Shown in pieces: positions 1-64,000 of a stretch of 64,000 nucleotides of DNA. Under the pieces are notes generated by a model. It ran no database searches and had not been told where the DNA came from. It saw only the letters and a list, made by a program, of their open reading frames with translations. Source of the DNA: Aequorivita vitellina (lineage in GTDB: Bacteria > Bacteroidota > Bacteroidia > Flavobacteriales > Flavobacteriaceae). The position numbers and the translations under genes are program-made. The stretch covers positions 1 through 64,000 of the forward strand of contig NZ_JAIRBA010000008.1 of assembly GCF_022008365.1 (NCBI RefSeq). Reading direction: 5' to 3'. How positions within the stretch are numbered: position 1 is the first letter of the stretch; the number at the start of each line of letters is the position of its first letter.

Positions 1-1889
1 TCAGTTAAATTGAATACGCCAGCCGTAGTGCCATCGTCGCACTGGTATAAATCTATAGGGGGGTTGGCGGTGGGTTGGGGTGTTAAAATTAAATTGAACT
101 GCGTAATTGCATAACAACCCGAGCTTGTATTATTGGTAACACGCGCAAAGATAAAAACTGAACCAGTCAAAATATATGGCTGAGCCAATGGATTAATTCC
201 TGCAATTGCATCTGCAGGATTATCATAATACGTAACGGTAAAGTCGGCTGGATTTTGCGTCCCTAAGATAACGGCATCAAAAACATTATTCAAGTTGATT
301 GACTCAGTGCCATCCAGTCCTATATCGCATACTCTATGTGGACTTGCAGGTTGTGTTGCTGTTGCCGATGAGTAAAATATTTCAAAAAAATCAATTGCAT
401 AACACGTTCCGCTCTGGTCTTCAATTCTAACCCAAATTATTTCAGAAGCACCAACTAACAAATATGCATTGGCAGGAATAATTTCATTTGCATCATTAAT
501 TGCATCTAATTGACTGTGATGATACGTTATATTAAAGAGGGGGTTTTGTGCTCCTCGTACAACATTATCATTCTGAGTTAAATCAAAAATTGGCGGAGTT
601 GTTCCGTCGTCACAAATTGCTATATCTTGCGGTGGGTTTGCAATAACCGGTTGTTCATAAAAATTTATATCAACACTATCAGCAACCGTACATCCGTTAT
701 CTGTTGCTTCAACCATATAAGTTCCTGAGTTTGGAGCATTTACGGTATATGTTGGGTTAGTGGCTCCTGGGATAAGTGTACCATTAAGAAACCATTCATA
801 AGTTACAGTTGGTATTCCGGTATCTGCATCTAAAACCACAGAACCTCCATTACACGTCTCCACATCTGGCCCCAAGTCTACAGTAAAGTTGGCTTGGAGT
901 GAAACTTCAACTTCATCTTCTAAAACAACTACGTCTCCATTACAACTATTTGTATAAGTAACTCGTGCTGTATAGATTTCAGTTCCAGAAGGACAAACAG
1001 TTATTGTTGGATTTGTGCTTATAACATTTCCTGCTGGATCAAGCCATTCAAAAACATAGGTTGTAGGGCCACTCGGGGAAAACTGCCACGCTTCATCTGA
1101 AGTAGTCCACGGCGAATCTGAAGTATTTCTCCCCGGGGGAACGTAACCAATTGTACCAGCATTATTTTGAATCCCCATTGCAGCGTTACCATCATTCCAA
1201 GAAGGGCAGGTAGGCTTATTCAAAATATACATTTCTATTACGTTCGAAAACTCATAGAAAACAACCATTTGGGTCGCCAAAAGATTATTACAACTTGACG
1301 AATAAAGTGGCACTTCATAGTAAGCTACCACTAAAACCCTATTTGGGTATGTTCCAATTACTTCATAACCTATTTCCTCTGAATTAGATTTAGTAGGATC
1401 CATATCGTGTACCGGCAATAAAATATTTGCTTCCCCAATAGCATCTTCAAAATTGTTAGGAATGTTAGCGTCAAAAGACCATGCATTAGAACCAGCTCCA
1501 GTATCTCCAGGATCCACATCAAATCGAACCACACCATTTGATCCAACTTGAAATTGCGTTTCGGTATCACCAAAGAAACAAAAATCAAAAGGCAAGTTAT
1601 CTACAGGAGACCAAGCATCATCAATATCTGGATTTAGCGGATTTGCAAGACCATTAAAAGGAAATGGAGGAACAAAAGGTATAGAAGAAACGGTATATGT
1701 GCTCCCCGAAGTATCAAAAGTCTCTAAAAATGAAGCTGTTAAATCTGTACACCCAGTAGTACAATCAACAACAACATCGGGCCCCGCATTAACAAATAAA
1801 GATCCCGGCCCTTGCGCCGAAACGGTAAATGAAAACACAGATAATAAAAATAATAAAAATAAATTGTGTGGGGAGTAATTCTTCTTCAT
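1..1889 (-). CDS. Large secreted surface protein, gliding/type IX-associated (C-terminus outside window)
   Basis: The reading frame is open from an ATG at 1889 to the window edge, giving 629 visible residues. It begins with a clear signal peptide (MKKN, a Leu/Phe-rich core, then SVFSFTVSAQ). Residues after about 25 resemble the N-terminal module of flavobacterial gliding-associated proteins (VNAGPDVVVDCTTGCTDLTA). Further on come a PKD/Ig-like stretch (CNGGSVVLDADTG, YEWFLNG) and at least three repeats with the core CDDGTT..FDLT, at roughly 490, 560 and the cut edge. Such proteins usually end in a type B type IX sorting domain, which would lie beyond base 1. The role in adhesion or gliding is inferred from architecture only. 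Separate transcription from the divergent folE. Confidence 0.8.
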   Translation of the reverse strand, partial: MKKNYSPHNLFLLFLLSVFSFTVSAQGPGSLFVNAGPDVVVDCTTGCTDLTASFLETFDTSGSTYTVSSIPFVPPFPFNGLANPLNPDIDDAWSPVDNLPFDFCFFGDTETQFQVGSNGVVRFDVDPGDTGAGSNAWSFDANIPNNFEDAIGEANILLPVHDMDPTKSNSEEIGYEVIGTYPNRVLVVAYYEVPLYSSSCNNLLATQMVVFYEFSNVIEMYILNKPTCPSWNDGNAAMGIQNNAGTIGYVPPGRNTSDSPWTTSDEAWQFSPSGPTTYVFEWLDPAGNVISTNPTITVCPSGTEIYTARVTYTNSCNGDVVVLEDEVEVSLQANFTVDLGPDVETCNGGSVVLDADTGIPTVTYEWFLNGTLIPGATNPTYTVNAPNSGTYMVEATDNGCTVADSVDINFYEQPVIANPPQDIAICDDGTTPPIFDLTQNDNVVRGAQNPLFNITYHHSQLDAINDANEIIPANAYLLVGASEIIWVRIEDQSGTCYAIDFFEIFYSSATATQPASPHRVCDIGLDGTESINLNNVFDAVILGTQNPADFTVTYYDNPADAIAGINPLAQPYILTGSVFIFARVTNNTSSGCYAITQFNLILTPQPTANPPIDLYQCDDGTTAGVFNLT

Positions 1890-1997
1890 AGCTATTGGTA
1901 AATAATTGCGGCGAAAATTAAGAAAATTTTATGAAACTTCCCGCTTCTATTTGCCAAAATAAGAAGACTCCCTTTTTAGAACCACCAACCTATTGCG

Positions 1998-2005
1998 TAT
2001 CTTTG
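1998..2005 (+). promoter_or_regulatory. -7 promoter element of folE
   Basis: TATCTTTG matches the Bacteroidota -7 consensus TAnnTTTG and predicts transcription from about base 2010, giving a leader of about 20 bases before the ATG at 2030. The -33 region about 20 bases upstream is only T-rich (TTTT), so the element is supported mainly by the -7 box. Confidence 0.6.
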
Positions 2006-2029
2006 CAAACTTATTAGATATTTAATTGA

Positions 2030-2707
2030 ATGGATTTAGAAAAACAACTTAAGGAAATAGAGGCTATGGGTATTGACCACATAGCAGGTGCAACAGAAAC
2101 CCCTCTAAGACCCGATGCTTTTGAACTTAGCGATATTGAAAAAATTGCAAGCATTAAAAAAGATGTTCAAAGCATTATGCAAACCTTGGGGCTCGATCTT
2201 ACAGACGACAGTTTAAAAGGAACCCCTACCCGCGTGGCAAAAATGTTTGTGCAAGAAATCTTTGGCGGTCTTCACCCAGATAGAAAACCTAAGGCTTCTA
2301 CTTTTGAAAATAAATACAAGTACCAAGAAATGCTGGTAGAAAAGAACATTACCCTCTACTCTACTTGCGAACACCATTTGTTGCCAATTGTTGGTAAAGC
2401 GCACATAGCCTATATCTCTAACGGGACGGTGGTTGGACTTTCAAAAATGAATAGAATTGTAGATTATTACGCAAAACGCCCACAAGTGCAGGAACGTTTA
2501 ACAATGCAAATTGTAAAGGAATTACAACAAGTGTTAAACACCGAAGATGTAGCCTGTGTAATTGATGCTAAACACCTTTGTGTAAATTCGCGTGGAATTC
2601 GCGATATTGATAGTAGCACCGTTACTAGCGAATTTGGCGGCGCATTTAAAAGTGCCGAAACACGCAGAGAGTTTTTAGATTATATAAAATTGGATACCGA
2701 GTTTTAA
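2030..2707 (+). CDS. folE: GTP cyclohydrolase I
   Basis: Converts GTP to 7,8-dihydroneopterin triphosphate, the first step of tetrahydrofolate and other pterin synthesis, in the cytoplasm. The 225-residue length is normal for the type I enzyme. The zinc site is intact: C113 and H116 in STCEHHLLP and C184 in KHLCVNSRG. The substrate-contacting segment around VGKAHIAYI and the final RGI motif are also present. The first ~30 residues are a variable extension. The gene sits 140 bp from the divergent surface-protein gene and 79 bp before cysS; it has its own promoter. Nothing suggests loss of function. Confidence 0.97.
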   Translation: MDLEKQLKEIEAMGIDHIAGATETPLRPDAFELSDIEKIASIKKDVQSIMQTLGLDLTDDSLKGTPTRVAKMFVQEIFGGLHPDRKPKASTFENKYKYQEMLVEKNITLYSTCEHHLLPIVGKAHIAYISNGTVVGLSKMNRIVDYYAKRPQVQERLTMQIVKELQQVLNTEDVACVIDAKHLCVNSRGIRDIDSSTVTSEFGGAFKSAETRREFLDYIKLDTEF

Positions 2708-2786
2708 AAAGAAATTTCATCCCAGATAGCTATCGCGGCAAACCCAATTTCCAAGTAAATTATAAATTTCATCTAAATTTAAAAAC

Positions 2787-4262
2787 TTGAAACAGCAAGA
2801 TTTATTTATATACAATTCCCTTTCAAAAAGTAAAGAAAAGTTTGTCCCCATTACCGAAGGCGCAATAGGCATGTATGTTTGCGGACCAACAGTTTACAGC
2901 AATGTGCATTTGGGAAATTGCCGAACCTTTCTTTCTTTCGACTTAATTTTTAGGTATCTCAAACATTTGGGCTACAAAGTTCGTTACGTTCGCAATATTA
3001 CCGATGCTGGCCATTTGGAAAACGATGGCGAAAGCGGCGACGATCCTATTTTGAAAAAAGCACGATTGGAGCAATTGGAACCCATGGAAGTTGTTCAAAA
3101 ATACACCGTCGATTTTCACACGGTTATGGCGAAGTTTAACGCCCTGCCACCAAGTATTGAACCTACGGCAACTGGGCATATTTACGAGCAAATTGATATC
3201 GTTGAAAAAATAATTGAAGCAGGTTTTGCATACGAAAAAAATGGCTCAGTCTATTTCGACGTTTTAAAATTCAACGAAACCAACAATTACGGAAAATTAA
3301 GCGGGAGACAAATTGACGATATGATTGCCAATACCCGCGAACTTGCCGCACAAAGTGATAAAAAGAATCCACAGGATTTTGCACTTTGGAAAAAAGCCGA
3401 ACCGCAGCATATTATGCGCTGGCCATCGCCGTGGAGCGACGGTTTTCCCGGCTGGCATTTAGAATGTACGGCAATGAGCACAAAATATTTAGGCAACCAA
3501 TTTGACATTCACGGCGGCGGAATGGATTTAAAATTTCCGCACCACGAATGCGAAATTGCACAAGCCGAAGCCTGTAACCACGTTACTCCGGTTAATTATT
3601 GGATGCACGCCAATATGCTAACGCTAAACGGTAAAAAAATGTCGAAATCTACGGGAAATTTTATTCTTCCGGATGATATGTTTACAGGTGAAAATAATAT
3701 TTTAAGCAAGCCCTTCTCACCTACGGTTACCAAATTCTTTATGTATCAAGCCCACTACCGAAGCATTCTAGATTTTAGCAGCGATGCCTTGGAAGCTTCA
3801 GAAAAAGGATTTAACAGACTGATGGATGCGTACCGAATGCTTTCAGATTTAAACGCTTCCGAAAAAAGTAGCGTTGATATTGAAGGATGGAGAAAGGCGT
3901 GTTATGATGCAATGAACGACGATTTTAACAGCCCTATTTTAATTGCACATCTTTTTGAAACTGTAAAATATGCAAATGCTATAACGGAAGGGAAAGAAAC
4001 TATTTCAGAAAAAGATTTGGCATTATTAAAACAAACAATGCACGACTTTCTTTTTGATGTTTTAGGATTGGAAGAGAGTGTTTTAGAAAATTCGCAAGAT
4101 GGCGAAAAGCTTAACGCTGCAGTAGCATTGCTTATTAAATTAAGAAATAAAGCACGAGCCGATAAAGATTTTGCGATGAGCGATAAAATACGTGACGAAC
4201 TTGCCTCAAAGGGAATTCAACTGAAGGACGGTAAAGACGGCACCACTTTTTCGTTGAATTAA
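2787..4262 (+). CDS. cysS: Cysteine--tRNA ligase
   Basis: Charges tRNA-Cys. The class I catalytic signatures are visible: [16 protein letters not shown] (zinc-binding C32 and the HIGH-type HLGN at 41-44) and KMSKS at 284-288; a further zinc-ligand segment is [10 protein letters not shown]. At 491 residues it is of normal size, with the helical anticodon-binding C-terminus ([26 protein letters not shown] region). The start is a TTG: an in-frame TAA at 2763 lies just upstream and no ATG occurs before conserved sequence begins, so TTG at 2787 is the only reasonable common start codon. It follows folE by 79 bp and precedes yidD by 36 bp. Confidence 0.97.
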
Positions 4263-4298
4263 AACACATTCTTCGAGCCCTTCAAACGGGAGAAAATT

Positions 4299-4532
4299 AT
4301 GAAAAAAATTCTTACATATCCTTTTATTTTAATCATTAAAGGATATCAAAATTTTATTTCTCCCTTCACACCAAACACGTGTCGCTACTCGCCTACCTGT
4401 TCGCAGTACGCTGTAGAATCGTTGCAGACACACGGCTTATTAAAAGGCGGTTGGCTGGCAATAAAACGAATTGCAAGTTGCAATCCGTGGGGTGGCTCGG
4501 GTTACGACCCCGTTCCTCCAAAAAAGAAATAA
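4299..4532 (+). CDS. yidD: Membrane protein insertion efficiency factor YidD
   Basis: A 77-residue YidD/Haemolytic-family protein, thought to assist YidC/Sec insertion of inner-membrane proteins. The family hallmark [11 protein letters not shown] is at residues 28-38, followed by [24 protein letters not shown]. The N-terminus ([17 protein letters not shown]) is an amphipathic membrane-binding helix. It lies 36 bp after cysS and 64 bp before lgt, probably cotranscribed with cysS. In many other bacteria yidD sits with rnpA and yidC; here it is placed with cysS and lgt. Confidence 0.95.
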
Positions 4533-4596
4533 AAGATTTGTTCAATAATACTTTTTCGCTTTTGTTATATTTACGGGGCGTTTTTAAATATAATAT

Positions 4597-5526
4597 ATGC
4601 ATTATTTAAGTTTTACCTGGAACCCTTCTGAAGGGATTGATCTTGGCTTTTTTATGATTCGTTATTACAGCTTAATGTTTGTGGTGGCGTTTAGTTTGGG
4701 TTGGATTCTTACTAAAAAGATTTATGAACGCGAAGGCATGTCGCAAGAAAAGTTAGACAGCTTATTTATCTACATGGTGGTAGCGGTTTTGGTGGGCGCA
4801 CGTTTGGGGCACGTTATATTTTACCAACCCGAACTTTTTGTTCAAGATCCACTTTCGGTTTTCTTACCAATTAGCACAGTTCCCGAATTTGAATTCACAG
4901 GTTTTCAAGGCTTAGCGAGTCATGGTGCAGCAATTGCGATTTTAATTGCGATGTATTATTACACTAAAAATGTAATTAAAAAACCTTTCTTGTGGATTAT
5001 GGATCGCATTGTAATTGCGGTAGCTGCAGGTGGAATTTTTGTACGCATCGGTAATTTTATGAATTCTGAAATAATTGGGAAACCATCTGGCGATTTTCCA
5101 TTGGGCGTACGGTTTCTGCACGATGGAATTGACAAACAAGACGCAGTGAACGTAACTGGAATTCAAAATCCGAAAGCTGCCTATGACGCAATTGTACACA
5201 ACCCACAGTTCGTAGATTTCCTCGATAGCGTGCCCTTTCGTCATCCGGCGCAACTCTATGAGGCGGCGGGTTATGTAATTGTGTTTTTGGTATGCTGGTA
5301 TCTATATTGGAAAACCGAGCGCAGAAAGCAGGTTGGCTACATATTTGGGGTGTTCTTGATATTGCTGTTTATGGTTCGCTTTATAGTGGAGTTTGTAAAA
5401 GTAAGTCAAGGCGGTTTTGAGTCTGCTTTAGGATTACTTTCTACCGGGCAGTGGCTAAGCGTACCTTTTATAATTGCCGGAATCTACATTATGTGGAAAG
5501 CTTCAAAAAAACCTATTACTTCATAA
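4597..5526 (+). CDS. lgt: Prolipoprotein diacylglyceryl transferase
   Basis: Transfers diacylglyceryl from phosphatidylglycerol to the lipobox cysteine of prolipoproteins in the inner membrane. The polytopic 309-residue protein carries the signature RIGNFMNSEIIG starting at R150, and GLASHGAAI (105-113), which corresponds to the conserved catalytic-histidine segment. An insertion of about 40 residues between the signature and the last membrane segments (region 165-220) is common in Bacteroidota. A weak promoter-like TATATTTA lies at 4566-4573. Many lipoproteins in this window (DUF192, GldK, LptE and others) would be its substrates. Confidence 0.95.
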   Translation: MHYLSFTWNPSEGIDLGFFMIRYYSLMFVVAFSLGWILTKKIYEREGMSQEKLDSLFIYMVVAVLVGARLGHVIFYQPELFVQDPLSVFLPISTVPEFEFTGFQGLASHGAAIAILIAMYYYTKNVIKKPFLWIMDRIVIAVAAGGIFVRIGNFMNSEIIGKPSGDFPLGVRFLHDGIDKQDAVNVTGIQNPKAAYDAIVHNPQFVDFLDSVPFRHPAQLYEAAGYVIVFLVCWYLYWKTERRKQVGYIFGVFLILLFMVRFIVEFVKVSQGGFESALGLLSTGQWLSVPFIIAGIYIMWKASKKPITS

Positions 5527-5601
5527 AATAAATTAACCACCAATACAAGAATGTCATTAAATTATTATTCGTGTATCCGTGGTTTTTAATAATTTCTTCA
5601 A

Positions 5602-6099
5602 ATGAAAAAAATACTTATTTCCGCAGCTTTAGTTGCTTCAATGTTCACGTTTTATAATTGCAAAGACACTTCAACTTCTGAAGGCAAAAGCCTTACCAAG
5701 GAAATTACCTTTACTAAAGAAGGTGAGCTGCAACTTTTAAAAGCTGAAAACGATTCCATAATTGCAAAGTTGGACATTGAAATTGCAGATGACGTATACC
5801 AAACCGAAACAGGTTTAATGTATCGACACTCGATGGCCGAAAATCAAGGGATGTTGTTTGTATTTCAAAATATGCAGCCGCGTTCTTTTTATATGAAGAA
5901 CACGTATATTCCGTTGGATATAATTTATTTAAATCGAGAAAAGGAAATTGTTAGCATACAGAAAAACGCTAAACCTTTAGATCAATCCTCACTTCCTTCT
6001 GAAGGTGCTTCACAATATGTACTAGAAGTAAACGCCGGCCTTTCAGATAAATGGAAGCTCAAAAAAGGTGATAAGATTTCATATACCACTACCAAATAA
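5602..6099 (+). CDS. DUF192 family lipoprotein
   Basis: 165 residues. The N-terminus is a lipoprotein signal with lipobox FYNC (C20). Residues ~50-160 form a DUF192 domain, recognised by ETGLMYRHSMAENQGMLFVF, the segment RSFYMKNTYIPLDIIYLN, and VLEVNAGLSDKWKLKKGD near the end. The biochemical role of DUF192 proteins is unknown. It lies 75 bp after lgt in the same direction and may be part of the same transcript. The stretch after it (6100-6373) holds an inverted repeat and a terminator but no gene. Confidence 0.85.
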   Translation: MKKILISAALVASMFTFYNCKDTSTSEGKSLTKEITFTKEGELQLLKAENDSIIAKLDIEIADDVYQTETGLMYRHSMAENQGMLFVFQNMQPRSFYMKNTYIPLDIIYLNREKEIVSIQKNAKPLDQSSLPSEGASQYVLEVNAGLSDKWKLKKGDKISYTTTK

Positions 6100-6160
6100 G
6101 TAAATTGGGTTAACGATATAATTTCAAAGTATAAATAAGATGTCTAAAAAGAAAATTTTG

Positions 6161-6236
6161 GATGTCAGGTCTTCGCAGTCGAGACCTAATAGCACGTCAG
6201 AAACTTAGAGTTCTCGACTGCGCTCGAACTGACAAA
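6161..6236. repeat. Imperfect intergenic inverted repeat (REP-like)
   Basis: The left arm 6161-6184 contains CGCAGTCGAG and the right arm from 6210 contains CTCGACTGCG; flanking TGTCAG and CTGACA also pair, giving two paired blocks interrupted by a few mismatches around a loop of about 25 bases. It is GC-richer than the surroundings. Elements of this look (CTCGACTGCGCTCGA...CTGACA) recur between genes in flavobacterial genomes; that is from memory of such genomes, not from a search. Confidence 0.6.
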
Positions 6237-6316
6237 CCGTTTGATTTTTACTATTTAAACAACCTGTTTTGTTTTTTATAAACTAGCTTCCTATAACTTG
6301 CAATATTGGATAAAAA

Positions 6317-6352
6317 TAAAAAGACCCTTCCAGATGTGGAAAGGTCTTTTTT
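6317..6352 (-). terminator. Bidirectional intrinsic terminator after secDF
   Basis: A near-perfect hairpin AAAAGACCcTTCCA / TGGAAaGGTCTTTT is flanked by A-rich and T-rich tracts on both sides. It lies 22 bases beyond the secDF stop (minus strand) and can also serve the DUF192 gene on the plus strand. Confidence 0.85.
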
Positions 6353-6373
6353 ATTTCTAAAGAATTGTAGCTA

Positions 6374-9300
6374 TTATGCCTCTAAGGCTGCTTCGTCTTC
6401 TTCTTTTTTATCAATTAAGTCTTCAACTTTTTTGCGTTTTACAGTATCGTACATCACTGGAGTTGCGATAAACAATGATGAATAGGTACCTACTAAAATA
6501 CCCACAATAATTGCAAATAACAGTCCGCGAATAGATTCTGCTCCAAAGAAAAACATACTCAACAATACGATAAGTGTAGTAAAAGAGGTATTTAACGTTC
6601 TACTTAAGGTACTACTTAAAGCAAGGTCTATAATGCGATTCATTTTCCAGCTTGGGTGTTCGCCAAAGTATTCACGAATACGGTCAAATACAATTACCGT
6701 ATCGTTGAGCGAGTACCCAATAACCGTAAGGATTGCCGCAATAAAGGCTTGGTCTATTTCCATACTAAACGGCATAAACTTGTACGTAAGTGAGAATACC
6801 CCCAACACGATAAGCACGTCGTGGAATACCGCCGCAACTGCACCTAAACTAAACTGCCATCTTCTAAATCTAAGCAGAATATATAGGAACACAACTGCCA
6901 ATGAGCCAAATACCGCCCAGAACGAATCTTTTTTAATATCGTCTGCAATGGTAGGGCTCACTTTGTAATACTCCATTCTACCAATTGTTTTTCCTTCACC
7001 ATCCCCCACAAAATCTTCATAGGTCATGCCAGCTGGAAAATGTTTTTTAACGGTTTCAAAAAGCATGTGCTCTATTTCATCATCAACATCGGTTCCAGTT
7101 TCCTCCACTTTGTATTTAGTGGTAATTTTTAATTGATTATCGCCACCGTAGGTTTTTGCTTCCGCACTTCCGAAGGTTTCAATTAAATCGTTTTGAATGT
7201 CAATCGAATTCACATCTTTAGCAAAACGCACTGTGTATGTACGTCCTCCTACAAAATCTACACCTTGGTTAAGACCATTTACAAATAACGAACCAAGACT
7301 TATCACTATCATAATTGCTGAAAACACATAAGCTGTTTTACGCTTTTTCAAAAACTGAACGTGTACATTGGTAAATAGATTTTTAGTAAACGATGTAGAA
7401 CACGGTAATGATTTACCATTTCTGGTGTACTTATCTATAAACAATCTTGTTATAAAAATTGCAGTAAATAAAGATGTTGCAATACCAATTAATAAGGTAG
7501 TGGCAAACCCTTGAATAGGACCCGTACCGAAAACCAAAAGAATTAAACCGGTAAGACCCGTTGTAATGTTGGCATCGAGAATAGAAGATAACGCATTGTT
7601 GAAACCGTCCTTAACGGCATCTTTTTGCGCCTTCCCTTTAGCGAGTTCTTCTTTAATCCTTTCAAAGATAAGTACGTTCGCATCTACCGACATACCAACC
7701 GTTAGCACAATACCTGCAATACCAGGTAAAGTAAGTACGGCTCCCAAACCGGCTAAAATTCCAAAGATGAAAAGAATGTTGACCATTAAAGCAATATCTG
7801 CGTAGGCTCCAGCTCTTCCGTAGTAACCAATCATCCAGAAAAGAACGATTATAAGTGCTACTGCAAAAGACATTACACCACTGCTAATAGCTTCTTGACC
7901 CAATGTAGGCCCTACAACTTCACCTTGAATAATTTCAGCAGAAGCCGGAAGTTTACCCGCACGTAGTACGTTTGCTAAATCCTGTCCTTGGTTCACGGTA
8001 AAGTCTCCAGAAATCTGGCTACGTCCACCCGCAATAGGACCGGAAGTTACACCTGGCGCAGAATACACAGTGTTATCAAGAACAATAGCTATCTGGCTTT
8101 GATTTTCGTAGGCAGCTCCTGTAAGTTGCTCCCATACCTTGGCACCTTGACCGTTCATCTGCATAGATACTACCACACGGCTTAGGTTGTCGTATTCCTG
8201 TCTGGCATCTACCACAACGCTTCCGCCCAATGGAGGAACATTGCTACGGTTACCTTTAAGAGCGTAAAGTGCTGTTATTTCTTCGCCATTTAATTCTGGC
8301 GCTACTTCTGGCAAGCCCCAAACAAATTTTGCATAACGCATATCATTTGGCAACAACGATTTAATCTGTGGGTTGCGCAAATAACCGTTGATGGCTGCAG
8401 TATCTTTTAATTTAAAAGTAGCAATTACCGGACCTCCTTGGTTACCCAAAGAAACCATTTTAGAAAGTATTGGGTTTGTTTTGCTGTCATCTATTAAGGA
8501 ATCGCTAACGTCTTCACCTCCTAAAAGTTTACTAACATCGTCGTCTTCCGTTTTTGAAGAATCTGCTTCTTTTTCCGTAGTTTCTGTTTCGGCTGTTTCA
8601 GACGAAGTATTTGCCATAGCTATTTCACCTGCCTTATTATCGGCTGCTTGAAGGAATCCTGCTACTTCTTCAAACTTATATACATTCCAGAATTCTAGTT
8701 GGGCGGTACTTTGAAGCAATTTCTTAACCCTATCAACATCTTTTGCACCGGGAAGTTCAACAAGAATTCTCGCAGATTTACCCAAACGCTGAATGTTAGG
8801 TTGTGTTACTCCAAATTTATCGATACGTTTTCTTAAAACTTCAAAAGCCGAAGTAATAGACTCGTCAATTTTCTTTTCTATAATAGGCTTTACTTGGGCA
8901 TTGGTCATGCCAGCGCTTATTACGTCTTCCAAGTTCTTGTTAAAGAAAATATCTGGCGATGCAAGTTCATTATCGCCCGGAATTGCTTCAAATGCTTTAA
9001 AGAAAGACTCTAAATACGTTTCCTGACTTGTTTTTTGTAATTCTTTGGCATTCTCCAAAGCCTGGTTAAATGCCGGATCTTTGGTATTGTTTGCAAGACC
9101 TTTTAAGATGTCTTTTACTGATACTTCAAGAATTACGTTAATACCACCTTTAAGGTCAAGCCCTTTATTAAGCTCCTTTTCTTTAGCGGTTTTATAATCA
9201 ATTCCTAAAAATACTGGGTTGTTCGCCACAGAATCGAGGTAGCGATTTTCTGCCGCATCTCTTTCATGGGGTTCATTTTCAGAAAATTTGCTTTGCGCAA

Positions 9301-9412
9301 ACTCCTTAGCGTTGCCTTCTACCTTGTTCGCGATGAACGTAAAAGAAAGCTGGTAAATACTCACCAATCCAAAAAGGATGGCAAATACGGTAACTAATCC
9401 TTTATTTTGCAT
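6374..9412 (-). CDS. secDF: Protein translocase subunit SecDF (fused)
   Basis: About 1012 residues, a natural SecD-SecF fusion that uses the proton-motive force to complete Sec export. The SecD half starts with one membrane helix (GLVTVFAILFGLVSIYQL), then LNKGLDLKGGINVILEV, the large periplasmic P1 domain with a ~45-residue Glu/Asp/Ser/Thr-rich insert (around ETAETETTEKEADSSK), and the GMSVDANVLIFERIKEE signature. The SecF half has GLNQGVDFVGGRTYTV and YSLNDTVIVFDRIRE. The longest frame begins at 9451, but a promoter -7 box at 9449-9456 overlaps that codon, so the ATG at 9412 (MQNKGLV) is the start. The acidic insert is the only unusual part. Confidence 0.96.
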   Translation of the reverse strand: MQNKGLVTVFAILFGLVSIYQLSFTFIANKVEGNAKEFAQSKFSENEPHERDAAENRYLDSVANNPVFLGIDYKTAKEKELNKGLDLKGGINVILEVSVKDILKGLANNTKDPAFNQALENAKELQKTSQETYLESFFKAFEAIPGDNELASPDIFFNKNLEDVISAGMTNAQVKPIIEKKIDESITSAFEVLRKRIDKFGVTQPNIQRLGKSARILVELPGAKDVDRVKKLLQSTAQLEFWNVYKFEEVAGFLQAADNKAGEIAMANTSSETAETETTEKEADSSKTEDDDVSKLLGGEDVSDSLIDDSKTNPILSKMVSLGNQGGPVIATFKLKDTAAINGYLRNPQIKSLLPNDMRYAKFVWGLPEVAPELNGEEITALYALKGNRSNVPPLGGSVVVDARQEYDNLSRVVVSMQMNGQGAKVWEQLTGAAYENQSQIAIVLDNTVYSAPGVTSGPIAGGRSQISGDFTVNQGQDLANVLRAGKLPASAEIIQGEVVGPTLGQEAISSGVMSFAVALIIVLFWMIGYYGRAGAYADIALMVNILFIFGILAGLGAVLTLPGIAGIVLTVGMSVDANVLIFERIKEELAKGKAQKDAVKDGFNNALSSILDANITTGLTGLILLVFGTGPIQGFATTLLIGIATSLFTAIFITRLFIDKYTRNGKSLPCSTSFTKNLFTNVHVQFLKKRKTAYVFSAIMIVISLGSLFVNGLNQGVDFVGGRTYTVRFAKDVNSIDIQNDLIETFGSAEAKTYGGDNQLKITTKYKVEETGTDVDDEIEHMLFETVKKHFPAGMTYEDFVGDGEGKTIGRMEYYKVSPTIADDIKKDSFWAVFGSLAVVFLYILLRFRRWQFSLGAVAAVFHDVLIVLGVFSLTYKFMPFSMEIDQAFIAAILTVIGYSLNDTVIVFDRIREYFGEHPSWKMNRIIDLALSSTLSRTLNTSFTTLIVLLSMFFFGAESIRGLLFAIIVGILVGTYSSLFIATPVMYDTVKRKKVEDLIDKKEEDEAALEA

Positions 9413-9448
9413 GTTTAATTTTTTATGGTCAGATTTTTTTAAATCGCG

Positions 9449-9456
9449 CAAATATA
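9449..9456 (-). promoter_or_regulatory. -7 promoter element of secDF
   Basis: Read on the minus strand this is TATATTTG, a perfect TAnnTTTG box. It predicts a transcript start near 9444 and a leader of about 32 bases to the ATG at 9412, which rules out translation from the upstream ATG at 9451. Confidence 0.65.
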
Positions 9457-9586
9457 TAATTTGCCGCCTTATCTAACAATTATCGTGGTTATTAAAAAAA
9501 TATATTTGTTGGCTTCGGAAATATTAATAATCCAAACCATTTTTAAAGCGAAATCTTTTCACCTTAAAAATTTATTACGAAGAATT

Positions 9587-10201
9587 TTAAGTAAAAGGTC
9601 CAGCCCTAACCTCAGGAATTTTATAGGAAGCGTGATTTATTAAAAGTGAAATATTGCCATAGTTTTTATACGCAACTAACGCAATAGCCTGCTTTAAATC
9701 GAAATTGTTTTCTGAAGCATGCAGCGAAAAAACCGGCTTTAAATATTGATCTTTAGCAGCTTTAACAATAACTAAAATCCCTTGTAAATCTAAATTAGAC
9801 CCAAAATCTTTTTGGATTGTAACTACATCTAATTTATAAATGTGTGAATCTTGGGAAAAAGGAATTTTAGAAGAAGTATTCCTTTCATTAAAATCTGTAC
9901 CTGCAAGTTGAAGCTTATTTTGGCCACTAAACAGCCCTTTAATTGTAGCAACATCTTTCGAGCTGTAGTACGAAACCTTTAATTGTCCGTTTTGTATTTC
10001 GGAAACTAAAACATGCGCTATTCCAATGGACTTTAACTGAGAAGTAACGTTGGCAATGGCTTGTTCTGCTTCAGCAGCACTTACATTTTTAGTATTAAAC
10101 TGAACAACTATTTCCTGATTAGGAAGCGTAGATTGCTCCAAGCTTATTCCAAAAAAAGCAAGGGCAATAATTAATACGGGAATATACCATTTCCAGTTCA
10201 C
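9587..10201 (-). CDS. Unknown membrane-anchored or exported protein
   Basis: 204 residues that I do not recognise as a named family. The N-terminus (MNWKWYIPVLIIALAFFGISLEQS) is a single hydrophobic anchor or uncleaved signal. The rest is predicted extracytoplasmic, alternating alpha/beta in character (VSAAEAEQAIANVTSQLKSIG, then LKVSYYSSKDVATIKGLFSG), which could be a small SecD-P1-like or ferredoxin-like fold; that is only an impression. It lies upstream of secDF in the same direction (gap about 175 bp) and is transcribed separately from it. No cysteines or obvious catalytic residues were seen. Confidence 0.7.
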   Translation of the reverse strand: MNWKWYIPVLIIALAFFGISLEQSTLPNQEIVVQFNTKNVSAAEAEQAIANVTSQLKSIGIAHVLVSEIQNGQLKVSYYSSKDVATIKGLFSGQNKLQLAGTDFNERNTSSKIPFSQDSHIYKLDVVTIQKDFGSNLDLQGILVIVKAAKDQYLKPVFSLHASENNFDLKQAIALVAYKNYGNISLLINHASYKIPEVRAGPFT

Positions 10202-10370
10202 GCGCCAAATATAAAGAAATAACTTTAAAAAAGATGTTGGATAGAGAAAATGACGTAGGACAATAAAACATACAACTAAAGACTAAATTTGAAAGCACTT
10301 TAAAAATAATTGCTTCAATTTTTTTGGTTTTTTTGTCTTATGTTTTACTGTCCTTTCGTCTTTCTTCTTT

Positions 10371-11225
10371 TTAAAACTCCAATTCAAAATAAAGACTGCT
10401 CTCAGGGTTGGCTTCTGTAACGTCTTCGCCTTTTAAAACTTCACCATTTGTATTCAATAGTTTTAGGTTTATCCGCCAGTAACCAGTCATCGTTAAAGAC
10501 AGTTTTCCGTCGTACGTTTTAGTTGCAGCATTATAGGTTAAATCTTCATTATTTGGCGAGCTGTGGTTGCCCATCCCCGGCATTCTTGGATCCACAGTTA
10601 TTTTATAATTTTCAACCATTGGGAAATCCATCATTGTTTCCATTTTATAAAGTACAGCCTGAAAATCATTAACTGCAACTTTGGGTTCTTTTGGGTTTAC
10701 GTATGCTAAAATGTAACGCACATCATCGCTCCCTGTAAAAACTTGTGTTTTTTTCAAACCATCAACTGGTTGGGCAACTGTAACTCGCAACGCTTCTTCT
10801 TTTGCTTCACCATTCATTGTGTAGTTTAGTGTTAGCTCCCAATATTCCGTGTTGTTACTCGCCATTTGGAAAACAATATGACCTTTATAAACCGTGGGTT
10901 CTTCCGTATTTTGTAACATAGAGTGTGGTGCAGCATGTTGCATAGTTTCCATATGCATCATTGGCATCCAAGTTGGTGTGGCATTCGACAAAAATTTGTC
11001 GCTTGCCAAATCTTTTACTCTGATAGAAATTTCGTTATAACCAACTTCAAGGTTTTGTTTTTCTGAATAAATCTGCACCGTGTGATCTGTTGCTTCAATT
11101 TCATAAATCATCGTTAACCCCTCAACCGGGTTTACTTCTACCGGTACATTTTCATCATCATCCGAACAACTTACGAATGAAACTGAAAGTATTAAAATTG
11201 CGAATATATATGTTAGTGTTTTCAT
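10371..11225 (-). CDS. Met/His-rich surface-exposed lipoprotein of the putative copper locus
   Basis: 284 residues from ATG 11225 (MKTLTYIFAI); the frame continues to 11306, but the upstream part overlaps the TonB gene and precedes the signal peptide. The lipobox is SFVSC followed by SDDDEN, an acidic +2 region typical of outer-membrane lipoproteins exported to the surface in this phylum. Two beta-rich FixH/YtkA-like modules follow; the first contains TWMPMMHMETMQHAAPHSM (residues ~92-110), a striking metal-ligand cluster, and the second MDFPMVENYKITVDPRMPGM. The gene starts 18 bp after the receptor stop, so the pair forms an operon. I infer a partner that delivers copper to the receptor; the family assignment is moderate. 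Confidence 0.75.
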   Translation of the reverse strand: MKTLTYIFAILILSVSFVSCSDDDENVPVEVNPVEGLTMIYEIEATDHTVQIYSEKQNLEVGYNEISIRVKDLASDKFLSNATPTWMPMMHMETMQHAAPHSMLQNTEEPTVYKGHIVFQMASNNTEYWELTLNYTMNGEAKEEALRVTVAQPVDGLKKTQVFTGSDDVRYILAYVNPKEPKVAVNDFQAVLYKMETMMDFPMVENYKITVDPRMPGMGNHSSPNNEDLTYNAATKTYDGKLSLTMTGYWRINLKLLNTNGEVLKGEDVTEANPESSLYFELEF

Positions 11226-11242
11226 CTTTATGTTTTTAATAA

Positions 11243-13282
11243 TTAGTTTATTGAATATGAAATAGTTAAATAAAAGTTTCTCCCCATACGCGGAATGTTG
11301 TTCCAATCGGTATATGAAGAATAATGAGTGTCGAGAATATTTTCAATTCCTGTTTTTACAAAAAGGTCGTTGTCATTTAAAAAGAAACGTTTTCCGAAGC
11401 TTGCCGAAAGCGTAGCATAAGCAGCAGTTTTTGTTTCACCGTAAGTAGGATTGTAATTGCTTTGCTCTCCCGCACCATCAACCGAAAGCGATGCAGAATA
11501 TTGATTTTTATAGAAATCGATCGCGCTTCTGTACGAAAGCGGACTAATTAACGGCAGGTTTTCACCATCGTTATCAACCCCTCGGTGATATGAAATTTGT
11601 CCGGTCCATTTAAACGCATTCGAAATACTATACCGCCCCGAAAGCGAAGTATTAAAAAGCTGCGCATACTCAAGATTGGTATAAATTTTAACCCCTTCAG
11701 CACCAATAGTCATCGTGCTGAGCGAATTATCTACCACTCCAATTATATAGTTGAAAACCCGAAAATAATTTGCCGAAGCAGTTATTTCAAAAATTGGTTT
11801 TTTAAAGGTTATTGAAATGTTTGCGTCGGCAGAACTTTCCGTTTTTAAACCGGGGTCGCCAATATAATCGTGATTATCAAAACTGTTGAACAAATAAAAG
11901 CCATATCCTTCCGAAACCGAAGGCGCGCGCTCACCATACGAAATACCACCATTTAAGTGAAAATCATGCCACATATTGTGGTATTGCGCCGAAAAACTTT
12001 TAAGAAAACGCGTGTTTGTCTTTTCCATTTCGGGGTAGAAAATTTTTAAACTGTTCAACCCAAAATCATCAGCAACGGTGTTTGAATGATACGCCAAACG
12101 CGTGGAAAGTTTTAGCGAAGCTTTCTTAAACTGAATATGATCTTCGCCATAAAAACCAACGTCTTTAGTACGCACATCCGGCCACGTAAGCATAAACATT
12201 AACGGCTCGTTGCTGTTGGTTGGATACATCGTCATTTCGGCATAACTCTTATTGTAAAACCCATCCAACTTAAAAAAGAAATGATTTTTCTCTTTGTTGA
12301 AATTAGCCTGTGTATAAAAACCCGCTGTCTCGCTCCACCCCGGCATGTCCATATGTATTGGCACGTCGGGACGTTTGGTATCATCCATCGTATGTTTAAT
12401 GGTATTGTAATACAATTTAGATTCCCAATTGCTGAAATTTCCAAACAAAGTATCCTGATTAAAACTCACCGAACCAATCACCGCTCGCGCCAAAGAAACG
12501 TCCATTGTTAATGCGGGATAACCAACATCCGTGGCTTCATCATATATTAAGGTAGCGGAAACAGATTTATCTTCAGTCAATTTAAACCCAGAGTTAACAG
12601 AGAAGTTGTATTTTTCAAATTGTGAAAACTTTACTTCTTCGTCGCCTCCAGCGCTATAATTATCGGCCTTTCTATAAATTGCATCGGTGTTTAAATAAAA
12701 TTTTTCATCGGAATAATTTAGTTCACCACCAAAAACACGCATTGCGTTATTGCTTTCAAAAGCACTTTCCAAAGAACCCGTCCAGCCGGTTGGCTTAAAA
12801 TTACTTTTGTCCAATTTTAAATTAATGCCGCCGCCAATCGAATTGCCAAAAGCCGCACCCTGCTGACCCGAACCTATCTCCGCTTCCGAAAGATTAGACA
12901 CATCAACATACGAAGTAATCGGGTCCATTTTATCGGTACATGCGCCAAATATTTGCATACCGTCAATGGTTACTGCCAACCTTTCGGAAGCCATATCGTT
13001 CATCGTCGGTTCCCACGCATAGGCACCGCGTTTTACCATTTTTATACTACGCGACGACTCCAAAAATTCATCTAAAGTAGATAGGGGTTTGCGTTGTTTT
13101 TGATGATCTAATTGTTTGGCTGTTGAAATAACAATCACTTCGTTAAGATTGATTAATTTCAAGCTGTCTGCGGGTATTTCTTGAGCGTACAACGGCGACA
13201 CTAAAGTACCGCATACCATTGCCACCAAAAGACTACCCATAAGCATTCCCTTAAAAGGAAACACACTTATAAATGCTTTCAT
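11243..13282 (-). CDS. TonB-dependent receptor, OprC/NosA-like (putative copper uptake)
   Basis: 679 residues: signal peptide to LYAQ (~34), plug domain (~45-160) and beta-barrel ending in aromatic YLTISYSIN. In the plug, RLAVTIDGMQIFGACTDKMDP gives C115-x3-M119, and barrel residues H297-T-M299 give HxM. The copper receptor OprC of Pseudomonas binds copper through a CxxxM-HxM site (C143/M147/H323/M325, from memory of the published structure); the separation here (182 versus 180 residues) matches closely. A second cluster, IHMDMPGW, follows at 309-316. There is no carboxypeptidase-like N-terminal extension as in SusC proteins. It is followed by the Met/His-rich lipoprotein and preceded by a Cys-rich small protein. 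Heme or siderophore transport is the less likely alternative. Confidence 0.88.
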   Translation of the reverse strand: MKAFISVFPFKGMLMGSLLVAMVCGTLVSPLYAQEIPADSLKLINLNEVIVISTAKQLDHQKQRKPLSTLDEFLESSRSIKMVKRGAYAWEPTMNDMASERLAVTIDGMQIFGACTDKMDPITSYVDVSNLSEAEIGSGQQGAAFGNSIGGGINLKLDKSNFKPTGWTGSLESAFESNNAMRVFGGELNYSDEKFYLNTDAIYRKADNYSAGGDEEVKFSQFEKYNFSVNSGFKLTEDKSVSATLIYDEATDVGYPALTMDVSLARAVIGSVSFNQDTLFGNFSNWESKLYYNTIKHTMDDTKRPDVPIHMDMPGWSETAGFYTQANFNKEKNHFFFKLDGFYNKSYAEMTMYPTNSNEPLMFMLTWPDVRTKDVGFYGEDHIQFKKASLKLSTRLAYHSNTVADDFGLNSLKIFYPEMEKTNTRFLKSFSAQYHNMWHDFHLNGGISYGERAPSVSEGYGFYLFNSFDNHDYIGDPGLKTESSADANISITFKKPIFEITASANYFRVFNYIIGVVDNSLSTMTIGAEGVKIYTNLEYAQLFNTSLSGRYSISNAFKWTGQISYHRGVDNDGENLPLISPLSYRSAIDFYKNQYSASLSVDGAGEQSNYNPTYGETKTAAYATLSASFGKRFFLNDNDLFVKTGIENILDTHYSSYTDWNNIPRMGRNFYLTISYSIN

Positions 13283-13365
13283 TTTTTAATAGTTTTGATA
13301 ATTTAAAAGGAAGTGGGTTTTTGAAATATTCCGAAGAAATTTCAAAAAAAATCCATTATTTGAAA

Positions 13366-13743
13366 TTATCCCAACTGCGGCGGATGAAGAATTTTTGATA
13401 TAAAAAGAAAAGAGTTCAAATTTGGCTTATAGCCGGTTTTTTCAATTGAAGCTATTTCGCTTTCAGACGTAAAAATATATTCTGAAATTTCTTCTGAAAT
13501 TATAAACTGCGGAATTTCGGTATGTGAAATTTTACTGCTAAACGGGTTTTCATCTTCGGCGCCGGCTTCCTTTGCCAATTCCTTAGATAAATGACACTTT
13601 CCGTTACACTGCATTTCGGGCTTGTCTTTGTTTTCGCAAAGCACATTTACAATGTAATCGTAATTCACAATATAATCTACCACTGGCCACATAGGTTTCG
13701 TGAGGATTACTACGGATGCAATTACGAGAATTAGGTTTTTCAC
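13366..13743 (-). CDS. Small Cys-containing protein upstream of the TonB receptor
   Basis: 125 residues if started at GTG 13743 (VKNLILVIASVVILTKPMWPVV), a signal or anchor sequence. The longer frame from ATG 13803 would place an extra hydrophobic stretch in front and would cover a perfect inverted repeat at 13779-13790, so I prefer the GTG. The mature part has LCENKDKPEMQCNGKCHLSKEL, with a CxxxC pair next to His, and ends HPPQLG. Small proteins with this pattern commonly sit beside TonB receptors in Flavobacteriaceae; their function is unknown. The gap to the receptor gene is 83 bp and contains a weak stem-loop (13318-13348). Role in copper handling is inferred from context. Confidence 0.7.
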   Translation of the reverse strand: MKNLILVIASVVILTKPMWPVVDYIVNYDYIVNVLCENKDKPEMQCNGKCHLSKELAKEAGAEDENPFSSKISHTEIPQFIISEEISEYIFTSESEIASIEKTGYKPNLNSFLFISKILHPPQLG

Positions 13744-13778
13744 ATTACAAAAATAAGTAGAAAAATAGCTTATAAAAA

Positions 13779-13790
13779 TGATAATTATCA
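13779..13790. promoter_or_regulatory. Perfect 12-bp palindrome, possible metal-regulator operator
   Basis: TGATAATTATCA is a perfect inverted repeat 36 bases upstream of the GTG start of the first gene in the putative copper locus. Its sequence resembles half of a Fur-type box (GATAAT...ATTATC). The regulator is unknown. Confidence 0.45.
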
Positions 13791-14032
13791 CATATTTTAA
13801 CATCGCTCCAAAAATTTATACGCGCTACAAAAAAGAAAACACAATAAAAATAAAGGTTTAAATATTTGTCAACTTTTAGTTGTTGATAAATTTTTACATT
13901 GTTGATTTTTAGGATATTAACAATCACTTCTTGACAACTTTAAAATTTCGATAGAAATTGAGATTACTAATTCGTTATATTTACCTACTTTAAAAATTGA
14001 ATTTAAAACCATCCAAAAACCCATTTCGAATT

Positions 14033-16585
14033 ATGCAAATTAAAAACGCCGTCTCCGCCCCAAGTACCTACACACAGGACGAAGCTTTTGAAGCCTCGGT
14101 TGAATATTTTAAAGGCGATGATCTTGCCGCCCGTGTTTGGGTAAACAAGTATGCACTTAAAGATTCCGACGGGAATATTTACGAAAAAACGCCAAACGAC
14201 ATGCACCGTCGTATCGCAAAAGAAATTGCGCGTATTGAACAACGTTATGCAAATCCGTTAAGCGAGCAAGCGGTTTTTGATGCTATAAAAGATTTTAAAT
14301 ACATCGTGCCACAAGGAAGTCCAATGGCGGGAATTGGCAACCCGTACCAGATTGCTTCGCTTTCAAACTGCTTTGTAATTGGCAACAATGGCGATTCCGA
14401 TTCATACGGCGGAATTATGAAAATAGACCAAGAGCAAGTGCAATTAATGAAGCGTCGCGGTGGAGTGGGTCACGATCTTTCACACATTCGCCCAAAAGGT
14501 TCTCCGGTGAAGAATTCAGCATTAACCTCAACTGGCATTGTTCCTTTTATGGAGCGTTATTCAAACTCTACTCGCGAAGTGGCGCAGGATGGTCGTCGCG
14601 GCGCATTGATGCTTTCGGTTTCTATAAATCACCCAGATTCCGAAGATTTTATAGATGCTAAAATGGAGCAGGGAAAAGTAACGGGCGCCAACGTTTCTGT
14701 TAGAATGGACGACGCTTTTATGCAAGCTGTAAAAGATGGAAAAAACTACACACAGAAATACCCAATCTTTAGCGACAACCCAAAAAACACAAAAGAAATT
14801 GAAGCCGGAAAACTGTGGAAAAAAATAGTGCATAACGCGTGGAAATCTGCCGAGCCAGGCATCCTTTTTTGGGATACTATAATTAAAGAGTCGGTTCCAG
14901 ATTGCTACGCAGATTTAGGTTACAAAACTGTTTCTACCAATCCTTGCGGCGAAATTCCACTTTGCCCGTACGATTCGTGCAGATTGTTGGCAATCAATTT
15001 GTTTTCTTATGTTGAAGATCCGTTCACCCAGGATGCAACTTTTAATTTTGATTTGTTTAAAAAACACATAGGCATCGCCCAAAAAATAATGGACGATATT
15101 ATCGATCTGGAACTTGAAAAAGTAGATGCCATTATCGCCAAAATTAATGCAGATCCGCAGAGTGACGAAGTAAAGTCAGTTGAAAAAAACCTTTGGTTAA
15201 ATATTAAACACAAAGCCGAAGAAGGTCGCAGAACCGGAATCGGGATTACAGCTGAAGGTGATATGCTTGCTGCTTTAGGAATAAAATACGGAACCCAGGA
15301 AGGGAACGATTTTTCGGTTAAAATTCACAAAACACTTGCTTTGGAGGCGTATCGTGCATCGGTTTATGCAGCAAAGGAAAGAGGTCCGTTTAAAATATTT
15401 GACAGCGAAAGAGAAAAAAACAACCCGTTTATTCTTCGCCTAAAAGATGCCGATGAAAAGTTGTATTACGATATGTTAGAATACGGCCGTAGAAATATTG
15501 CACTCCTCACCATTGCGCCTACGGGAACAACTAGTTTAATGACGCAAACAAGTTCTGGAATTGAACCCGTATTTATGCCGGTTTATAAAAGAAGAAGGAA
15601 AGTAAACCCGAACGATAAAAACGTGCGGGTAGATTTTGTAGATGAAGTAGGCGACAGCTGGGAAGAATATGTAGTTTTTCACCACCGCTTTAAGCAGTGG
15701 ATGGAAGTGAACGGAATTGCAACCGACAAAAATTACAGCCAAGAAGAACTGAACAAAATCGTGAAGAAATCACCATATTACAAAGCAACCTCAAACGACG
15801 TTGATTGGTTGAGCAAAGTGCGTATGCAAGGCGCGGTGCAAAAATGGGTAGATCACTCCATATCTGTGACCATCAATTTACCTACCGATGCTACCGAAGA
15901 ATTGGTGGGCAAATTATATTTGGAAGCATGGCAAGCAGGTTGTAAAGGCGTTACGGTTTATCGCGATGGTTCTCGATCGGGAGTTTTAATTTCGAACGAA
16001 GAAAAGAAAGAAGATGTAATTGAAACACTCACCGCTTTCCCAACCAAACGTCCCGAAATTTTAGAAGCAGATGTTGTACGCTTCCAAAACAATAAAGACA
16101 AATGGATTGCTTTTATTGGTCTGATTGACGGAAAACCATACGAGATTTTTACAGGTTTTGCCGATGATGAAGATGGAATTTTAATTCCGCGTTGGGTGAA
16201 TGAAGGTGTAATTATTAAAAATAGAAATGAAGACGGAACTTCGCGTTACGATTTTCAATACAAAAATAAGAGAGGCTACAAAACCACTATTGAAGGGCTT
16301 TCGCATAAATTTAATCCAGAGTTTTGGAACTATGCAAAACTAATTTCCAGCACGCTCCGCCACGGTATGCCAATTGAAAAAGCGGTAGAATTAATCAATA
16401 GCCTGCAACTGGATACCGAAAGCATCAACACATGGAAAAACGGTGTTGCACGCGCATTAAAGCGTTACGTTGCAGACGGAACGGAAGCGAGAAAGCAGAA
16501 GTGTGAAAACTGCAATAGTACTTCACTTATTTATCAAGAAGGTTGTTTGACTTGCAAAGATTGTGGGTCATCAAAATGTGGATAA
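14033..16585 (+). CDS. nrdJ: Class II (adenosylcobalamin-dependent) ribonucleotide reductase
   Basis: Reduces ribonucleotides to deoxyribonucleotides with a B12-derived radical, independent of oxygen. About 850 residues from ATG 14033 (MQIKNAVSAPSTYTQ); an in-frame TTG at 13997 would add 12 residues but a -7-like TATATTTA near 13975 leaves it almost no leader. Signatures: SLSNCFVIGN (redox Cys), STNPCGEIPLCPYDSCRL (radical Cys region), APTGTTSLMTQTSSGIEP (nucleotide binding), and a C-terminal cysteine module CENCNSTSL...CLTCKDCGSSKCG that either binds zinc or relays electrons. No nrdB-like partner is adjacent, consistent with class II. No cobalamin riboswitch was recognised upstream. Confidence 0.94.
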   Translation: MQIKNAVSAPSTYTQDEAFEASVEYFKGDDLAARVWVNKYALKDSDGNIYEKTPNDMHRRIAKEIARIEQRYANPLSEQAVFDAIKDFKYIVPQGSPMAGIGNPYQIASLSNCFVIGNNGDSDSYGGIMKIDQEQVQLMKRRGGVGHDLSHIRPKGSPVKNSALTSTGIVPFMERYSNSTREVAQDGRRGALMLSVSINHPDSEDFIDAKMEQGKVTGANVSVRMDDAFMQAVKDGKNYTQKYPIFSDNPKNTKEIEAGKLWKKIVHNAWKSAEPGILFWDTIIKESVPDCYADLGYKTVSTNPCGEIPLCPYDSCRLLAINLFSYVEDPFTQDATFNFDLFKKHIGIAQKIMDDIIDLELEKVDAIIAKINADPQSDEVKSVEKNLWLNIKHKAEEGRRTGIGITAEGDMLAALGIKYGTQEGNDFSVKIHKTLALEAYRASVYAAKERGPFKIFDSEREKNNPFILRLKDADEKLYYDMLEYGRRNIALLTIAPTGTTSLMTQTSSGIEPVFMPVYKRRRKVNPNDKNVRVDFVDEVGDSWEEYVVFHHRFKQWMEVNGIATDKNYSQEELNKIVKKSPYYKATSNDVDWLSKVRMQGAVQKWVDHSISVTINLPTDATEELVGKLYLEAWQAGCKGVTVYRDGSRSGVLISNEEKKEDVIETLTAFPTKRPEILEADVVRFQNNKDKWIAFIGLIDGKPYEIFTGFADDEDGILIPRWVNEGVIIKNRNEDGTSRYDFQYKNKRGYKTTIEGLSHKFNPEFWNYAKLISSTLRHGMPIEKAVELINSLQLDTESINTWKNGVARALKRYVADGTEARKQKCENCNSTSLIYQEGCLTCKDCGSSKCG

Positions 16586-16600
16586 ATAAAGACGTAGAAC

Positions 16601-16616
16601 GTAAGACCGCTGCGCT
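16601..16616. repeat. 16-bp interspersed repeat, copy 1
   Basis: GTAAGACCGCTGCGCT occurs here, 15 bases after the nrdJ stop, and again identically at 43466-43481 between unrelated genes. It is GC-rich compared with the surrounding spacer. Confidence 0.6.
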
Positions 16617-16634
16617 ATAATATTTAAGACTAAA

Positions 16635-16663
16635 TCCCTAAAGGTTTTTAAAACCTTTGGGGA
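16635..16663 (+). terminator. Intrinsic terminator after nrdJ
   Basis: CCCTAAAGGTTTT pairs with AAAACCTTTGGGG around a minimal loop, followed by TTTTCAATAA. It lies about 50 bases beyond the nrdJ stop. Confidence 0.75.
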
Positions 16664-16673
16664 TTTTCAATAA

Positions 16674-16709
16674 AAAAACCTCACAAGTTTTAGAAACGTG
16701 TGAGGTTTT
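16674..16709 (-). terminator. Intrinsic terminator after mdh
   Basis: AAAACCTCACA and TGTGAGGTTTT form an 11-bp perfect stem around a 13-base loop, with an A-tract on the left that is a T-tract for the minus strand. It lies 22 bases beyond the mdh stop. Confidence 0.85.
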
Positions 16710-16730
16710 AATTTTTAAAGATCTCTCGAA

Positions 16731-17657
16731 TTACAACTCCAAAAGATCATTCGTTTTACGAACCCCATCGGCACTTTGTTTCATATGTGCTTTTTCGGCA
16801 TCGTTTAGTTCAAGTTCTACAATCTTTTCAATACCGTTGCGACCCAAAATAACTGGCGCGCCAATGCAGATATCTTTCAAATCGTATTCGCCGTTGAGCA
16901 TTACCGAACAAGGGAACATTTTCTTTTGGTCGCAAGCAATTGCTTGTACCAATCCAGAAACTGCGGCTCCGGGAGCGTACCAAGCTGAAGTTCCTAAAAG
17001 TTTTGTGAGCGTTGCTCCGCCAACTTTAGTGTCTTCCATAACTTGATTTAATCTATCTTCCGAAATAAACTTGCTAACAGGAATACTATTTCTAGTTGCC
17101 AAACGTGTTAACGGCACCATTCCGGTGTCACTGTGACCGCCGATTACCATTCCGTCCACATCGCTAATTGGTGCACCCAAAGCTTCTGCCAAACGGTATT
17201 TGAAACGCGCGCTGTCTAATGCGCCGCCCATCCCAATAATTTTGTTTTTATCTAAACCGGAAGTTTTATGAACCAGATACGCCATAGTATCCATCGGGTT
17301 ACTCACCACAATAATAATAGTATTTGGAGAGTGTTTTACAAGGTTTGAAGAAACATCTTTCACAATTCCGGCGTTAATACCAATCAATTCTTCACGAGTC
17401 ATTCCTGGCTTCCGTGGAATTCCACTAGTAATTACGCAAATATCGCTATCAACTGTTTTAGAATAATCATTTGTTACCCCAGTAATTTTAGTATCGAAAC
17501 CATTTAAAGAAGCCGTCTGCATTAAATCCATTGCTTTACCTTCGGCAAAACCTTCTTTAATGTCTAACAAAACTACTTCGCTTGCAAAATTTTTGATGGC
17601 AATGTACTCTGCACAACTTGCGCCCACAGCACCTGCTCCTACAACTGTTACTTTCAT
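16731..17657 (-). CDS. mdh: Malate dehydrogenase
   Basis: Oxidises malate to oxaloacetate with NAD in the TCA cycle. 308 residues, the length of the LDH-like (bacterial/archaeal tetrameric) malate dehydrogenases. The NAD-binding GAGAVGASCA motif starts at residue 7 with acidic D35-type residue in VVLLDIKEG; substrate-binding arginines lie in SGIPRKPGMTREEL and GGALDSARFKYRLA; the catalytic histidine is in MVIGGHSDTGMVP. The gene stands alone between terminators on both sides; the spacer upstream holds two small hairpins. Confidence 0.96.
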   Translation of the reverse strand: MKVTVVGAGAVGASCAEYIAIKNFASEVVLLDIKEGFAEGKAMDLMQTASLNGFDTKITGVTNDYSKTVDSDICVITSGIPRKPGMTREELIGINAGIVKDVSSNLVKHSPNTIIIVVSNPMDTMAYLVHKTSGLDKNKIIGMGGALDSARFKYRLAEALGAPISDVDGMVIGGHSDTGMVPLTRLATRNSIPVSKFISEDRLNQVMEDTKVGGATLTKLLGTSAWYAPGAAVSGLVQAIACDQKKMFPCSVMLNGEYDLKDICIGAPVILGRNGIEKIVELELNDAEKAHMKQSADGVRKTNDLLEL

Positions 17658-17697
17658 ATTAAATGTTTATGGTTTATTGTTTGTGATTTATTGTTAT

Positions 17698-17746
17698 TCC
17701 GAAGAAATTCGGAGTGACATTTCAATCTTTCAGAACGTTTCTGAAA
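17698..17746. repeat. Two tandem perfect hairpins upstream of mdh
   Basis: TCCGAA-GAAA-TTCGGA at 17698-17713 and TTTCAGAA-CGT-TTCTGAAA at 17728-17746. The first resembles short dispersed palindromes (ATTCCGAA...TTCGGAGTGACA) often seen between flavobacterial genes. They precede the mdh start by 40-90 bases. Confidence 0.5.
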
Positions 17747-17802
17747 TGCAGTACAAAAATACCAATATCTGCTTAAAATAAGGACAATAAAGGGTTAAAA
17801 GT

Positions 17803-17842
17803 AAAAAGCCCATTACTGATTATTTCAAAAATGGGCTTTTTA
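17803..17842 (-). terminator. Intrinsic terminator after gyrB
   Basis: AAAAAGCCCAT pairs with ATGGGCTTTTT around a 16-base loop, with A/T tracts on both flanks. It lies 19 bases beyond the gyrB stop and would also block plus-strand readthrough. Confidence 0.85.
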
Positions 17843-17860
17843 TAAATGTAAAATTTTTAC

Positions 17861-20107
<2,247 letters not shown>

Positions 20108-20650
20108 ATGAAAAAAATATTCCTTATCACCTGTTTTTTAGTCACTACATTCGCTTTTCAGAGTGTAAACGCACAGAGTTTTCCACAAATGGATGCCTCA
20201 CCAATGGATTTAGCAATGGCCCGACCCGATAAAAACAGCCCACCTATGGCCCGCGTAATTTACAGCCGTCCACAGAAAAAAGGACGCGATATTTTTGGCG
20301 ATTTAGTGCCTTACGGCGAAGTGTGGAGAACCGGGGCTAACGAAGCAACTGAGCTTACTATTTATATTCCATTAAAATTTGGTAAAACAATCTTAAACCC
20401 GGGTACTTATACGCTTTACACAATTCCCGGTGAAGACGAATGGACTATCATCGTTAATAGCGATACCAATGTGTGGGGCGCCTATAGCTATAAAAAGGAC
20501 AAAGATGTGGCTAGAATAACGGTAGAATGTAAAGATTCCGTCGCTCCTATCGAATCACTTTCTATGATATTTAAACCTGAAAAAGATGGCACAACCTTAC
20601 TTATTGGTTGGGACGACCATTATGTGGAAATTCCTTTTAAAAAGGCTTGA
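20108..20650 (+). CDS. Exported DUF2911 domain protein
   Basis: 180 residues with a cleavable signal peptide (MKKIFLITCFLVTTFAFQSVNAQ). The mature protein is a single DUF2911 domain: MARVIYSRPQKKGRDIFGDL, VPYGEVWRTGANEATELT, and PGTYTLYTIPGEDEWTIIVN are family hallmarks. DUF2911 proteins are common in Bacteroidota and their role is unknown; the fold is a beta-sandwich by inference from strand-rich sequence. Stands alone, followed by a strong terminator. Confidence 0.88.
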   Translation: MKKIFLITCFLVTTFAFQSVNAQSFPQMDASPMDLAMARPDKNSPPMARVIYSRPQKKGRDIFGDLVPYGEVWRTGANEATELTIYIPLKFGKTILNPGTYTLYTIPGEDEWTIIVNSDTNVWGAYSYKKDKDVARITVECKDSVAPIESLSMIFKPEKDGTTLLIGWDDHYVEIPFKKA

Positions 20651-20672
20651 TATTTTTAATCGAAAACTTAAA

Positions 20673-20718
20673 GCACCAAAATCCAAAATCGTATTCTTGG
20701 ATTTTGGTGCTTTTTTTT
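20673..20718 (+). terminator. Strong intrinsic terminator after the DUF2911 gene
   Basis: GCACCAAAATCCAA pairs with TTGGATTTTGGTGC, followed by eight consecutive T. It lies 22 bases after the stop and separates the convergent queE. Confidence 0.92.
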
Positions 20719-20728
20719 GACAGCTATT

Positions 20729-21358
20729 TTAAGGAATATTCAAATATTTATGCGTTTGCAATGAAACCTTCCACTGTGGATTTTGCATAACGTAATCTAC
20801 AATTAACGGACTCATTTTTTCGCGCTTACTCCACTCTGGCTGCAAATATAATATGCAATCTTTATTCACTTTTGCAGCTTGTTCTTCTGCGAAGCGAAAA
20901 TCGTCTTTATTAAAAACAATTACCTTCAATTCGCTGGCAACTTTGTAAACCTCCTCGGTAGGTAATTTCATCTTTTTGGGCGAAAGACAAACCCAATCCC
21001 AAGTGCCTGTAAGTTTATAAGCACCGGAAGTTTCAATATGAATTTGCATGCCTTGGGCTTTTAGCATTTCGGTTAAAGGGTTCATATTCCAAGTAAGGGG
21101 TTCGCCACCCGTTATTACAATAGTTTTTGAATATTTTGCTGCGTTTTCAACAATCTTTCCTATTGGCGTTGGTGGGTGTAGCTCTGCATTCCAACTCTCC
21201 TTTACATCGCACCAGTGGCAACCAACATCGCAACCACCCACCCGTATAAAATAAGCCGCCGTTCCTTTGTGATAGCCCTCGCCTTGAATGGTGTAAAACT
21301 CCTCCATCAATGGAAGCATCACCCCTTTATTTACCAATTTTTGCACTTCTTCTGTCAT
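20729..21358 (-). CDS. queE: 7-carboxy-7-deazaguanine synthase
   Basis: Radical-SAM enzyme of queuosine precursor synthesis, converting 6-carboxy-tetrahydropterin to 7-carboxy-7-deazaguanine. 209 residues. The cluster motif CDVGCHWC is CxxxCxxC; the substrate loop is MEEFYTIQGEGYHKGTAAYF upstream of it, and the SAM-contact region is ITGGEPLTWN with HIETSGAY. FolE in this window makes a metabolite that also feeds this pathway, though the genes are not linked. A promoter box at 21364-21371 places the transcript start at or within a base or two of the ATG. Confidence 0.95.
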   Translation of the reverse strand: MTEEVQKLVNKGVMLPLMEEFYTIQGEGYHKGTAAYFIRVGGCDVGCHWCDVKESWNAELHPPTPIGKIVENAAKYSKTIVITGGEPLTWNMNPLTEMLKAQGMQIHIETSGAYKLTGTWDWVCLSPKKMKLPTEEVYKVASELKVIVFNKDDFRFAEEQAAKVNKDCILYLQPEWSKREKMSPLIVDYVMQNPQWKVSLQTHKYLNIP

Positions 21359-21363
21359 CGGTG

Positions 21364-21371
21364 CAAAAATA
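21364..21371 (-). promoter_or_regulatory. -7 promoter element of queE (leaderless mRNA likely)
   Basis: TATTTTTG on the minus strand matches TAnnTTTG. With the usual spacing the first transcribed base is about 21359, directly at the ATG of queE (21358), so the message would have essentially no leader. Confidence 0.5.
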
Positions 21372-21478
21372 CTTGAATTGTAGCTGAAAACGAACTTAAT
21401 TGGGAAGCAAATTGCAAATAAATAACTTTCAATACTTGGAATTTGCCCCTATAAAAAACTTAGTGGCCTATAATTTAT

Positions 21479-21486
21479 TACTTTTG
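21479..21486 (+). promoter_or_regulatory. -7 promoter element of the HerA-like gene
   Basis: TACTTTTG matches TAnnTTTG; predicted transcript start about 21491, twelve bases before ATG 21503. Confidence 0.55.
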
Positions 21487-21502
21487 AGCAAAATTTGGCA
21501 CC

Positions 21503-23038
21503 ATGGCAGAGAAACAGGCTTTTTTTGATTACATCAACGAGGGTTATAAAACCAAAGGAGATTTTATAAATCTGGGCGCAGCAATGCTTGACGGCGAAAC
21601 TGTAAAAGATGCCTATGTAAAAATTCCGTTGAAAACATTAAACCGCCACGGACTAATTGCCGGCGCCACAGGAACGGGAAAAACAAAAACGCTACAAATT
21701 ATTGCTGAAAACCTTTCTGAAAAAGGAGTTCCTGTTTTAATGATGGATATTAAAGGCGACCTTAGTGGAATCGCACAGCCCGGCGCTGACCATCCAAAAA
21801 TTCAGGAGCGTCACAATGCAATTGGTTTTCCGTATGAAGCCAAAAATTTTCCTGTTGAAATCCTTACACTTTCAGATCAAGATGGCGTGCGACTTCGTGC
21901 CACTGTTAGTGAATTTGGACCCGTTTTGCTTTCAAGAATTTTAGATTTAAGCGATGTGCAATCAGGCATTGTATCTGTAATTTTTAAATATTGCGACGAC
22001 CATAAAATGCCGCTTTTAGATTTAAAAGATTTCAAAAAAATATTGCAGTACACCACTGATGAAGGTAAAGATGAATTTGCAAGTGAATACGGCCGGATTT
22101 CATCAGCATCGACCGGGGCTATTCTTCGAAAAGTTGTAGAATTAGAACAACAAGGTGCCGATTTATTTTTTGGCGAAAAGTCTTTTAACACAGACGATTT
22201 GCTTCGCATTGATGAAAACGGAAGGGGCTATGTAAACATAATTCGTTTAACAGATATTCAAGATAGACCGAAGCTTTTTTCAACATTTATGCTTAGCCTT
22301 TTGGCTGAAATTTACGCCACATTTCCCGAACAAGGCGACAGTGGCCGGCCAGAGCTTGTAATATTTATAGACGAAGCACATTTAATTTTTAACCAAGCCA
22401 GTAGCGCATTACTCGATCAAATTGAAAGCATTGTTAAATTAATTCGTTCAAAAGGCGTGGGATTGTATTTCGTAACCCAAAACCCAACCGATGTGCCCGA
22501 TGCTGTTTTAAGCCAACTAGGGTTAAAAATTCAGCATGCTCTTAGAGCATTTACGGCAAAAGACAGAAAAGCCATTAAGCTAACAGCAGAAAATTATCCT
22601 CTTTCAGAATATTATAAAACGGATGAAGTTTTAACTTCTTTGGGTATTGGTGAAGCCTTAATTAGTGCTTTAAATGAAAAAGGGATTCCAACACCGCTTG
22701 CTCGTACAATGTTGCGTGCGCCAATGAGCAGAATGGATATTTTGAGCGATGGCGAATTGAAAAACCTATTAAATACGTCGAAATTAATTCCGAAATACAA
22801 CGAAGTAGTAGACCGAAAAAGTGCCTACGAAATGTTGACCGAAAAAATCGAAATTGCTAATAGAGAAGAGGCCAAAGAAAAAGCTGAAAGAGAAAAAGAA
22901 GCAGCCCGAAGAACCAGTTCGGGCCGTAGTAGGAATACTTCGCGTAGAAGAAGCACTACAAATCCTTGGATAAAAACACTCTCTAGCCCTACGGTAATTC
23001 GAAGTGTTTTGGGCATTCTTGGAAAAATGATGCGATAA
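21503..23038 (+). CDS. HerA-like ATPase, DUF853 (YjgR) family
   Basis: 511 residues. Walker A is GATGTGKTKTLQ (residues ~53-64) and Walker B is ELVIFIDEAHLIF (~283-295); RSKGVGLYFVTQNPTDVPDAV and the LSQLGLKIQHALRAFTAKD segment fit the FtsK/HerA group, DUF853 subfamily. The C-terminal ~60 residues are a charged coiled linker (EEAKEKAEREKEAARR) followed by an Arg/Ser-rich stretch and a short conserved end (SVLGILGKMMR). The cellular role of YjgR proteins is not established; DNA or protein translocation is inferred from the ATPase class. No NurA-type nuclease is next to it. Confidence 0.93.
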   Translation: MAEKQAFFDYINEGYKTKGDFINLGAAMLDGETVKDAYVKIPLKTLNRHGLIAGATGTGKTKTLQIIAENLSEKGVPVLMMDIKGDLSGIAQPGADHPKIQERHNAIGFPYEAKNFPVEILTLSDQDGVRLRATVSEFGPVLLSRILDLSDVQSGIVSVIFKYCDDHKMPLLDLKDFKKILQYTTDEGKDEFASEYGRISSASTGAILRKVVELEQQGADLFFGEKSFNTDDLLRIDENGRGYVNIIRLTDIQDRPKLFSTFMLSLLAEIYATFPEQGDSGRPELVIFIDEAHLIFNQASSALLDQIESIVKLIRSKGVGLYFVTQNPTDVPDAVLSQLGLKIQHALRAFTAKDRKAIKLTAENYPLSEYYKTDEVLTSLGIGEALISALNEKGIPTPLARTMLRAPMSRMDILSDGELKNLLNTSKLIPKYNEVVDRKSAYEMLTEKIEIANREEAKEKAEREKEAARRTSSGRSRNTSRRRSTTNPWIKTLSSPTVIRSVLGILGKMMR

Positions 23039-23088
23039 TCAATAGACAGAAGGATATAAATAATAAAATCAAATAACTAAAATCATAA

Positions 23089-23655
23089 ATGAAAAAGACA
23101 CTTTTAATAATAGGAATAATTTCGCTTGCCTTTGTTCAATGCGGAAAAGACAGCGATCCATTTTTAATCCAAAACGGGGCTATCGGAAATTTAACGAAGG
23201 AAATTAAAATCAAGCAAGTTGACTCCATTTTTGCCAACGATTCTATTGTAAAAATAAATTCATCGCCCAACGCGCTTGAAACACAAGGCGAAGTGGAAAT
23301 ATTCGAAAAGGGTGGAAAAAAACTTTTATTGCTAACGCCAGAAGAGGAGAACAATCCAAACGCAACAATAACCAATATTCAAGTTTTAGATTCGCGTTAC
23401 AAAACAGCAAAAGGCTTATCGCTCGCCAGCACATTTAAAGACGTGAAGGCCAACTACACTATAGACAATTTGCAAACTACTATTAACGCAGTAGTTGTAT
23501 TTTTAAAGGACACCGATGTTTATTTAACCATCGATAAAAAAAGCCTTCCCGAAGCGTTACGATACAACATGAATATTGAAATTGAAGCAAGCCAGATACC
23601 CGATGACGCCCCAATTAAATATTTTATGATTGGCTGGGAAGCAGGAACTGAATAA
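23089..23655 (+). CDS. Unknown lipoprotein
   Basis: 188 residues. The signal MKKTLLIIGIISLAFVQCGKDSD has lipobox FVQC at residues 15-18. The remainder is strand-rich with no motif I recognise; a pattern of polar repeats (IKQVDSIFANDSIVKINSS, EVEIFEKGGKKLLLLTP) suggests a periplasmic beta-sandwich. It begins 50 bp after the HerA-like gene in the same direction, likely on one transcript, so a link to that ATPase is possible but unproven. Confidence 0.72.
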   Translation: MKKTLLIIGIISLAFVQCGKDSDPFLIQNGAIGNLTKEIKIKQVDSIFANDSIVKINSSPNALETQGEVEIFEKGGKKLLLLTPEEENNPNATITNIQVLDSRYKTAKGLSLASTFKDVKANYTIDNLQTTINAVVVFLKDTDVYLTIDKKSLPEALRYNMNIEIEASQIPDDAPIKYFMIGWEAGTE

Positions 23656-23745
23656 TTTATTCCTGCAAAGATTTTGTTAAGGTTTATTACGGTATAAACC
23701 TTTTCCTTTAATTTTAATCTAATTAACCATCAAAACTATTGAATT

Positions 23746-23931
23746 ATGATTAAGATTTTAGGATTTATTTTAACCATTGCTGGCGGTATTGGCCTTGTTA
23801 TGGGGATACTTGCAGCTTTTGGAAATATGGAAGTAGGAATGAGCCCTTGGGCGTTGATTATACTGGGAATTGTATTCTTTTTTGCCGGTATAGGCCTGCT
23901 TAAAAATAGAAAAGATACCGATCAAACTTAA
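23746..23931 (+). CDS. Small two-helix membrane protein
   Basis: 61 residues with two membrane segments: ILGFILTIAGGIGLVMGILAAF and WALIILGIVFFFAGIGLL, joined by a short loop (GNMEVGMSPW) and ending in a charged tail. The Gly-rich helices resemble small DUF3185/DUF350-like stress membrane proteins, but I cannot name the family. A terminator follows directly. Confidence 0.7.
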   Translation: MIKILGFILTIAGGIGLVMGILAAFGNMEVGMSPWALIILGIVFFFAGIGLLKNRKDTDQT

Positions 23932-23946
23932 TTATTAATTATAAAG

Positions 23947-23971
23947 ACCCTTTGCCCTGCGAAGGGTTTTT
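23947..23971 (+). terminator. Intrinsic terminator
   Basis: ACCCTT...AAGGGT stem with a GC-containing loop, followed by five T. It lies between the small membrane protein and the DUF7218 gene, 16 bases after the stop. Confidence 0.7.
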
Positions 23972-23990
23972 GTGCTTAAATTAAATCATT

Positions 23991-24230
23991 ATGCCAAATC
24001 CAAGAATAAAAAACGAAGACCAATACGAAGCCCTTCGCGATAAGGGTTATAGCAAAGAAAAAGCTGCGCGAATTGCAAACACTTCAAACGCAGGTAAAAA
24101 AGGTGGAGAAGCCAAACCCTACGAAGAATGGACCAAAGAAGAGCTTTACGAACAAGCTAAAAATGTGGGAATTGATGGACGATCAAAAATGAAGAAAAAA
24201 GAATTGATCCACGCTTTAAGAAACAACTAA
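23991..24230 (+). CDS. DUF7218 / Rho-N-like small protein
   Basis: 79 residues. The first half (MPNPRIKNEDQYEALRDKGY then KEKAARIANT) matches the DUF7218 pattern, and the second half (EEWTKEELYEQAKNVGI then GRSKMKKKELIHALR) is a SAP/Rho N-terminal-type helical motif that often binds nucleic acid. Highly basic and polar with no signal peptide. Its stop codon directly abuts the ATG of the next gene, so translation of the two is coupled. Nucleic-acid binding is inferred from the motif. Confidence 0.85.
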   Translation: MPNPRIKNEDQYEALRDKGYSKEKAARIANTSNAGKKGGEAKPYEEWTKEELYEQAKNVGIDGRSKMKKKELIHALRNN

Positions 24231-24680
24231 ATGGCAAGCACTTTAAGGCCCTTCCATCTCGCCATTCCAGTAGATAATTTAGCGGTATGTAGAATGTTTT
24301 ACAGAGAAATTCTTGAACTTCCCGAAGGCAGACATAGTGACCATTGGGTAGATTTCGATTTTTTTGGACACCAACTTGTAATACATCTAAAAGAGAAAAA
24401 TACTGAAAAACCCCTTTCTAATTTTCAGAAAAAAGATGCGCACAATTTGGTAGATGGTAAAGAAGTGCCTGTACCCCATTTCGGCGTCGTGCTAGATATG
24501 GACACTTTCCAAACCTTTTCTGAAAAACTAATTCAAAAAAACATTACCTTCATCATTGAACCTTGCGTGCGATTTAAAGGAGAAGTTGGCGAACAGGCTA
24601 CTATGTTTTTTAAAGATCCCGCAGGAAATGCTTTAGAATTTAAAGCCTTTGCAGATTTAACCCAATTATTCGCAAAATGA
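24231..24680 (+). CDS. VOC (glyoxalase/dioxygenase fold) family protein
   Basis: 149 residues. Two betaalphabetabetabeta modules: FHLAIPVDNLAVCRMFYREIL at the N-terminus and HFGVVLDMDTFQTFSEKL in the middle, ending MFFKDPAGNALEFKAFAD. The expected metal ligands H9, H79-type residues and E140-type glutamate (in ALEFKA) are present, fitting the extradiol-dioxygenase-like branch of VOC proteins. Substrate unknown. It starts immediately after the stop of the upstream gene and overlaps the next by 4 bases (ATGA). Confidence 0.88.
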   Translation: MASTLRPFHLAIPVDNLAVCRMFYREILELPEGRHSDHWVDFDFFGHQLVIHLKEKNTEKPLSNFQKKDAHNLVDGKEVPVPHFGVVLDMDTFQTFSEKLIQKNITFIIEPCVRFKGEVGEQATMFFKDPAGNALEFKAFADLTQLFAK

Positions 24681-25717
24681 TAAGACAAATTCCGCCACAA
24701 ATAATAAGACAAGTATTTGTTATTTTGCTAATTTTATTAATGGGCAGCCTTATTTTTAGGGAGATGCTACCCTATCTCACAGGGGTTTTAGGAGCCATAA
24801 CGCTGTATGTTTTAATGCGAAAATGGATGGCTAAATTAGTAAATAAAAAAAACTGGAATCCCGCAGTTGCAGCTGCACTACTAATGTTTCTTTCTTTCGT
24901 TGGAATACTTATTCCCATTTCTGGAGTTATTTTAATGCTTACCAATAAAATTGGCGACGCCGTACAGAATTCAGCCGAAGTTATTAGAGCACTCAAAGAG
25001 CAGCTCGGAAAAATTGAAGATACCGTAGGTTATGACCTTAATTCGCAGATAGATCCCTCTGCCATTACGAGTTGGCTTTCCGAAAATTTACAAAATTTAG
25101 CCGGCGGCACTTTTAATGCTTTTATCGCGATTGGGCTTATGTATTTTATGCTTTACTACATGTTGACTAATAGAACAGACTTGAGAGAATCGTTGAAAGA
25201 ATACATTCCAATGGACCGCGGTAATTTAAAGGAAATTGGTATAGAGGTACAAGCTATGGTTCGCTCCAATGCATTGGGCATTCCATTGGTAGCAATCGCT
25301 CAAGGATTTGTGGCACTTATCGGTTTTCTAATTTTTGGAATTGAAGATCCTTTTTTTTGGTTCGTTATAGTTACAATTGGTAGCATGATTCCATTTGTTG
25401 GCACCTTGGTAGGCATCCTGCCAGTATTTGTGCTCACACTTTCAACAGGCCATATTTTCCAAGCATGGGGAATACTTATTTACGGCTTTGTAGTAGTAGG
25501 TTCAACCGATAATATTATTAGACTTTATGTACTTAAAAAACTCGATAACGTACATCCGCTGGTTACTTTAATTGGGGTTATAGTGGGAGTACCTCTCTTC
25601 GGATTTATTGGGCTAATTTTTGGACCACTTCTCATCAGTCTTTTTATGGTTATTGTAAGTATATACAGAAAAGAATACGGCAAAACCAATACTCCAGCCC
25701 AAGAAGAGCAACTATAA
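24677..25717 (+). CDS. AI-2E family transporter / permease
   Basis: 346 residues, with about seven or eight membrane segments in the order typical of this family (two at the N-terminus, VVAAALLMFLSFVGILIPI-like region, then a long extramembrane stretch 100-150 and the C-terminal group with GLIFGPLLISLFMVIVSIY). Members include TqsA (AI-2 export) and Na+/H+ antiporter-like proteins, so the substrate is open. The start overlaps the VOC gene by four bases, so the two are translationally coupled. Confidence 0.9.
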   Translation: MIRQIPPQIIRQVFVILLILLMGSLIFREMLPYLTGVLGAITLYVLMRKWMAKLVNKKNWNPAVAAALLMFLSFVGILIPISGVILMLTNKIGDAVQNSAEVIRALKEQLGKIEDTVGYDLNSQIDPSAITSWLSENLQNLAGGTFNAFIAIGLMYFMLYYMLTNRTDLRESLKEYIPMDRGNLKEIGIEVQAMVRSNALGIPLVAIAQGFVALIGFLIFGIEDPFFWFVIVTIGSMIPFVGTLVGILPVFVLTLSTGHIFQAWGILIYGFVVVGSTDNIIRLYVLKKLDNVHPLVTLIGVIVGVPLFGFIGLIFGPLLISLFMVIVSIYRKEYGKTNTPAQEEQL

Positions 25718-25726
25718 ATTTGTTTT

Positions 25727-26212
25727 ATGTTTTCTAAAATTGCGAAAACGGCCTATCCTCCTTCTAAAACCGCAATGATGGTTTGGGATGGCAAATGTGG
25801 ATTCTGCAAATTTTGGATTACAAATTGGCAATCTAAAACCAACAAAAAGTTAATATACAAAACATACCAAGAAGTTTCAGAATTGTATCCAGACATACCC
25901 TTAAAAGAATTTAAAAAAGCGTCTCGGCTAATTGAAACAAACGGTGAAATTTTTAGCGGGCCCAATTCCGCATACCGCAGTTTTTTATATTTTGAAAAAC
26001 CCAATTATAAATGGCACCGTTGGTATTCAAATTATAAGTGGTTTCAGCTACTTAGCGATAAAGCATATAATTTTATTGCTAAACATCGGGGTTTTATGTT
26101 TAACATTACTAAAATTTTCTTCGGAAAAAATCCATGTGCCCTCAAACCGTATTGGTTTTTGATTCTCATTTTCGGTTTTTCCATTATTTATTTGCTCACC
26201 ACGTATTTATAA
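25727..26212 (+). CDS. DCC family thiol-disulfide oxidoreductase (DUF393)
   Basis: 161 residues. The hallmark MVWDGKCGFCKFW gives D-x-x-C-x-x-C at the N-terminus, followed by LIETNGEIFSGPNSAYR and a helical middle. The C-terminus adds a hydrophobic membrane helix (PYWFLILIFGFSIIYLL), less common in the family and suggesting inner-membrane attachment. It begins 9 bp after the transporter gene, in the same operon. Function of DCC proteins is not well defined. Confidence 0.9.
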   Translation: MFSKIAKTAYPPSKTAMMVWDGKCGFCKFWITNWQSKTNKKLIYKTYQEVSELYPDIPLKEFKKASRLIETNGEIFSGPNSAYRSFLYFEKPNYKWHRWYSNYKWFQLLSDKAYNFIAKHRGFMFNITKIFFGKNPCALKPYWFLILIFGFSIIYLLTTYL

Positions 26213-26266
26213 CAAAATTTTAAAACTTTACTTTTCTTCAAAACCTTATCTTTAAAATAAAAAACT

Positions 26267-26704
26267 ATGTCGTTTAAAGGAATTTTATCAAAAATGTATT
26301 TTAACCCAGGAAATCGCGATTCGGGGCCAGCGGAATATATGGAAGAAGAGGTCACTAAAATAGATGAAGCAGATGTAGAGGTGGTTTTGGAAAATGAAGA
26401 AGCGATAAACAAAAAATTTAGCGGTGCAAATTCACTATCAAAATACGCCGAACTTGGTAAAATTATGGTAGGAATGTTAAAAGATATAAAGAATAAAGTC
26501 TATCCCCACGTCCCTTGGTTTACCATAGCCACTATTGTTTTAGTCTTATTATATGTTCTCAATCCGTTTGATATTATTCCAGATTTTGTTCCCGGAATAG
26601 GATTTATCGATGATATGTCTGTAATGGCCGTCGGTGTTGGATGGATTGAAACAGACCTTCATAAATATTTAGATTGGAAAATAAAGGAAGGTAAAGGCCT
26701 ATAA
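26267..26704 (+). CDS. YkvA family protein (DUF1232)
   Basis: 145 residues. The C-terminal half carries the DUF1232 pattern: a hydrophobic segment VPWFTIATIVLVLLYVLNP, then FDIIPDFVPGIGFIDDMSVMAVGV. The N-terminal ~75 residues are polar and acidic (KIDEADVEVVLENEEA). Function is unknown; the family is membrane associated. It ends 2 bases short of the convergent folD stop, with no separating terminator seen. A TATCTTTA at 26247-26254 may act as its own weak promoter. Confidence 0.88.
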   Translation: MSFKGILSKMYFNPGNRDSGPAEYMEEEVTKIDEADVEVVLENEEAINKKFSGANSLSKYAELGKIMVGMLKDIKNKVYPHVPWFTIATIVLVLLYVLNPFDIIPDFVPGIGFIDDMSVMAVGVGWIETDLHKYLDWKIKEGKGL

Positions 26705-26706
26705 TT

Positions 26707-27582
26707 TTATTTGCGCTGCTCTCTTGCCAATAATGTATTTTTAAGAAGCATAGCAATAGTCATTGGCCCTACACCACCGGGTACGGGTGTAATAAACGAC
26801 GCTTTTTTACTTACGTTTTCAAAATCTACATCGCCAGTTATTACATAGCCTTTGGGATGATTTTCATTCTCTACTCTTGTAATCCCAACATCAATAATTA
26901 CAGCATCGTCTTTTACCATTTCGGCTTTTAAGAAATTGGGAACACCAAGTGCCGAAATAATAATATCTGCTTGCGTAGTTATCTGTGCTATGTTTTTAGT
27001 ATTGCTGTGCGTAAGTGTAACAGTGCTGTTTCCAGGCCAACCTTTTCGGCTCATTAAAATACTCATGGGGCGACCTACAATGTGGCTTCTGCCAATCACG
27101 ACGGTGTGTTTTCCTTTGGTATCAACTTCGTAACGTTGTAGCAATTCTAAAATTCCAAAGGGGGTTGCGGGAATAAACGTACTCATATCCAAAGCCATTT
27201 TGCCGAAGTTTTCTGGGTGAAAACCATCAACATCTTTTGAAGGATCTACGGTAAGCAGTACTTTTTGCGTATCAATTTGCGGCGGCAGTGGAAGCTGAAC
27301 AATAAAACCGTCTATATTGTCGTCTTCGTTTAGTTCCTTAATTTTTTTCAGCAATTCCAGTTCGCTGGTGGTATGAGGCATTTTGACTAAAGTAGATTCA
27401 AAACCCACGCGTTCGCAGGCTCTCACTTTACTGCCCACATAAGTAAGACTAGCGCCGTCGTCGCCAACAATAATAGCGGCAAGATGTGGCACCTTTTCGC
27501 CGTTGGCTTTCATTTTATCCACTTCGGCAGCGATTTCATTTTTTATATCGTTCGAAACTTTCTTTCCGTCTAGTATTGTCAT
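26707..27582 (-). CDS. folD: Bifunctional methylenetetrahydrofolate dehydrogenase/cyclohydrolase
   Basis: Interconverts 5,10-methylene- and 10-formyl-tetrahydrofolate for purine synthesis and one-carbon metabolism. 291 residues. The two domain signatures are present: the substrate-binding region with VGSKVRACERVGFE (catalytic Lys) and FIVQLPLPPQID, and the NADP segment VVIGRSHIVGRPMSILM, ending with TPVPGGVGPMTIAMLLKNT. The gene is separated by about 40 bases from the decayed gene upstream. Confidence 0.97.
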   Translation of the reverse strand: MTILDGKKVSNDIKNEIAAEVDKMKANGEKVPHLAAIIVGDDGASLTYVGSKVRACERVGFESTLVKMPHTTSELELLKKIKELNEDDNIDGFIVQLPLPPQIDTQKVLLTVDPSKDVDGFHPENFGKMALDMSTFIPATPFGILELLQRYEVDTKGKHTVVIGRSHIVGRPMSILMSRKGWPGNSTVTLTHSNTKNIAQITTQADIIISALGVPNFLKAEMVKDDAVIIDVGITRVENENHPKGYVITGDVDFENVSKKASFITPVPGGVGPMTIAMLLKNTLLAREQRK

Positions 27583-27621
27583 TTGTAAAAGTATTCAGTA
27601 GCAGTTGCAGTTTGCAGTAAC

Positions 27622-27848
27622 TCAAACTCCAAATTTGCGTGGATTATCAATCATATAATTATTAGTTTGCCTATTTCTTCACATTTATTGCTAAGATCAG
27701 TTTCAACCTCAACAGAAATATAACCCGAAGACCCAGCAAATTGCAACCAAACTTGAGTTTCGGAATTTTCTAACGTTTTAGAGATTTCAAAAATTTGCAT
27801 TGAAAGTTCAAATCCCTTTAGATACGCCAATAAAGTTTTGAAACTCAT
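27622..27848 (-). pseudogene. Decayed four-helix-bundle (S23/IVS-type) protein gene
   Basis: A 65-codon frame (27651-27848) begins MSFKTLLAYLKGFELSMQIF, the start of flavobacterial four-helix-bundle proteins, then jumps directly to NSETQVWLQFAGSSGYISV, the family's third-helix region. The middle helices (normally about 45 residues with SLTDQIRRSS and ANIAEG) are missing. At its end the frame reads KLIII-stop, but adding one A to the ATAATTATATG stretch restores the family C-terminus NYMIDNPRKFGV, ending at TGA 27622-27624. So there is an in-frame internal deletion plus a one-base frameshift. No promoter was recognised. The normal family is ~115-120 residues. Confidence 0.75.
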
Positions 27849-27904
27849 ATTAATTAAACTTAAAACACTAATACTGCCTGCTGCTAGTGAAGACTGCTAC
27901 TTAT

Positions 27905-29233
27905 TTAACGCATCTTACTCATTGCCTGCATCATCTTTCTTCCGCCGCCACCTTGCATCATCTTCATCATTTTGCTCATTTGGTCAAATTGTTTTAGCAG
28001 CTGGTTTACTTGTTGTACGCTGGTGCCACTTCCTTTGGCGATTCGTTTCTTTCGGCTACCATTAATAACTGAAGGCTGTGTTCTTTCGGTTGGGGTCATT
28101 GAATGGATTATTGCTTCAATACCTTTAAAAGCATCGTCGTCAATATCAACATCTTTTAGAGCCTTTCCGGCGCCGGGAATCATTCCCACCAAATCTTTCA
28201 TGCTTCCCATTTTCTTAACTTGCTGAATTTGGCTAAGGAAATCGTCAAAACCGAATTGATTTTTTGCAATTTTTTTCTGAAGTTTTCTCGCTTCCTCTTC
28301 ATCAAATTGTTCTTGCGCTCTTTCAACAAGCGAAACAACATCTCCCATTCCAAGGATTCGGTCGGCCATACGAGCTGGATGAAACACATCAATAGCGTCC
28401 ATCTTCTCACCAGTACCGATGAATTTGATTGGTTTATCTACAACACTTTTAATAGAAATTGCAGCACCTCCTCGGGTATCACCGTCTAATTTTGTAAGTA
28501 CAACTCCTTCAAAATTTAGTCGTTCGTTAAAGGATTTTGCGGTGTTTACAGCATCCTGCCCCGTCATTGCATCAACAACAAAAAGTGTTTCATGCGGGTT
28601 TATTGCTTGATGAACATTTGCGATTTCGGTCATCATTGCCTCGTCTATGGCAAGACGTCCAGCGGTATCGACAATTACAACGTTATAGCCATTTTGTTTG
28701 GCGTGTTCAATTGCATTTTGGGCAATTTGAACTGGATTTTTATTTTCGGGTTCGCTATAAACTTCAACGCCTATTTGGTCTCCAACCACGTGCAACTGAT
28801 TAATTGCCGCGGGACGGTAGATATCACAGGCAACTAAGAGTGGTTTTTTAGATTTTTTCGTTTTTAAGTAATTGGCAAGTTTTCCAGAGAAAGTAGTTTT
28901 ACCACTACCCTGCAAACCAGACATTAAAATTACGGTTGGTGTACCGCTTAAATTGATGCCAGCAGTTTCGCCCCCCATCAACTCGGTCAATTCGTCTTTT
29001 ACCAATTTCACCATCAATTGGCCCGGTTGCAACGTAGTGAGTACGTTTTGGCCCAGCGCCTTTTCTTTCACAGTATTGGTAAATTCTTTCGCTGTTTTAA
29101 AGTTAACATCGGCGTCTAAAAGAGCGCGGCGTACTTCTTTTAAAGTTTCAGCTACGTTTACTTCGGTGATGCTGCCGTGACCTTTCAGTACGTGCAGTGC
29201 TTTATCCAGCTTATCGCTTAAATTATCGAACAT
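27905..29233 (-). CDS. ffh: Signal recognition particle protein Ffh
   Basis: GTPase that targets signal-anchor proteins to the membrane. 442 residues: helical N domain, G domain with Walker A GLQGSGKTTFSGKLA and the guanine-specificity motif TKLDGDTRGG (also DTAGRLA), and a Met-rich C-terminal M domain (MSKMMKMMQGGGGRKMMQAM) that binds signal sequences and 4.5S RNA. All GTPase motifs are intact. It has its own promoter box (29259-29266). The SRP RNA gene was not found in this window. Confidence 0.97.
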   Translation of the reverse strand: MFDNLSDKLDKALHVLKGHGSITEVNVAETLKEVRRALLDADVNFKTAKEFTNTVKEKALGQNVLTTLQPGQLMVKLVKDELTELMGGETAGINLSGTPTVILMSGLQGSGKTTFSGKLANYLKTKKSKKPLLVACDIYRPAAINQLHVVGDQIGVEVYSEPENKNPVQIAQNAIEHAKQNGYNVVIVDTAGRLAIDEAMMTEIANVHQAINPHETLFVVDAMTGQDAVNTAKSFNERLNFEGVVLTKLDGDTRGGAAISIKSVVDKPIKFIGTGEKMDAIDVFHPARMADRILGMGDVVSLVERAQEQFDEEEARKLQKKIAKNQFGFDDFLSQIQQVKKMGSMKDLVGMIPGAGKALKDVDIDDDAFKGIEAIIHSMTPTERTQPSVINGSRKKRIAKGSGTSVQQVNQLLKQFDQMSKMMKMMQGGGGRKMMQAMSKMR

Positions 29234-29258
29234 ATTCTTACTTTCTTTTTACGAGGTG

Positions 29259-29266
29259 CAAAGATA
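29259..29266 (-). promoter_or_regulatory. -7 promoter element of ffh
   Basis: TATCTTTG on the minus strand, a TAnnTTTG match, predicting a start near 29254 and a ~21-base leader. Confidence 0.6.
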
Positions 29267-29468
29267 AAAAAAAGAAGGCAGTAATCATTGTTTTGGCATC
29301 TCTCTGCGCGGGGTTTTTTTCAATATTCAAATTACAGTCTTTTATTTTCAAAAAATTCATCGATTAAAGTCAAATAATCACAAATATTTCATAAAACAAA
29401 ATGGTAAGTATCGTTCAAAATTTAAATTATCTGTTGGTTTTGGTATCTTGCGAGCTCTTAAGCGTTAT

Positions 29469-30806
29469 ATGGTAAAATCAAAAATACTTTCACCGTTTCA
29501 AAAATTCGTCAATCTTCAAAGTGCCACGGGTATCTTATTGTTGGCAACTACAATTATTGCCTTGGTTTGGGCTAATTCAGCCTTTGCCGACAGTTATCAA
29601 GATTTCTGGCAATATGAACTTGGCATTGTAACAGACAGTTTTGAGTTGAGAAAACCACTGCTTCTTTGGGTAAACGATGGGTTAATGGCCATTTTCTTCT
29701 TCTTAATTGGATTGGAAATAAAGAGAGAATTTTTAATTGGGGAACTCAATTCCACTAAAAAGGTAATGTTCCCGCTTTTTGGCGCCATTGGCGGAATTGC
29801 ACTTCCAGTACTTTTATATATTGTACTAAACCAAAACCCAGATACATTAAAAGGCTGGGGAATACCAATGGCGACGGACATTGCCTTCTCGTTGGCAATC
29901 TTAAAAGTTCTCGGGAATAGAGTACCGTTGAGTTTAAAAATATTTTTAACCGCTTTCGCTATTGTAGACGATTTAGGTGCCGTTTTAGTAATTGCCATAT
30001 TTTATAGCGGAAACTTAGATTTGGTTATGCTAGGTTCTGCCTTAGGACTATTGGCAATTATTTACTTTTTAAGTTATAAAGGTTTGTATTTTGAATTCTT
30101 AACCATTGTTTCGGGATTTGTGGTTTGGTTGTTATTTTTGAAAGCAGGACTTCATCCTACTTTAGCAGGAATTTTAATGGCTTTTGCGGTTCCCGTTCGT
30201 CAAAAAATAAGCACTTTTGAATTTACCGACCAATTAGATAGTATTGTTGGAAATTTAAAAAAGAGTAATATTCTTCAAAAACCGGTGCTATCTGCACAGC
30301 AATTAGATTTAATTGACGATTTAGAAGATTGGTCTGATAAATACAGATCTCCTTTACAAGTTTTAGAGCATAAACTTCACAACTGGGTGGCTTATTTAGT
30401 AATTCCTGTTTTCGCACTCGCCAACGCTGGTGTAGCTTTAACTAGTAATGGCGGTATGGAATCTGCCTTAATAGTTAACATAATTATTTGTTTAATTTTA
30501 GGAAAAAGTATTGGCATCTCTACAGTTATTTTCGTGGCCAGAAAACTGAAAATTATAGAAGTACCGGCAGATATTACCAACAAACAAATTATTGGCGTTT
30601 CGTTTTTGGCCGGGATTGGGTTTACAATGGCTATTTTTATTGCTGGCCTAGCCTTTAACAGCAGTCCCGAGTATATAGATTCTGCTAAGATTGGGATTTT
30701 AATTGGCTCCTTTCTTTCAGCTATAATTGGGTTTAGTATTCTACGGTTTAGGACTGTGAAAGGAAGTTTTAACCACAATCCTTCTGCGGTAAAGGAGGCA
30801 AATTAA
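29469..30806 (+). CDS. nhaA: Na+/H+ antiporter NhaA
   Basis: Inner-membrane antiporter for sodium and pH homeostasis. About 445 residues; the frame from TTG 29448 adds only 7 residues, so ATG 29469 (MVKSKILSPFQKF) is preferred. Family marks: the N-terminal SATGILLLATTIIALVWANS, the GLEIKREFLIGELN segment, and AFAIVDDLGAVLVIAIFY with the ion-binding Asp pair. An insert of ~70 residues (RQKISTFEFTDQLDSIV...) sits between helices, longer than in E. coli (388 residues). About eleven or twelve membrane segments. Consistent with a marine or saline habitat. Confidence 0.95.
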   Translation: MVKSKILSPFQKFVNLQSATGILLLATTIIALVWANSAFADSYQDFWQYELGIVTDSFELRKPLLLWVNDGLMAIFFFLIGLEIKREFLIGELNSTKKVMFPLFGAIGGIALPVLLYIVLNQNPDTLKGWGIPMATDIAFSLAILKVLGNRVPLSLKIFLTAFAIVDDLGAVLVIAIFYSGNLDLVMLGSALGLLAIIYFLSYKGLYFEFLTIVSGFVVWLLFLKAGLHPTLAGILMAFAVPVRQKISTFEFTDQLDSIVGNLKKSNILQKPVLSAQQLDLIDDLEDWSDKYRSPLQVLEHKLHNWVAYLVIPVFALANAGVALTSNGGMESALIVNIIICLILGKSIGISTVIFVARKLKIIEVPADITNKQIIGVSFLAGIGFTMAIFIAGLAFNSSPEYIDSAKIGILIGSFLSAIIGFSILRFRTVKGSFNHNPSAVKEAN

Positions 30807-30846
30807 TATGATTTGCAAGCAGATCTCACCGAAAACGCCCTAACAA

Positions 30847-31956
30847 TTAGGTTTGCAATTTGAGAGGGATTTTAATAAAAGTGAAGACACCTTTATCGTT
30901 TTTATTGTTTTTCACGCTAAATTTTACATCGTTGCCATAAAGGGTTTTTAGTCTGTCGCGCGTATTTTTTAAACCCGTTCCATTTGGCAATAAATCTTCA
31001 AAAGCTGCTGTTAACGGCTCGCCGTCATTTTCAATTTCGAAATAAAGATAATTGGAGTCTTTGTATATTTTCAATTTTATCTTTAGTTCAGTCGTATTGT
31101 ACCCATAGCCGTGTTTTATTGCATTTTCAAAAATTGGCTGCAAAAGCATATGCGGTACTAACGTATTTTTTACATTATTTTCAATATATTTTTCAATTAA
31201 AAGATGGTCTGAAAACCTGATAGAAACAATGTCGATGTATTTATCTAACAATGCCAATTCTCTATAAAGTGGAATTAAATTTTTATCCTTAAAATCTAAA
31301 ATATCACGAAAGAGATCGCCAAAATCTGCAATTAAATTTTGCGATTTTTCTTTATCAATTTCAATTAAAGCCGAAATACTGTTTAGCGTATTAAATATAA
31401 AATGCGGATGTAATTGAGCTTTCAACATATTGAGTTTTGCGGTGGCCAAATGCGTTTCTATTTGCGCCTTTTGAAGCTCAATATTCTGAACTTTTTTGAT
31501 GTAATAATAGACGTTTACAATACCTATCATTGCAAAATACACGAGAAAATTCACCTCTACCACTGCAACAAAATGCTTAAACGAAATATAGCGCGAAGTT
31601 TCTGCAAGAGAAATGTCGCCAATTAAAAAAGAAATTACAGCAGTTACAAAAAAGATGAAATACCCAATAAAGAAAGAGAAGAAAAGATGTACCCATATAA
31701 TTTTTTTCCATCCTTTTGCGCCCCAACTTTCAAACATCAATTTTGTGATGTAGCTTATAAATGCCATAAACCCAATAACTACAAACCAATCTATAAACAC
31801 GCCGTGATTAAACAGTTGCCCCCAACTTAACGGCCCGTAACTGCTTGTGCCAATTAGCTTATAATAGCTTTTTTTAAATTGCACCAACACCACCACAATG
31901 GTATAAAATACAGCGAGGTATTTTAGAAGTTTTAAGTCTATGTATTTTTGCAGCAT
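30847..31956 (-). CDS. LytS-family sensor histidine kinase
   Basis: 369 residues. Four membrane segments in the first ~155 residues (no periplasmic sensor domain), then the His_kinase dimerisation motif QLHPHFIFNTLNSISALI (phosphoacceptor H185 in HPHF) and the ATPase half with LLQPIFENAIKHG (N box) and GEPLTAAF...NGTGLKNTRDRLK (G boxes). It immediately follows the LytTR regulator (2-base gap), so they form a pair read from the regulator first. Input signal unknown. Confidence 0.93.
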   Translation of the reverse strand: MLQKYIDLKLLKYLAVFYTIVVVLVQFKKSYYKLIGTSSYGPLSWGQLFNHGVFIDWFVVIGFMAFISYITKLMFESWGAKGWKKIIWVHLFFSFFIGYFIFFVTAVISFLIGDISLAETSRYISFKHFVAVVEVNFLVYFAMIGIVNVYYYIKKVQNIELQKAQIETHLATAKLNMLKAQLHPHFIFNTLNSISALIEIDKEKSQNLIADFGDLFRDILDFKDKNLIPLYRELALLDKYIDIVSIRFSDHLLIEKYIENNVKNTLVPHMLLQPIFENAIKHGYGYNTTELKIKLKIYKDSNYLYFEIENDGEPLTAAFEDLLPNGTGLKNTRDRLKTLYGNDVKFSVKNNKNDKGVFTFIKIPLKLQT

Positions 31957-31958
31957 CC

Positions 31959-32846
31959 TTACACTCCTAATTTTTGTTGAAAGTCTTTTCGGTAACTTTT
32001 ACTAACTCTGAAACGTGACTCATCTTTCATTTTTACATCAATTTCACCAAAATTTGAATGAATTACTTTGTCTAAAAAACTCATATTTATAATCGTGGAA
32101 CGATGAATACGGAGCATTGTATTATTATCTATTTCTTCAATTATATTTTGAAGCGAATCGCGCAAAACGTGTTTTTTATCCAGCGTACAAATTTCCACAT
32201 AACTACCCGAAGCGAGAATATATTGAATTTCAGAATAAGGGATAAAACTAACGGTATTACCTGTTTTTATTGGCAGTTTGGTTTTTGAAGCGGTTTTGGG
32301 GTTGTCAGTTTTTTCCGCTTCAAAATAATGTAATAATTTTTCAAAATTACTTTCCAAAGTATTGCTGGTATTATTCTTAAAGTGTTGCTCTGCCCTTGCA
32401 ACGGCTTGTTGAAAGCGTTCTTTTTTATATGGTTTCAATAAATAATCTAAAGCGAAAGCATCGAAGGCTTTTACAGCATAAGTGTCAAAAGCTGTAACGA
32501 AAATCACCATTGGCTTTTTTGGAGATTTTAGTTTTTGTAGTACATCAAAACCACTCATATCCTTCATTTGAATGTCTAAAAAAACCAAATCGGGTTCTAA
32601 TGCTTCAATATTCTTTACAGCCTCTTTTCCAGTTTTGCATTGACCTAGTAATTGTAATGTATCCATTTGCTCAACCAGAGTGAGCAATCGCTTTCGGGCC
32701 AAGGGTTCATCATCAATTATTAGGCAGCTTATTTTTGTAGAATGGAGCAATTTAGTTGGTATTTTAAAAGTAAATGTAGCAAACCTATTAATTATATCAA
32801 CTAATTTAAATTTATCTGTTTCAGAATAATTATACTTCAAACTCAT
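31959..32846 (-). CDS. LytTR-type response regulator
   Basis: 295 residues in the long frame, receiver domain then LytTR DNA-binding domain. Receiver: LIIDDEPLARKRL acidic pocket, phosphorylation site D91 in LVFLDIQMKDMSG, conserved FVTAFDTYAVKAF and K in LLKPYKKERF. LytTR half: SGSYVEICTLDKKHVLRDSL, IHRSTIINMSFLDKVI, FRVSKSYRKDFQ. The first ~33 residues are poorly conserved; translation may begin at an internal TTG near 32750 (LLHSTKISC), which would give a normal ~262-residue protein. Cognate of the adjacent LytS kinase. Confidence 0.9.
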   Translation of the reverse strand: MSLKYNYSETDKFKLVDIINRFATFTFKIPTKLLHSTKISCLIIDDEPLARKRLLTLVEQMDTLQLLGQCKTGKEAVKNIEALEPDLVFLDIQMKDMSGFDVLQKLKSPKKPMVIFVTAFDTYAVKAFDAFALDYLLKPYKKERFQQAVARAEQHFKNNTSNTLESNFEKLLHYFEAEKTDNPKTASKTKLPIKTGNTVSFIPYSEIQYILASGSYVEICTLDKKHVLRDSLQNIIEEIDNNTMLRIHRSTIINMSFLDKVIHSNFGEIDVKMKDESRFRVSKSYRKDFQQKLGV

Positions 32847-33082
32847 ATATCAGTGGTTCACATCAATCCTTCAGCGGTTCGCATCTTTTTATACACTGTA
32901 AGATTTCAGTTTTTTGACAAGAAACTTTAAAAGCAAAAAGTTTTCTAAAACAATTAAATAGTAATTCAAAACAATAATCTTCCGTTGGCAACAAAACTGA
33001 AAACTCGGTTATGTTTCGTGTTAATTTCACATTTATAAAATCAATTTCAAAAAGCAAAACGAATTCAAAAAACCGATTAATT

Positions 33083-34825
33083 ATGAAAAAACCAGTACTC
33101 CTTTTCACTTTTTGCGCTTTTTCACTTTTCAGTTTAAAAGCAACAGCGCAATCTTTTGAAGAAACTACCATTGCCGATATTACCACAACGCCTTCAGCAT
33201 CCCGAAGTGCAAATTTTATAGATGTAAATGGCGATGGCTGGGACGATATATTTTTTACCAACGGTCCAGCTTCGGGACAAAATAATATGCTTTATTTAAA
33301 CAATGGCGACGGCACTTTTACAACTGTAATCGCAGATGATATTGTTATGGATAACGACCGCTCTGATGGCGCCAGTTTCGCCGATGTTGATAACGATGGC
33401 GATTTGGACGCAATAGTTGTAACCTACGGTAGAAATGGTACGGGAAAGATAAATTATTTTTATAGAAATAACGGCGACGGCACCTTTACATACGAACCTG
33501 ACAATGCTATTGGTTTGCCGCTAACATATTCTGAAATGGCGAATTGGATTGACCTTAACAACGATCAATTTTTGGATGCCTACATAACAAATAGTGTGGT
33601 TTCAACTCGAAATCTTTATTTTGAAAATCAGGGTGATGGTTCATTTGAAGCGGTAACCGGCCAGTCAATTACCAGTGAAACCCTTGCTTCGCGCTCCATA
33701 AATTGGATAGATTACGACGGCGATGGCGATAGCGACTTATTTATTGCCAACGAAAATAATGCTAACAATTCGCTTTTTAGAAATGATAGTCCCAATAATT
33801 TTACAAAAATTACAAACTTGGCGATAACTCAAAACGGTAAAAATTCGGCAGGAAGTTCTTGGGCCGATGTTGATAACGATGGCGATTTCGATCTTTTTGT
33901 AGCAAATTGGGATGGCCAGAAAAACCAACTTTTTATAAATGAAAACGGAACTTATATAGAACAAACAAGTTCGGCCATTGCTTTAGAAACAGGAAGTTCT
34001 TTTGGTTCGGCATTCGCCGATGTGGATAACGATGGCGATTTAGATTTGTTAGTTTGTAACGCCTATTTTCCTGGGCAAGTAACAAATTCACTTTTTATAA
34101 ATGATGGTACAGGAGTATTTACAAAAGATACAAGTAGCAGCTTGGCAAACCACCAAGGAAATACGTTTGGATGTGCCTTTGGCGACTTTAACAACGACGG
34201 CTGGCTGGATGTTATTTTGGCAAATACATTAAACGAAAATCAAAACAATTCATTGTTCAAAAATACGGGTAGCGGGAATAACTGGATAAAAATTCGCTGC
34301 GTTGGCAATCCGTCGAACGCATCGGCGGTTGGCGCAAAAGTAAGAGTTAGGGCTACTATAAATGGAAATGAAATTTTACAAACCCGCCAAATTGAAGCCG
34401 CCAGCGGATATTGTAGTCAAAATAGTTTTACCAACCATTTCGGTTTGGGCGATGCTTCTAATGTTTCCGAAATTATAATTGAATGGCCTTCCGGGACAGT
34501 AGAAACTTTTACCGATATTGAGGAGAACAACACATATTTAATTGTTGAAGGTAACGGCATACAATTGGGTTCAGCAACTCAAGCAAAAGATGGTTTCATA
34601 ATTTATCCCGTGCCTACACAGGAAGTTTTATTCATCAATTTCCCAAAAGATAGAATTGCATCAAAGATTGAAATTTTCGATTTAAATGGAAGAAGAGTAA
34701 AGCAACAAAAAGTCAATTTGAAACCGTCAATTACATTGAATGTAAGCAATTTAAATGTAGGAGAATATGTTTTAAAAATCACTAATGACAATAGTATTAC
34801 TTCACAAAAAATTATAATTAAATAA
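33083..34825 (+). CDS. FG-GAP/VCBS repeat protein with type IX sorting domain
   Basis: 580 residues from ATG 33083 (MKKPVLLFTF), with signal peptide ending KATAQ. Repeats of the FG-GAP/VCBS type run through ~25-420, each with Asp-rich calcium loops such as DVNGDGWDDIFF, DVDNDGDLD and FNNDGWLDV. Then a UnbV/ASPIC domain (NWIKIRCVGNPSNASAVGAKV to IIEWPSGTVETF) and a C-terminal type A sorting domain (YPVPTQEVLFI then IKIEIFDLNGRRV-like block, ending ITSQKIIIK). It would be exported by the type IX machine whose GldKLMN genes lie at 51-56 kb. The longer frame from 33011 lacks a signal peptide. Confidence 0.93.
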   Translation: MKKPVLLFTFCAFSLFSLKATAQSFEETTIADITTTPSASRSANFIDVNGDGWDDIFFTNGPASGQNNMLYLNNGDGTFTTVIADDIVMDNDRSDGASFADVDNDGDLDAIVVTYGRNGTGKINYFYRNNGDGTFTYEPDNAIGLPLTYSEMANWIDLNNDQFLDAYITNSVVSTRNLYFENQGDGSFEAVTGQSITSETLASRSINWIDYDGDGDSDLFIANENNANNSLFRNDSPNNFTKITNLAITQNGKNSAGSSWADVDNDGDFDLFVANWDGQKNQLFINENGTYIEQTSSAIALETGSSFGSAFADVDNDGDLDLLVCNAYFPGQVTNSLFINDGTGVFTKDTSSSLANHQGNTFGCAFGDFNNDGWLDVILANTLNENQNNSLFKNTGSGNNWIKIRCVGNPSNASAVGAKVRVRATINGNEILQTRQIEAASGYCSQNSFTNHFGLGDASNVSEIIIEWPSGTVETFTDIEENNTYLIVEGNGIQLGSATQAKDGFIIYPVPTQEVLFINFPKDRIASKIEIFDLNGRRVKQQKVNLKPSITLNVSNLNVGEYVLKITNDNSITSQKIIIK

Positions 34826-34858
34826 CGAGCTACACTATCAAAACGTTGGTTAGTTTGT

Positions 34859-34899
34859 AAACGTGCTGAGTTTTTGTGGTGAAAATTCAGCACGTTTTT
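34859..34899 (+). terminator. Intrinsic terminator after the FG-GAP gene
   Basis: AACGTGCTGA pairs with TCAGCACGTT (perfect 10-bp stem, ~16-base loop), then a T-run. It lies about 35 bases after the stop and before the next gene. Confidence 0.85.
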
Positions 34900-34936
34900 G
34901 ATATCTTCACATTGAGAAAATCTGAATAATAATTAA

Positions 34937-35497
34937 ATGAAGATAAAATCGAACGCAGCTTCTGCTGAACTCAGCTCTCCTTTTTATAAAATAAATGAGG
35001 AGTTTTGCAAAGCATTCGAAAATTATATTGCCACCAAAAATGGGAAGGTAAAAGGAACTTTCAATGCATGGTCCTATTTTATCCAAGCTCAAATAATGAC
35101 ACCAAAATCATGGAATTTAAAATATAAAAAAGCCACTTACACTTCTACGGGAAATTTAATTTTTTCATCCAAAAAACAAAATCTTCTTACGTTAGCAGAG
35201 TGGTCAACGCCGATGGCAGGTTCCTTTAATTCTGAATTTTCTATCTATAATAAAGAAGGGTTCGAATTTATTAAAAACCTCTTCAATTCATCAAAATCTT
35301 ATAAGGATCGTAAAGATTATGTTTTCTATGGTTCATCTATAAACAACTCATTTATCGAAAACCTTCTCCAATCGCTCGACCCTCTTTTTCAATCGGGTGA
35401 AATCTATTCAGTTGTACTAAAAGACGATAGATTATCTATCTCTTTGAGAACCGAACTTCATCATTTTGAAACTTTTGAAAGCCTTTTAAAGCTTTAA
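34937..35497 (+). CDS. Unknown protein (orphan)
   Basis: 186 residues, no signal peptide or membrane helix; I recognise no domain. The sequence is polar with aromatic stretches (TFNAWSYFIQAQIMTPKSWNLKYKKATYTSTG, written here as consecutive fragments TFNAWSYFIQAQ and SWNLKYKKATYTST), strand-rich in the middle (SGLFNSE-like) and ends SLRTELHHFETFESLLKL. It stands alone between a terminator and the arsenic operon, and its codon use looks like its neighbours. Cytoplasmic location is inferred from the lack of export signals. Confidence 0.55.
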   Translation: MKIKSNAASAELSSPFYKINEEFCKAFENYIATKNGKVKGTFNAWSYFIQAQIMTPKSWNLKYKKATYTSTGNLIFSSKKQNLLTLAEWSTPMAGSFNSEFSIYNKEGFEFIKNLFNSSKSYKDRKDYVFYGSSINNSFIENLLQSLDPLFQSGEIYSVVLKDDRLSISLRTELHHFETFESLLKL

Positions 35498-35549
35498 CTA
35501 AGTAATTATTTGTCAAAAAAAACTTTCAATTATAATAATATTTTAATTA

Positions 35550-35571
35550 TTCATCGTAATATTGCAATGAA
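35550..35571. promoter_or_regulatory. Imperfect 22-bp palindrome, candidate ArsR operator
   Basis: TTCATCGTAAT followed by ATTGCAATGAA: 9 of 11 positions pair. It ends 14 bases before the arsR ATG (35586), where an ArsR-family repressor would be expected to bind to control its own operon. Confidence 0.45.
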
Positions 35572-35585
35572 CTTATATAGCGATT

Positions 35586-35915
35586 ATGGGAATCACAAAA
35601 ACTGAAATATTTACCGAGCAACAAAACGAGATAGCAACTTTTGCCAAAGCTTTTGGGCATCCGGCTCGCGTGGCAATTCTTCAACATTTATTTAAAATAA
35701 ATACTTGTATTTGTGGCGATTTAGTTGAAGAAATTGGCTTGGCACAACCTACAATTTCGCAACATTTAAAAGAGCTAAAAAACCTCGGTTTAATAAAAGG
35801 AAGTATTGAAGGCACAAGTATTTGTTATTGCATCGATACAGAAAAATGGTTACAAATGAAGAAAGTAATGTCCCAATTTTTAGACCAAGATATTCTTAAT
35901 GAAACCTGCTGCTAA
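35586..35915 (+). CDS. arsR: ArsR-family transcriptional repressor
   Basis: 109 residues, a winged-helix regulator. The helix-turn-helix is CGDLVEEIGLAQPTISQHLKEL (recognition helix ending QPTISQHLKEL) with the wing LIKGSIEGTSICYCID. Cysteines at the start of helix 2 (NTCICGD) and at the C-terminus (ETCC) are candidate As(III) ligands; the arrangement differs from the classical E. coli ELCVCDLC type, so the exact sensing site is uncertain. It heads the operon arsR-arsM-arsC-like-acr3, with gaps of 41 and 16 bp. Confidence 0.92.
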   Translation: MGITKTEIFTEQQNEIATFAKAFGHPARVAILQHLFKINTCICGDLVEEIGLAQPTISQHLKELKNLGLIKGSIEGTSICYCIDTEKWLQMKKVMSQFLDQDILNETCC

Positions 35916-35956
35916 AAAAAGTTTAAACTGAAATACAAACCAAAATTTTTTAAAAG

Positions 35957-36847
35957 ATGAATAACGAACAAGAATTAAAAGCTATTGTAAAAAACCGTTA
36001 CGCAAAAATTGCCGAACAGGGCAAAGCCGAAAACGCAGCTTCCTGCTGTGGCGCAACAACGCCGTCAAATAAAGTGTACAATATTATGATGGACGATTAT
36101 TCCGAAACTGGTGGTTACGTTGCAGATGCCGATCTTGGTTTGGGCTGCGGCTTACCCACACAATTTGCAAAAATTCAAAAAGGCGATACCGTGATCGATT
36201 TGGGTTCGGGGGCTGGAAACGATTGCTTTGTAGCAAGACACGAAACTGGCGCCGAAGGAAAAGTTATTGGAATAGATTTTACGCCAATAATGATAGAAAA
36301 AGCCCGTGCAAATGCTGAGAAATTAGGTTTTAATAACGTAGAATTTCGCGAAGGAGATATAGATGCAATGCCTGTGAGTAACGATGTGGCAGATGTTATT
36401 GTAAGCAACTGTGTATTAAATTTAGTACCAAATAAGCAAAAGGTAATTGCTGAAATTTTCAGGACTTTAAAACCTGGCGGACATTTTAGTATTTCAGATG
36501 TGGTATTAGTGGGAAGCCTTCCCGATGCCTTAAAAGAAGATGCCGAAATGTACGCTGGTTGTGTGGCTGGAGCGATTCAAAAAGATGAATATTTACAATT
36601 TATTGAAGAAGCAGGTTTTCAGAATATTCAAATCCAAAAAGAAAAACCTATCGTAATCCCGAATGATATACTCGAAAAATATCTTTCTGCCGATGAAGTG
36701 AAAAATTTCAATTCTTCAAACACAGGAATTTTTAGTGTTACTGTTTATGCTGAAAAGCCCGGAACAAAAGCAACTAAGCCGAAGTTAAATATGGCAGAAT
36801 TACAGGAAGAAAGTGGCAGTTGTGCTCCAAATTCAGGATGCTGTTAA
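35957..36847 (+). CDS. arsM: Arsenite S-adenosylmethionine methyltransferase
   Basis: Methylates As(III) to volatile or less-retained forms. 296 residues. SAM-binding motif VIDLGSGAGNDCF (~79-91). Cysteines at positions where the family binds arsenic are present: C30-C31 (ASCCGA), C64 (GLGCGLP), C152 (VSNCVLN) and C202 (YAGCVAG). An extra C-terminal tail ends GSCAPNSGCC, which may bind metal. The reading direction and gap place it second in the ars operon. Confidence 0.93.
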   Translation: MNNEQELKAIVKNRYAKIAEQGKAENAASCCGATTPSNKVYNIMMDDYSETGGYVADADLGLGCGLPTQFAKIQKGDTVIDLGSGAGNDCFVARHETGAEGKVIGIDFTPIMIEKARANAEKLGFNNVEFREGDIDAMPVSNDVADVIVSNCVLNLVPNKQKVIAEIFRTLKPGGHFSISDVVLVGSLPDALKEDAEMYAGCVAGAIQKDEYLQFIEEAGFQNIQIQKEKPIVIPNDILEKYLSADEVKNFNSSNTGIFSVTVYAEKPGTKATKPKLNMAELQEESGSCAPNSGCC

Positions 36848-36863
36848 TATCAATAAAACTAGA

Positions 36864-37475
36864 ATGTTTAGCGCACTTCAAAACTATTTCGAAAAGTTAG
36901 ATACATCAAATCTCGCGCAAGAGCGTAAACTACTTTTAAATCCCCTGGCTAAATATATAGAAGAAAAGGCTGCTGCAAACTACCCTATACGGCTCAATTT
37001 TATCTGTACGCACAATTCGCGACGGAGCCATTTGGCCCAAATTTGGGCACAAACTGCGGCAGCCTATTATAATGTTCAAAGTACCCAATGTTTTTCGGGT
37101 GGAACGGAAGCTACCGCCCTATACCCGATGGTTGCCACGACTTTAAAAGAAGCTGGATTTAAAATTTCAAAAGGAGTGGAATCCAACAATCCTACTTACA
37201 AAATATATTTTTCTGAAACGGCAGTTCCTATAGTAGCATTTTCAAAAAAATATGATGATGCTGTAAATCCAAAACACAACTTCGCAGCAATAATGACGTG
37301 TTCGCAAGCCGATACTGGCTGTCCGTTTGTCGCTGGAGCCGAAAAACGGTTTTCTATTACCTACGAAGATCCAAAAACTTCAGACGGTACCCCGTTTCAA
37401 CAAGAAATTTACGAAGCGCGCAGCAAGCAGATTGCTACAGAAATGAAATATGTATTTTCAAAAATAAATTTATAA
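36864..37475 (+). CDS. Phosphatase-type arsenate reductase
   Basis: 203 residues from ATG 36864 ([12 protein letters not shown]); the frame starting at 36813 overlaps arsM and lacks family sequence. Low-molecular-weight protein tyrosine phosphatase fold: the P-loop [10 protein letters not shown] has C48 and R54 (CX5R). The C-terminal half ([38 protein letters not shown], read in pieces) carries two more cysteines that may supply the disulfide relay. It reduces As(V) to As(III) for export by Acr3 immediately downstream. The N-terminal ~40 residues are an extension not present in the classical ArsC. Confidence 0.88.
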
Positions 37476-37476
37476 A

Positions 37477-38526
37477 ATGGCACCTTCAAAAAAATTAAAC
37501 TTTTTTGACAGCAATCTTACGCTCTGGATATTTATAGCAATGGCAATTGGTGTGGGAATTGGTTATTTTTTTCCGAGCTTTCCTAATTATTTAAATTCTT
37601 TTAATAACGGAAGCACCAACATTCCAATTGCAATTGGCTTAATTTTAATGATGTATCCGCCATTGGCAAAAGTAAAGTACGCACTATTACCTAAAGTTTT
37701 TAAAGACGTAAAAGGGTTGTCTATTTCATTAATATTAAACTGGATTGTGGGTCCAGTTTTAATGTTTTTTTTAGCGATAACCTTTTTACGCGATTACCCC
37801 GAATATATGGTAGGCCTTATTCTAATTGGCCTTGCGCGATGTATTGCAATGGTATTAGTGTGGAATGATCTTGCAGAAGGCAGCAGTGAATACGGAGCAG
37901 GATTGGTAGCGCTAAACAGTATTTTTCAAGTATTCGCTTATAGTTTTTACGCATGGATTTTCATTACTGTCTTACCGCCATATTTTGGTTTTGAAGGAGC
38001 TATCGTAGATATTTCAATTGCCACAATTGCAGAAAGTGTGGCAATTTATTTAGGAATTCCATTTGTACTTGGCATATTAAGTAGGCTTATTTTGGTGCCG
38101 TTGAAAGGTGAAAAATGGTACGAAACTAAATTTATTCCAGCCATATCGCCTCTCACACTTATCGCACTTTTATTTACAATTGTTGTGATGTTTTCGTTAA
38201 AAGGTGAAATGATTGTAGAAATCCCGATGGATGTGCTATTAATTGCTGTTCCGCTTTTAATTTACTTTATCGTAATGTTTTTTATTGCTTTTTTCTTTTC
38301 GAAAGCAATGGGAACAACTTACGACAAAACCGCCTCCATAGCCTTCACCGCAGCAGGCAACAATTTTGAATTGGCCATAGCGGTAGCCATTGCTGTTTTC
38401 GGATTAAATTCTGGACAAGCATTTACAGGGGTTATTGGCCCTTTAGTGGAAGTGCCGGCACTTATTTTATTAGTTCGAGTTTCCTTTTGGTTGCGGAAAA
38501 AGTATTTTGTAAAAAGTGATTTATAA
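37477..38526 (+). CDS. acr3: Arsenite efflux transporter Acr3
   Basis: 349 residues, ten membrane segments, pumping As(III) out. The conserved cysteine is C122 in [21 protein letters not shown], the Acr3 signature; the last helices contain [19 protein letters not shown], another family mark. It starts one base after the reductase stop, so the two are translated together. Acr3-type rather than ArsB-type. Confidence 0.94.
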
Positions 38527-38656
38527 AAATAAGGATCGAGTAGTTTTCTATAAACTACGACTCGTCAAAAGGCAGATTTTGTTGTCAATATGTTAAGTTT
38601 AAGTCAAGCTTTATTTATTTATGCCATTTATTTTATAAACTTGGTTAAAATTAAAA

Positions 38657-39457
38657 ATGGCGCAACTTCCTTTTACAAATAATTCTAGCCGTACACTTAA
38701 AGTTTTAAGAACGTTATTTGCACTTTTTGCAATTTTACTTTCCAGCAGCATGTTTGCACAAAGAATAACCGTTGAAGGAAAAATAAATACCGCAGACGAT
38801 ATAGAAATTGAAGGTGTTAACGTTTTCAACATTTCTTCAAATAAAGGCACCGTTAGTGATGCAAACGGCGCGTTTAGTATTGCCGTTGCGGTAAACGACA
38901 CGCTATCGGTTTCGGCCATTCAAATTCAAACAACAACGCTCATTATTCGCCAAGAAGAGATAACCAATAAAAAAATTAGCATCAACCTCAGTGAGAAAAT
39001 GAACCAATTGAGTACGGTAACTTTAAGGCGCTCGCTTACGGGTTATATAGGAAGTGACGCAAACATCATCCCAATTCAAGAGCCAATTACTGCCACTTCC
39101 ATTGGCTTACCCAACGCAGATTTGCCGCAACTCTCCAAAACTCGCCGGCAATTATACACTGCAACTTCCGGACCCGTGGATGCGCTTTTAAATATGATTT
39201 CGGGGCGAACAAAAATGCTAAAAAAACATTTGGAATTCAACAAAACAGCTGCACTGACATTAAGTCTTTTAGAAAAATTTCCCGATAGTTATTTTATCGA
39301 TGGTTTAAAAATAGATAAGTTGAAAATTTATTCCTTCATTTTTTTCTGTGAAGACGATCCAAAATATCAAACAGTTATGAAACAGAGCACTATTGAAATC
39401 ACTGATTTTCTGGAAGCAAAAAGCGAAGAATATCGGTTGCAATTAAGCAAGCAGTAA
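38657..39457 (+). CDS. Exported carboxypeptidase-regulatory-like domain protein
   Basis: 266 residues. Signal peptide to SSMFAQ (~35), then an N-terminal CarboxypepD_reg-like (DUF4480-type) domain: ITVEGKINTADDIEIEGVNVF, GTVSDANGAFSIAV. Such domains usually introduce TonB-linked or surface proteins in Bacteroidota. The rest (Thr/Leu-rich, no beta barrel) is of unknown function. The stop is three bases from the convergent GtrA gene. Confidence 0.82.
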   Translation: MAQLPFTNNSSRTLKVLRTLFALFAILLSSSMFAQRITVEGKINTADDIEIEGVNVFNISSNKGTVSDANGAFSIAVAVNDTLSVSAIQIQTTTLIIRQEEITNKKISINLSEKMNQLSTVTLRRSLTGYIGSDANIIPIQEPITATSIGLPNADLPQLSKTRRQLYTATSGPVDALLNMISGRTKMLKKHLEFNKTAALTLSLLEKFPDSYFIDGLKIDKLKIYSFIFFCEDDPKYQTVMKQSTIEITDFLEAKSEEYRLQLSKQ

Positions 39458-39460
39458 TCG

Positions 39461-39931
39461 TCAAATCCTTTTAAAACTAAACGCGTTTTGAAGCAAATAA
39501 CTATAAATAACCACAATAAAAGTTGTTAAAACTTTTGAAGGCGTTGGATAAAAGCCGAAACCATCAACAAATATTTTCAAACAAATATAGTTGAGCACCA
39601 AGGCGCCCATTCCCACCAGAAAATATCTAAAAAACTGAACCTGCCACGGTAAATTGGAAGCTTGAAAAGTAATAAATTTCTGAAGCAAAAACCCCGTCAC
39701 AAATGTTATTGGAAACACAAAAAATAGAGAAGCAATGTGCGGACTTAACACCACAAAATGCAAATCTAAATTCTGCTTTGCAAAGATGAAATTGTAAAAG
39801 ACGAAATACAAAAAAATATCGAATACTAGATTGCCTCCGCCACAGACTGCGTAGCGATATGTTTTTAAAGGAAGAAAACGCCGAAACAAAAAGTAGAAGG
39901 CGTCTATAAACTTAATAATACTGTTTTTCAT
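39461..39931 (-). CDS. GtrA family membrane protein
   Basis: 156 residues from ATG 39931 (MKNSIIKFID); the frame to 39958 adds a short non-conserved head. Four membrane segments with the GtrA pattern: YAVCGGGNLVFDIFLYFVFYN, FVFPITFVTGFLLQKFITF, FRYFLVGMGALVLNYICLK and the final helix. GtrA proteins are proposed to move glycosyl-lipids or glucose residues across the membrane; the partner gene is not adjacent. Confidence 0.88.
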   Translation of the reverse strand: MKNSIIKFIDAFYFLFRRFLPLKTYRYAVCGGGNLVFDIFLYFVFYNFIFAKQNLDLHFVVLSPHIASLFFVFPITFVTGFLLQKFITFQASNLPWQVQFFRYFLVGMGALVLNYICLKIFVDGFGFYPTPSKVLTTFIVVIYSYLLQNAFSFKRI

Positions 39932-40133
39932 ACCCCGAAAAGGCGCAAAGTTAATCAATAGGTAAATGAAAAAAAGCTATAAAAGCGCCAGTTTACTTTT
40001 CGGTTTAAATGCTGGGCAAACTTGTATGGAGATTACTGGCTCGTTGAGAATAGCTTAGGTATCAATTTTGCTTCGGAAGAAGTACTATCTGTAAAATATT
40101 TCATCAAAAAATCATAACAATACGATAGCCTTA

Positions 40134-40649
40134 TTATATTCCCAATTTATGCTTCACTTGTGGCATAAGATCATCGGATTCCATAGCATAAAGCACGGCG
40201 TTAAAAACACTAGTGTCAAAAACTATTATATAACCTTCTTCCTCTGCCACGTCTTTTATGGCTTGATTTGCTCTCTTAACAATAGGTGACAATAATTCCT
40301 CTCGTTTTTGGTCAAGGAGTTGAGCAATTTGTTGTTGATACATTAAAATTTCTTGTTCCTTATTTAGTACATACGCTTCATTTTCCGACTGCTGTGCAGA
40401 TGTAAGCATACCACTCTTCGCATCGTTTATAAAATTATTATTTTCCTCCTGAAGCTTTGCTACCATAGCTTCGGATTTCTGAATCAGCACTTTATGATAG
40501 GATTCCAATTCAATATCGGCACTTTTAGTTTCAGGCAGCATAGCTATTAAATTGCCGAAGTTTAAATGTCCGGATTTCTGTGCAATACTTTGCATACCCA
40601 AACACAGAAAAATAGTAACGATTAAAATATTTAAATTGCCTTTTTTCAT
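40134..40649 (-). CDS. OmpH/Skp-family periplasmic chaperone (copy 2)
   Basis: 171 residues with a signal peptide (MKKGNLNILIVTIFLCLGMQSIAQ). OmpH fold: short beta strand SGHLNFGNLIAMLPETKSAD, a long coiled-coil arm (HKVLIQKSEAMVAKLQEENN to YQQQIAQLLDQKREELLS), and the return strand EEGYIIVFDTS. Skp proteins hold unfolded outer-membrane proteins in the periplasm. It lies 12 bp after its paralogue, same operon. In many Bacteroidota these genes follow bamA, which is absent here. Confidence 0.9.
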   Translation of the reverse strand: MKKGNLNILIVTIFLCLGMQSIAQKSGHLNFGNLIAMLPETKSADIELESYHKVLIQKSEAMVAKLQEENNNFINDAKSGMLTSAQQSENEAYVLNKEQEILMYQQQIAQLLDQKREELLSPIVKRANQAIKDVAEEEGYIIVFDTSVFNAVLYAMESDDLMPQVKHKLGI

Positions 40650-40661
40650 AAGTCACATTTA

Positions 40662-41174
40662 TTATTGCATTCCCAGTTTTGCTCTTACCAGGCTTGAAAC
40701 ATCCAATGTTTCGGAAGCATAAAGCAACACGCCTTGGTCAAAAACAATGCGATACCCCTTTTCCTGCGCCACAGCAGCGATAGCATTGTTTATTTTTTCG
40801 TAAATAGGTTGGAGTAATTCAGCCCGCTTACTCTCTAACTGTCTGCCCATATCTTTTTCCAAATCGATTATCTGTTGTTGGCGCTTTTCTAATATTTGAA
40901 CCTCTTGTTTTTGTTGGGCGGGACTCGCTTCTCCTCTTTCTATTTTCTTTTGAATTACAGCATAATCGGCTTCTAATTGTGCTACCATCTGCTGTCCACG
41001 CTTTTGCAGTTGGTTTTGCAACGCCTCAAGCTTGGCGTCTGCTCGTTTCACATCCGGCATTTCACTTAAGATTGCCGCTGAATTAACATACCCAAAAGTT
41101 TGCGCTTGTATTGGTGAGTTGCTAATGAATAAGGTTGCAAGTAACAAAAAGCTACGGTAAAACAGATTTTTCAT
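40662..41174 (-). CDS. OmpH/Skp-family periplasmic chaperone (copy 1)
   Basis: 170 residues, signal peptide MKNLFYRSFLLLATLFISNSPIQAQ. Clear OmpH fold: FGYVNSAAILSEMPDVKRAD, coiled-coil arm LEALQNQLQKRGQQMVAQLEADY, return strand GYRIVFDQGVLLYA. First gene of the pair; the upstream spacer 41175-41461 is very A/T-rich with no recognised site for this gene. It differs from copy 2 in about two thirds of residues, so the duplication is old. Confidence 0.92.
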   Translation of the reverse strand: MKNLFYRSFLLLATLFISNSPIQAQTFGYVNSAAILSEMPDVKRADAKLEALQNQLQKRGQQMVAQLEADYAVIQKKIERGEASPAQQKQEVQILEKRQQQIIDLEKDMGRQLESKRAELLQPIYEKINNAIAAVAQEKGYRIVFDQGVLLYASETLDVSSLVRAKLGMQ

Positions 41175-41427
41175 ATTCGTGATTTTTTAAAATAATTAAA
41201 ACACAATCATATAAACCTATTGTTTACATTACACTGAAATTAATCTTTTTACATGTATATCAATGGTTTATTGTCATTTAGCAATATTTCTCTTTAATTT
41301 TTTAATAATTCATATCGCACAATTTCGAAACAATATATTTGAAAAAATATTTCACAAAAAAAGACATAAGTGTCTAATTATCAGGTAAAAATACAGATAA
41401 ATTTAAAAAATGAAGCAATTAATTTTT

Positions 41428-41435
41428 TAAATTTG
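41428..41435 (+). promoter_or_regulatory. -7 promoter element of the cytochrome c gene
   Basis: TAAATTTG matches TAnnTTTG, with start near 41440 and a ~22-base leader before ATG 41462. No -33 TTG was found at the usual distance. Confidence 0.5.
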
Positions 41436-41461
41436 GGAAACAACATTAAATCAACCAAATT

Positions 41462-42046
41462 ATGAAAAATCAATTTTTAACATTAGCCTTGTTTTGTATT
41501 GTACTGGCAAGCTGCAATTCTAAAAAAGAAGAAAAGGATACACCCAAAGTGTATGAACCTAAAACGACTGAAATAGAAGAATCGATTTTGCAACGCGGAG
41601 AAATGCTTGTAAAAGCGATCGGGTGTCACGATTGTCATTCGCCCAAAAAAATGTCTGACAAAGGTCCTATTTTTGACCCAGACTTGTTGCTTTCTGGACA
41701 TCCTGCCAATTATAGTTTACCAGAATATGACCCCGAAACTGCAAAAAATTATGTGTTATTTACACCCGGACTAACTGCTGCAATTGGTCCGTGGGGAACT
41801 TCGTTCGCATCAAATTTAACGCCGCACGATACTGGGTTAGCCGGATGGAGCGAGAAGGAATTTTTAACTGCAATAAAACACGGTAAGTACAAAGGAATGG
41901 AGAACGGTCGAAATCTACTACCCCCTATGCCTTGGCAAACCATATCACTTTTACCAGATTCAGATTTAAAGGCCATGTTTGCTTATTTACAAACTATTAA
42001 ACCTGTAGACAATCTGGTGCCGCCGCCAATTCCGCCGAAATCTTAG
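41462..42046 (+). CDS. Lipoprotein cytochrome c
   Basis: 194 residues, lipobox LASC18 (SNSKK follows). One heme site CHDCH at C55-x-x-C58-H59. The C-terminal NLLPPMPW holds the candidate axial Met ligand, preceded by GWSEKEFLTAIKHGKYKGM, a hallmark of the cytochrome c family linked to periplasmic oxidoreductases. The gene stands alone; possibly electron-transfer partner of a dehydrogenase elsewhere. It has a separate promoter. Confidence 0.9.
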   Translation: MKNQFLTLALFCIVLASCNSKKEEKDTPKVYEPKTTEIEESILQRGEMLVKAIGCHDCHSPKKMSDKGPIFDPDLLLSGHPANYSLPEYDPETAKNYVLFTPGLTAAIGPWGTSFASNLTPHDTGLAGWSEKEFLTAIKHGKYKGMENGRNLLPPMPWQTISLLPDSDLKAMFAYLQTIKPVDNLVPPPIPPKS

Positions 42047-42175
42047 TCACAATTTTATTTCGAACTGGCAAGTTTAAAACAAAAATACCGTCTTTTTAAT
42101 ACTTTCGATTTTAACCGATATTGTATTGAAAGACGGTATAACGTTTGATGAAAATTAGCTTTTACAAGATAAAAA

Positions 42176-43450
42176 TTATCTTCTTCCTCTATTTCTTCCG
42201 TTACTTTTACCTTTGTTTTGAGACGTTTTTTTAGACTGAGAATTTCTTCCACGGCTGTGGCGTTGCGCTTTTTGACGCTTCTTTTCTGCTTCTGCTTCTT
42301 TTACCTCGGCCATTGTTTCGGTTGGTTCAAAACCTGAAAGTGTTTTGGTTTGAAATCGTTCACCAATCAACTTTTCAATGTCTTTCAAATAACCTACCTC
42401 ATCGAGACTTACTAACGATATTGCTTCACCACTTGCCCCTGCTCTTCCGGTACGACCAATACGGTGTACGTAGTCTTCAGAAATATTTGGTAGTTCAAAA
42501 TTAATAACGTGTGGCAATAAGGGAATATCGAGGCCTCGGGCTGCAATATCGGTAGCAACTAAAACGCGTACCTTTCCTTCTTTAAAGCCAGATAATGCTC
42601 TTGTTCGCGCACCCTGACTTTTATTCCCGTGAATTGCGGCAGATGTAATTTTCGCCTTTTCAAGCTTTTCACTTAACCGGTTAGCGCCGTGCTTTGTTCG
42701 CGTAAAAACTAAAACCTGTTTCCAATTTCCTTCAGAAATAAGCTTTATAATTAAATCTGTTTTTTGTGCTTTATCAACACGGTAAACTGTTTGATCTATT
42801 TTTTCAACTGTAGTATTTTCAGGCGTAGCTTCCACCAAAACGGGATTGTGTAAAAACTCATTAGCGAGTTTTTTTATTTCTTTTGAAAAAGTTGCCGAGA
42901 AAAGTAAGTTCTGTCTTTTTGACGGCAATAGGGCGAGTATCTTTTTAATATCGCGAAGAAAGCCCATATCTAGCATTCTGTCCGCTTCGTCTAAAACCAA
43001 TATTTCAACTTTTGAAAGCGACAGCGCATTTTGGTTTTCCAAATCGAGCAATCTTCCCGGTGTTGCTACCAAAATATCCACGCCATTTCGCAAAGCGCGG
43101 ATTTGTGGATTTGCACCAACGCCACCAAAAACAACGGTGGAACGGAGGTCTGTATATTCACTGTATTCCCTGAATTCATCCTGCACTTGCGCGGCAAGTT
43201 CGCGTGTTGGGGTAAGTATTAAAGCGCGAACAGGGCGTTTTCGGTAGGCTGGTTCACTGTTTAAAATTTGTAACAATGGTAAAGCAAATCCTGCTGTTTT
43301 GCCACTTCCGGTTTGTGCGGAGGCAAGTACGTCTTTGCGTTCTAAAATTAGAGGAATTGCTTTTTGTTGAATTGCCGAAGGCGTTTCATATCCTTTTTTG
43401 CTAATTGCTTTCAGCAGGGCATCGGATAGCCCAAGTGATTTAAATGTCAT
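42176..43450 (-). CDS. DEAD-box RNA helicase (RhlE-like)
   Basis: 424 residues. Q motif ([13 protein letters not shown]), motif [11 protein letters not shown], Ia [15 protein letters not shown] ([14 protein letters not shown]), [29 protein letters not shown], all intact. The C-terminus is a basic low-complexity tail ([21 protein letters not shown] to NRGRR) that likely binds RNA. RhlE-type helicases act in ribosome assembly and cold adaptation. The spacer upstream (43451-43759) contains the second copy of a 16-bp repeat. Confidence 0.95.
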
Positions 43451-43759
43451 AAATTAATTTAAGTTGTAAGACCGCTGCGCTTGGAGATAGTTTATCGCGG
43501 CGCTTTTAGAATTCGGTCCTTTGAAAAACCATTAAAACTAAGAAGACGGTTTTAATAAGCGGCGAAGGTACGGCTAATTTTCTGCGTGGGGGTTTTTATT
43601 ATTATTTTGAGGTAATTTGATTACGATATTTTATGGTTTACCTATTGCGTTAAATTGGAATGACTGAGTATAAAAATAATTGGAATCGAATTGAGGCATT
43701 AGGTGATTTAACGGGCAATCGTTAACTTTATCGTTGAAAACTCTTCAAAGTAAATAATT
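43451..43759. other. Spacer between the helicase gene and the 85-residue gene
   Basis: 309 bases. It contains the 16-bp repeat and a neighbouring GC-rich motif; I see no promoter box for the helicase and only AT-rich sequence near the next gene. Confidence 0.5.
43466..43481. repeat. 16-bp interspersed repeat, copy 2
   Basis: GTAAGACCGCTGCGCT, identical to 16601-16616; the surrounding spacer (43451-43759, 309 bases) has no gene. It also contains GATAGTTTATCGCGG (43486-43500), which resembles GATAGCTATCGCGG at 2724-2737 in the folE-cysS gap, so the short GC-rich motifs may be parts of one dispersed family. Confidence 0.6.
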
Positions 43760-44017
43760 ATGCGCAGCGGTTATGGCAGTATTAACCATATGCTTGTTAC
43801 CCTGCGTAACAACAAAATTCTACTCTCTGAAAAGCGGAGTTTTTTTAAACCGAAAAGCTACCAAACTACCAAAGCCGAATACTACGAAGCGGTTGACGAT
43901 AATTTCAATTTTAAAAAAGCCACTGCGAAACAATTGCGAAAAGTACGCGCTACTGTTATTCAAAAAAGAAAAAGAGAAACCCGGAATTTTGTAATAGTTG
44001 CGTGTATTAACAACTAA
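43760..44017 (+). CDS. Small basic protein of unknown function
   Basis: 85 residues, strongly basic, no signal peptide. I do not recognise the family, but the composition (KKATAKQLRKVRATVIQKRKRETR, given here as KQLRKVRATVIQKRK) with a conserved-looking N-terminus (MRSGYGSINHMLVTLRNNKIL) suggests an RNA- or DNA-binding small protein; it resembles small proteins commonly seen in Flavobacteriaceae. Its stop codon lies inside a perfect palindrome (44012-44045). Confidence 0.6.
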   Translation: MRSGYGSINHMLVTLRNNKILLSEKRSFFKPKSYQTTKAEYYEAVDDNFNFKKATAKQLRKVRATVIQKRKRETRNFVIVACINN

Positions 44018-44045
44018 ATAATTAGTTTAAACTAATTATTTAGTT
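44012..44045. repeat. Perfect 34-bp A/T palindrome
   Basis: AACTAAATAATTAGTTT followed directly by its exact reverse complement, no loop or mismatch. It includes the stop codon of the upstream gene (44015-44017) and ends exactly where the -7 box of the esterase gene begins (44045-44052), so it occupies the region where a regulator could block that promoter; as a loopless RNA hairpin it could also help end the upstream message. Confidence 0.8.
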
Positions 44046-44052
44046 ATATTTG
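44045..44052 (+). promoter_or_regulatory. -7 promoter element of the esterase gene
   Basis: TATATTTG, a TAnnTTTG match, immediately following the palindrome. Predicted start near 44057 gives an unusually long ~98-base leader to ATG 44155. Confidence 0.5.
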
Positions 44053-44154
44053 TTTTAGTGAATTTGTTGTTATGAAATTCATTCCTCAAATGAATTCATT
44101 CATTTTTTCGCTGTTATTTTTTCAAAAAAAGAATCTAAACTTAAAACACTAAAA

Positions 44155-45411
44155 ATGAATTCAAACATACTTCGAGTAGCGTTGTGCATAATTTTTTTCA
44201 CTTTTATTCAAGTGTTGGGATATGCACAAATTAGCGAAAACGAGCACTTCTTAAAAAAAATTGGAATTACAGATAGCCTCTACTCCAAAACTTTTAATGA
44301 ATACAAAACTATTTACATTCAACTCCCCGCAAATTACAGTCCCGAAAACAGTGAGAAATATCCGGTAGTTTTTATTTTAGATGGGGAAATATTGCTACCT
44401 GCTGTTAGCAACGTTCAAGATTTTTACAGTGGTGGTTTTACACCCGAAATGGTGCTTGTTGGCGTTTCGAATGCTCACAACAGAACCCGGGATTTGACGA
44501 CTTCAAAAATATCTGAAAAATACGGCATGCCCTTTAATGAAGAAAATGGAGAGGCGCCGCAGTACAGCAATTTTATTAAAACAGAATTGATTCCATTTAT
44601 TGAAAACAAATATCCTGTCACTAATTTTAGAACCTTAATTGGGCATTCGTACGGCGGATTGTTCGCTATTTACGTGCTTCTTAAGCAACCCGAATTATTT
44701 TCAAACTATATAGCCATTGATCCAAGTCTTGATTGGGACAACCAAAAATTAATAACTGAGGCAGGTGAAAAACTCGCCAAGAATAACTTCAAAGGAAAGT
44801 CATTATTTATTGCTTTAAGCGGGCAATTGCATATGCAGAACTCGAAGATAACCTTAGATAATGTTATGGAAGATACTACAGACTACACCTTGTTTGCGCG
44901 TTCTAATATTACATTTTCAAATTTGGTAAAGCAAAACGCCTCGAATGGATTGGCTTATAATTGGAAATTTTACCCGAAGGATCTGCACGGTACAATTCCT
45001 TTTCCGGCCACAATGGATGGATTGATAGCTACTTTTGAATGGTACCAGATGGAAAATACCGATAAGATAAACTCGTTCGATACGCCCAAAGAAACATTAT
45101 TCAATATTATAAAATACAGAGAGAAGAAGCTGAAAGCGCATTTTGGATATGCAGTGCCGCCCTATCCCGAAGAACTTTTAACCATGTCTGGTTATATGAA
45201 TTTGGATATGAAGCAACCTGAAAAAGCAAAAATGTACTTTGAGCTTGCTGTTGAATATTACCCCAATAGTGCAAATGCCTATGATTCTATGGCAGAATAT
45301 TACGAAGGAATTAATGATTTTGAAAATGCCTTAAAGTTAATAACGAAAGCGTATAAAATAAACCCCAGCGACTACTTTAAGAAAAGAATGGAAAGTATGA
45401 AGGGACGGTGA
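44155..45411 (+). CDS. Exported alpha/beta-hydrolase (esterase) with C-terminal TPR
   Basis: 418 residues. Signal peptide to LGYAQ (~25). Esterase domain of the IroE/Fes/D family: IYIQLPANYSPENSEKYPVVFILDG, then the nucleophile elbow TLIGHSYGGLF with S165, and the DLHGTIPFPATM segment with the catalytic His. The last ~90 residues form tetratricopeptide repeats (YMNLDMKQPEKAKMYFELAVEYYPNSANAYDSMAEYY in parts). Possibly hydrolyses siderophore-like esters, as family members do; substrate here unknown. No siderophore genes are adjacent. Confidence 0.9.
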   Translation: MNSNILRVALCIIFFTFIQVLGYAQISENEHFLKKIGITDSLYSKTFNEYKTIYIQLPANYSPENSEKYPVVFILDGEILLPAVSNVQDFYSGGFTPEMVLVGVSNAHNRTRDLTTSKISEKYGMPFNEENGEAPQYSNFIKTELIPFIENKYPVTNFRTLIGHSYGGLFAIYVLLKQPELFSNYIAIDPSLDWDNQKLITEAGEKLAKNNFKGKSLFIALSGQLHMQNSKITLDNVMEDTTDYTLFARSNITFSNLVKQNASNGLAYNWKFYPKDLHGTIPFPATMDGLIATFEWYQMENTDKINSFDTPKETLFNIIKYREKKLKAHFGYAVPPYPEELLTMSGYMNLDMKQPEKAKMYFELAVEYYPNSANAYDSMAEYYEGINDFENALKLITKAYKINPSDYFKKRMESMKGR

Positions 45412-45521
45412 AGATTTTTTAACATACACACTTTATTAGATAGTCCCCTCCCTCAATTGGTTAACCACAATTTTTGTATAAATACAACAATTTGTCTTGA
45501 TCCATTCTGTACCCGCTCCAT

Positions 45522-45552
45522 AAAAAAAGGCCTCACATTTCTGTGAAGCCTT
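45522..45552 (-). terminator. Intrinsic terminator after the initiator tRNA
   Basis: On the minus strand AAGGCTTCACA pairs with TGTGAGGCCTT (one bulge) around GAAA, followed by seven T. It lies about 12 bases downstream of the tRNA 3' end. Confidence 0.8.
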
Positions 45553-45563
45553 GTTATTTATAG

Positions 45564-45636
<73 letters not shown>

Positions 45637-45812
45637 ATATGGTTTTTCAATATTTCATCTTTAGCTTTTAACTTTCGGTTCATATTGCCGACAGAAATAT
45701 TGGACTGCAAAGATAAGAAGCTTTTTCGACTCTACAAGCAGTCCTTCATTAATTTTTGTAAAGTATTAATTAAAGTTGTTTTTGCATTATCTTCTTTACC
45801 TATCTTTAAATT

Positions 45813-47360
45813 ATGAACAAACACTTAAAAAAAATAATCTTAGCCGTTCTTACTTTAGGGGCTGTCTTCATTATTGCCACCGTCTCTATAAACATATTTC
45901 TAAAAAACAAACTGGAATCTTTTGTAAATGAACGGTTGCCGGAAAATATGATTCGCTCCTACGATGAAATTACCGTAGCATCTTTTGGCGGATCGCTATC
46001 AATAACCAATGCTTCACTAATAATAAAAAATAAAAAAGACAGCGTAAAACACACATTCATCAATGTTGAAAAACTTAAAATTTCTCAAATTAGTTATTGG
46101 GACTATTTATTTAAAGACGAAATACACATTGAAACTATTTCGCTTGAAAACCCCATAATGGCCTATTACAAAGATCGTGTTCTCTCAAGTAAAGACACGG
46201 TGCAAAAAGGAATCATAGACATTTATAAACCTATAATTGTAAATAAATTAATAGTAAACAACAGCCGGTTTGCTATTTATGAGAAAAGTGAGGACTCAAC
46301 CAAACTATATACAAAAAAACTTTCCGTAGCGATAGATGATATTAAAGTTGACAAAAATACTGTTAAACGGAAAATTCCTTTAGAATTCAAAAGTTACCGA
46401 GCCAAAAGCGACTCCGTTTTTGTGAAAGTTAGCCCATATGAAAATGTTACAGTTGAAGACTTCTCCATTGTAAATAACAATGCACTATTTGAAAAAGTTA
46501 CGTTAAAAACGAAGTATTCAAAAAAGAAGCTTTCACAAGTTATTTCTACCGAGCGAGATCATTACGATTTAAATTTACAAACACTAAAAATTGAAGCGAT
46601 AGATTTTGGCTTTAACCAAGGCCAATTTTTTGCAAAAAGCAAAATGGTGGGTCTCACAGCTCCTACATTAGAGATTTACCGCGATAAATTAGTATCTGAT
46701 GATTTAAAGATTAAGCCGCTCTACAGTAAAATGCTTCGCGAACTACCCTTCCGGTTGACTGTAGATTCTTTAAAAATTAAGGATGGAAATATCAAATACG
46801 AAGAACGAACAAAATCAGAAAATATGGGGGGTTCTATAAATTTTAGAAATCTGAATGCCGCAATTTCAAATGTGAGCAACACGTATAATAGTCCTGAAAA
46901 AACCAATATAAAAATTAATGCAAATTTTATGGACAACACGCCTATCTCGGTAGACTGGAGTTTTGATGTAAACAATAAAACAGATGCATTTTTATTTAAA
47001 GCAAATGTTGACGCCTTAGCTGCAAATAAATTGAACAGTTTTACCGTACCCAACCTAAAAGTGAGATTGGAAGGAAGAACCAATAAAACGTATTTTACAA
47101 TAGATGGAAATAGCGAAGCGGCGACAACAGATTTGAAAATTAGTTATTCCAACTTTAAAATAAATATATTGCAAAAAGACGGAAAAGAGAAAAACACAAT
47201 ATTTTCTGCTATTACTAATATTTTTGTTTCCAAAAATAGCAAGTCGGACGATAACTCTTTTAAAGAAGGTACGGCTACTGCTAACAGAGACAAAACCAAA
47301 TCTATTTTTAATTTTTTATGGATAAGTATTAAAGCCGCCCTTGTAAAAATAATGGTTTAG
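45813..47360 (+). CDS. AsmA-like (repeating beta-groove) protein
   Basis: 515 residues. One N-terminal membrane helix (IILAVLTLGAVFIIATVSINIFL) anchors a long strand-rich periplasmic part with repeating segments (VEKLKISQISYWDYLFKDEI, PIIVNKLIVNNSRFAIYEK, FRLTVDSLKIKDGNIKYEE), the look of AsmA/DUF748-type lipid-transfer proteins. A short hydrophobic end (FNFLWISIKAALVKIMV) may contact the other membrane. Family placement is moderate because the sequence is divergent. It follows the tRNA region and is convergent with the CPXCG gene. Confidence 0.75.
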   Translation: MNKHLKKIILAVLTLGAVFIIATVSINIFLKNKLESFVNERLPENMIRSYDEITVASFGGSLSITNASLIIKNKKDSVKHTFINVEKLKISQISYWDYLFKDEIHIETISLENPIMAYYKDRVLSSKDTVQKGIIDIYKPIIVNKLIVNNSRFAIYEKSEDSTKLYTKKLSVAIDDIKVDKNTVKRKIPLEFKSYRAKSDSVFVKVSPYENVTVEDFSIVNNNALFEKVTLKTKYSKKKLSQVISTERDHYDLNLQTLKIEAIDFGFNQGQFFAKSKMVGLTAPTLEIYRDKLVSDDLKIKPLYSKMLRELPFRLTVDSLKIKDGNIKYEERTKSENMGGSINFRNLNAAISNVSNTYNSPEKTNIKINANFMDNTPISVDWSFDVNNKTDAFLFKANVDALAANKLNSFTVPNLKVRLEGRTNKTYFTIDGNSEAATTDLKISYSNFKINILQKDGKEKNTIFSAITNIFVSKNSKSDDNSFKEGTATANRDKTKSIFNFLWISIKAALVKIMV

Positions 47361-47370
47361 GCTAATAGTT

Positions 47371-47553
47371 TTACTGTCCAATATTGGATGCTGAAAAATT
47401 TACAACTTCACCATTTTCGAAAGTAACATCCAATTCAATTGGGTTGCAACAAATTTCGCAATCTTCAATATATTTTTGCTGCCGAACCGAAGCATCTAGC
47501 AACATCGATATTTCTTCCCAACAATGCGGACATTGAAAAAAGTGTTCGTACAT
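47371..47553 (-). CDS. CPXCG-motif Cys-rich small protein
   Basis: 60 residues, a zinc-ribbon-like protein: CPHCWEE at residues 8-14 and CEICCNPIEL in the middle (C-x2-C-C pattern). The remaining sequence (IELDVTFENGEVVNFSA) is conserved in this small family of unknown function. It lies between two larger genes, 10 bp from the AsmA-like stop, on the strand of the ABC-F gene. Confidence 0.88.
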   Translation of the reverse strand: MYEHFFQCPHCWEEISMLLDASVRQQKYIEDCEICCNPIELDVTFENGEVVNFSASNIGQ

Positions 47554-47585
47554 ACTTTAAATGTAACGAAAACAACGAATTTTTC

Positions 47586-49502
47586 CTATTCTGAAGTTAA
47601 AGATTCTACCGTTTCTTGAAGCACTTCCCAATCTTCCATTAGGTTTTTAAGCTTCTTTTTCTTCTCTTGGTATTTGTCAAAAAAGTGTGGTTTTGCAATG
47701 GTTTCTTCGTAATTAATAAGCAATTCAGTATCTATTGTTGCAATTTCCTTTTCTAAAGTTGAAATAGCGGCCTCTACATTACTTAATTTATTTTTGGCAG
47801 ATTTCAATTTCTTCTGAATTTCATACTCCTCGCCAGCCGTTCGTTTTACTTTTACTTCAGAAACAACGGTTCGCTTTTCCGCTTCTCGAAGATTTTGAAG
47901 ATTTCGCTGTTCAAGGAAATAATTAATATCTCCCAAATATTCCTTTATTTTATGGTCTCTAAACTCGTAAACCTTACCGGTTAAACCTTGCAAAAAATCA
48001 CGGTCGTGAGAGACCAATAACAAAGTACCTTCAAAGCTTTTTAATGCGTCTTTCAATACGTTTTTAGACTTAATATCTAAATGATTGGTAGGTTCGTCCA
48101 TCACCAAAACATTAAACGGTTGAAGCAATAATTTGGCAAGCGCCAACCTATTTCTTTCGCCACCGCTTAAAACTCGAACATATTTTTCTACATCATCACC
48201 ACGGAATAGGAAAGAGCCCAAAATATCGCGAACCCGGCTTCGGTTTTTTTCGTTAGCAGCGTCAATCATGGTGTCTAAAACAGTTTTGCTACCGTCTAAA
48301 TAATCTGCTTGATTTTGCGCAAAATATCCTATTTGTACATTGTGGCCGAGATTTACCTTTCCGCCGTGCTCTATTTCACCAACTATAATTTTCGCCAATG
48401 TAGATTTACCTTGTCCGTTTTGCCCCACAAAAGCAATTTTACTTTCCCTATCTACAACAAGATCTACTTGGTTTAAAACATTTTTATCGCCGTAACTTTT
48501 TGATATATTTTTAGCTTCAATCACCACTTTTCCAGGAGTAATTGAAACTGGAAAACGCAGTGTCATTACGCTATTATCATCTTCGTCAACCTCAATTCTA
48601 TCAATTTTATCCAGCTTTTTTATAAGCGACTGCGCCATTGTTGCCTTGCTGGCTTTGGCGCGAAATTTATCGATAAGTTTTTCAGTTTGCTCAATTTGTT
48701 TTTGCTGGTTTTTTTGCGAAGCCAATTGCTGTTCACGCAATTCATTGCGAAGTACTAAATACTGCGTATATGGTTTGTTGAAATCGTAAATCTTTCCCAG
48801 TGAAATTTCAATGGTTCGATTGGTAACGTTATCTAAAAACATTTTATCGTGCGAAACAATTACAACCGCACCCGCGTAGCTTTTTAAAAATTCCTCTAAC
48901 CAGAGTATTGACTCAATATCAAGATGGTTGGTAGGTTCATCGAGAAGCAAAATATCGTTATTTTGAAGTAATAATTTTGCAAGCTCAATACGCATGCGCC
49001 AACCGCCCGAAAAGGTTTCGGTGCGTTTACCAAATTCTGCTCTTTGAAAACCCAAACCTTGTAAAATACGTTCGGTTTCACCTTGATAGTTATAGCCGCC
49101 GTGAATTTCGTATTGATGTTGAACATCGTTTAAATCCACCATCAAATCGTGGTACCCATCACTTTCATAATCTGTGCGTTCTGCCAGTTGGGTATTTATT
49201 TCTTCAAGCTTTTTTTCAAGTTTTTTAATTTCGGTAAAAGCTTCGTACGATTCTTCTAAAACTGTTCGTCCTTTTACAAAATCAATATCTTGTTTTAGAA
49301 AGCCAATGGAGATTTCTTTATCGGTCGCAATTTGTCCCGTATCATATTCCTGTTCACCGGCTATAATTTTAAGCAAGGTAGATTTGCCCGCACCATTTTT
49401 ACCCACTAATCCCACCCGATCGCCGGGTTTTAATTGAAAGGTAATTTTTTCGAACAAATAGTCGCCTTGAAAGGAAACCGATAGGTTGTGAATATTAATC
49501 AT
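47586..49502 (-). CDS. ABC-F family ATPase (ribosome-associated)
   Basis: 638 residues, two ABC domains. Domain 1: Walker A LVGKNGAGKSTLLK, signature FSGGWRMRIELAKLL, Walker B LLLDEPTNHLDIES. Domain 2: AFVGQNGQGKSTLAK, LSGGERNRLALAKLL, VMDEPTNHLDIKS. A linker with KASKATMAQSLIKKLDKID and a C-terminal coiled coil (QKKLKSAKNKLSNVEAAISTL) are like the Uup/YheS-type translation factors. No transmembrane part. Role in resolving stalled ribosomes is inferred from the family. Confidence 0.95.
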   Translation of the reverse strand: MINIHNLSVSFQGDYLFEKITFQLKPGDRVGLVGKNGAGKSTLLKIIAGEQEYDTGQIATDKEISIGFLKQDIDFVKGRTVLEESYEAFTEIKKLEKKLEEINTQLAERTDYESDGYHDLMVDLNDVQHQYEIHGGYNYQGETERILQGLGFQRAEFGKRTETFSGGWRMRIELAKLLLQNNDILLLDEPTNHLDIESILWLEEFLKSYAGAVVIVSHDKMFLDNVTNRTIEISLGKIYDFNKPYTQYLVLRNELREQQLASQKNQQKQIEQTEKLIDKFRAKASKATMAQSLIKKLDKIDRIEVDEDDNSVMTLRFPVSITPGKVVIEAKNISKSYGDKNVLNQVDLVVDRESKIAFVGQNGQGKSTLAKIIVGEIEHGGKVNLGHNVQIGYFAQNQADYLDGSKTVLDTMIDAANEKNRSRVRDILGSFLFRGDDVEKYVRVLSGGERNRLALAKLLLQPFNVLVMDEPTNHLDIKSKNVLKDALKSFEGTLLLVSHDRDFLQGLTGKVYEFRDHKIKEYLGDINYFLEQRNLQNLREAEKRTVVSEVKVKRTAGEEYEIQKKLKSAKNKLSNVEAAISTLEKEIATIDTELLINYEETIAKPHFFDKYQEKKKKLKNLMEDWEVLQETVESLTSE

Positions 49503-49609
49503 TTTATAATTATGAATTCGGAATAATGGTTTACAGATTTCTAAAAATTACCCGGAATCACTATTTTTTTTTATTGTCCAGATAACTTCAAAATTCTTGC
49601 AAAGATGCT

Positions 49610-49617
49610 TATTTTTG
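49610..49617 (+). promoter_or_regulatory. -7 promoter element of the DUF983 gene
   Basis: TATTTTTG, a TAnnTTTG match, with start near 49622 and a ~16-base leader to ATG 49638; this argues against the upstream ATG at 49605. Confidence 0.55.
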
Positions 49618-49637
49618 CGGTGTTAAAAAAGCCTATA

Positions 49638-50030
49638 ATGCAATTCCTCAAAGGTTCTAAACTCTACAGTATTTTCACCGGCACATGCCCCGTATGCCAT
49701 AAGGGCGATATGTATTTGGAGCACAATCCGTACAAAGTTTCAAAAATCATGAAAATGCACGACACCTGCAGTCATTGCGAACAAAAGTTTAAAATAGAAC
49801 CGTCGTTTTATTTTGGAGCAATGTACGTTAGTTATGGTGTAGGTTGCGCCATTGCTATAGCTGCTTTTATTATTACCTACTTTATTATTGGGCTAGACAG
49901 AGATGTTACTTTTCTAATTATTATTTTATGTTTAATACTTTTGTATCCACCAATTGTAAGGATTTCCCGAAATATTTGGATTAATTTTTTCGTGGATTAC
50001 GACAAGAATAAAGCGAAACAACAATTTTAA
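49638..50030 (+). CDS. DUF983 family zinc-ribbon membrane protein
   Basis: 130 residues from ATG 49638 (MQFLKGSKLYSIF). Two Cys pairs near the N-terminus (GTCPVCHKG and DTCSHCEQK) form a zinc ribbon, followed by two membrane helices (YGVGCAIAIAAFIITYFII, VTFLIIILCLILLYPPIV). Function of DUF983 proteins is unknown; in other bacteria they sit with heme-copper oxidase assembly genes. It faces the FAD oxidoreductase gene convergently, one base apart. Confidence 0.88.
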   Translation: MQFLKGSKLYSIFTGTCPVCHKGDMYLEHNPYKVSKIMKMHDTCSHCEQKFKIEPSFYFGAMYVSYGVGCAIAIAAFIITYFIIGLDRDVTFLIIILCLILLYPPIVRISRNIWINFFVDYDKNKAKQQF

Positions 50031-50031
50031 T

Positions 50032-51075
50032 TTAAAGCATTCTTTGAATATCCATTTCTTTGGGAAGCGCTTCTTTATTTTCCAATGAGTTCAACAGTAT
50101 TTCAGCAAGCAAGGGTGCCATCAAAAAACCTCGCGATCCCAAACCGTTAAAAAATACCAAGTTCCGATTTTCTTTTAAACTTCCCAATATTGGTCGGTGG
50201 TCTTTGGTCGTAGGCCGCACGCCAGCGGTTTGCCCAATTACTTCAAAAGGGCAGTTTACAAATGTTTTTAATTTTGAAAGTATTTCGTTCTTTGCCAATT
50301 CGGTTGGAATATCGGTATAATCATCGCGGCTGTAAGTTGCGCCAACTTTATATACGTTTTTTCCAGCAGGAATTACGTAAAGCGAGCCTTTTAAAAGTGC
50401 ATCCAATTGCAATTCTGGTGCTTTAATTAGCACGTACTCTCCTTTATTACCTATAATCGCTTGCTCCGGAAAAAATGGATTTTCAATTGCTTTTGCGCCT
50501 TCTGCAAAAATTATTTTTGAAGCAGTAATGTTTTTATAATTAACACTGCTGTCTATATATTGTAATATTTCATATTGAAAATTTTCCGAAAGTAATAAAC
50601 CTGCTTCCTGCAAAAATTCGCGGTAGCCAGAAAGCAGCAGTTCCGTTTCAATATGTGCGGTGCCCAACACTTCGCCAAAACCGTAGGATGCTTTAATTGC
50701 TGTATTGGTGTTTTTTAAAAATTCTGAAGATAGAAATTGCCGTAAATCCTTTTTATCGCTAGCAACAGACCAATTGTTTTGTTCCTCCACGCTTTTGAAA
50801 ATTCTTAATACGGAAGTTTCAACAAATAGCTTCTTGTTTAGTTTTTTAGAAAGCTCGGTATAAAAGTTAACTGCTGCTGGGTAAAATAATGAAGCATTCC
50901 AAGCGGCTGTAAAGCGTTTTAACACTGTTGGATTAAAAACCCCTCCCGACTTTGCCGTTGCGCCTTTACGACCGCTGTCAATCGCTATAAAAGTTTTGTT
51001 TTGCTTTTGAAGTTGTTCGCACAGACTTATACCGGCTATGCCGAGTCCCACAATAATATAATCTACCTTCTTCAT
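50032..51075 (-). CDS. FAD-dependent oxidoreductase (DAO family)
   Basis: 347 residues. The FAD-binding motif YIIVGLGIAGISLCEQL begins at residue 6. The substrate domain includes GGVFNPTVLKRFT and the C-terminal HRPILG plus FNGLGSRGFLMAPLLAE, as in D-amino-acid-oxidase/glycine-oxidase-type proteins such as ThiO and MnmC C-terminal domain. It lacks a membrane segment. Substrate uncertain; a tRNA-modification role (MnmC2-like) is one option. Single gene. Confidence 0.9.
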   Translation of the reverse strand: MKKVDYIIVGLGIAGISLCEQLQKQNKTFIAIDSGRKGATAKSGGVFNPTVLKRFTAAWNASLFYPAAVNFYTELSKKLNKKLFVETSVLRIFKSVEEQNNWSVASDKKDLRQFLSSEFLKNTNTAIKASYGFGEVLGTAHIETELLLSGYREFLQEAGLLLSENFQYEILQYIDSSVNYKNITASKIIFAEGAKAIENPFFPEQAIIGNKGEYVLIKAPELQLDALLKGSLYVIPAGKNVYKVGATYSRDDYTDIPTELAKNEILSKLKTFVNCPFEVIGQTAGVRPTTKDHRPILGSLKENRNLVFFNGLGSRGFLMAPLLAEILLNSLENKEALPKEMDIQRML

Positions 51076-51142
51076 TTCTAAAATTATATTTTCAAAAAGC
51101 TACTTTCACGATATTTGAAAAAATTAAACATTTGGCGCAACT

Positions 51143-51183
51143 AAAAAACCCTTCAATTTCCAATATAGAATTTGAAGGGTTTA
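51143..51183 (-). terminator. Intrinsic terminator of the gld operon
   Basis: On the minus strand AAACCCTTCAAATTC pairs with GAAATTGAAGGGTTT (one mismatch) followed by a T-run. It lies 23 bases after the gldN stop and closes the operon. Confidence 0.88.
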
Positions 51184-51205
51184 AATTATAAAACTATGGT
51201 ATTAT

Positions 51206-52105
51206 TTAATAGTTCCACAAATCGATTTCAATATTACGAATTTGTTCTTTGATTCTATCAGATTCTAACAATTGCATAAGAGCGTTGTCGCTAATGTAAT
51301 CATCTACGCCTCTATCGCCATAAACGTTATCTTCTTTATAAATAACAGCATGAAAGCGTCTGGAATTTAACAAATGATCGTAAGAGATTGGTTGCGAAGT
51401 ATTTTTACGGTTAAAGGCTTTTGCTTCGTGTAAAACTTCACGAGCTCCTGGAAACCACACCCAAAAAAGTTCAACTTTGGAATCAACTCCATCTTCAGGA
51501 AAAGCTTTGGAACGCGCTTCGTTAGCGACTGGGCAGATACCGAGCATACGGTATTTTAATTCGCCTTGACGCTTGTCTAAGTACCAATACCCTCTAATGT
51601 GCCACGCTTCAATATCGCCGGCGTCGAGCGAAAAACGTCTTACATATTGTGGGTCTACTATCCCTTCGGCGTTATATTGCTCTATACCTAAATCTGTAGT
51701 GTCACTATAAACTAAAGATGCTTCAATATCTTGTAACGTTCTTTTTTCGGTAAAATACGAATCTGCATATACACCATCAATTTTTCCATTTTTAATGTTC
51801 TTCACCAAAACATCGTATAAGGAACGTCTATCAGAACCAATATTGTTTGTATCTATGGGATAATACAGTGGAAAATTAACACGCTCATCAAGATCGATAA
51901 TTTCCCAGGTAGTTTTAGACCACAACACATCTCGTTCGTCTGTGTACCCATAAGGCAGGGGTTTATCATTGTCATAAGCAATTTGCGATTCTGTTTTTTT
52001 GCCTATATCTTCAGGGGTTTTGGCATTTAGAATGTTTACCTGTGCCGAAGCACTAGCGGCCATTCCGAGACCAAAAACACATAAAACAACATTTTTCAAA
52101 TTCAT
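51206..52105 (-). CDS. gldN: Type IX secretion/gliding protein GldN
   Basis: Periplasmic ring component that works with GldK at the outer membrane. 299 residues, signal peptide MNLKNVVLCVFGLGMAASASAQ, then the family core: ERDVLWSKTTWEIIDLDERVN, NGKIDGVYADSYF, AWHIRGYWYLDKRQGELKYR, FWVWFPGAREVLHEA. Last gene of the operon gldK-gldL-gldM-gldN; it follows gldM by 26 bp and precedes a terminator. Confidence 0.97.
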   Translation of the reverse strand: MNLKNVVLCVFGLGMAASASAQVNILNAKTPEDIGKKTESQIAYDNDKPLPYGYTDERDVLWSKTTWEIIDLDERVNFPLYYPIDTNNIGSDRRSLYDVLVKNIKNGKIDGVYADSYFTEKRTLQDIEASLVYSDTTDLGIEQYNAEGIVDPQYVRRFSLDAGDIEAWHIRGYWYLDKRQGELKYRMLGICPVANEARSKAFPEDGVDSKVELFWVWFPGAREVLHEAKAFNRKNTSQPISYDHLLNSRRFHAVIYKEDNVYGDRGVDDYISDNALMQLLESDRIKEQIRNIEIDLWNY

Positions 52106-52131
52106 ACCTATAGGGTTTTTAATACTAAATA

Positions 52132-53706
52132 TTAGTTTGTCAATTCAATAATTACAGGTGAAGTTTTCTTAAGAACTACACTACTACCTGAAACTTTCGC
52201 GTTGATATCAAAAATTTGAACGGTTTCGCCTCGTCCAGCTCTTCTTAAAGCTCCTTTGGCGGCTGCGTCTAACTTTGTTCCGTTCACACGAACCGTGGGT
52301 TGCCCAGAAACTTTAAAGCTAAATCCTGTTACGTTTAGATTTACATCAAAGTCAAAATCTGGCAGTACAGCAGATACTGATGAAATTTCAAGTCCGCCAC
52401 GTTCCATTCTCACGATTCCTGTTTCCCCGCGAATTGCACCAACTGGTGGTGGAATATCTTTAATACGAAATTCAGATTTAGAGCCTACTGGCTTTCCGTC
52501 TGGCAACGTACCATTTGCAGATATAGTAACTGTTCTTCCAGATCCTGGACGCATTACATACTTACTACCCGAAACTCTAGAAAGACCAGGTGCGGAAGCA
52601 TTTACTTTATTGTCTGGAATTCCAGGAATAGAAACCGTCATTGGATTATCTACCCCGCGATAAACTACATTCATTTTATCTGCAGCAATTACAGCCGAAT
52701 TAGGCATAGAGATGGTAGCAAAAGAGCGATCTACCGCTACTTCTGTTTCTTCGCCGCCTTCACCGTAATACAAGAAACCTTCAATTTTATGATCTCCTGG
52801 TGAACCAGCACTTACATTTAACTTCACTTTTCCACCTTCAAAAGTATAATCTGTACCTTCAACAAGTTTTCTTCCGTCTAACGTAAGTTCAGCTCTTTTT
52901 GGTTTTGTACTTTCATCCGTACGACCTAATACAATACTTCCATCAAAATTTTCACCAGCATAATACGCAGACTTTGATGTTTCTAATAAGGTTGAGTAGT
53001 TACTAAAAGATAATGCTGCTGCTTGTTGGCCGGCTAGCATTCTTTGTAATACTTCACTTTTTGTAGATTTAACATCTGCTTGTATCTGCGTAAGTTTAGT
53101 TAAAGAAGCTACTAATGGAAATCCTTCGTAGTTATAATTTAACCATTTTACTTTTTTACCGTTTCTATTGGTTTCTTCTTCAGTAGAGAAGTTAGTTTCG
53201 ATAGATTTTTTAATTTCTTCGATACCAGCAACATTTGCCAATGCCGGATCAGACAATATAGCAATCATTTCGGTACGATAGGCATCCATTTTGTCTATAA
53301 ATTCTTGTCCACCTTCTTTGTACTTATCTCCTCTAAAAAACAGATTGTTAAAAAAATCTGCCTTATCCATTACTTCGTAATCTGTTGGGTCTTCAACTTT
53401 TTCCATTGAAGCCGTTTTAAGCGAAGCTAAATAAGTGTCTAATTCATCAGAAATCTGGGAAATTTCTCTTGCTTTTGCCTCAACCGCAGCGTATTGCCCT
53501 GGCTCATCGGCCGCTTTAACAGCCAACCCTTCCATAAAAGCTTGGTTGCGCTGTGTTGTTGCCACGTTTGCGTCTGATATTTTTTCGTTTAATAGTCCAA
53601 AAGCCGATAATACTTCTTTAGACATGTTAAGTGCAAGCATTGCAATGAAAACCAGATACATCAGGTTAATCATTCGTTGCCTTGGGGATAGTTTTCCTCC
53701 TGCCAT
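52132..53706 (-). CDS. gldM: Type IX secretion/gliding motor protein GldM
   Basis: Inner-membrane partner of GldL that spans the periplasm and transmits motion. 524 residues, one N-terminal membrane helix (MINLMYLVFIAMLALNMSKEVLSAF), then a helical first domain (LNEKISDANVATTQRN) and tandem beta domains (D2-D4) containing AERDGRKLVEG-type strands and the C-terminal VSGQPTVRVNGTKLDAA. Length and order match GldM of Flavobacterium (about 510-530). The helix is where protons flow with GldL. It is read between gldL (44 bp gap) and gldN. Confidence 0.97.
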   Translation of the reverse strand: MAGGKLSPRQRMINLMYLVFIAMLALNMSKEVLSAFGLLNEKISDANVATTQRNQAFMEGLAVKAADEPGQYAAVEAKAREISQISDELDTYLASLKTASMEKVEDPTDYEVMDKADFFNNLFFRGDKYKEGGQEFIDKMDAYRTEMIAILSDPALANVAGIEEIKKSIETNFSTEEETNRNGKKVKWLNYNYEGFPLVASLTKLTQIQADVKSTKSEVLQRMLAGQQAAALSFSNYSTLLETSKSAYYAGENFDGSIVLGRTDESTKPKRAELTLDGRKLVEGTDYTFEGGKVKLNVSAGSPGDHKIEGFLYYGEGGEETEVAVDRSFATISMPNSAVIAADKMNVVYRGVDNPMTVSIPGIPDNKVNASAPGLSRVSGSKYVMRPGSGRTVTISANGTLPDGKPVGSKSEFRIKDIPPPVGAIRGETGIVRMERGGLEISSVSAVLPDFDFDVNLNVTGFSFKVSGQPTVRVNGTKLDAAAKGALRRAGRGETVQIFDINAKVSGSSVVLKKTSPVIIELTN

Positions 53707-53750
53707 TTTTATTCTTTTTTAAAGATTAATAATTAAGGTGAAGACCTATC

Positions 53751-54416
53751 TTAGTTTTTAGTACTCATTGCAGAAAGCATACCTCCGTAAACACCATTCA
53801 ATGAAGAAAGGTTAGTAGCTAAGTGCTGCATTTGTTGTTTAAGCTGTTCGGCATTTTCTGCCACTTGTTCGTTTGCTTCTGCTTGACGGCTTGTAGATTC
53901 TATTTGAACTTTGTACAAGCTATTTAATGAGTCCATTTGTGCTGCAGCAAGCGCCATTTCTTCGCTGTATTTTTTGGTAGAGCTCATAGCTTCGGCAGTT
54001 GGTGCGATACTCTTAGCAGCACCTTCAAAAGAACGAATGCTGGTAGTAAGACTGTTCATTAATTCTGAATCGATTCGTGCATCTTTAAGCATATCGTCTA
54101 GTTTTTTAGACAAAAGCCCTTGAGCGTCTTCTGGTTCTTTACCCACAGTTTTTCTGGTTCCGGCTGCTCCGCCAGCTAATTCTGGATAAACCAATGACCA
54201 ATCTAAATCGTCATCTACAGGTTCAAAGGCAGAAATAGCAAAAATAATTGCTTCCGTAATAAGACCGATTGCCAATAATAGACCTCCGTCAAGGTTAAAA
54301 ACGCCAAGGTTTACTTCCCAGTGAAGAATTTTGAAAAGCGCTCCTAAAATTACAACGGATGCTCCAAGGCCATAAGCCATATTAAATAATTTCTTTGATG
54401 ATTTTGATTGTGCCAT
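53751..54416 (-). CDS. gldL: Type IX secretion/gliding motor protein GldL
   Basis: 221 residues. Two N-terminal membrane helices (GLGASVVILGALFKILHW and LLLAIGLITEAIIFAISAF), containing the Glu residue used in proton conduction in the family (E in LITEAIIF), then a long cytoplasmic coiled region (MLKDARIDSELMNSLTTSIRS, EQVAENAEQLKQQMQHL). Forms the 5:2 motor with GldM. Start fixed by the family N-terminus MAQSKSSKKLFN. Second gene of the operon. Confidence 0.97.
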   Translation of the reverse strand: MAQSKSSKKLFNMAYGLGASVVILGALFKILHWEVNLGVFNLDGGLLLAIGLITEAIIFAISAFEPVDDDLDWSLVYPELAGGAAGTRKTVGKEPEDAQGLLSKKLDDMLKDARIDSELMNSLTTSIRSFEGAAKSIAPTAEAMSSTKKYSEEMALAAAQMDSLNSLYKVQIESTSRQAEANEQVAENAEQLKQQMQHLATNLSSLNGVYGGMLSAMSTKN

Positions 54417-54479
54417 AATGCTTAATTTTTAATTGAGAGTTTTTAGTTAAGGTTGATAGAGTTTAGTAAATATGGGGTA

Positions 54480-55853
54480 TTAGCGTGCGTCGCCAAAGTT
54501 TTGATTTAAAACAACGTCTGTGCCCATGTAATCCTGTACAGTTCGGAAACCAATATAACTTCTGGCTGAATCTGCATATTCATAATCGCGGGTGCTTACT
54601 TGAAGAAAATAAGCTACGTCTTTCCAAGATCCACCACGTACTACTTTTCGCATATTATCATCGTCATTAACATTCGGATTCATAGTTGAGCTAAAGTCAT
54701 AAGAGGCGGGGTCATATGATGATGCTACCCATTCGGCCACATTTCCAGACATATTGTATAGATTAAAATCATTTGGCTCGTAACTTTTAGCTTCTACTGT
54801 GTACAATGCCTGATCGGCCGCATAATCGCCACGCAAAGGTTTAAAGTTGGCCATAAAACAACCACGGTCATTCTTGGCATATGGTCCACCCCAAGGATAG
54901 GTAGCAGATTCAAGACCGCCGCGAGCTGCATATTCCCATTCCGCTTCGCCCGGAAGACGGAAAGAGTTTACGAAATTTTTATTTTTAGATTTTTGGTATG
55001 CGTTTTTATACAAAGTTCTCCAAGCGGTAAACGCTTTTGCTTGTTTCCAGCTTACACCAACTACAGGGTAATCGCCATAAGCTTGGTGCCAAAAGTAATC
55101 GTTGTGCATTGGCTCATTGTAAGAATAATTGAAATCCTTAATCCATACAGTAGTATCTGGATATATATTCAACTCTTCTTTTTTAATGAAATCTTTTCTT
55201 CGCTTGCTTTTATCTCTTGCTGCAGCTTGAATATCCATATAAGTGTATTGGAATTTCAGTTTGCTAACATCAATTGTACGCTGGCCGTTATACGATTCTT
55301 CAATTGGAATGTACATTGTATCCATTACTTCAGAATAGTATTCGTCTGGGTATTCAGAAGTATCCCAGATAATATCTATATTATCGTTCAACTTTCTTCC
55401 GGCGTAGTAATCTTCACCCATACCGAAGTAATTATCGTACATATATTGCTGGTACGGCGTCATTTCTTCATTTTCTTGATCAACGAAAGCAAATTCACCA
55501 ATTCCGCCATCGCCAGGAGTTGCTCCAACCATGTCTGCTTGAATTGCAAGTCGTAATCTTACAGTGGAATCTCGTACCCAATTAACAAATTGGCGGTATT
55601 CTGAATTAGTAATTTCAGTTTCATCCATATAGAATGAGCGAACGGTAACGGTTTTTGTTGGCGCATCATTCACGGCGACGAAATCGTCGTCACTCTTACC
55701 CATAATGAAGGATCCACCGGGGATAAGCGTCATGCCATAGGGTTTTTGAGGATACCATTTTTTACCTTTTACCCCAACCAATTCGCCTCGGTCTCCAGAG
55801 TTACAACTGAACAAAAAGGCAACGATCGCAGTTAATGCAATAAACTTCTTCAT
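54480..55853 (-). CDS. gldK: Type IX secretion/gliding lipoprotein GldK
   Basis: 457 residues from ATG 55853 (MKKFIALTAIVAFLFSC, lipobox LFSC); the longer frame to 55910 precedes the signal. Formylglycine-generating-enzyme-like fold: GGSFIMGKSDDD, the SWKQAKAFTAWR segment, FRLPGEAEWEYAARGG, NVAEWVASSYD and VVRGGSWKD. The catalytic cysteines of true FGE are absent, as in all GldK. It sits in the outer membrane with GldN. First gene of the operon; the spacer upstream (55854-55967) has no recognised -7 box. Confidence 0.96.
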   Translation of the reverse strand: MKKFIALTAIVAFLFSCNSGDRGELVGVKGKKWYPQKPYGMTLIPGGSFIMGKSDDDFVAVNDAPTKTVTVRSFYMDETEITNSEYRQFVNWVRDSTVRLRLAIQADMVGATPGDGGIGEFAFVDQENEEMTPYQQYMYDNYFGMGEDYYAGRKLNDNIDIIWDTSEYPDEYYSEVMDTMYIPIEESYNGQRTIDVSKLKFQYTYMDIQAAARDKSKRRKDFIKKEELNIYPDTTVWIKDFNYSYNEPMHNDYFWHQAYGDYPVVGVSWKQAKAFTAWRTLYKNAYQKSKNKNFVNSFRLPGEAEWEYAARGGLESATYPWGGPYAKNDRGCFMANFKPLRGDYAADQALYTVEAKSYEPNDFNLYNMSGNVAEWVASSYDPASYDFSSTMNPNVNDDDNMRKVVRGGSWKDVAYFLQVSTRDYEYADSARSYIGFRTVQDYMGTDVVLNQNFGDAR

Positions 55854-55967
55854 AGGTATTTTGGTTAAATTTTGAGATTCAAGGGCGTAAACGTATCTAT
55901 AAAAATCCAAAAAAACAATTTTTTTTTTGAAAATCCATCAACCCCTAATTTTACTTGTTTACTTAGG

Positions 55968-57131
55968 TTATACTTCATTTTTGTACCGGGCTTTCAACCA
56001 CCTTTCAGGAATTTCCTGATTACATGCACCCAAATATTCGCCATAAGTGCAAGGTAATAACGCACGGCTTTTTAATTTATTATTAACATTTGAAATAAAT
56101 GGCAAAACAATCCACCATCTTTCAGTTTTATTGCTTTTTTTAAATTCTAATATTTCATCTTCAACTGGTACTTTATAGGTAGTGAAGCGGGTTTCATCAT
56201 CAAAATCTCCATCATCTACTCTAAAGTTATACCCCTCAATAAAATACCAAAATATTTGCGCCACCAGCATTGCGCCGCTCTTACTTTCAATAGAATTGCT
56301 CAATTCGTAAACACCGAAAGATTTTACTTTATTACTAATTCCGGCATAACGCGAAATAGCACAAATTTCGCGACCATCAAAGCCATTTGGGCTGTCGTTA
56401 TTTTTATAACTTAATTCTGAACTTTTTATTGCAGTAACATCTAAGGTTACCATATCTGCATCGCGCATAATGGGCTCTACTGTCGTTAAATCGGACGTAA
56501 TTTCGCCTAAGCGAAAGGCATCAAAAAAAAGTTTGTCCATTAATGCAATTTCTTGGGGCGCATTAAAAAACGATTGATACCCAACCGCACTATAATTAAA
56601 AAGATTGTAGGGTTGATCTACCACCATTTTTCCTACATACGATTTATTTGAGATTGGCAATTCAGCATTTCCTAGGTCAAAACGGTTGTCTATGTTTACC
56701 ACGTTCACCATCGCTCCCAAGCCGTCGTACCCGCGGTATTGTGCGTAGGCAAGGTCCTGTCCACCACCAAGTACCAATGGCACGATATTCTTTTTTAAAA
56801 GTGCAGCTATTACTTCTTTTGTAGCAAAACGTGTGTCTTCTATTGTTGCGCCTTTTTCAATATCGCCGAGGTCTATTATTTTATAATTCCAATTACCGGG
56901 GTAAAGAGAATACAATGCTTTTCGGTATGGGTCAAAAGATATCTCTTCTCCCATATAATCTACATCGCCGCGGTTTTCTTTTATTCCAAGAACTGCAAAC
57001 TTTACATTGTTTAAGTCTGGCAATTCTTCTTTCTTAGCGTGAACTTCAATTTGTTTGCCCAAGGTTCCAAGCGGTAAAATTTCCCGATGAGCCAAGACTT
57101 TATTTGTAACTGGAGATAAAAAGGCTATCAT
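55968..57131 (-). CDS. Arginase/formimidoylglutamase-fold protein, catalytic site degenerate
   Basis: 387 residues. The ureohydrolase fold is recognisable: FAVLGIKENRGDVDYMG, VPLVLGGGQDLAYAQYRGYD, VVNIDNRFDLGN and TLDVTAIKSSEL. In true enzymes these carry GGxH, DxHxD and DxD metal ligands; here the His is Gln (GGGQD), the second has NIDNRFD and the third LDVTAI, so manganese binding looks lost. Its ATG overlaps the topA stop by one base (TAATG), and gldK follows in the same direction after 114 bp. The neighbourhood with gldK-N is widespread in Flavobacteriia as I recall; a role in type IX secretion is a hypothesis. Confidence 0.85.
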   Translation of the reverse strand: MIAFLSPVTNKVLAHREILPLGTLGKQIEVHAKKEELPDLNNVKFAVLGIKENRGDVDYMGEEISFDPYRKALYSLYPGNWNYKIIDLGDIEKGATIEDTRFATKEVIAALLKKNIVPLVLGGGQDLAYAQYRGYDGLGAMVNVVNIDNRFDLGNAELPISNKSYVGKMVVDQPYNLFNYSAVGYQSFFNAPQEIALMDKLFFDAFRLGEITSDLTTVEPIMRDADMVTLDVTAIKSSELSYKNNDSPNGFDGREICAISRYAGISNKVKSFGVYELSNSIESKSGAMLVAQIFWYFIEGYNFRVDDGDFDDETRFTTYKVPVEDEILEFKKSNKTERWWIVLPFISNVNNKLKSRALLPCTYGEYLGACNQEIPERWLKARYKNEV

Positions 57132-59665
57132 TATTTTTTCTTGGCGGTGGCTTTTTTCTTAGTTGTCGATTTCTTTTTGGCTGCAGTTTTCTTTTTTGCC
57201 GCAGTTTTCTTTTTAGGGCGTTTTTTCTCTAATAACGCTTGAGCTTCTTCCAAAGTAATTTTATCAGCTTCAGTGCCTTTTGGCAATTCCACCTTAGTTT
57301 TTCCTTTTATAATATTAAATCGTCCCCAACGTGCCTTTTCAATCCGTATCTTTTCTTCGGGCCATTCATTGATTAATTTATCAATTTCTTTCTGCTTTTT
57401 GTCTTCAATAAGTTGTTCAATATCTTGATTTGAGAGATTGTCAAAATCATATTTTTTGTTCACATTAATGAACATGTTATTCCATTTAATATAGGGTCCA
57501 AAACGCCCTACTCCCTTTTGCACTGGTAAATCCTCATACATGTATATAGGAGCATCGGCTTTTTTCTTTTCTTCAATTAATTCTTTTGCGAAAGTCATAT
57601 CCACATCTAAAGGATCCATCCCTTTGGGAAGCGATATAAAGGTTTTACCAAAGCGCACATAGGGCCCAAAACGACCGTTGTTTACCTCAACTTCTTCATT
57701 GTCATAAATACCCAAAGTCTTCGGAAGTTTAAAAAGATCCATTACTTCTTCAAAAGTAACTAGATGCAATTGTTGATCTGGACGTAGGCTGGCAAATTTT
57801 TTCTCCTCATCGTCGGGTGCGCCAATTTGTGCCATAGGTCCATATTTACCCAAACGCACTAGCACAGTTTTTCCAGTTTCAGGATCTTCGCCAAGAATGC
57901 GCTCACCACTTTCGCGATCTGCATTTTCTTCTACATGCGCTACTTGTGGATGAAATTTTCCGTAGAAATCTTTCATCATTTTTGTCCATTCTTCCTTTCC
58001 TTCGGCAATATCGTCAAAATCCTGTTCTACTTTTGCCGTGAAGTTGTAATCGAGAATATTTTCAAAATGCGCTACTAAAAAGTCGTTTACGATCATCCCA
58101 ATATCTGTTGGAACCAACTTCCCTTTATCCGAACCAACTGTTTCGGTTAAGGTTTTGTCTTTTATATTTTCTTTTTGCAGTGTAAGTTGCATGTAGTTGC
58201 GCTCCACACCTTCAACTGTGCCTTTTTCAACATAATTTCTACTTATAATTGTTGAAATAGTGGGCGCATAGGTCGATGGTCGCCCAATACCAAGTTCCTC
58301 CAATTGCTTTACCAACGAAGCCTCCGTATATCGATATGGGGGCCGCGTAAATCTTTCGGTTGCTGTAATATAATTGTTTTGCAGTGAATCGCCATTTTTC
58401 ATATTTGGCAACATGCCCTCCTGCTCTTCTTCTTCAAAATCGGTTCCTTCCAAATATACTTTTAAGAAACCGTCAAACTTTATCATTTCGCCATTTGCAG
58501 TAAAATTTTCAGAAACTTTTTCCTTTGAAAGCACGTCTATTTTCACATTGGTACGTTCCAGTTGTGCATCGCTCATTTGCGAAGCCAACGTTCTTTTCCA
58601 AATTAAATCGTACAATCGCGCTTGATCGTGATCGCCAGTAATGGTGTGCTGGGTCATGTCTGTTGGGCGAATGGCCTCGTGAGCTTCCTGTGCGCCTTTA
58701 CTTTTCCCTTTGTAATCGCGGGGTTTGCTGTACGCTTTTCCGTAGGAATGGATTATCTCTTTTTGCGCAGCATTTTTGGCATCTTTACTTAGGTTTACAC
58801 TATCGGTACGCATATAGGTTATAAGCCCAGCTTCATACAGTCGTTGTGCAATTGTCATTGTTTTTCCTACAGAAAAATACAGTTTTCGCGCTGCTTCCTG
58901 TTGCAATGTTGAAGTAGTAAACGGGGCTGCCGGCGATTTGCTTGCAGGCTTTTTCGTTAAGTCTGAAATTTTATAATCGGCCCCTAAATTCTTCCGAAGA
59001 AACTCGCGTGCTTCTTTTTCGGTTTCAAAATTTTTGGGAAGCTTTGCTTTAAACTTGCTTCCGTCCAAGGTTGTAAACTCGGCATCAATTCTATATGAAC
59101 CTACGGGATTAAATACTTCAATTTCTCGCTCGCGTTCTACAATTAATCGTACGGCAACAGATTGCACGCGCCCAGCAGATAGTCCGCCTTTTACTTTTTT
59201 CCAAAGTACTGGTGAAAGTTCATAACCAACTAACCTGTCTAAAACGCGACGTGCTTGTTGCGCATTAACCAAATTATAATCTATTTGTCGCGGATTTTCA
59301 ATTGCTTTTAAGATTGCAGACTTTGTAATTTCGTGAAAAACAATCCGCTTGGTCTTGTTTTTATCTAACTTTAATTCTTCGGCCAAATGCCACGCAATAG
59401 CCTCACCTTCTCTATCCTCATCACTCGCTAACCAAACCGTTTCGGCTTTTTTGGAAAGTGCTTTTAACTCTGCCACCAGCTTTTTTTTGTCGCTGCTAAC
59501 TATATATTTAGGTGTAAAATCGCCCGAAACATCCACACCCAATTCCTTAGACGGAAGATCTGCAATGTGCCCAAAACTCGAGGAAACTTTGAAGTCTTTA
59601 CCAAGAAACTTTTCAATGGTTTTTGCTTTTGCTGGGGACTCAACTATCACTAAATTCTTTGCCAT
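57131..59665 (-). CDS. topA: DNA topoisomerase I
   Basis: Type IA enzyme relaxing negative supercoils. 844 residues. TOPRIM start MAKNLVIVESPAKAKTIEKFLG, ASDEDREGEAIAWHLAEEL, and the catalytic Tyr in GLITYMRTDSVNLS. The C-terminus has Topo_C_rpt repeats (GKYGPMAQIG, GRFGPYVRFG, GRFGPYIKW, GRFNIIKG) instead of zinc fingers, then a Lys/Ala-rich tail (KKKTAAKKKTAAKKKSTT), likely for DNA or RNA contact. Its stop overlaps the next gene, so they are coupled. Own promoter at 59686-59693. Confidence 0.96.
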   Translation of the reverse strand: MAKNLVIVESPAKAKTIEKFLGKDFKVSSSFGHIADLPSKELGVDVSGDFTPKYIVSSDKKKLVAELKALSKKAETVWLASDEDREGEAIAWHLAEELKLDKNKTKRIVFHEITKSAILKAIENPRQIDYNLVNAQQARRVLDRLVGYELSPVLWKKVKGGLSAGRVQSVAVRLIVEREREIEVFNPVGSYRIDAEFTTLDGSKFKAKLPKNFETEKEAREFLRKNLGADYKISDLTKKPASKSPAAPFTTSTLQQEAARKLYFSVGKTMTIAQRLYEAGLITYMRTDSVNLSKDAKNAAQKEIIHSYGKAYSKPRDYKGKSKGAQEAHEAIRPTDMTQHTITGDHDQARLYDLIWKRTLASQMSDAQLERTNVKIDVLSKEKVSENFTANGEMIKFDGFLKVYLEGTDFEEEEQEGMLPNMKNGDSLQNNYITATERFTRPPYRYTEASLVKQLEELGIGRPSTYAPTISTIISRNYVEKGTVEGVERNYMQLTLQKENIKDKTLTETVGSDKGKLVPTDIGMIVNDFLVAHFENILDYNFTAKVEQDFDDIAEGKEEWTKMMKDFYGKFHPQVAHVEENADRESGERILGEDPETGKTVLVRLGKYGPMAQIGAPDDEEKKFASLRPDQQLHLVTFEEVMDLFKLPKTLGIYDNEEVEVNNGRFGPYVRFGKTFISLPKGMDPLDVDMTFAKELIEEKKKADAPIYMYEDLPVQKGVGRFGPYIKWNNMFINVNKKYDFDNLSNQDIEQLIEDKKQKEIDKLINEWPEEKIRIEKARWGRFNIIKGKTKVELPKGTEADKITLEEAQALLEKKRPKKKTAAKKKTAAKKKSTTKKKATAKKK

Positions 59666-59685
59666 ATCCTATATTATTGTGAGTG

Positions 59686-59693
59686 CAAAAGTA
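59686..59693 (-). promoter_or_regulatory. -7 promoter element of topA
   Basis: On the minus strand TACTTTTG matches TAnnTTTG; start near 59681 and a ~16-base leader. Confidence 0.55.
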
Positions 59694-59926
59694 TATGAAT
59701 TTTTTAATTCGAATGATTAAGCTTGTAAAATTCGCGAAATAGGGTGGGTAATTTCGCTGCAAATCGGAGGATAATTCAACACAAAGACGGTTGTAATTTT
59801 TAAAACATTGCTAGCTTAAAATTGCTTCATTGTTACGATTCAAACAAAATTTTACACAAAAAAGAATTTTGGATTCGCGGTAAATTTCAAGGTTTAAATT
59901 AATTTCTTTAAAAACCAATCTGCCAC

Positions 59927-59958
59927 TTTGTCACCGTTAGCAATTAATTGTATCTTTG
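59927..59958 (+). promoter_or_regulatory. Promoter of miaB with -33 and -7 elements
   Basis: TTTG at 59927-59930 and TATCTTTG at 59951-59958 are separated by 20 bases, the canonical Bacteroidota arrangement. Predicted start near 59963, leader about 45 bases to ATG 60008. This is the clearest promoter in the window. Confidence 0.8.
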
Positions 59959-60007
59959 CCGATTCAACGATTTAGATTTTTAAATGCAATGACGCTCGAT
60001 TTTTTTT

Positions 60008-61447
60008 ATGGAAAAGGTAATTGATGAAAAAGTACAGGGAAACACACTAACATTAGAGGCTCGCACAGCCAATTCCCGTAAATTATATATTGAAAGCTAC
60101 GGCTGCGCTATGAATTTTAGCGACAGCGAGATAGTAGCTTCTATACTTGCAGACCAAGGTTATAACACCACCAACGCACTTGAAGATGCAGATTTGGTTT
60201 TGGTAAACACGTGCTCAATTCGTGATAAAGCAGAGCAAACCGTGCGCAAACGTTTGGAAAAATACAACGCGGTAAAAAGAACCAAAAATCCGAAAATGAA
60301 AGTTGGCGTTTTAGGCTGTATGGCCGAACGTTTAAAGGAAAAATTTCTTGAAGAAGAAAAAATAGTCGATTTGGTAGTTGGGCCAGATGCGTACAAAGAC
60401 ATCCCAAATTTGTTGAAAGAAGTTGAAGAAGGTCGCGATGCAGTGAACGTTATTCTTTCAAAAGAAGAAACCTACGGCGATATTTCGCCAGTAAGATTGG
60501 GCGGCAATGGAATTACGGCTTTTGTAAGTATTACGCGTGGATGCGATAATATGTGCACGTTTTGCGTAGTGCCCTTTACTCGTGGCCGCGAACGCAGCCG
60601 CGACCCGCAAAGTATTTTACAGGAAATAGATGATTTAGCCGAAAAAAATTACAAGGAGATTACCTTGCTCGGTCAAAATGTGGACAGTTATTTATGGTAC
60701 GGCGGCGGCTTGAAAAAAGATTTTAAAAATGCTTCCGACATGCAAAAAGCAACGGCCACAGATTTCGCACAACTGTTAGATATGGCTGCAAAGGCGCATC
60801 CCGAAATGCGAATTCGTTTTTCTACCAGCAACCCGCAGGATATGCACGAAGAAGTATTGCACGTTGTTGCAAAACACAAAAATATTTGCAACCATATTCA
60901 CCTGCCTGTACAAAGTGGGAGCACGCGAATTTTAAAAGAAATGAACCGCCAGCACACACGCGAAGAATATATGAAATTGATAGACCGCATTCGCGAAATT
61001 ATTCCTGGCTGTGCAATTTCGCAAGATATGATTGTTGGATTTCCTACGGAAACAGAGGAAGACCATCAAGCAACTTTGGGCTTAATGGAATATGTAAAAT
61101 ACGACTTTGGTTATATGTACAAATATTCCGAAAGACCCGGAACCAATGCTGCTCGAAAATTGGAAGACGACGTGCCCGAAGAAACAAAAAGTAGAAGATT
61201 GACCGAAATTGTAGATCTTCAACAAAAACACAGCGCTATTCGTACCGCTTCATTTTTAGGAAAAACCGTATCGGTTTTAATTGAAAAGGAATCGAAGAAA
61301 AATAAGGATGAATGGAGCGGAAGAACGGAGCATAATAATGTTGCTGTTTTTCCGAAGAAAAATTATAAAGCGGGCGATTTTGTAAATGTAAAAATAACCG
61401 ATTGTACTACTGCAACGCTAATTGGCGAAGCGGTTGAGCTCTCATAA
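60008..61447 (+). CDS. miaB: tRNA-2-methylthio-N6-dimethylallyladenosine synthase
   Basis: Radical-SAM methylthiotransferase modifying A37 of tRNAs reading U-starting codons. 479 residues. N-terminal cluster cysteines: C33 (YGCAMN), NTCSIRD and LGCMAERL. Radical-SAM motif GCDNMCTFCVVPFTRG (CxxxCxxC). Substrate region with YKYSERPGTNAARKLEDDVP and C-terminal TRAM domain (SVLIEKESKK to ATLIGEAVEL). First gene of a likely operon with the lipoprotein (12-bp gap) and the sigma-54 activator. Confidence 0.96.
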   Translation: MEKVIDEKVQGNTLTLEARTANSRKLYIESYGCAMNFSDSEIVASILADQGYNTTNALEDADLVLVNTCSIRDKAEQTVRKRLEKYNAVKRTKNPKMKVGVLGCMAERLKEKFLEEEKIVDLVVGPDAYKDIPNLLKEVEEGRDAVNVILSKEETYGDISPVRLGGNGITAFVSITRGCDNMCTFCVVPFTRGRERSRDPQSILQEIDDLAEKNYKEITLLGQNVDSYLWYGGGLKKDFKNASDMQKATATDFAQLLDMAAKAHPEMRIRFSTSNPQDMHEEVLHVVAKHKNICNHIHLPVQSGSTRILKEMNRQHTREEYMKLIDRIREIIPGCAISQDMIVGFPTETEEDHQATLGLMEYVKYDFGYMYKYSERPGTNAARKLEDDVPEETKSRRLTEIVDLQQKHSAIRTASFLGKTVSVLIEKESKKNKDEWSGRTEHNNVAVFPKKNYKAGDFVNVKITDCTTATLIGEAVELS

Positions 61448-61459
61448 ATCCAATATATT

Positions 61460-62308
61460 ATGAAACGTATTTTACTTCTTTTTGCAGCAAGTTTATTGAC
61501 ATTTGCCTGTTCTAGCAATGACGACGTTCCCGCTGAGCCACAGGAATTAAAAATCAAAAAGTTTAGTCAAGATTTTTATTTTAATCAAAGTACCGACAAT
61601 TATACTTTAGAAAGGTTATTTGATGAATCTGGACAAACTGTTAGCGAAAGTACGATTCATCCACAAATGACCTTCAATTGGTTATACAGCTACAACAGTT
61701 CAGGACTAATTAGTGAAAAAAGTCTATTTTATGACGTTAACGCACACCAAAGACAAGATATTTTCGCATACGATGTTAATAACGAGATTGACGGCATAAC
61801 TTTCGAGAATGGTCTCGGTGATGTTTTAAGTATTCGAGATTATACTATAGAGAACGATAAAATTACATATGAGCAAGCTTCAATTTATGGAGAAATATAT
61901 TACAATGCTGAAGGCAAAATAGTAAAAAACTTCGTTAACACTGATACGGGTACATCTACACAAATTATTGAATATACTGGCGATAATATAAGCCAGATTA
62001 ATGAAACCCAAAGTAATGGATTTGAAGGGACTTACACATTTGAATACGATGATGGAGTTAACCCGCTATACGACTGTGTTGAAAACAATTACACAAACGC
62101 AACTATCGGCGATCATATTAGCTTGTTTAAAAGACATAATTATTTTTCAAAAAACAATTATACGCAAATCACTTTTATCAGTTCAATACCAGACTCTAAT
62201 TATGTAAAAACAAAAACCACTATTTATAATGCAGATGGTTATCCTACAAATGCAGTGGTTGAAAAGAACGGTGTACTAATTGAAGAATTGACTTACGATT
62301 ATTATTAA
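61460..62308 (+). CDS. Lipoprotein of unknown function (YD-repeat-like)
   Basis: 282 residues. Signal MKRILLLFAASLLTFACSSN with lipobox TFAC. The body consists of repeated tyrosine/asparagine-rich strands such as LERLFDESGQTVSES, YSYNSSGLISEKSLFYD and YNAEGKIVKNFVNT, a weak YD/RHS-like pattern often found in flavobacterial DUF-type lipoproteins. Function unknown. It directly follows miaB by 12 bp and is transcribed with it. Confidence 0.75.
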   Translation: MKRILLLFAASLLTFACSSNDDVPAEPQELKIKKFSQDFYFNQSTDNYTLERLFDESGQTVSESTIHPQMTFNWLYSYNSSGLISEKSLFYDVNAHQRQDIFAYDVNNEIDGITFENGLGDVLSIRDYTIENDKITYEQASIYGEIYYNAEGKIVKNFVNTDTGTSTQIIEYTGDNISQINETQSNGFEGTYTFEYDDGVNPLYDCVENNYTNATIGDHISLFKRHNYFSKNNYTQITFISSIPDSNYVKTKTTIYNADGYPTNAVVEKNGVLIEELTYDYY

Positions 62309-62324
62309 TACTGAAAACACGAGA

Positions 62325-62342
62325 TTCCCGCCTCCGCGGGAA
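62325..62342. repeat. Perfect GC-rich hairpin before the sigma-54 activator
   Basis: TTCCCGC, a four-base loop CTCC, then GCGGGAA. It ends only six bases before ATG 62349, so in the RNA it would cover the space where a ribosome binds. The same look (ATTCCCGCCT..CGCGGGAA) is seen among dispersed flavobacterial palindromes. Confidence 0.65.
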
Positions 62343-62348
62343 GTTACT

Positions 62349-63629
62349 ATGGAAAGCATACAAGCAACAAAACAACGTTTCGGAATAATTGGGAACGACC
62401 CAAAACTAAACCGTGCCGTAGAAAAAGCAATTCAGGTTGCCCCGACTGATATTTCGGTATTGGTAACGGGTGAAAGCGGCGTGGGTAAAGAAAGTATTCC
62501 AAAAATAATTCACTCTCTTTCTCATAGAAAACACGGAAAATACATAGCCGTAAACTGCGGCGCCATTCCCGAAGGCACAATAGACAGCGAACTTTTTGGC
62601 CACGAAAAAGGTTCGTTTACGGGAGCAACGGCAACCCGTAGCGGTTATTTTGAAGTAGCCGATGGCGGCACAATTTTCCTCGATGAAGTGGGCGAATTAC
62701 CACTGCCAACACAAGTTCGGCTTCTCCGGGTTTTAGAAAATGGTGAATTTTTAAAAGTAGGCTCTTCAAAAAGTCAAAAAACAGACGTGCGCATTGTAGC
62801 CGCCACAAACGTAAAAATGGCAGAAGCTATTGAAAAGGGGAAATTCCGCGAAGACCTGTATTATCGGTTAAGTACGGTAGAGATTAATCTACCACCACTT
62901 CGCGAAAGACAGGAAGATATTCATTTGCTTTTCAGAAAATTTGCGGCAGATTTTGCACAGAAATACAAAATGCCCACCATTCGTTTAGACGAGCGCGCCA
63001 CTTCTTTACTACTGCAATATCGATGGAGCGGTAACGTACGCCAGTTGCGCAATGTGGCGGAGCAAATCTCGGTCTTAGAGCAAAATCGCGAAATTAATTA
63101 CGACACCTTAAAGCATTATTTACCAAACATGGGCAGCAACCTGCCGGCAATTGTAAATGCAAAAAAAACCGAAAGCGATTTTAGCAGCGAGCGCGAAATT
63201 CTATACAAAGTACTTTTTGATATGAAACGCGATGTAAACGACCTAAAAAAGCTTACTTTAGAATTGATGAAAACTGGTAATACAGCCAAGGTTAAAGAAG
63301 AACAATCGTCGCTTATCAATAAAATTTATGCCGAAGATAATAACGCCGAAGAGGAACTGGCTTCAATAATAGAAGAGGAAGAAAACAACGGCTCGCAAAG
63401 CGATGTTGAAGTTTTTAGCATTCCCGAACACGCCGCCGAACAACGGAAAGACAAATACGAATACGCCGAAGACATTGAAGAAGAAGAAAACCTGTCGCTT
63501 CAGCAAAAGGAATTGGAACTCATTAAAAAGTCTCTCGAAAAATACAATGGAAAACGCAAAGATGCCGCAGACGAATTAGGCATTTCGGAACGTACTTTAT
63601 ACAGAAAAATTAAACAATACGATCTGTAA
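62349..63629 (+). CDS. Sigma-54-dependent transcriptional activator
   Basis: 426 residues. AAA+ core: Walker [11 protein letters not shown], the sigma-54 contact loop in the form GSFTGA ([14 protein letters not shown]), Walker [13 protein letters not shown], sensor and arginine-finger region [22 protein letters not shown]. There is no receiver or sensor domain in front. A Glu-rich linker ([15 protein letters not shown], ~330-365) separates the ATPase from the C-terminal Fis-type helix-turn-helix ([21 protein letters not shown], final 21 residues, key part ERTLYRKI). It sits in front of lptE, as commonly seen in Flavobacteriaceae; targets unknown. Confidence 0.93.
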
Positions 63630-63688
63630 GCACAAGATTTATCACGCGCAAAGTGCTCCGTAACAAAATTAAAATCAAAGTAAAGTAA

Positions 63689-64000
63689 ATGTCAAAAACA
63701 GTTTCAATTTTATGCTTACTAACCATAGCATTTTCTTTGCAGGGCTGCGGACCGTACTCGTTTACTGGTGCCGATATTAATTACAGTACAACAAAAACGG
63801 TTCAGGTAAATTATTTTCAGAATAACGCACCAATTGTTGAACCCGGAATTGCACGCGATTTTACACAAAAGCTGCAAGACTTACTTTTAAACCAAACGAG
63901 TTTAGACCTTGTAAATAGCAATGGCGATTTGGTGTACGAAGGTGAAATTACACAGTTTTACATTGCGCCAATCACCGCAACCTCTACCAGCACCGCCGCG
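63689..64000 (+). CDS. lptE: LPS assembly lipoprotein LptE (3' end outside window)
   Basis: 104 codons visible from ATG 63689. Signal MSKTVSILCLLTIAFSLQGC with lipobox LQGC, then GPYSFTGADINYSTTKTVQVNYF and IARDFTQKLQDLLLNQTSLDLV, the pattern of the Bacteroidota LptE family, which plugs the LptD barrel and helps place lipopolysaccharide in the outer membrane. The gap to the sigma-54 activator is 59 bp. The rest of the gene lies beyond base 64000. Confidence 0.85.
   Translation, partial: MSKTVSILCLLTIAFSLQGCGPYSFTGADINYSTTKTVQVNYFQNNAPIVEPGIARDFTQKLQDLLLNQTSLDLVNSNGDLVYEGEITQFYIAPITATSTSTAA

Follow-up and report, generated by a model that had tools for sequence, protein, structure and literature searches.

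What does this locus of a marine flavobacterium, with its small first gene, OprC-like receptor and lipoprotein, do, and what does it serve? N2O reductase requires copper. We know of no other enzyme by which the greenhouse gas N2O is removed, and of little work on how Bacteroidota acquire and sense copper. Flavobacteria often carry this enzyme (nosZ in 90 of 199 family genomes, 87 above the model's cut-off). We analyzed the locus within a 64-kb stretch of DNA (the window; features in Table 1). We consider it likely that the locus is a low-oxygen, copper-controlled copper-import operon, and the three-gene unit most likely provides surface copper capture and import for N2O-reducing and low-oxygen respiratory enzymes. 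Its small first gene is best read not as a component of transport but as a candidate copper sensor that acts as a nascent peptide. New here are that four receptor ligands and the upstream small gene are retained in every one of the 77 OprC-like matches from 199 family genomes, that the small genes form a leader family, that a YtkA lipoprotein is tied to one receptor clade, and that an FNR-type box precedes the leader. Besides a candidate importer and its surface partner, the locus supplies a promoter box of the oxygen type and a candidate family of copper-sensing leaders.

Table 1. Features of the locus, listed in the direction of transcription
Feature	Position	Strand	Remarks
Leader gene, OprC-like receptor gene and YtkA lipoprotein gene	within 10371-13803	-	
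CRP/FNR-type operator TGATAATTATCA	13779-13790	-	centre 29 nt before -7 box, about -41.5 (activator position)
Sigma-A -7 box TATTTTTG (TAnnTTTG)	13748-13755	-	ends 4 nt before GTG start; predicted leaderless mRNA
Leader gene, 125 aa	13366-13743	-	hydrophobic N terminus; C36/C46/C50 (C-x9-CNGKC); putative copper-responsive nascent-peptide regulator
Leader-receptor intergenic region, 83 nt	13283-13365	-	
OprC-like TonB-dependent copper receptor, 679 aa	11243-13282	-	homology, conserved ligands, structure match
Receptor ligand codons	C115 12938-12940; M119 12926-12928; H297 12392-12394; M299 12386-12388	-	
YtkA-domain lipoprotein, 284 aa	10371-11225	-	two β-sandwich domains
Lipoprotein acidic run CSDDDE		-	directly after lipobox Cys
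Lipoprotein Met/His cluster codons	10920-10970	-	

The receptor resembles OprC

The initial annotation had equated C115-x3-M119 and H297-x-M299 of the receptor with the CxxxM and HxM groups of Pseudomonas OprC, and this assignment is borne out. A phmmer alignment with OprC (PDB ID 6fok, E = 3.6e-13) places C115/M119 on C143/M147 and H297/M299 on H323/M325 (OprC numbering after PMC8610252), with a spacing of 182 residues compared with 180 in OprC. The four residues are kept in all 77 OprC-like receptor matches from the 199 family genomes (23–100% identity) and in 44 of 45 members of a second, closely related receptor set (the exception, L235, has Val at the M299 position), and the ligand alignment is therefore not due to chance. 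The structural comparison with OprC that had been proposed puts OprC on top of both rankings: the best 28 PDB chains found by Foldseek with a receptor model are all OprC (TM 0.80/0.84 for the first), as are the 13 best rows returned by VIA (best Z 37.9, 595 residues, 2.5 Å). The whole model superposes, and the ligands are aligned by sequence.

The receptor shares with OprC/NosA of Pseudomonas the TonB receptor fold, the matching ligand positions, a Met-rich loop after HxM, and a tie to N2O reductase and low oxygen (PMC8610252). It differs in its ∼20% sequence identity, in the YtkA lipoprotein partner found in one receptor clade, in a different leader family, and in scoring 115.2 bits against the TIGR01778 equivalog cut-off of 472.45. 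The OprC/NosA-type label thus holds for ligands and overall fold but not for strict TIGR01778 membership. The initial annotation knew of no characterized example of this exact three-part arrangement. An OprC-like TBDT with CxxxM-HxM has already been reported in a flavobacterium (G2EC70 from Bizionia argentinensis, PMC11213822), where it is presented as a single gene, the accessible part of that paper mentioning no YtkA protein, leader or FNR-type box. The pairing of a YtkA lipoprotein with a copper TonB receptor is not described in the open-access literature searched, as far as its text was accessible.

A YtkA lipoprotein accompanies one receptor clade

The lipoprotein gene accompanies one receptor clade (clade I, 40/40). 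Its product matches YtkA (PF13115) in two stretches (34.8 bits, above the gathering threshold of 25.9); we place its start at ATG 11225, which yields a lipobox Cys20, and not at TTG 11306 of the ORF list. The dense Met/His cluster noted initially (W86-x-P-x-M90-x-M92...H97) is conserved: of 80 homologues, 75 have W.P.M.M..H and 76 have DPRMP.M.NH. With a lipoprotein model, Foldseek and VIA returned generic Ig-like and β-sandwich matches only, and a PDB sequence search gave no match below E = 0.16; 9ll2, a copper resistance protein, had E = 0.63. Among 80 named loci, which are the best matches of one search and closely related to one another, the gene order is small-receptor-lipoprotein in 59 and small-lipoprotein-receptor in 18, with no small gene found in 3.

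CtaK/YtkA and the YtkA domain of YcnJ from Bacillus subtilis share the domain, the extracytoplasmic lipoprotein character and the copper context (PMC13344008), but the window protein has two domains, an acidic surface-export-like signal and an outer-membrane receptor as gene partner. YtkA/CtaK of B. subtilis has been implicated in the assembly of CuA (PMC13344008), and 16/40 clade-I loci lie ≤10 kb from nosZ (uncorrected for kinship), both in keeping with a periplasm-facing lipoprotein that, like CtaK, passes copper to NosZ or oxidase assembly with no capture outside. We regard such a role as doubtful: two to five of the six residues following the lipobox Cys are acidic in all 77 readable homologues (of 80), much like the SDDDD/SDDFE signals sufficient for surface export (PMC5080379), and receptors with a lipoprotein partner contain extra invariant Met residues (M311, M313, M350, M352, M362, and M364) that are mostly missing in partnerless receptors (alignment at ∼25% identity). 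The lipoprotein, whose signal sequence resembles surface-export signals, is probably surface-exposed. Of the three-part capture-and-import module proposed initially, conservation, the structure match and the linkage of the genes support the predicted pair of receptor and Met/His-rich, probably surface-exposed lipoprotein; the first gene reads as a regulatory leader instead.

The first gene belongs to a probable leader family found across Bacteroidota

In all 77 OprC-like loci of the 199 family genomes, a small gene of the same orientation precedes the receptor or the lipoprotein gene (in one case with an extra ORF in between). Its family is present in 111 of 296 Bacteroidota genomes and is matched by no Pfam or NCBIfam model. 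Members have a hydrophobic start, a C...CxGxC cluster, a variable middle, and a Pro-Pro near the C terminus at fixed spacing (Cys-to-PP 66.9 ± 2.2), the ends being mostly (F)HPP-like. Pro-Pro is found within the last 15 residues of 149/150 members, compared with 12/784 other genes; this count includes loci L031–L060 (137/138 without them), and the incomplete loci L027 and L028 were replaced by L130 and L131. Among the partial profile matches listed, which end at position 108 or less, before the Pro-Pro, 39 of 43 carry it in the last 15 residues; two others have it ∼20 residues from the end, one is without it, and one is not a readable frame. Some members exceed 150 residues if the first possible start is taken. 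For the window leader, relatives point to GTG 13743 rather than ATG 13803 of the ORF list, and its Pro121-Pro122 sits three residues before the end. The initial description as a small CxxxC-His protein is right for the cysteines, which are conserved, but not for the His, which is Tyr, Gln, Met or Glu in relatives.

The family heads operons for TonB receptors, MbnP/MauG, SCO, PCuAC, and PepSY_TM. These names come from clusters of the first three same-strand genes (gaps ≤700 nt), with representatives assigned by Pfam; small clusters and 23 singletons were left unnamed, and tandem leaders count one receptor twice. The middle half of the gaps between leader and next gene spans 66–168 nt. A same-strand neighbor is often present upstream of the leader (76/119 cases, middle half of gaps 82–196 nt), and the status as first gene therefore rests on the -7 box, TAnnTTTG, which has been placed at -12 to -5 (PMC9723704) and is found upstream of the leader in 85/122 cases and within the gap to the next gene in only 4/121.

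Three features lead us to read the first gene as a regulatory leader: it stands at the head of different copper operons, whether or not these include the lipoprotein; it stays first when the order of receptor and lipoprotein flips; and its layout combines a Cys cluster with a Pro-Pro at fixed spacing. An export-type hydrophobic N terminus (128/136 members) and conserved clustered cysteines, as potential copper carriers, would also suit a functional protein of the periplasm or membrane, either a copper chaperone or a sensor, whose Pro-Pro serves structure or sorting and is not a pause site. We find this improbable, given a hypervariable middle (conservation 0.23) flanked at fixed spacing by a conserved core (0.69) and end (0.66), a promoter-proximal position in operons of differing content, and the action in cis of CruR and CutF, analogues with this layout (PMC9426467, PMC9973294).

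Comparison with CruR and CutF

CruR (DUF2946) is the leader of the Bordetella bp2923-bfrG-bp2921 operon (PMC9426467, PMC12992588). Like CruR, the family described here is encoded by a small gene at the start of copper operons that include TonB receptors, PepSY_TM, SCO, PCuAC, and MbnPH (PMC9426467, PMC12992588), and its operon list covers much of the list known for CruR. Both are promoter-proximal and combine an N-terminal export signal, a Cys cluster (a Cys pair in CruR) and a C-terminal Pro-Pro at conserved spacing. CxGxC, a spacing of ∼67 and an (F)HPP-like end contrast with CXXC, 45 and RAPP in CruR, and the distance to the next gene is 162 nt in Bordetella, compared with the range given above. 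The window leader has no match to PF11162 (DUF2946), nor is there one in its own genome, and comparison of the family profile with five Bacteroidota DUF2946-like proteins gave a probability of 0.35%. Homology of the leader to DUF2946 is not supported. A 2025 survey reported no RAPP/RGPP leaders for copper-factor genes in Bacteroidota, and found leaders of TonB receptor genes in Gram-negatives generally.

CutF-like proteins are likewise small, with CxxxC, a Pro-Pro in the last 15 residues and a same-strand copper gene downstream (PMC9973294). Judged by the CutF-like rules, the window leader has fewer than 150 residues, PP in the last 15, an export signal, a metal-binding motif and a same-strand gene ≤1000 nt downstream. 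The corresponding survey comprises 29 clusters, with many Bacteroidota and TonB neighbors (PMC9973294), and these may include members of our family; in the accessible open-access literature searched, the family as such is not described, and none of the papers listed carries the name HYC_CC_PP. The target of CutF is an oxidase gene, which it controls through an RNA stem-loop (PMC9973294), whereas the leader-family gaps fold no more strongly than other codirectional gaps of the same loci (mean z -2.59, n = 83, compared with -2.38, n = 135; p = 0.23). RNA structure in these gaps was accordingly dropped as evidence.

An FNR-type box and linkage to nosZ

The FNR-type box before the leader, like the Pro-Pro near its C terminus, was absent from the initial annotation. 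It is the sole such box in the window. The pattern TGAY-N4-RTCA is found in 71/76 named loci (best matches, closely related; shuffled mean 1.2), in 12/26 clade-I loci of the first set, and before 9/58 other leaders. A Fur-like reading of the palindrome was dropped, since in relatives TGAY-N4-RTCA keeps a constant distance to the -7 box. In its own genome the pattern has 12 matches, compared with 1 in a reversed control, and precedes the nos stretch, a COX1-type oxidase gene and a radical SAM gene reading like HemN. The accessible open-access literature searched contains no description of an FNR-type box at such loci. nosZ is present in 32/40 clade-I genomes and missing in 8/40 (uncorrected for kinship), and none of the 37 clade-II loci lies within 15 kb of it.

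Proposed mode of action

At low oxygen, an FNR-type activator would switch on the promoter directly before the leader gene, as the strong motif suggests, alongside nos and the COX1-type oxidase gene, whose products require copper. Judging from how the family is built and from the analogues CruR and CutF, the leader may then, while nascent, sense copper through its C...CxGxC cluster, with the ribosome pausing at the (F)HPP-like end and copper altering the pause to set expression of the rest of the operon. The likeliest sign is that of CruR, scarce copper giving pause and expression and plentiful copper release and shut-off. We lean toward the view that the first gene is the founding member of a family of ribosome-arrest leaders that sense copper throughout Bacteroidota; this family would have evolved the same layout with no detectable relation to CruR and would govern many copper-import and copper-enzyme assembly operons of the phylum. 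Here it would be stacked on the FNR-type promoter, so that oxygen and copper jointly gate the import that serves N2O reductase and a low-oxygen oxidase. If true, the family would fill the Bacteroidota gap left by the RAPP/RGPP survey, and copper sensing by nascent peptides, having arisen convergently in a second phylum, would prove to be a general mode of control.

From homology and structure match, the receptor would bind copper with C115, M119, H297, and M299 and move it to the periplasm on TonB energy. That its substrate is not ionic copper but a copper chelate, another metal or haem is quite unlikely: PhuR, a haem receptor, and ZnuD, a zinc receptor, rank next after OprC in Foldseek, TIGR01785 haem receptors score 69.7 bits and CrtA takes up chelated copper (PMC12914433), but the four OprC ligands persist in 77/77 matches down to 23% identity, and the leader family is linked to copper genes. 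For copper import by the receptor, the two-domain YtkA lipoprotein would collect the metal through its Met/His sites on the cell-surface side of the outer membrane. Such a pair of surface lipoprotein and TonB receptor recalls BtuB-BtuG and SusCD of Bacteroidota, with a metal instead of a vitamin or glycan as cargo and with different lipoprotein domains; the VIA matches to the receptor model include BtuB-BtuG chains.

The receptor and its lipoprotein partner

The initial annotation had claimed that the window receptor carries the CxxxM and HxM groups of OprC. We find that C115/M119 and H297/M299 indeed fall on OprC ligands in the phmmer alignment, and that OprC (six distinct sequences, best E 3.6e-13) is the sole match among PDB sequences at E <= 0.001. 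Pfam assigns a TonB plug; the NCBIfam TonB-copper model TIGR01778 scores 115.2 bits, far below its cut-off of 472.45, and the haem-receptor model TIGR01785 scores 69.7 bits. An AlphaFold2 model built from a 45-sequence alignment (pLDDT 81.5) has OprC chains as its best 28 Foldseek matches (TM of the first 0.80 by query, 0.84 by target) and as its best 13 rows in VIA (Z 36.2-37.9). Below these in VIA come ZnuD, YncD and BtuB, none above Z 35.5.

Coordinates of the features described
Feature	Position	Strand	Details
Leader gene	13366-13743	-	125 aa, start GTG 13743
Receptor gene	11243-13282	-	679 aa
Lipoprotein gene	10371-11225	-	284 aa, start ATG 11225
-7 box (TAnnTTTG)	13748-13755	-	
FNR-type box (TGAY-N4-RTCA)	13779-13790	-	
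Gene preceding secDF	9587-10201	-	204 aa
secDF	6374-9451	-	
Second leader-like gene	6839-7258 of locus L258	-	contig C116 of the same genome

The nearest named relatives of the receptor come from Aequorivita species (89% identity). At E <= 1e-30 we located 77 receptors in 74 of 199 family genomes, forming clade I (n = 40, 41-100% identical to the window receptor) and clade II (n = 37, 23-28%). All 77 keep the C, M, H and M ligands, as do 44 of 45 receptors in a second set, mostly from named genomes. Clade I receptors share nine further invariant methionines (M97, M109, M311, M313, M350, M352, M362, M364 and M524), none of which reaches 70% in clade II, in an alignment that is approximate at ~25% identity. 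M311 and M313 align with the OprC loop holding methionine-track residues (PMC8610252). Three receptor frames (loci L016, genome G130; L126, genome G014; and L238) contain one in-frame stop, by decay or sequencing error.

The lipoprotein gene adjoins the receptor gene in 40/40 clade I and 0/37 clade II loci. PF13115 (YtkA) is above cut-off in two stretches of the protein, which is modeled as two β-sandwich domains (pLDDT 88.8). The motifs W.P.M.M..H and DPRMP.M.NH are present in 75 and 76 of 80 homologues, respectively, and, in all 77 readable ones, 2-5 of the six residues following the lipobox Cys are acidic. Because this acidic run resembles the Bacteroidota surface-export signals SDDDD and SDDFE (PMC5080379), the lipoprotein is predicted to reside on the cell surface, where it would capture copper.

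A putative leader family with a conserved Cys core and C-terminal Pro-Pro

In the window the leader comes first, followed by the receptor and lipoprotein genes. In each of our first 30 loci the lipoprotein and receptor genes are adjacent, 11 in one order and 19 in the other; the small gene was found in 28 and leads in all of them. In longer stretches, a leader preceded 77/77 receptors, once with an extra 171-aa ORF between. The 80 named loci (best matches from named genomes) are ordered small-receptor-lipoprotein (59) or small-lipoprotein-receptor (18); the other 3 yielded no small gene, and 2 of these start too close to a contig end. Profile searches returned leaders in 111/296 Bacteroidota and 116/199 family genomes. 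Pfam and NCBIfam searches with 21 members gave no fitting model, with scattered weak matches alone.

C...CxGxC is present in 149/150 members (CRAKC in L139), and Pro-Pro lies within the last 15 residues in 149/150 (18 from the end in L146), at 66.9 ± 2.2 residues from the last Cys (range 61-73). Other genes of the same loci end in this way in 12/784 cases (10/236 for 80-200 aa). Since the search profile itself contained Pro-Pro, we examined all 43 listed matches from the 296-genome search that end before it: Pro-Pro is within the last 15 residues in 39, ~20 residues from the end in 2 (L286, L305) and absent in 1 (L288), and one frame is unreadable. The three odd members are natural tests of the need for the end motif. 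Conservation is 0.32 in the N-terminus, 0.69 in the Cys core, 0.23 in the middle and 0.66 in the C-terminus; 128/136 members have a strongly hydrophobic N-terminal stretch. The commonest residue before Pro-Pro is His (62/137), and the commonest one position earlier is Phe (71/137).

The gene after the leader is on the same strand in 132/136 cases and the upstream neighbor in 76/119. We clustered downstream genes from 60 Bacteroidota neighborhoods (63 leaders), naming clusters by Pfam on one or two representatives each, with smaller clusters and 23 singletons outside this naming. TonB receptors (38), MbnP (15), CCP_MauG (14), an unnamed 320-aa protein (13), SCO1 (8), PepSY_TM (5 and 2), YtkA (5) and PCuAC (5) were obtained. 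These overlap strongly with the genes reported for CruR operons, namely TBDTs including the OprC type, PepSY_TM, ScoC, PCuAC, MbnPH, YcnI, CopC and AhpC_TSA (PMC9426467).

In L082 and L112, and also in L121 and L123, a tandem pair of leader-family genes precedes a single TonB receptor gene or lipoprotein-receptor operon. The second leader-like gene of the window's genome is His-rich, lacks CxGxC, ends in IFQPPKFA and matches the leader profile weakly (E 0.2). Directly after it come two genes labeled by eye: a large CzcA-like one, apparently fused to an OEP-like part, and a CzcB-like one. This arrangement points to sister families of leaders that serve metal efflux.

Promoter, FNR-type box and copper demand

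The Bacteroidota -7 box TAnnTTTG occurs within 160 nt upstream of 85/122 leaders (shuffled mean 13.9, maximum 24) and in 4/121 gaps between leader and next gene (shuffled mean 11.7), which places the promoter in front of the leader. In 52/77 named loci 4 or 5 nt separate the -7 box from a start codon of the leader, as they do in the window (GTG 13743). As this box occupies -12 to -5 (PMC9723704), the spacing predicts a conserved leaderless, or nearly leaderless, leader mRNA.

TGAY-N4-RTCA lies upstream in 71/76 named loci (shuffled mean 1.2; control windows 0/77 and 2/75); these loci are closely related, so that neither this nor the -7 box count there is independent. Elsewhere it was found in 25/36 clade II loci, 12/26 clade I loci of the first set and 9/58 other leaders. 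In loci with both boxes, the center of TGAY-N4-RTCA mostly precedes the -7 box by 29-30 nt. This puts it near -41.5, where CRP/FNR-type activators usually bind. Searching the window's genome for the combined pattern gave 12 matches, against 1 in a reversed control. Besides this leader, the matches are followed by a cytochrome c gene opening the nosZ stretch, a COX1 gene (278 nt downstream), a radical SAM protein resembling HemN, three Usp proteins (one of them 336 nt downstream), proline dehydrogenase, OEP, a short-chain dehydrogenase and a pyridine-nucleotide oxidoreductase; one match has no ORF. We infer FNR-type control of the leader operon. The genome encodes three CRP/FNR-type HTH proteins above cut-off.

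The same genome has four COX1-family genes and nosZ, the latter on a contig other than the window's. nosZ is present in 32/40 clade I genomes versus 58/159 others (Fisher p 8e-7, kinship ignored) and in 27/37 clade II genomes. It lies 3-10 kb from the receptor locus in 16/40 clade I cases and within 15 kb in 0/37 clade II cases.

A possible leader mechanism

At the level of sequence, our comparisons establish gene content, conservation, fixed spacing, promoter place and linkage. Copper would be the ligand, and ribosomes may pause on the leader. Among systems worked out so far, CruR comes closest: its RAPP arrest is proposed to be relieved by copper at CXXC, and Rho then ends transcription (PMC9426467). 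The arrest itself has been demonstrated in vitro (PMC12992588). The opposite sign is reported for CutF (PMC9973294). We favor a copper response of the CruR sign, because import should drop when copper is plentiful. In folding analysis, the gap between leader and next gene showed no more RNA structure than background.

OprC, an OprC-like receptor in a flavobacterium, CruR and CutF-like proteins (Bacteroidota included, some before TonB genes) are already in print. Among the matches listed from the open-access literature, we saw neither the leader family as such, nor a YtkA surface partner of a copper TonB receptor, nor an FNR-type box before the leader. RAPP/RGPP leaders are described as general in Gram-negatives for TonB-receptor genes and, for copper-factor genes, as missing from certain groups, Bacteroidota among them (PMC12992588). 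We located marginal DUF2946 proteins in 5/148 Bacteroidota genomes (L161-L165, 2 above cut-off), at places other than leader-family loci; four have SRAPP near the end and one RGPP, and thus a few RAPP/RGPP-type leaders exist in Bacteroidota.

Surroundings of the locus

The genome is a 3.63-Mb draft in 197 contigs. As far as we looked, the flanks of the three-gene locus contain no copper genes: one flank holds a gene judged by eye to resemble a nucleotide reductase, and the opposite flank holds secDF and a small gene with no match in Pfam. The product of this small gene has a hydrophobic N-terminus and KIPEVRAGPFT as its last residues. All 13 homologues found in the named loci share an unchanged KIPEVRAGP, which lies 2 residues before the end in 12 of them and 6 in the other. 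Because RAGP is the arrest motif of SecM, this protein looks like a candidate Sec-monitoring arrest peptide. The C-terminal motifs named for Bacteroidota leaders in PMC10987492, NSP-stop and NAP-stop, are other than RAGP.
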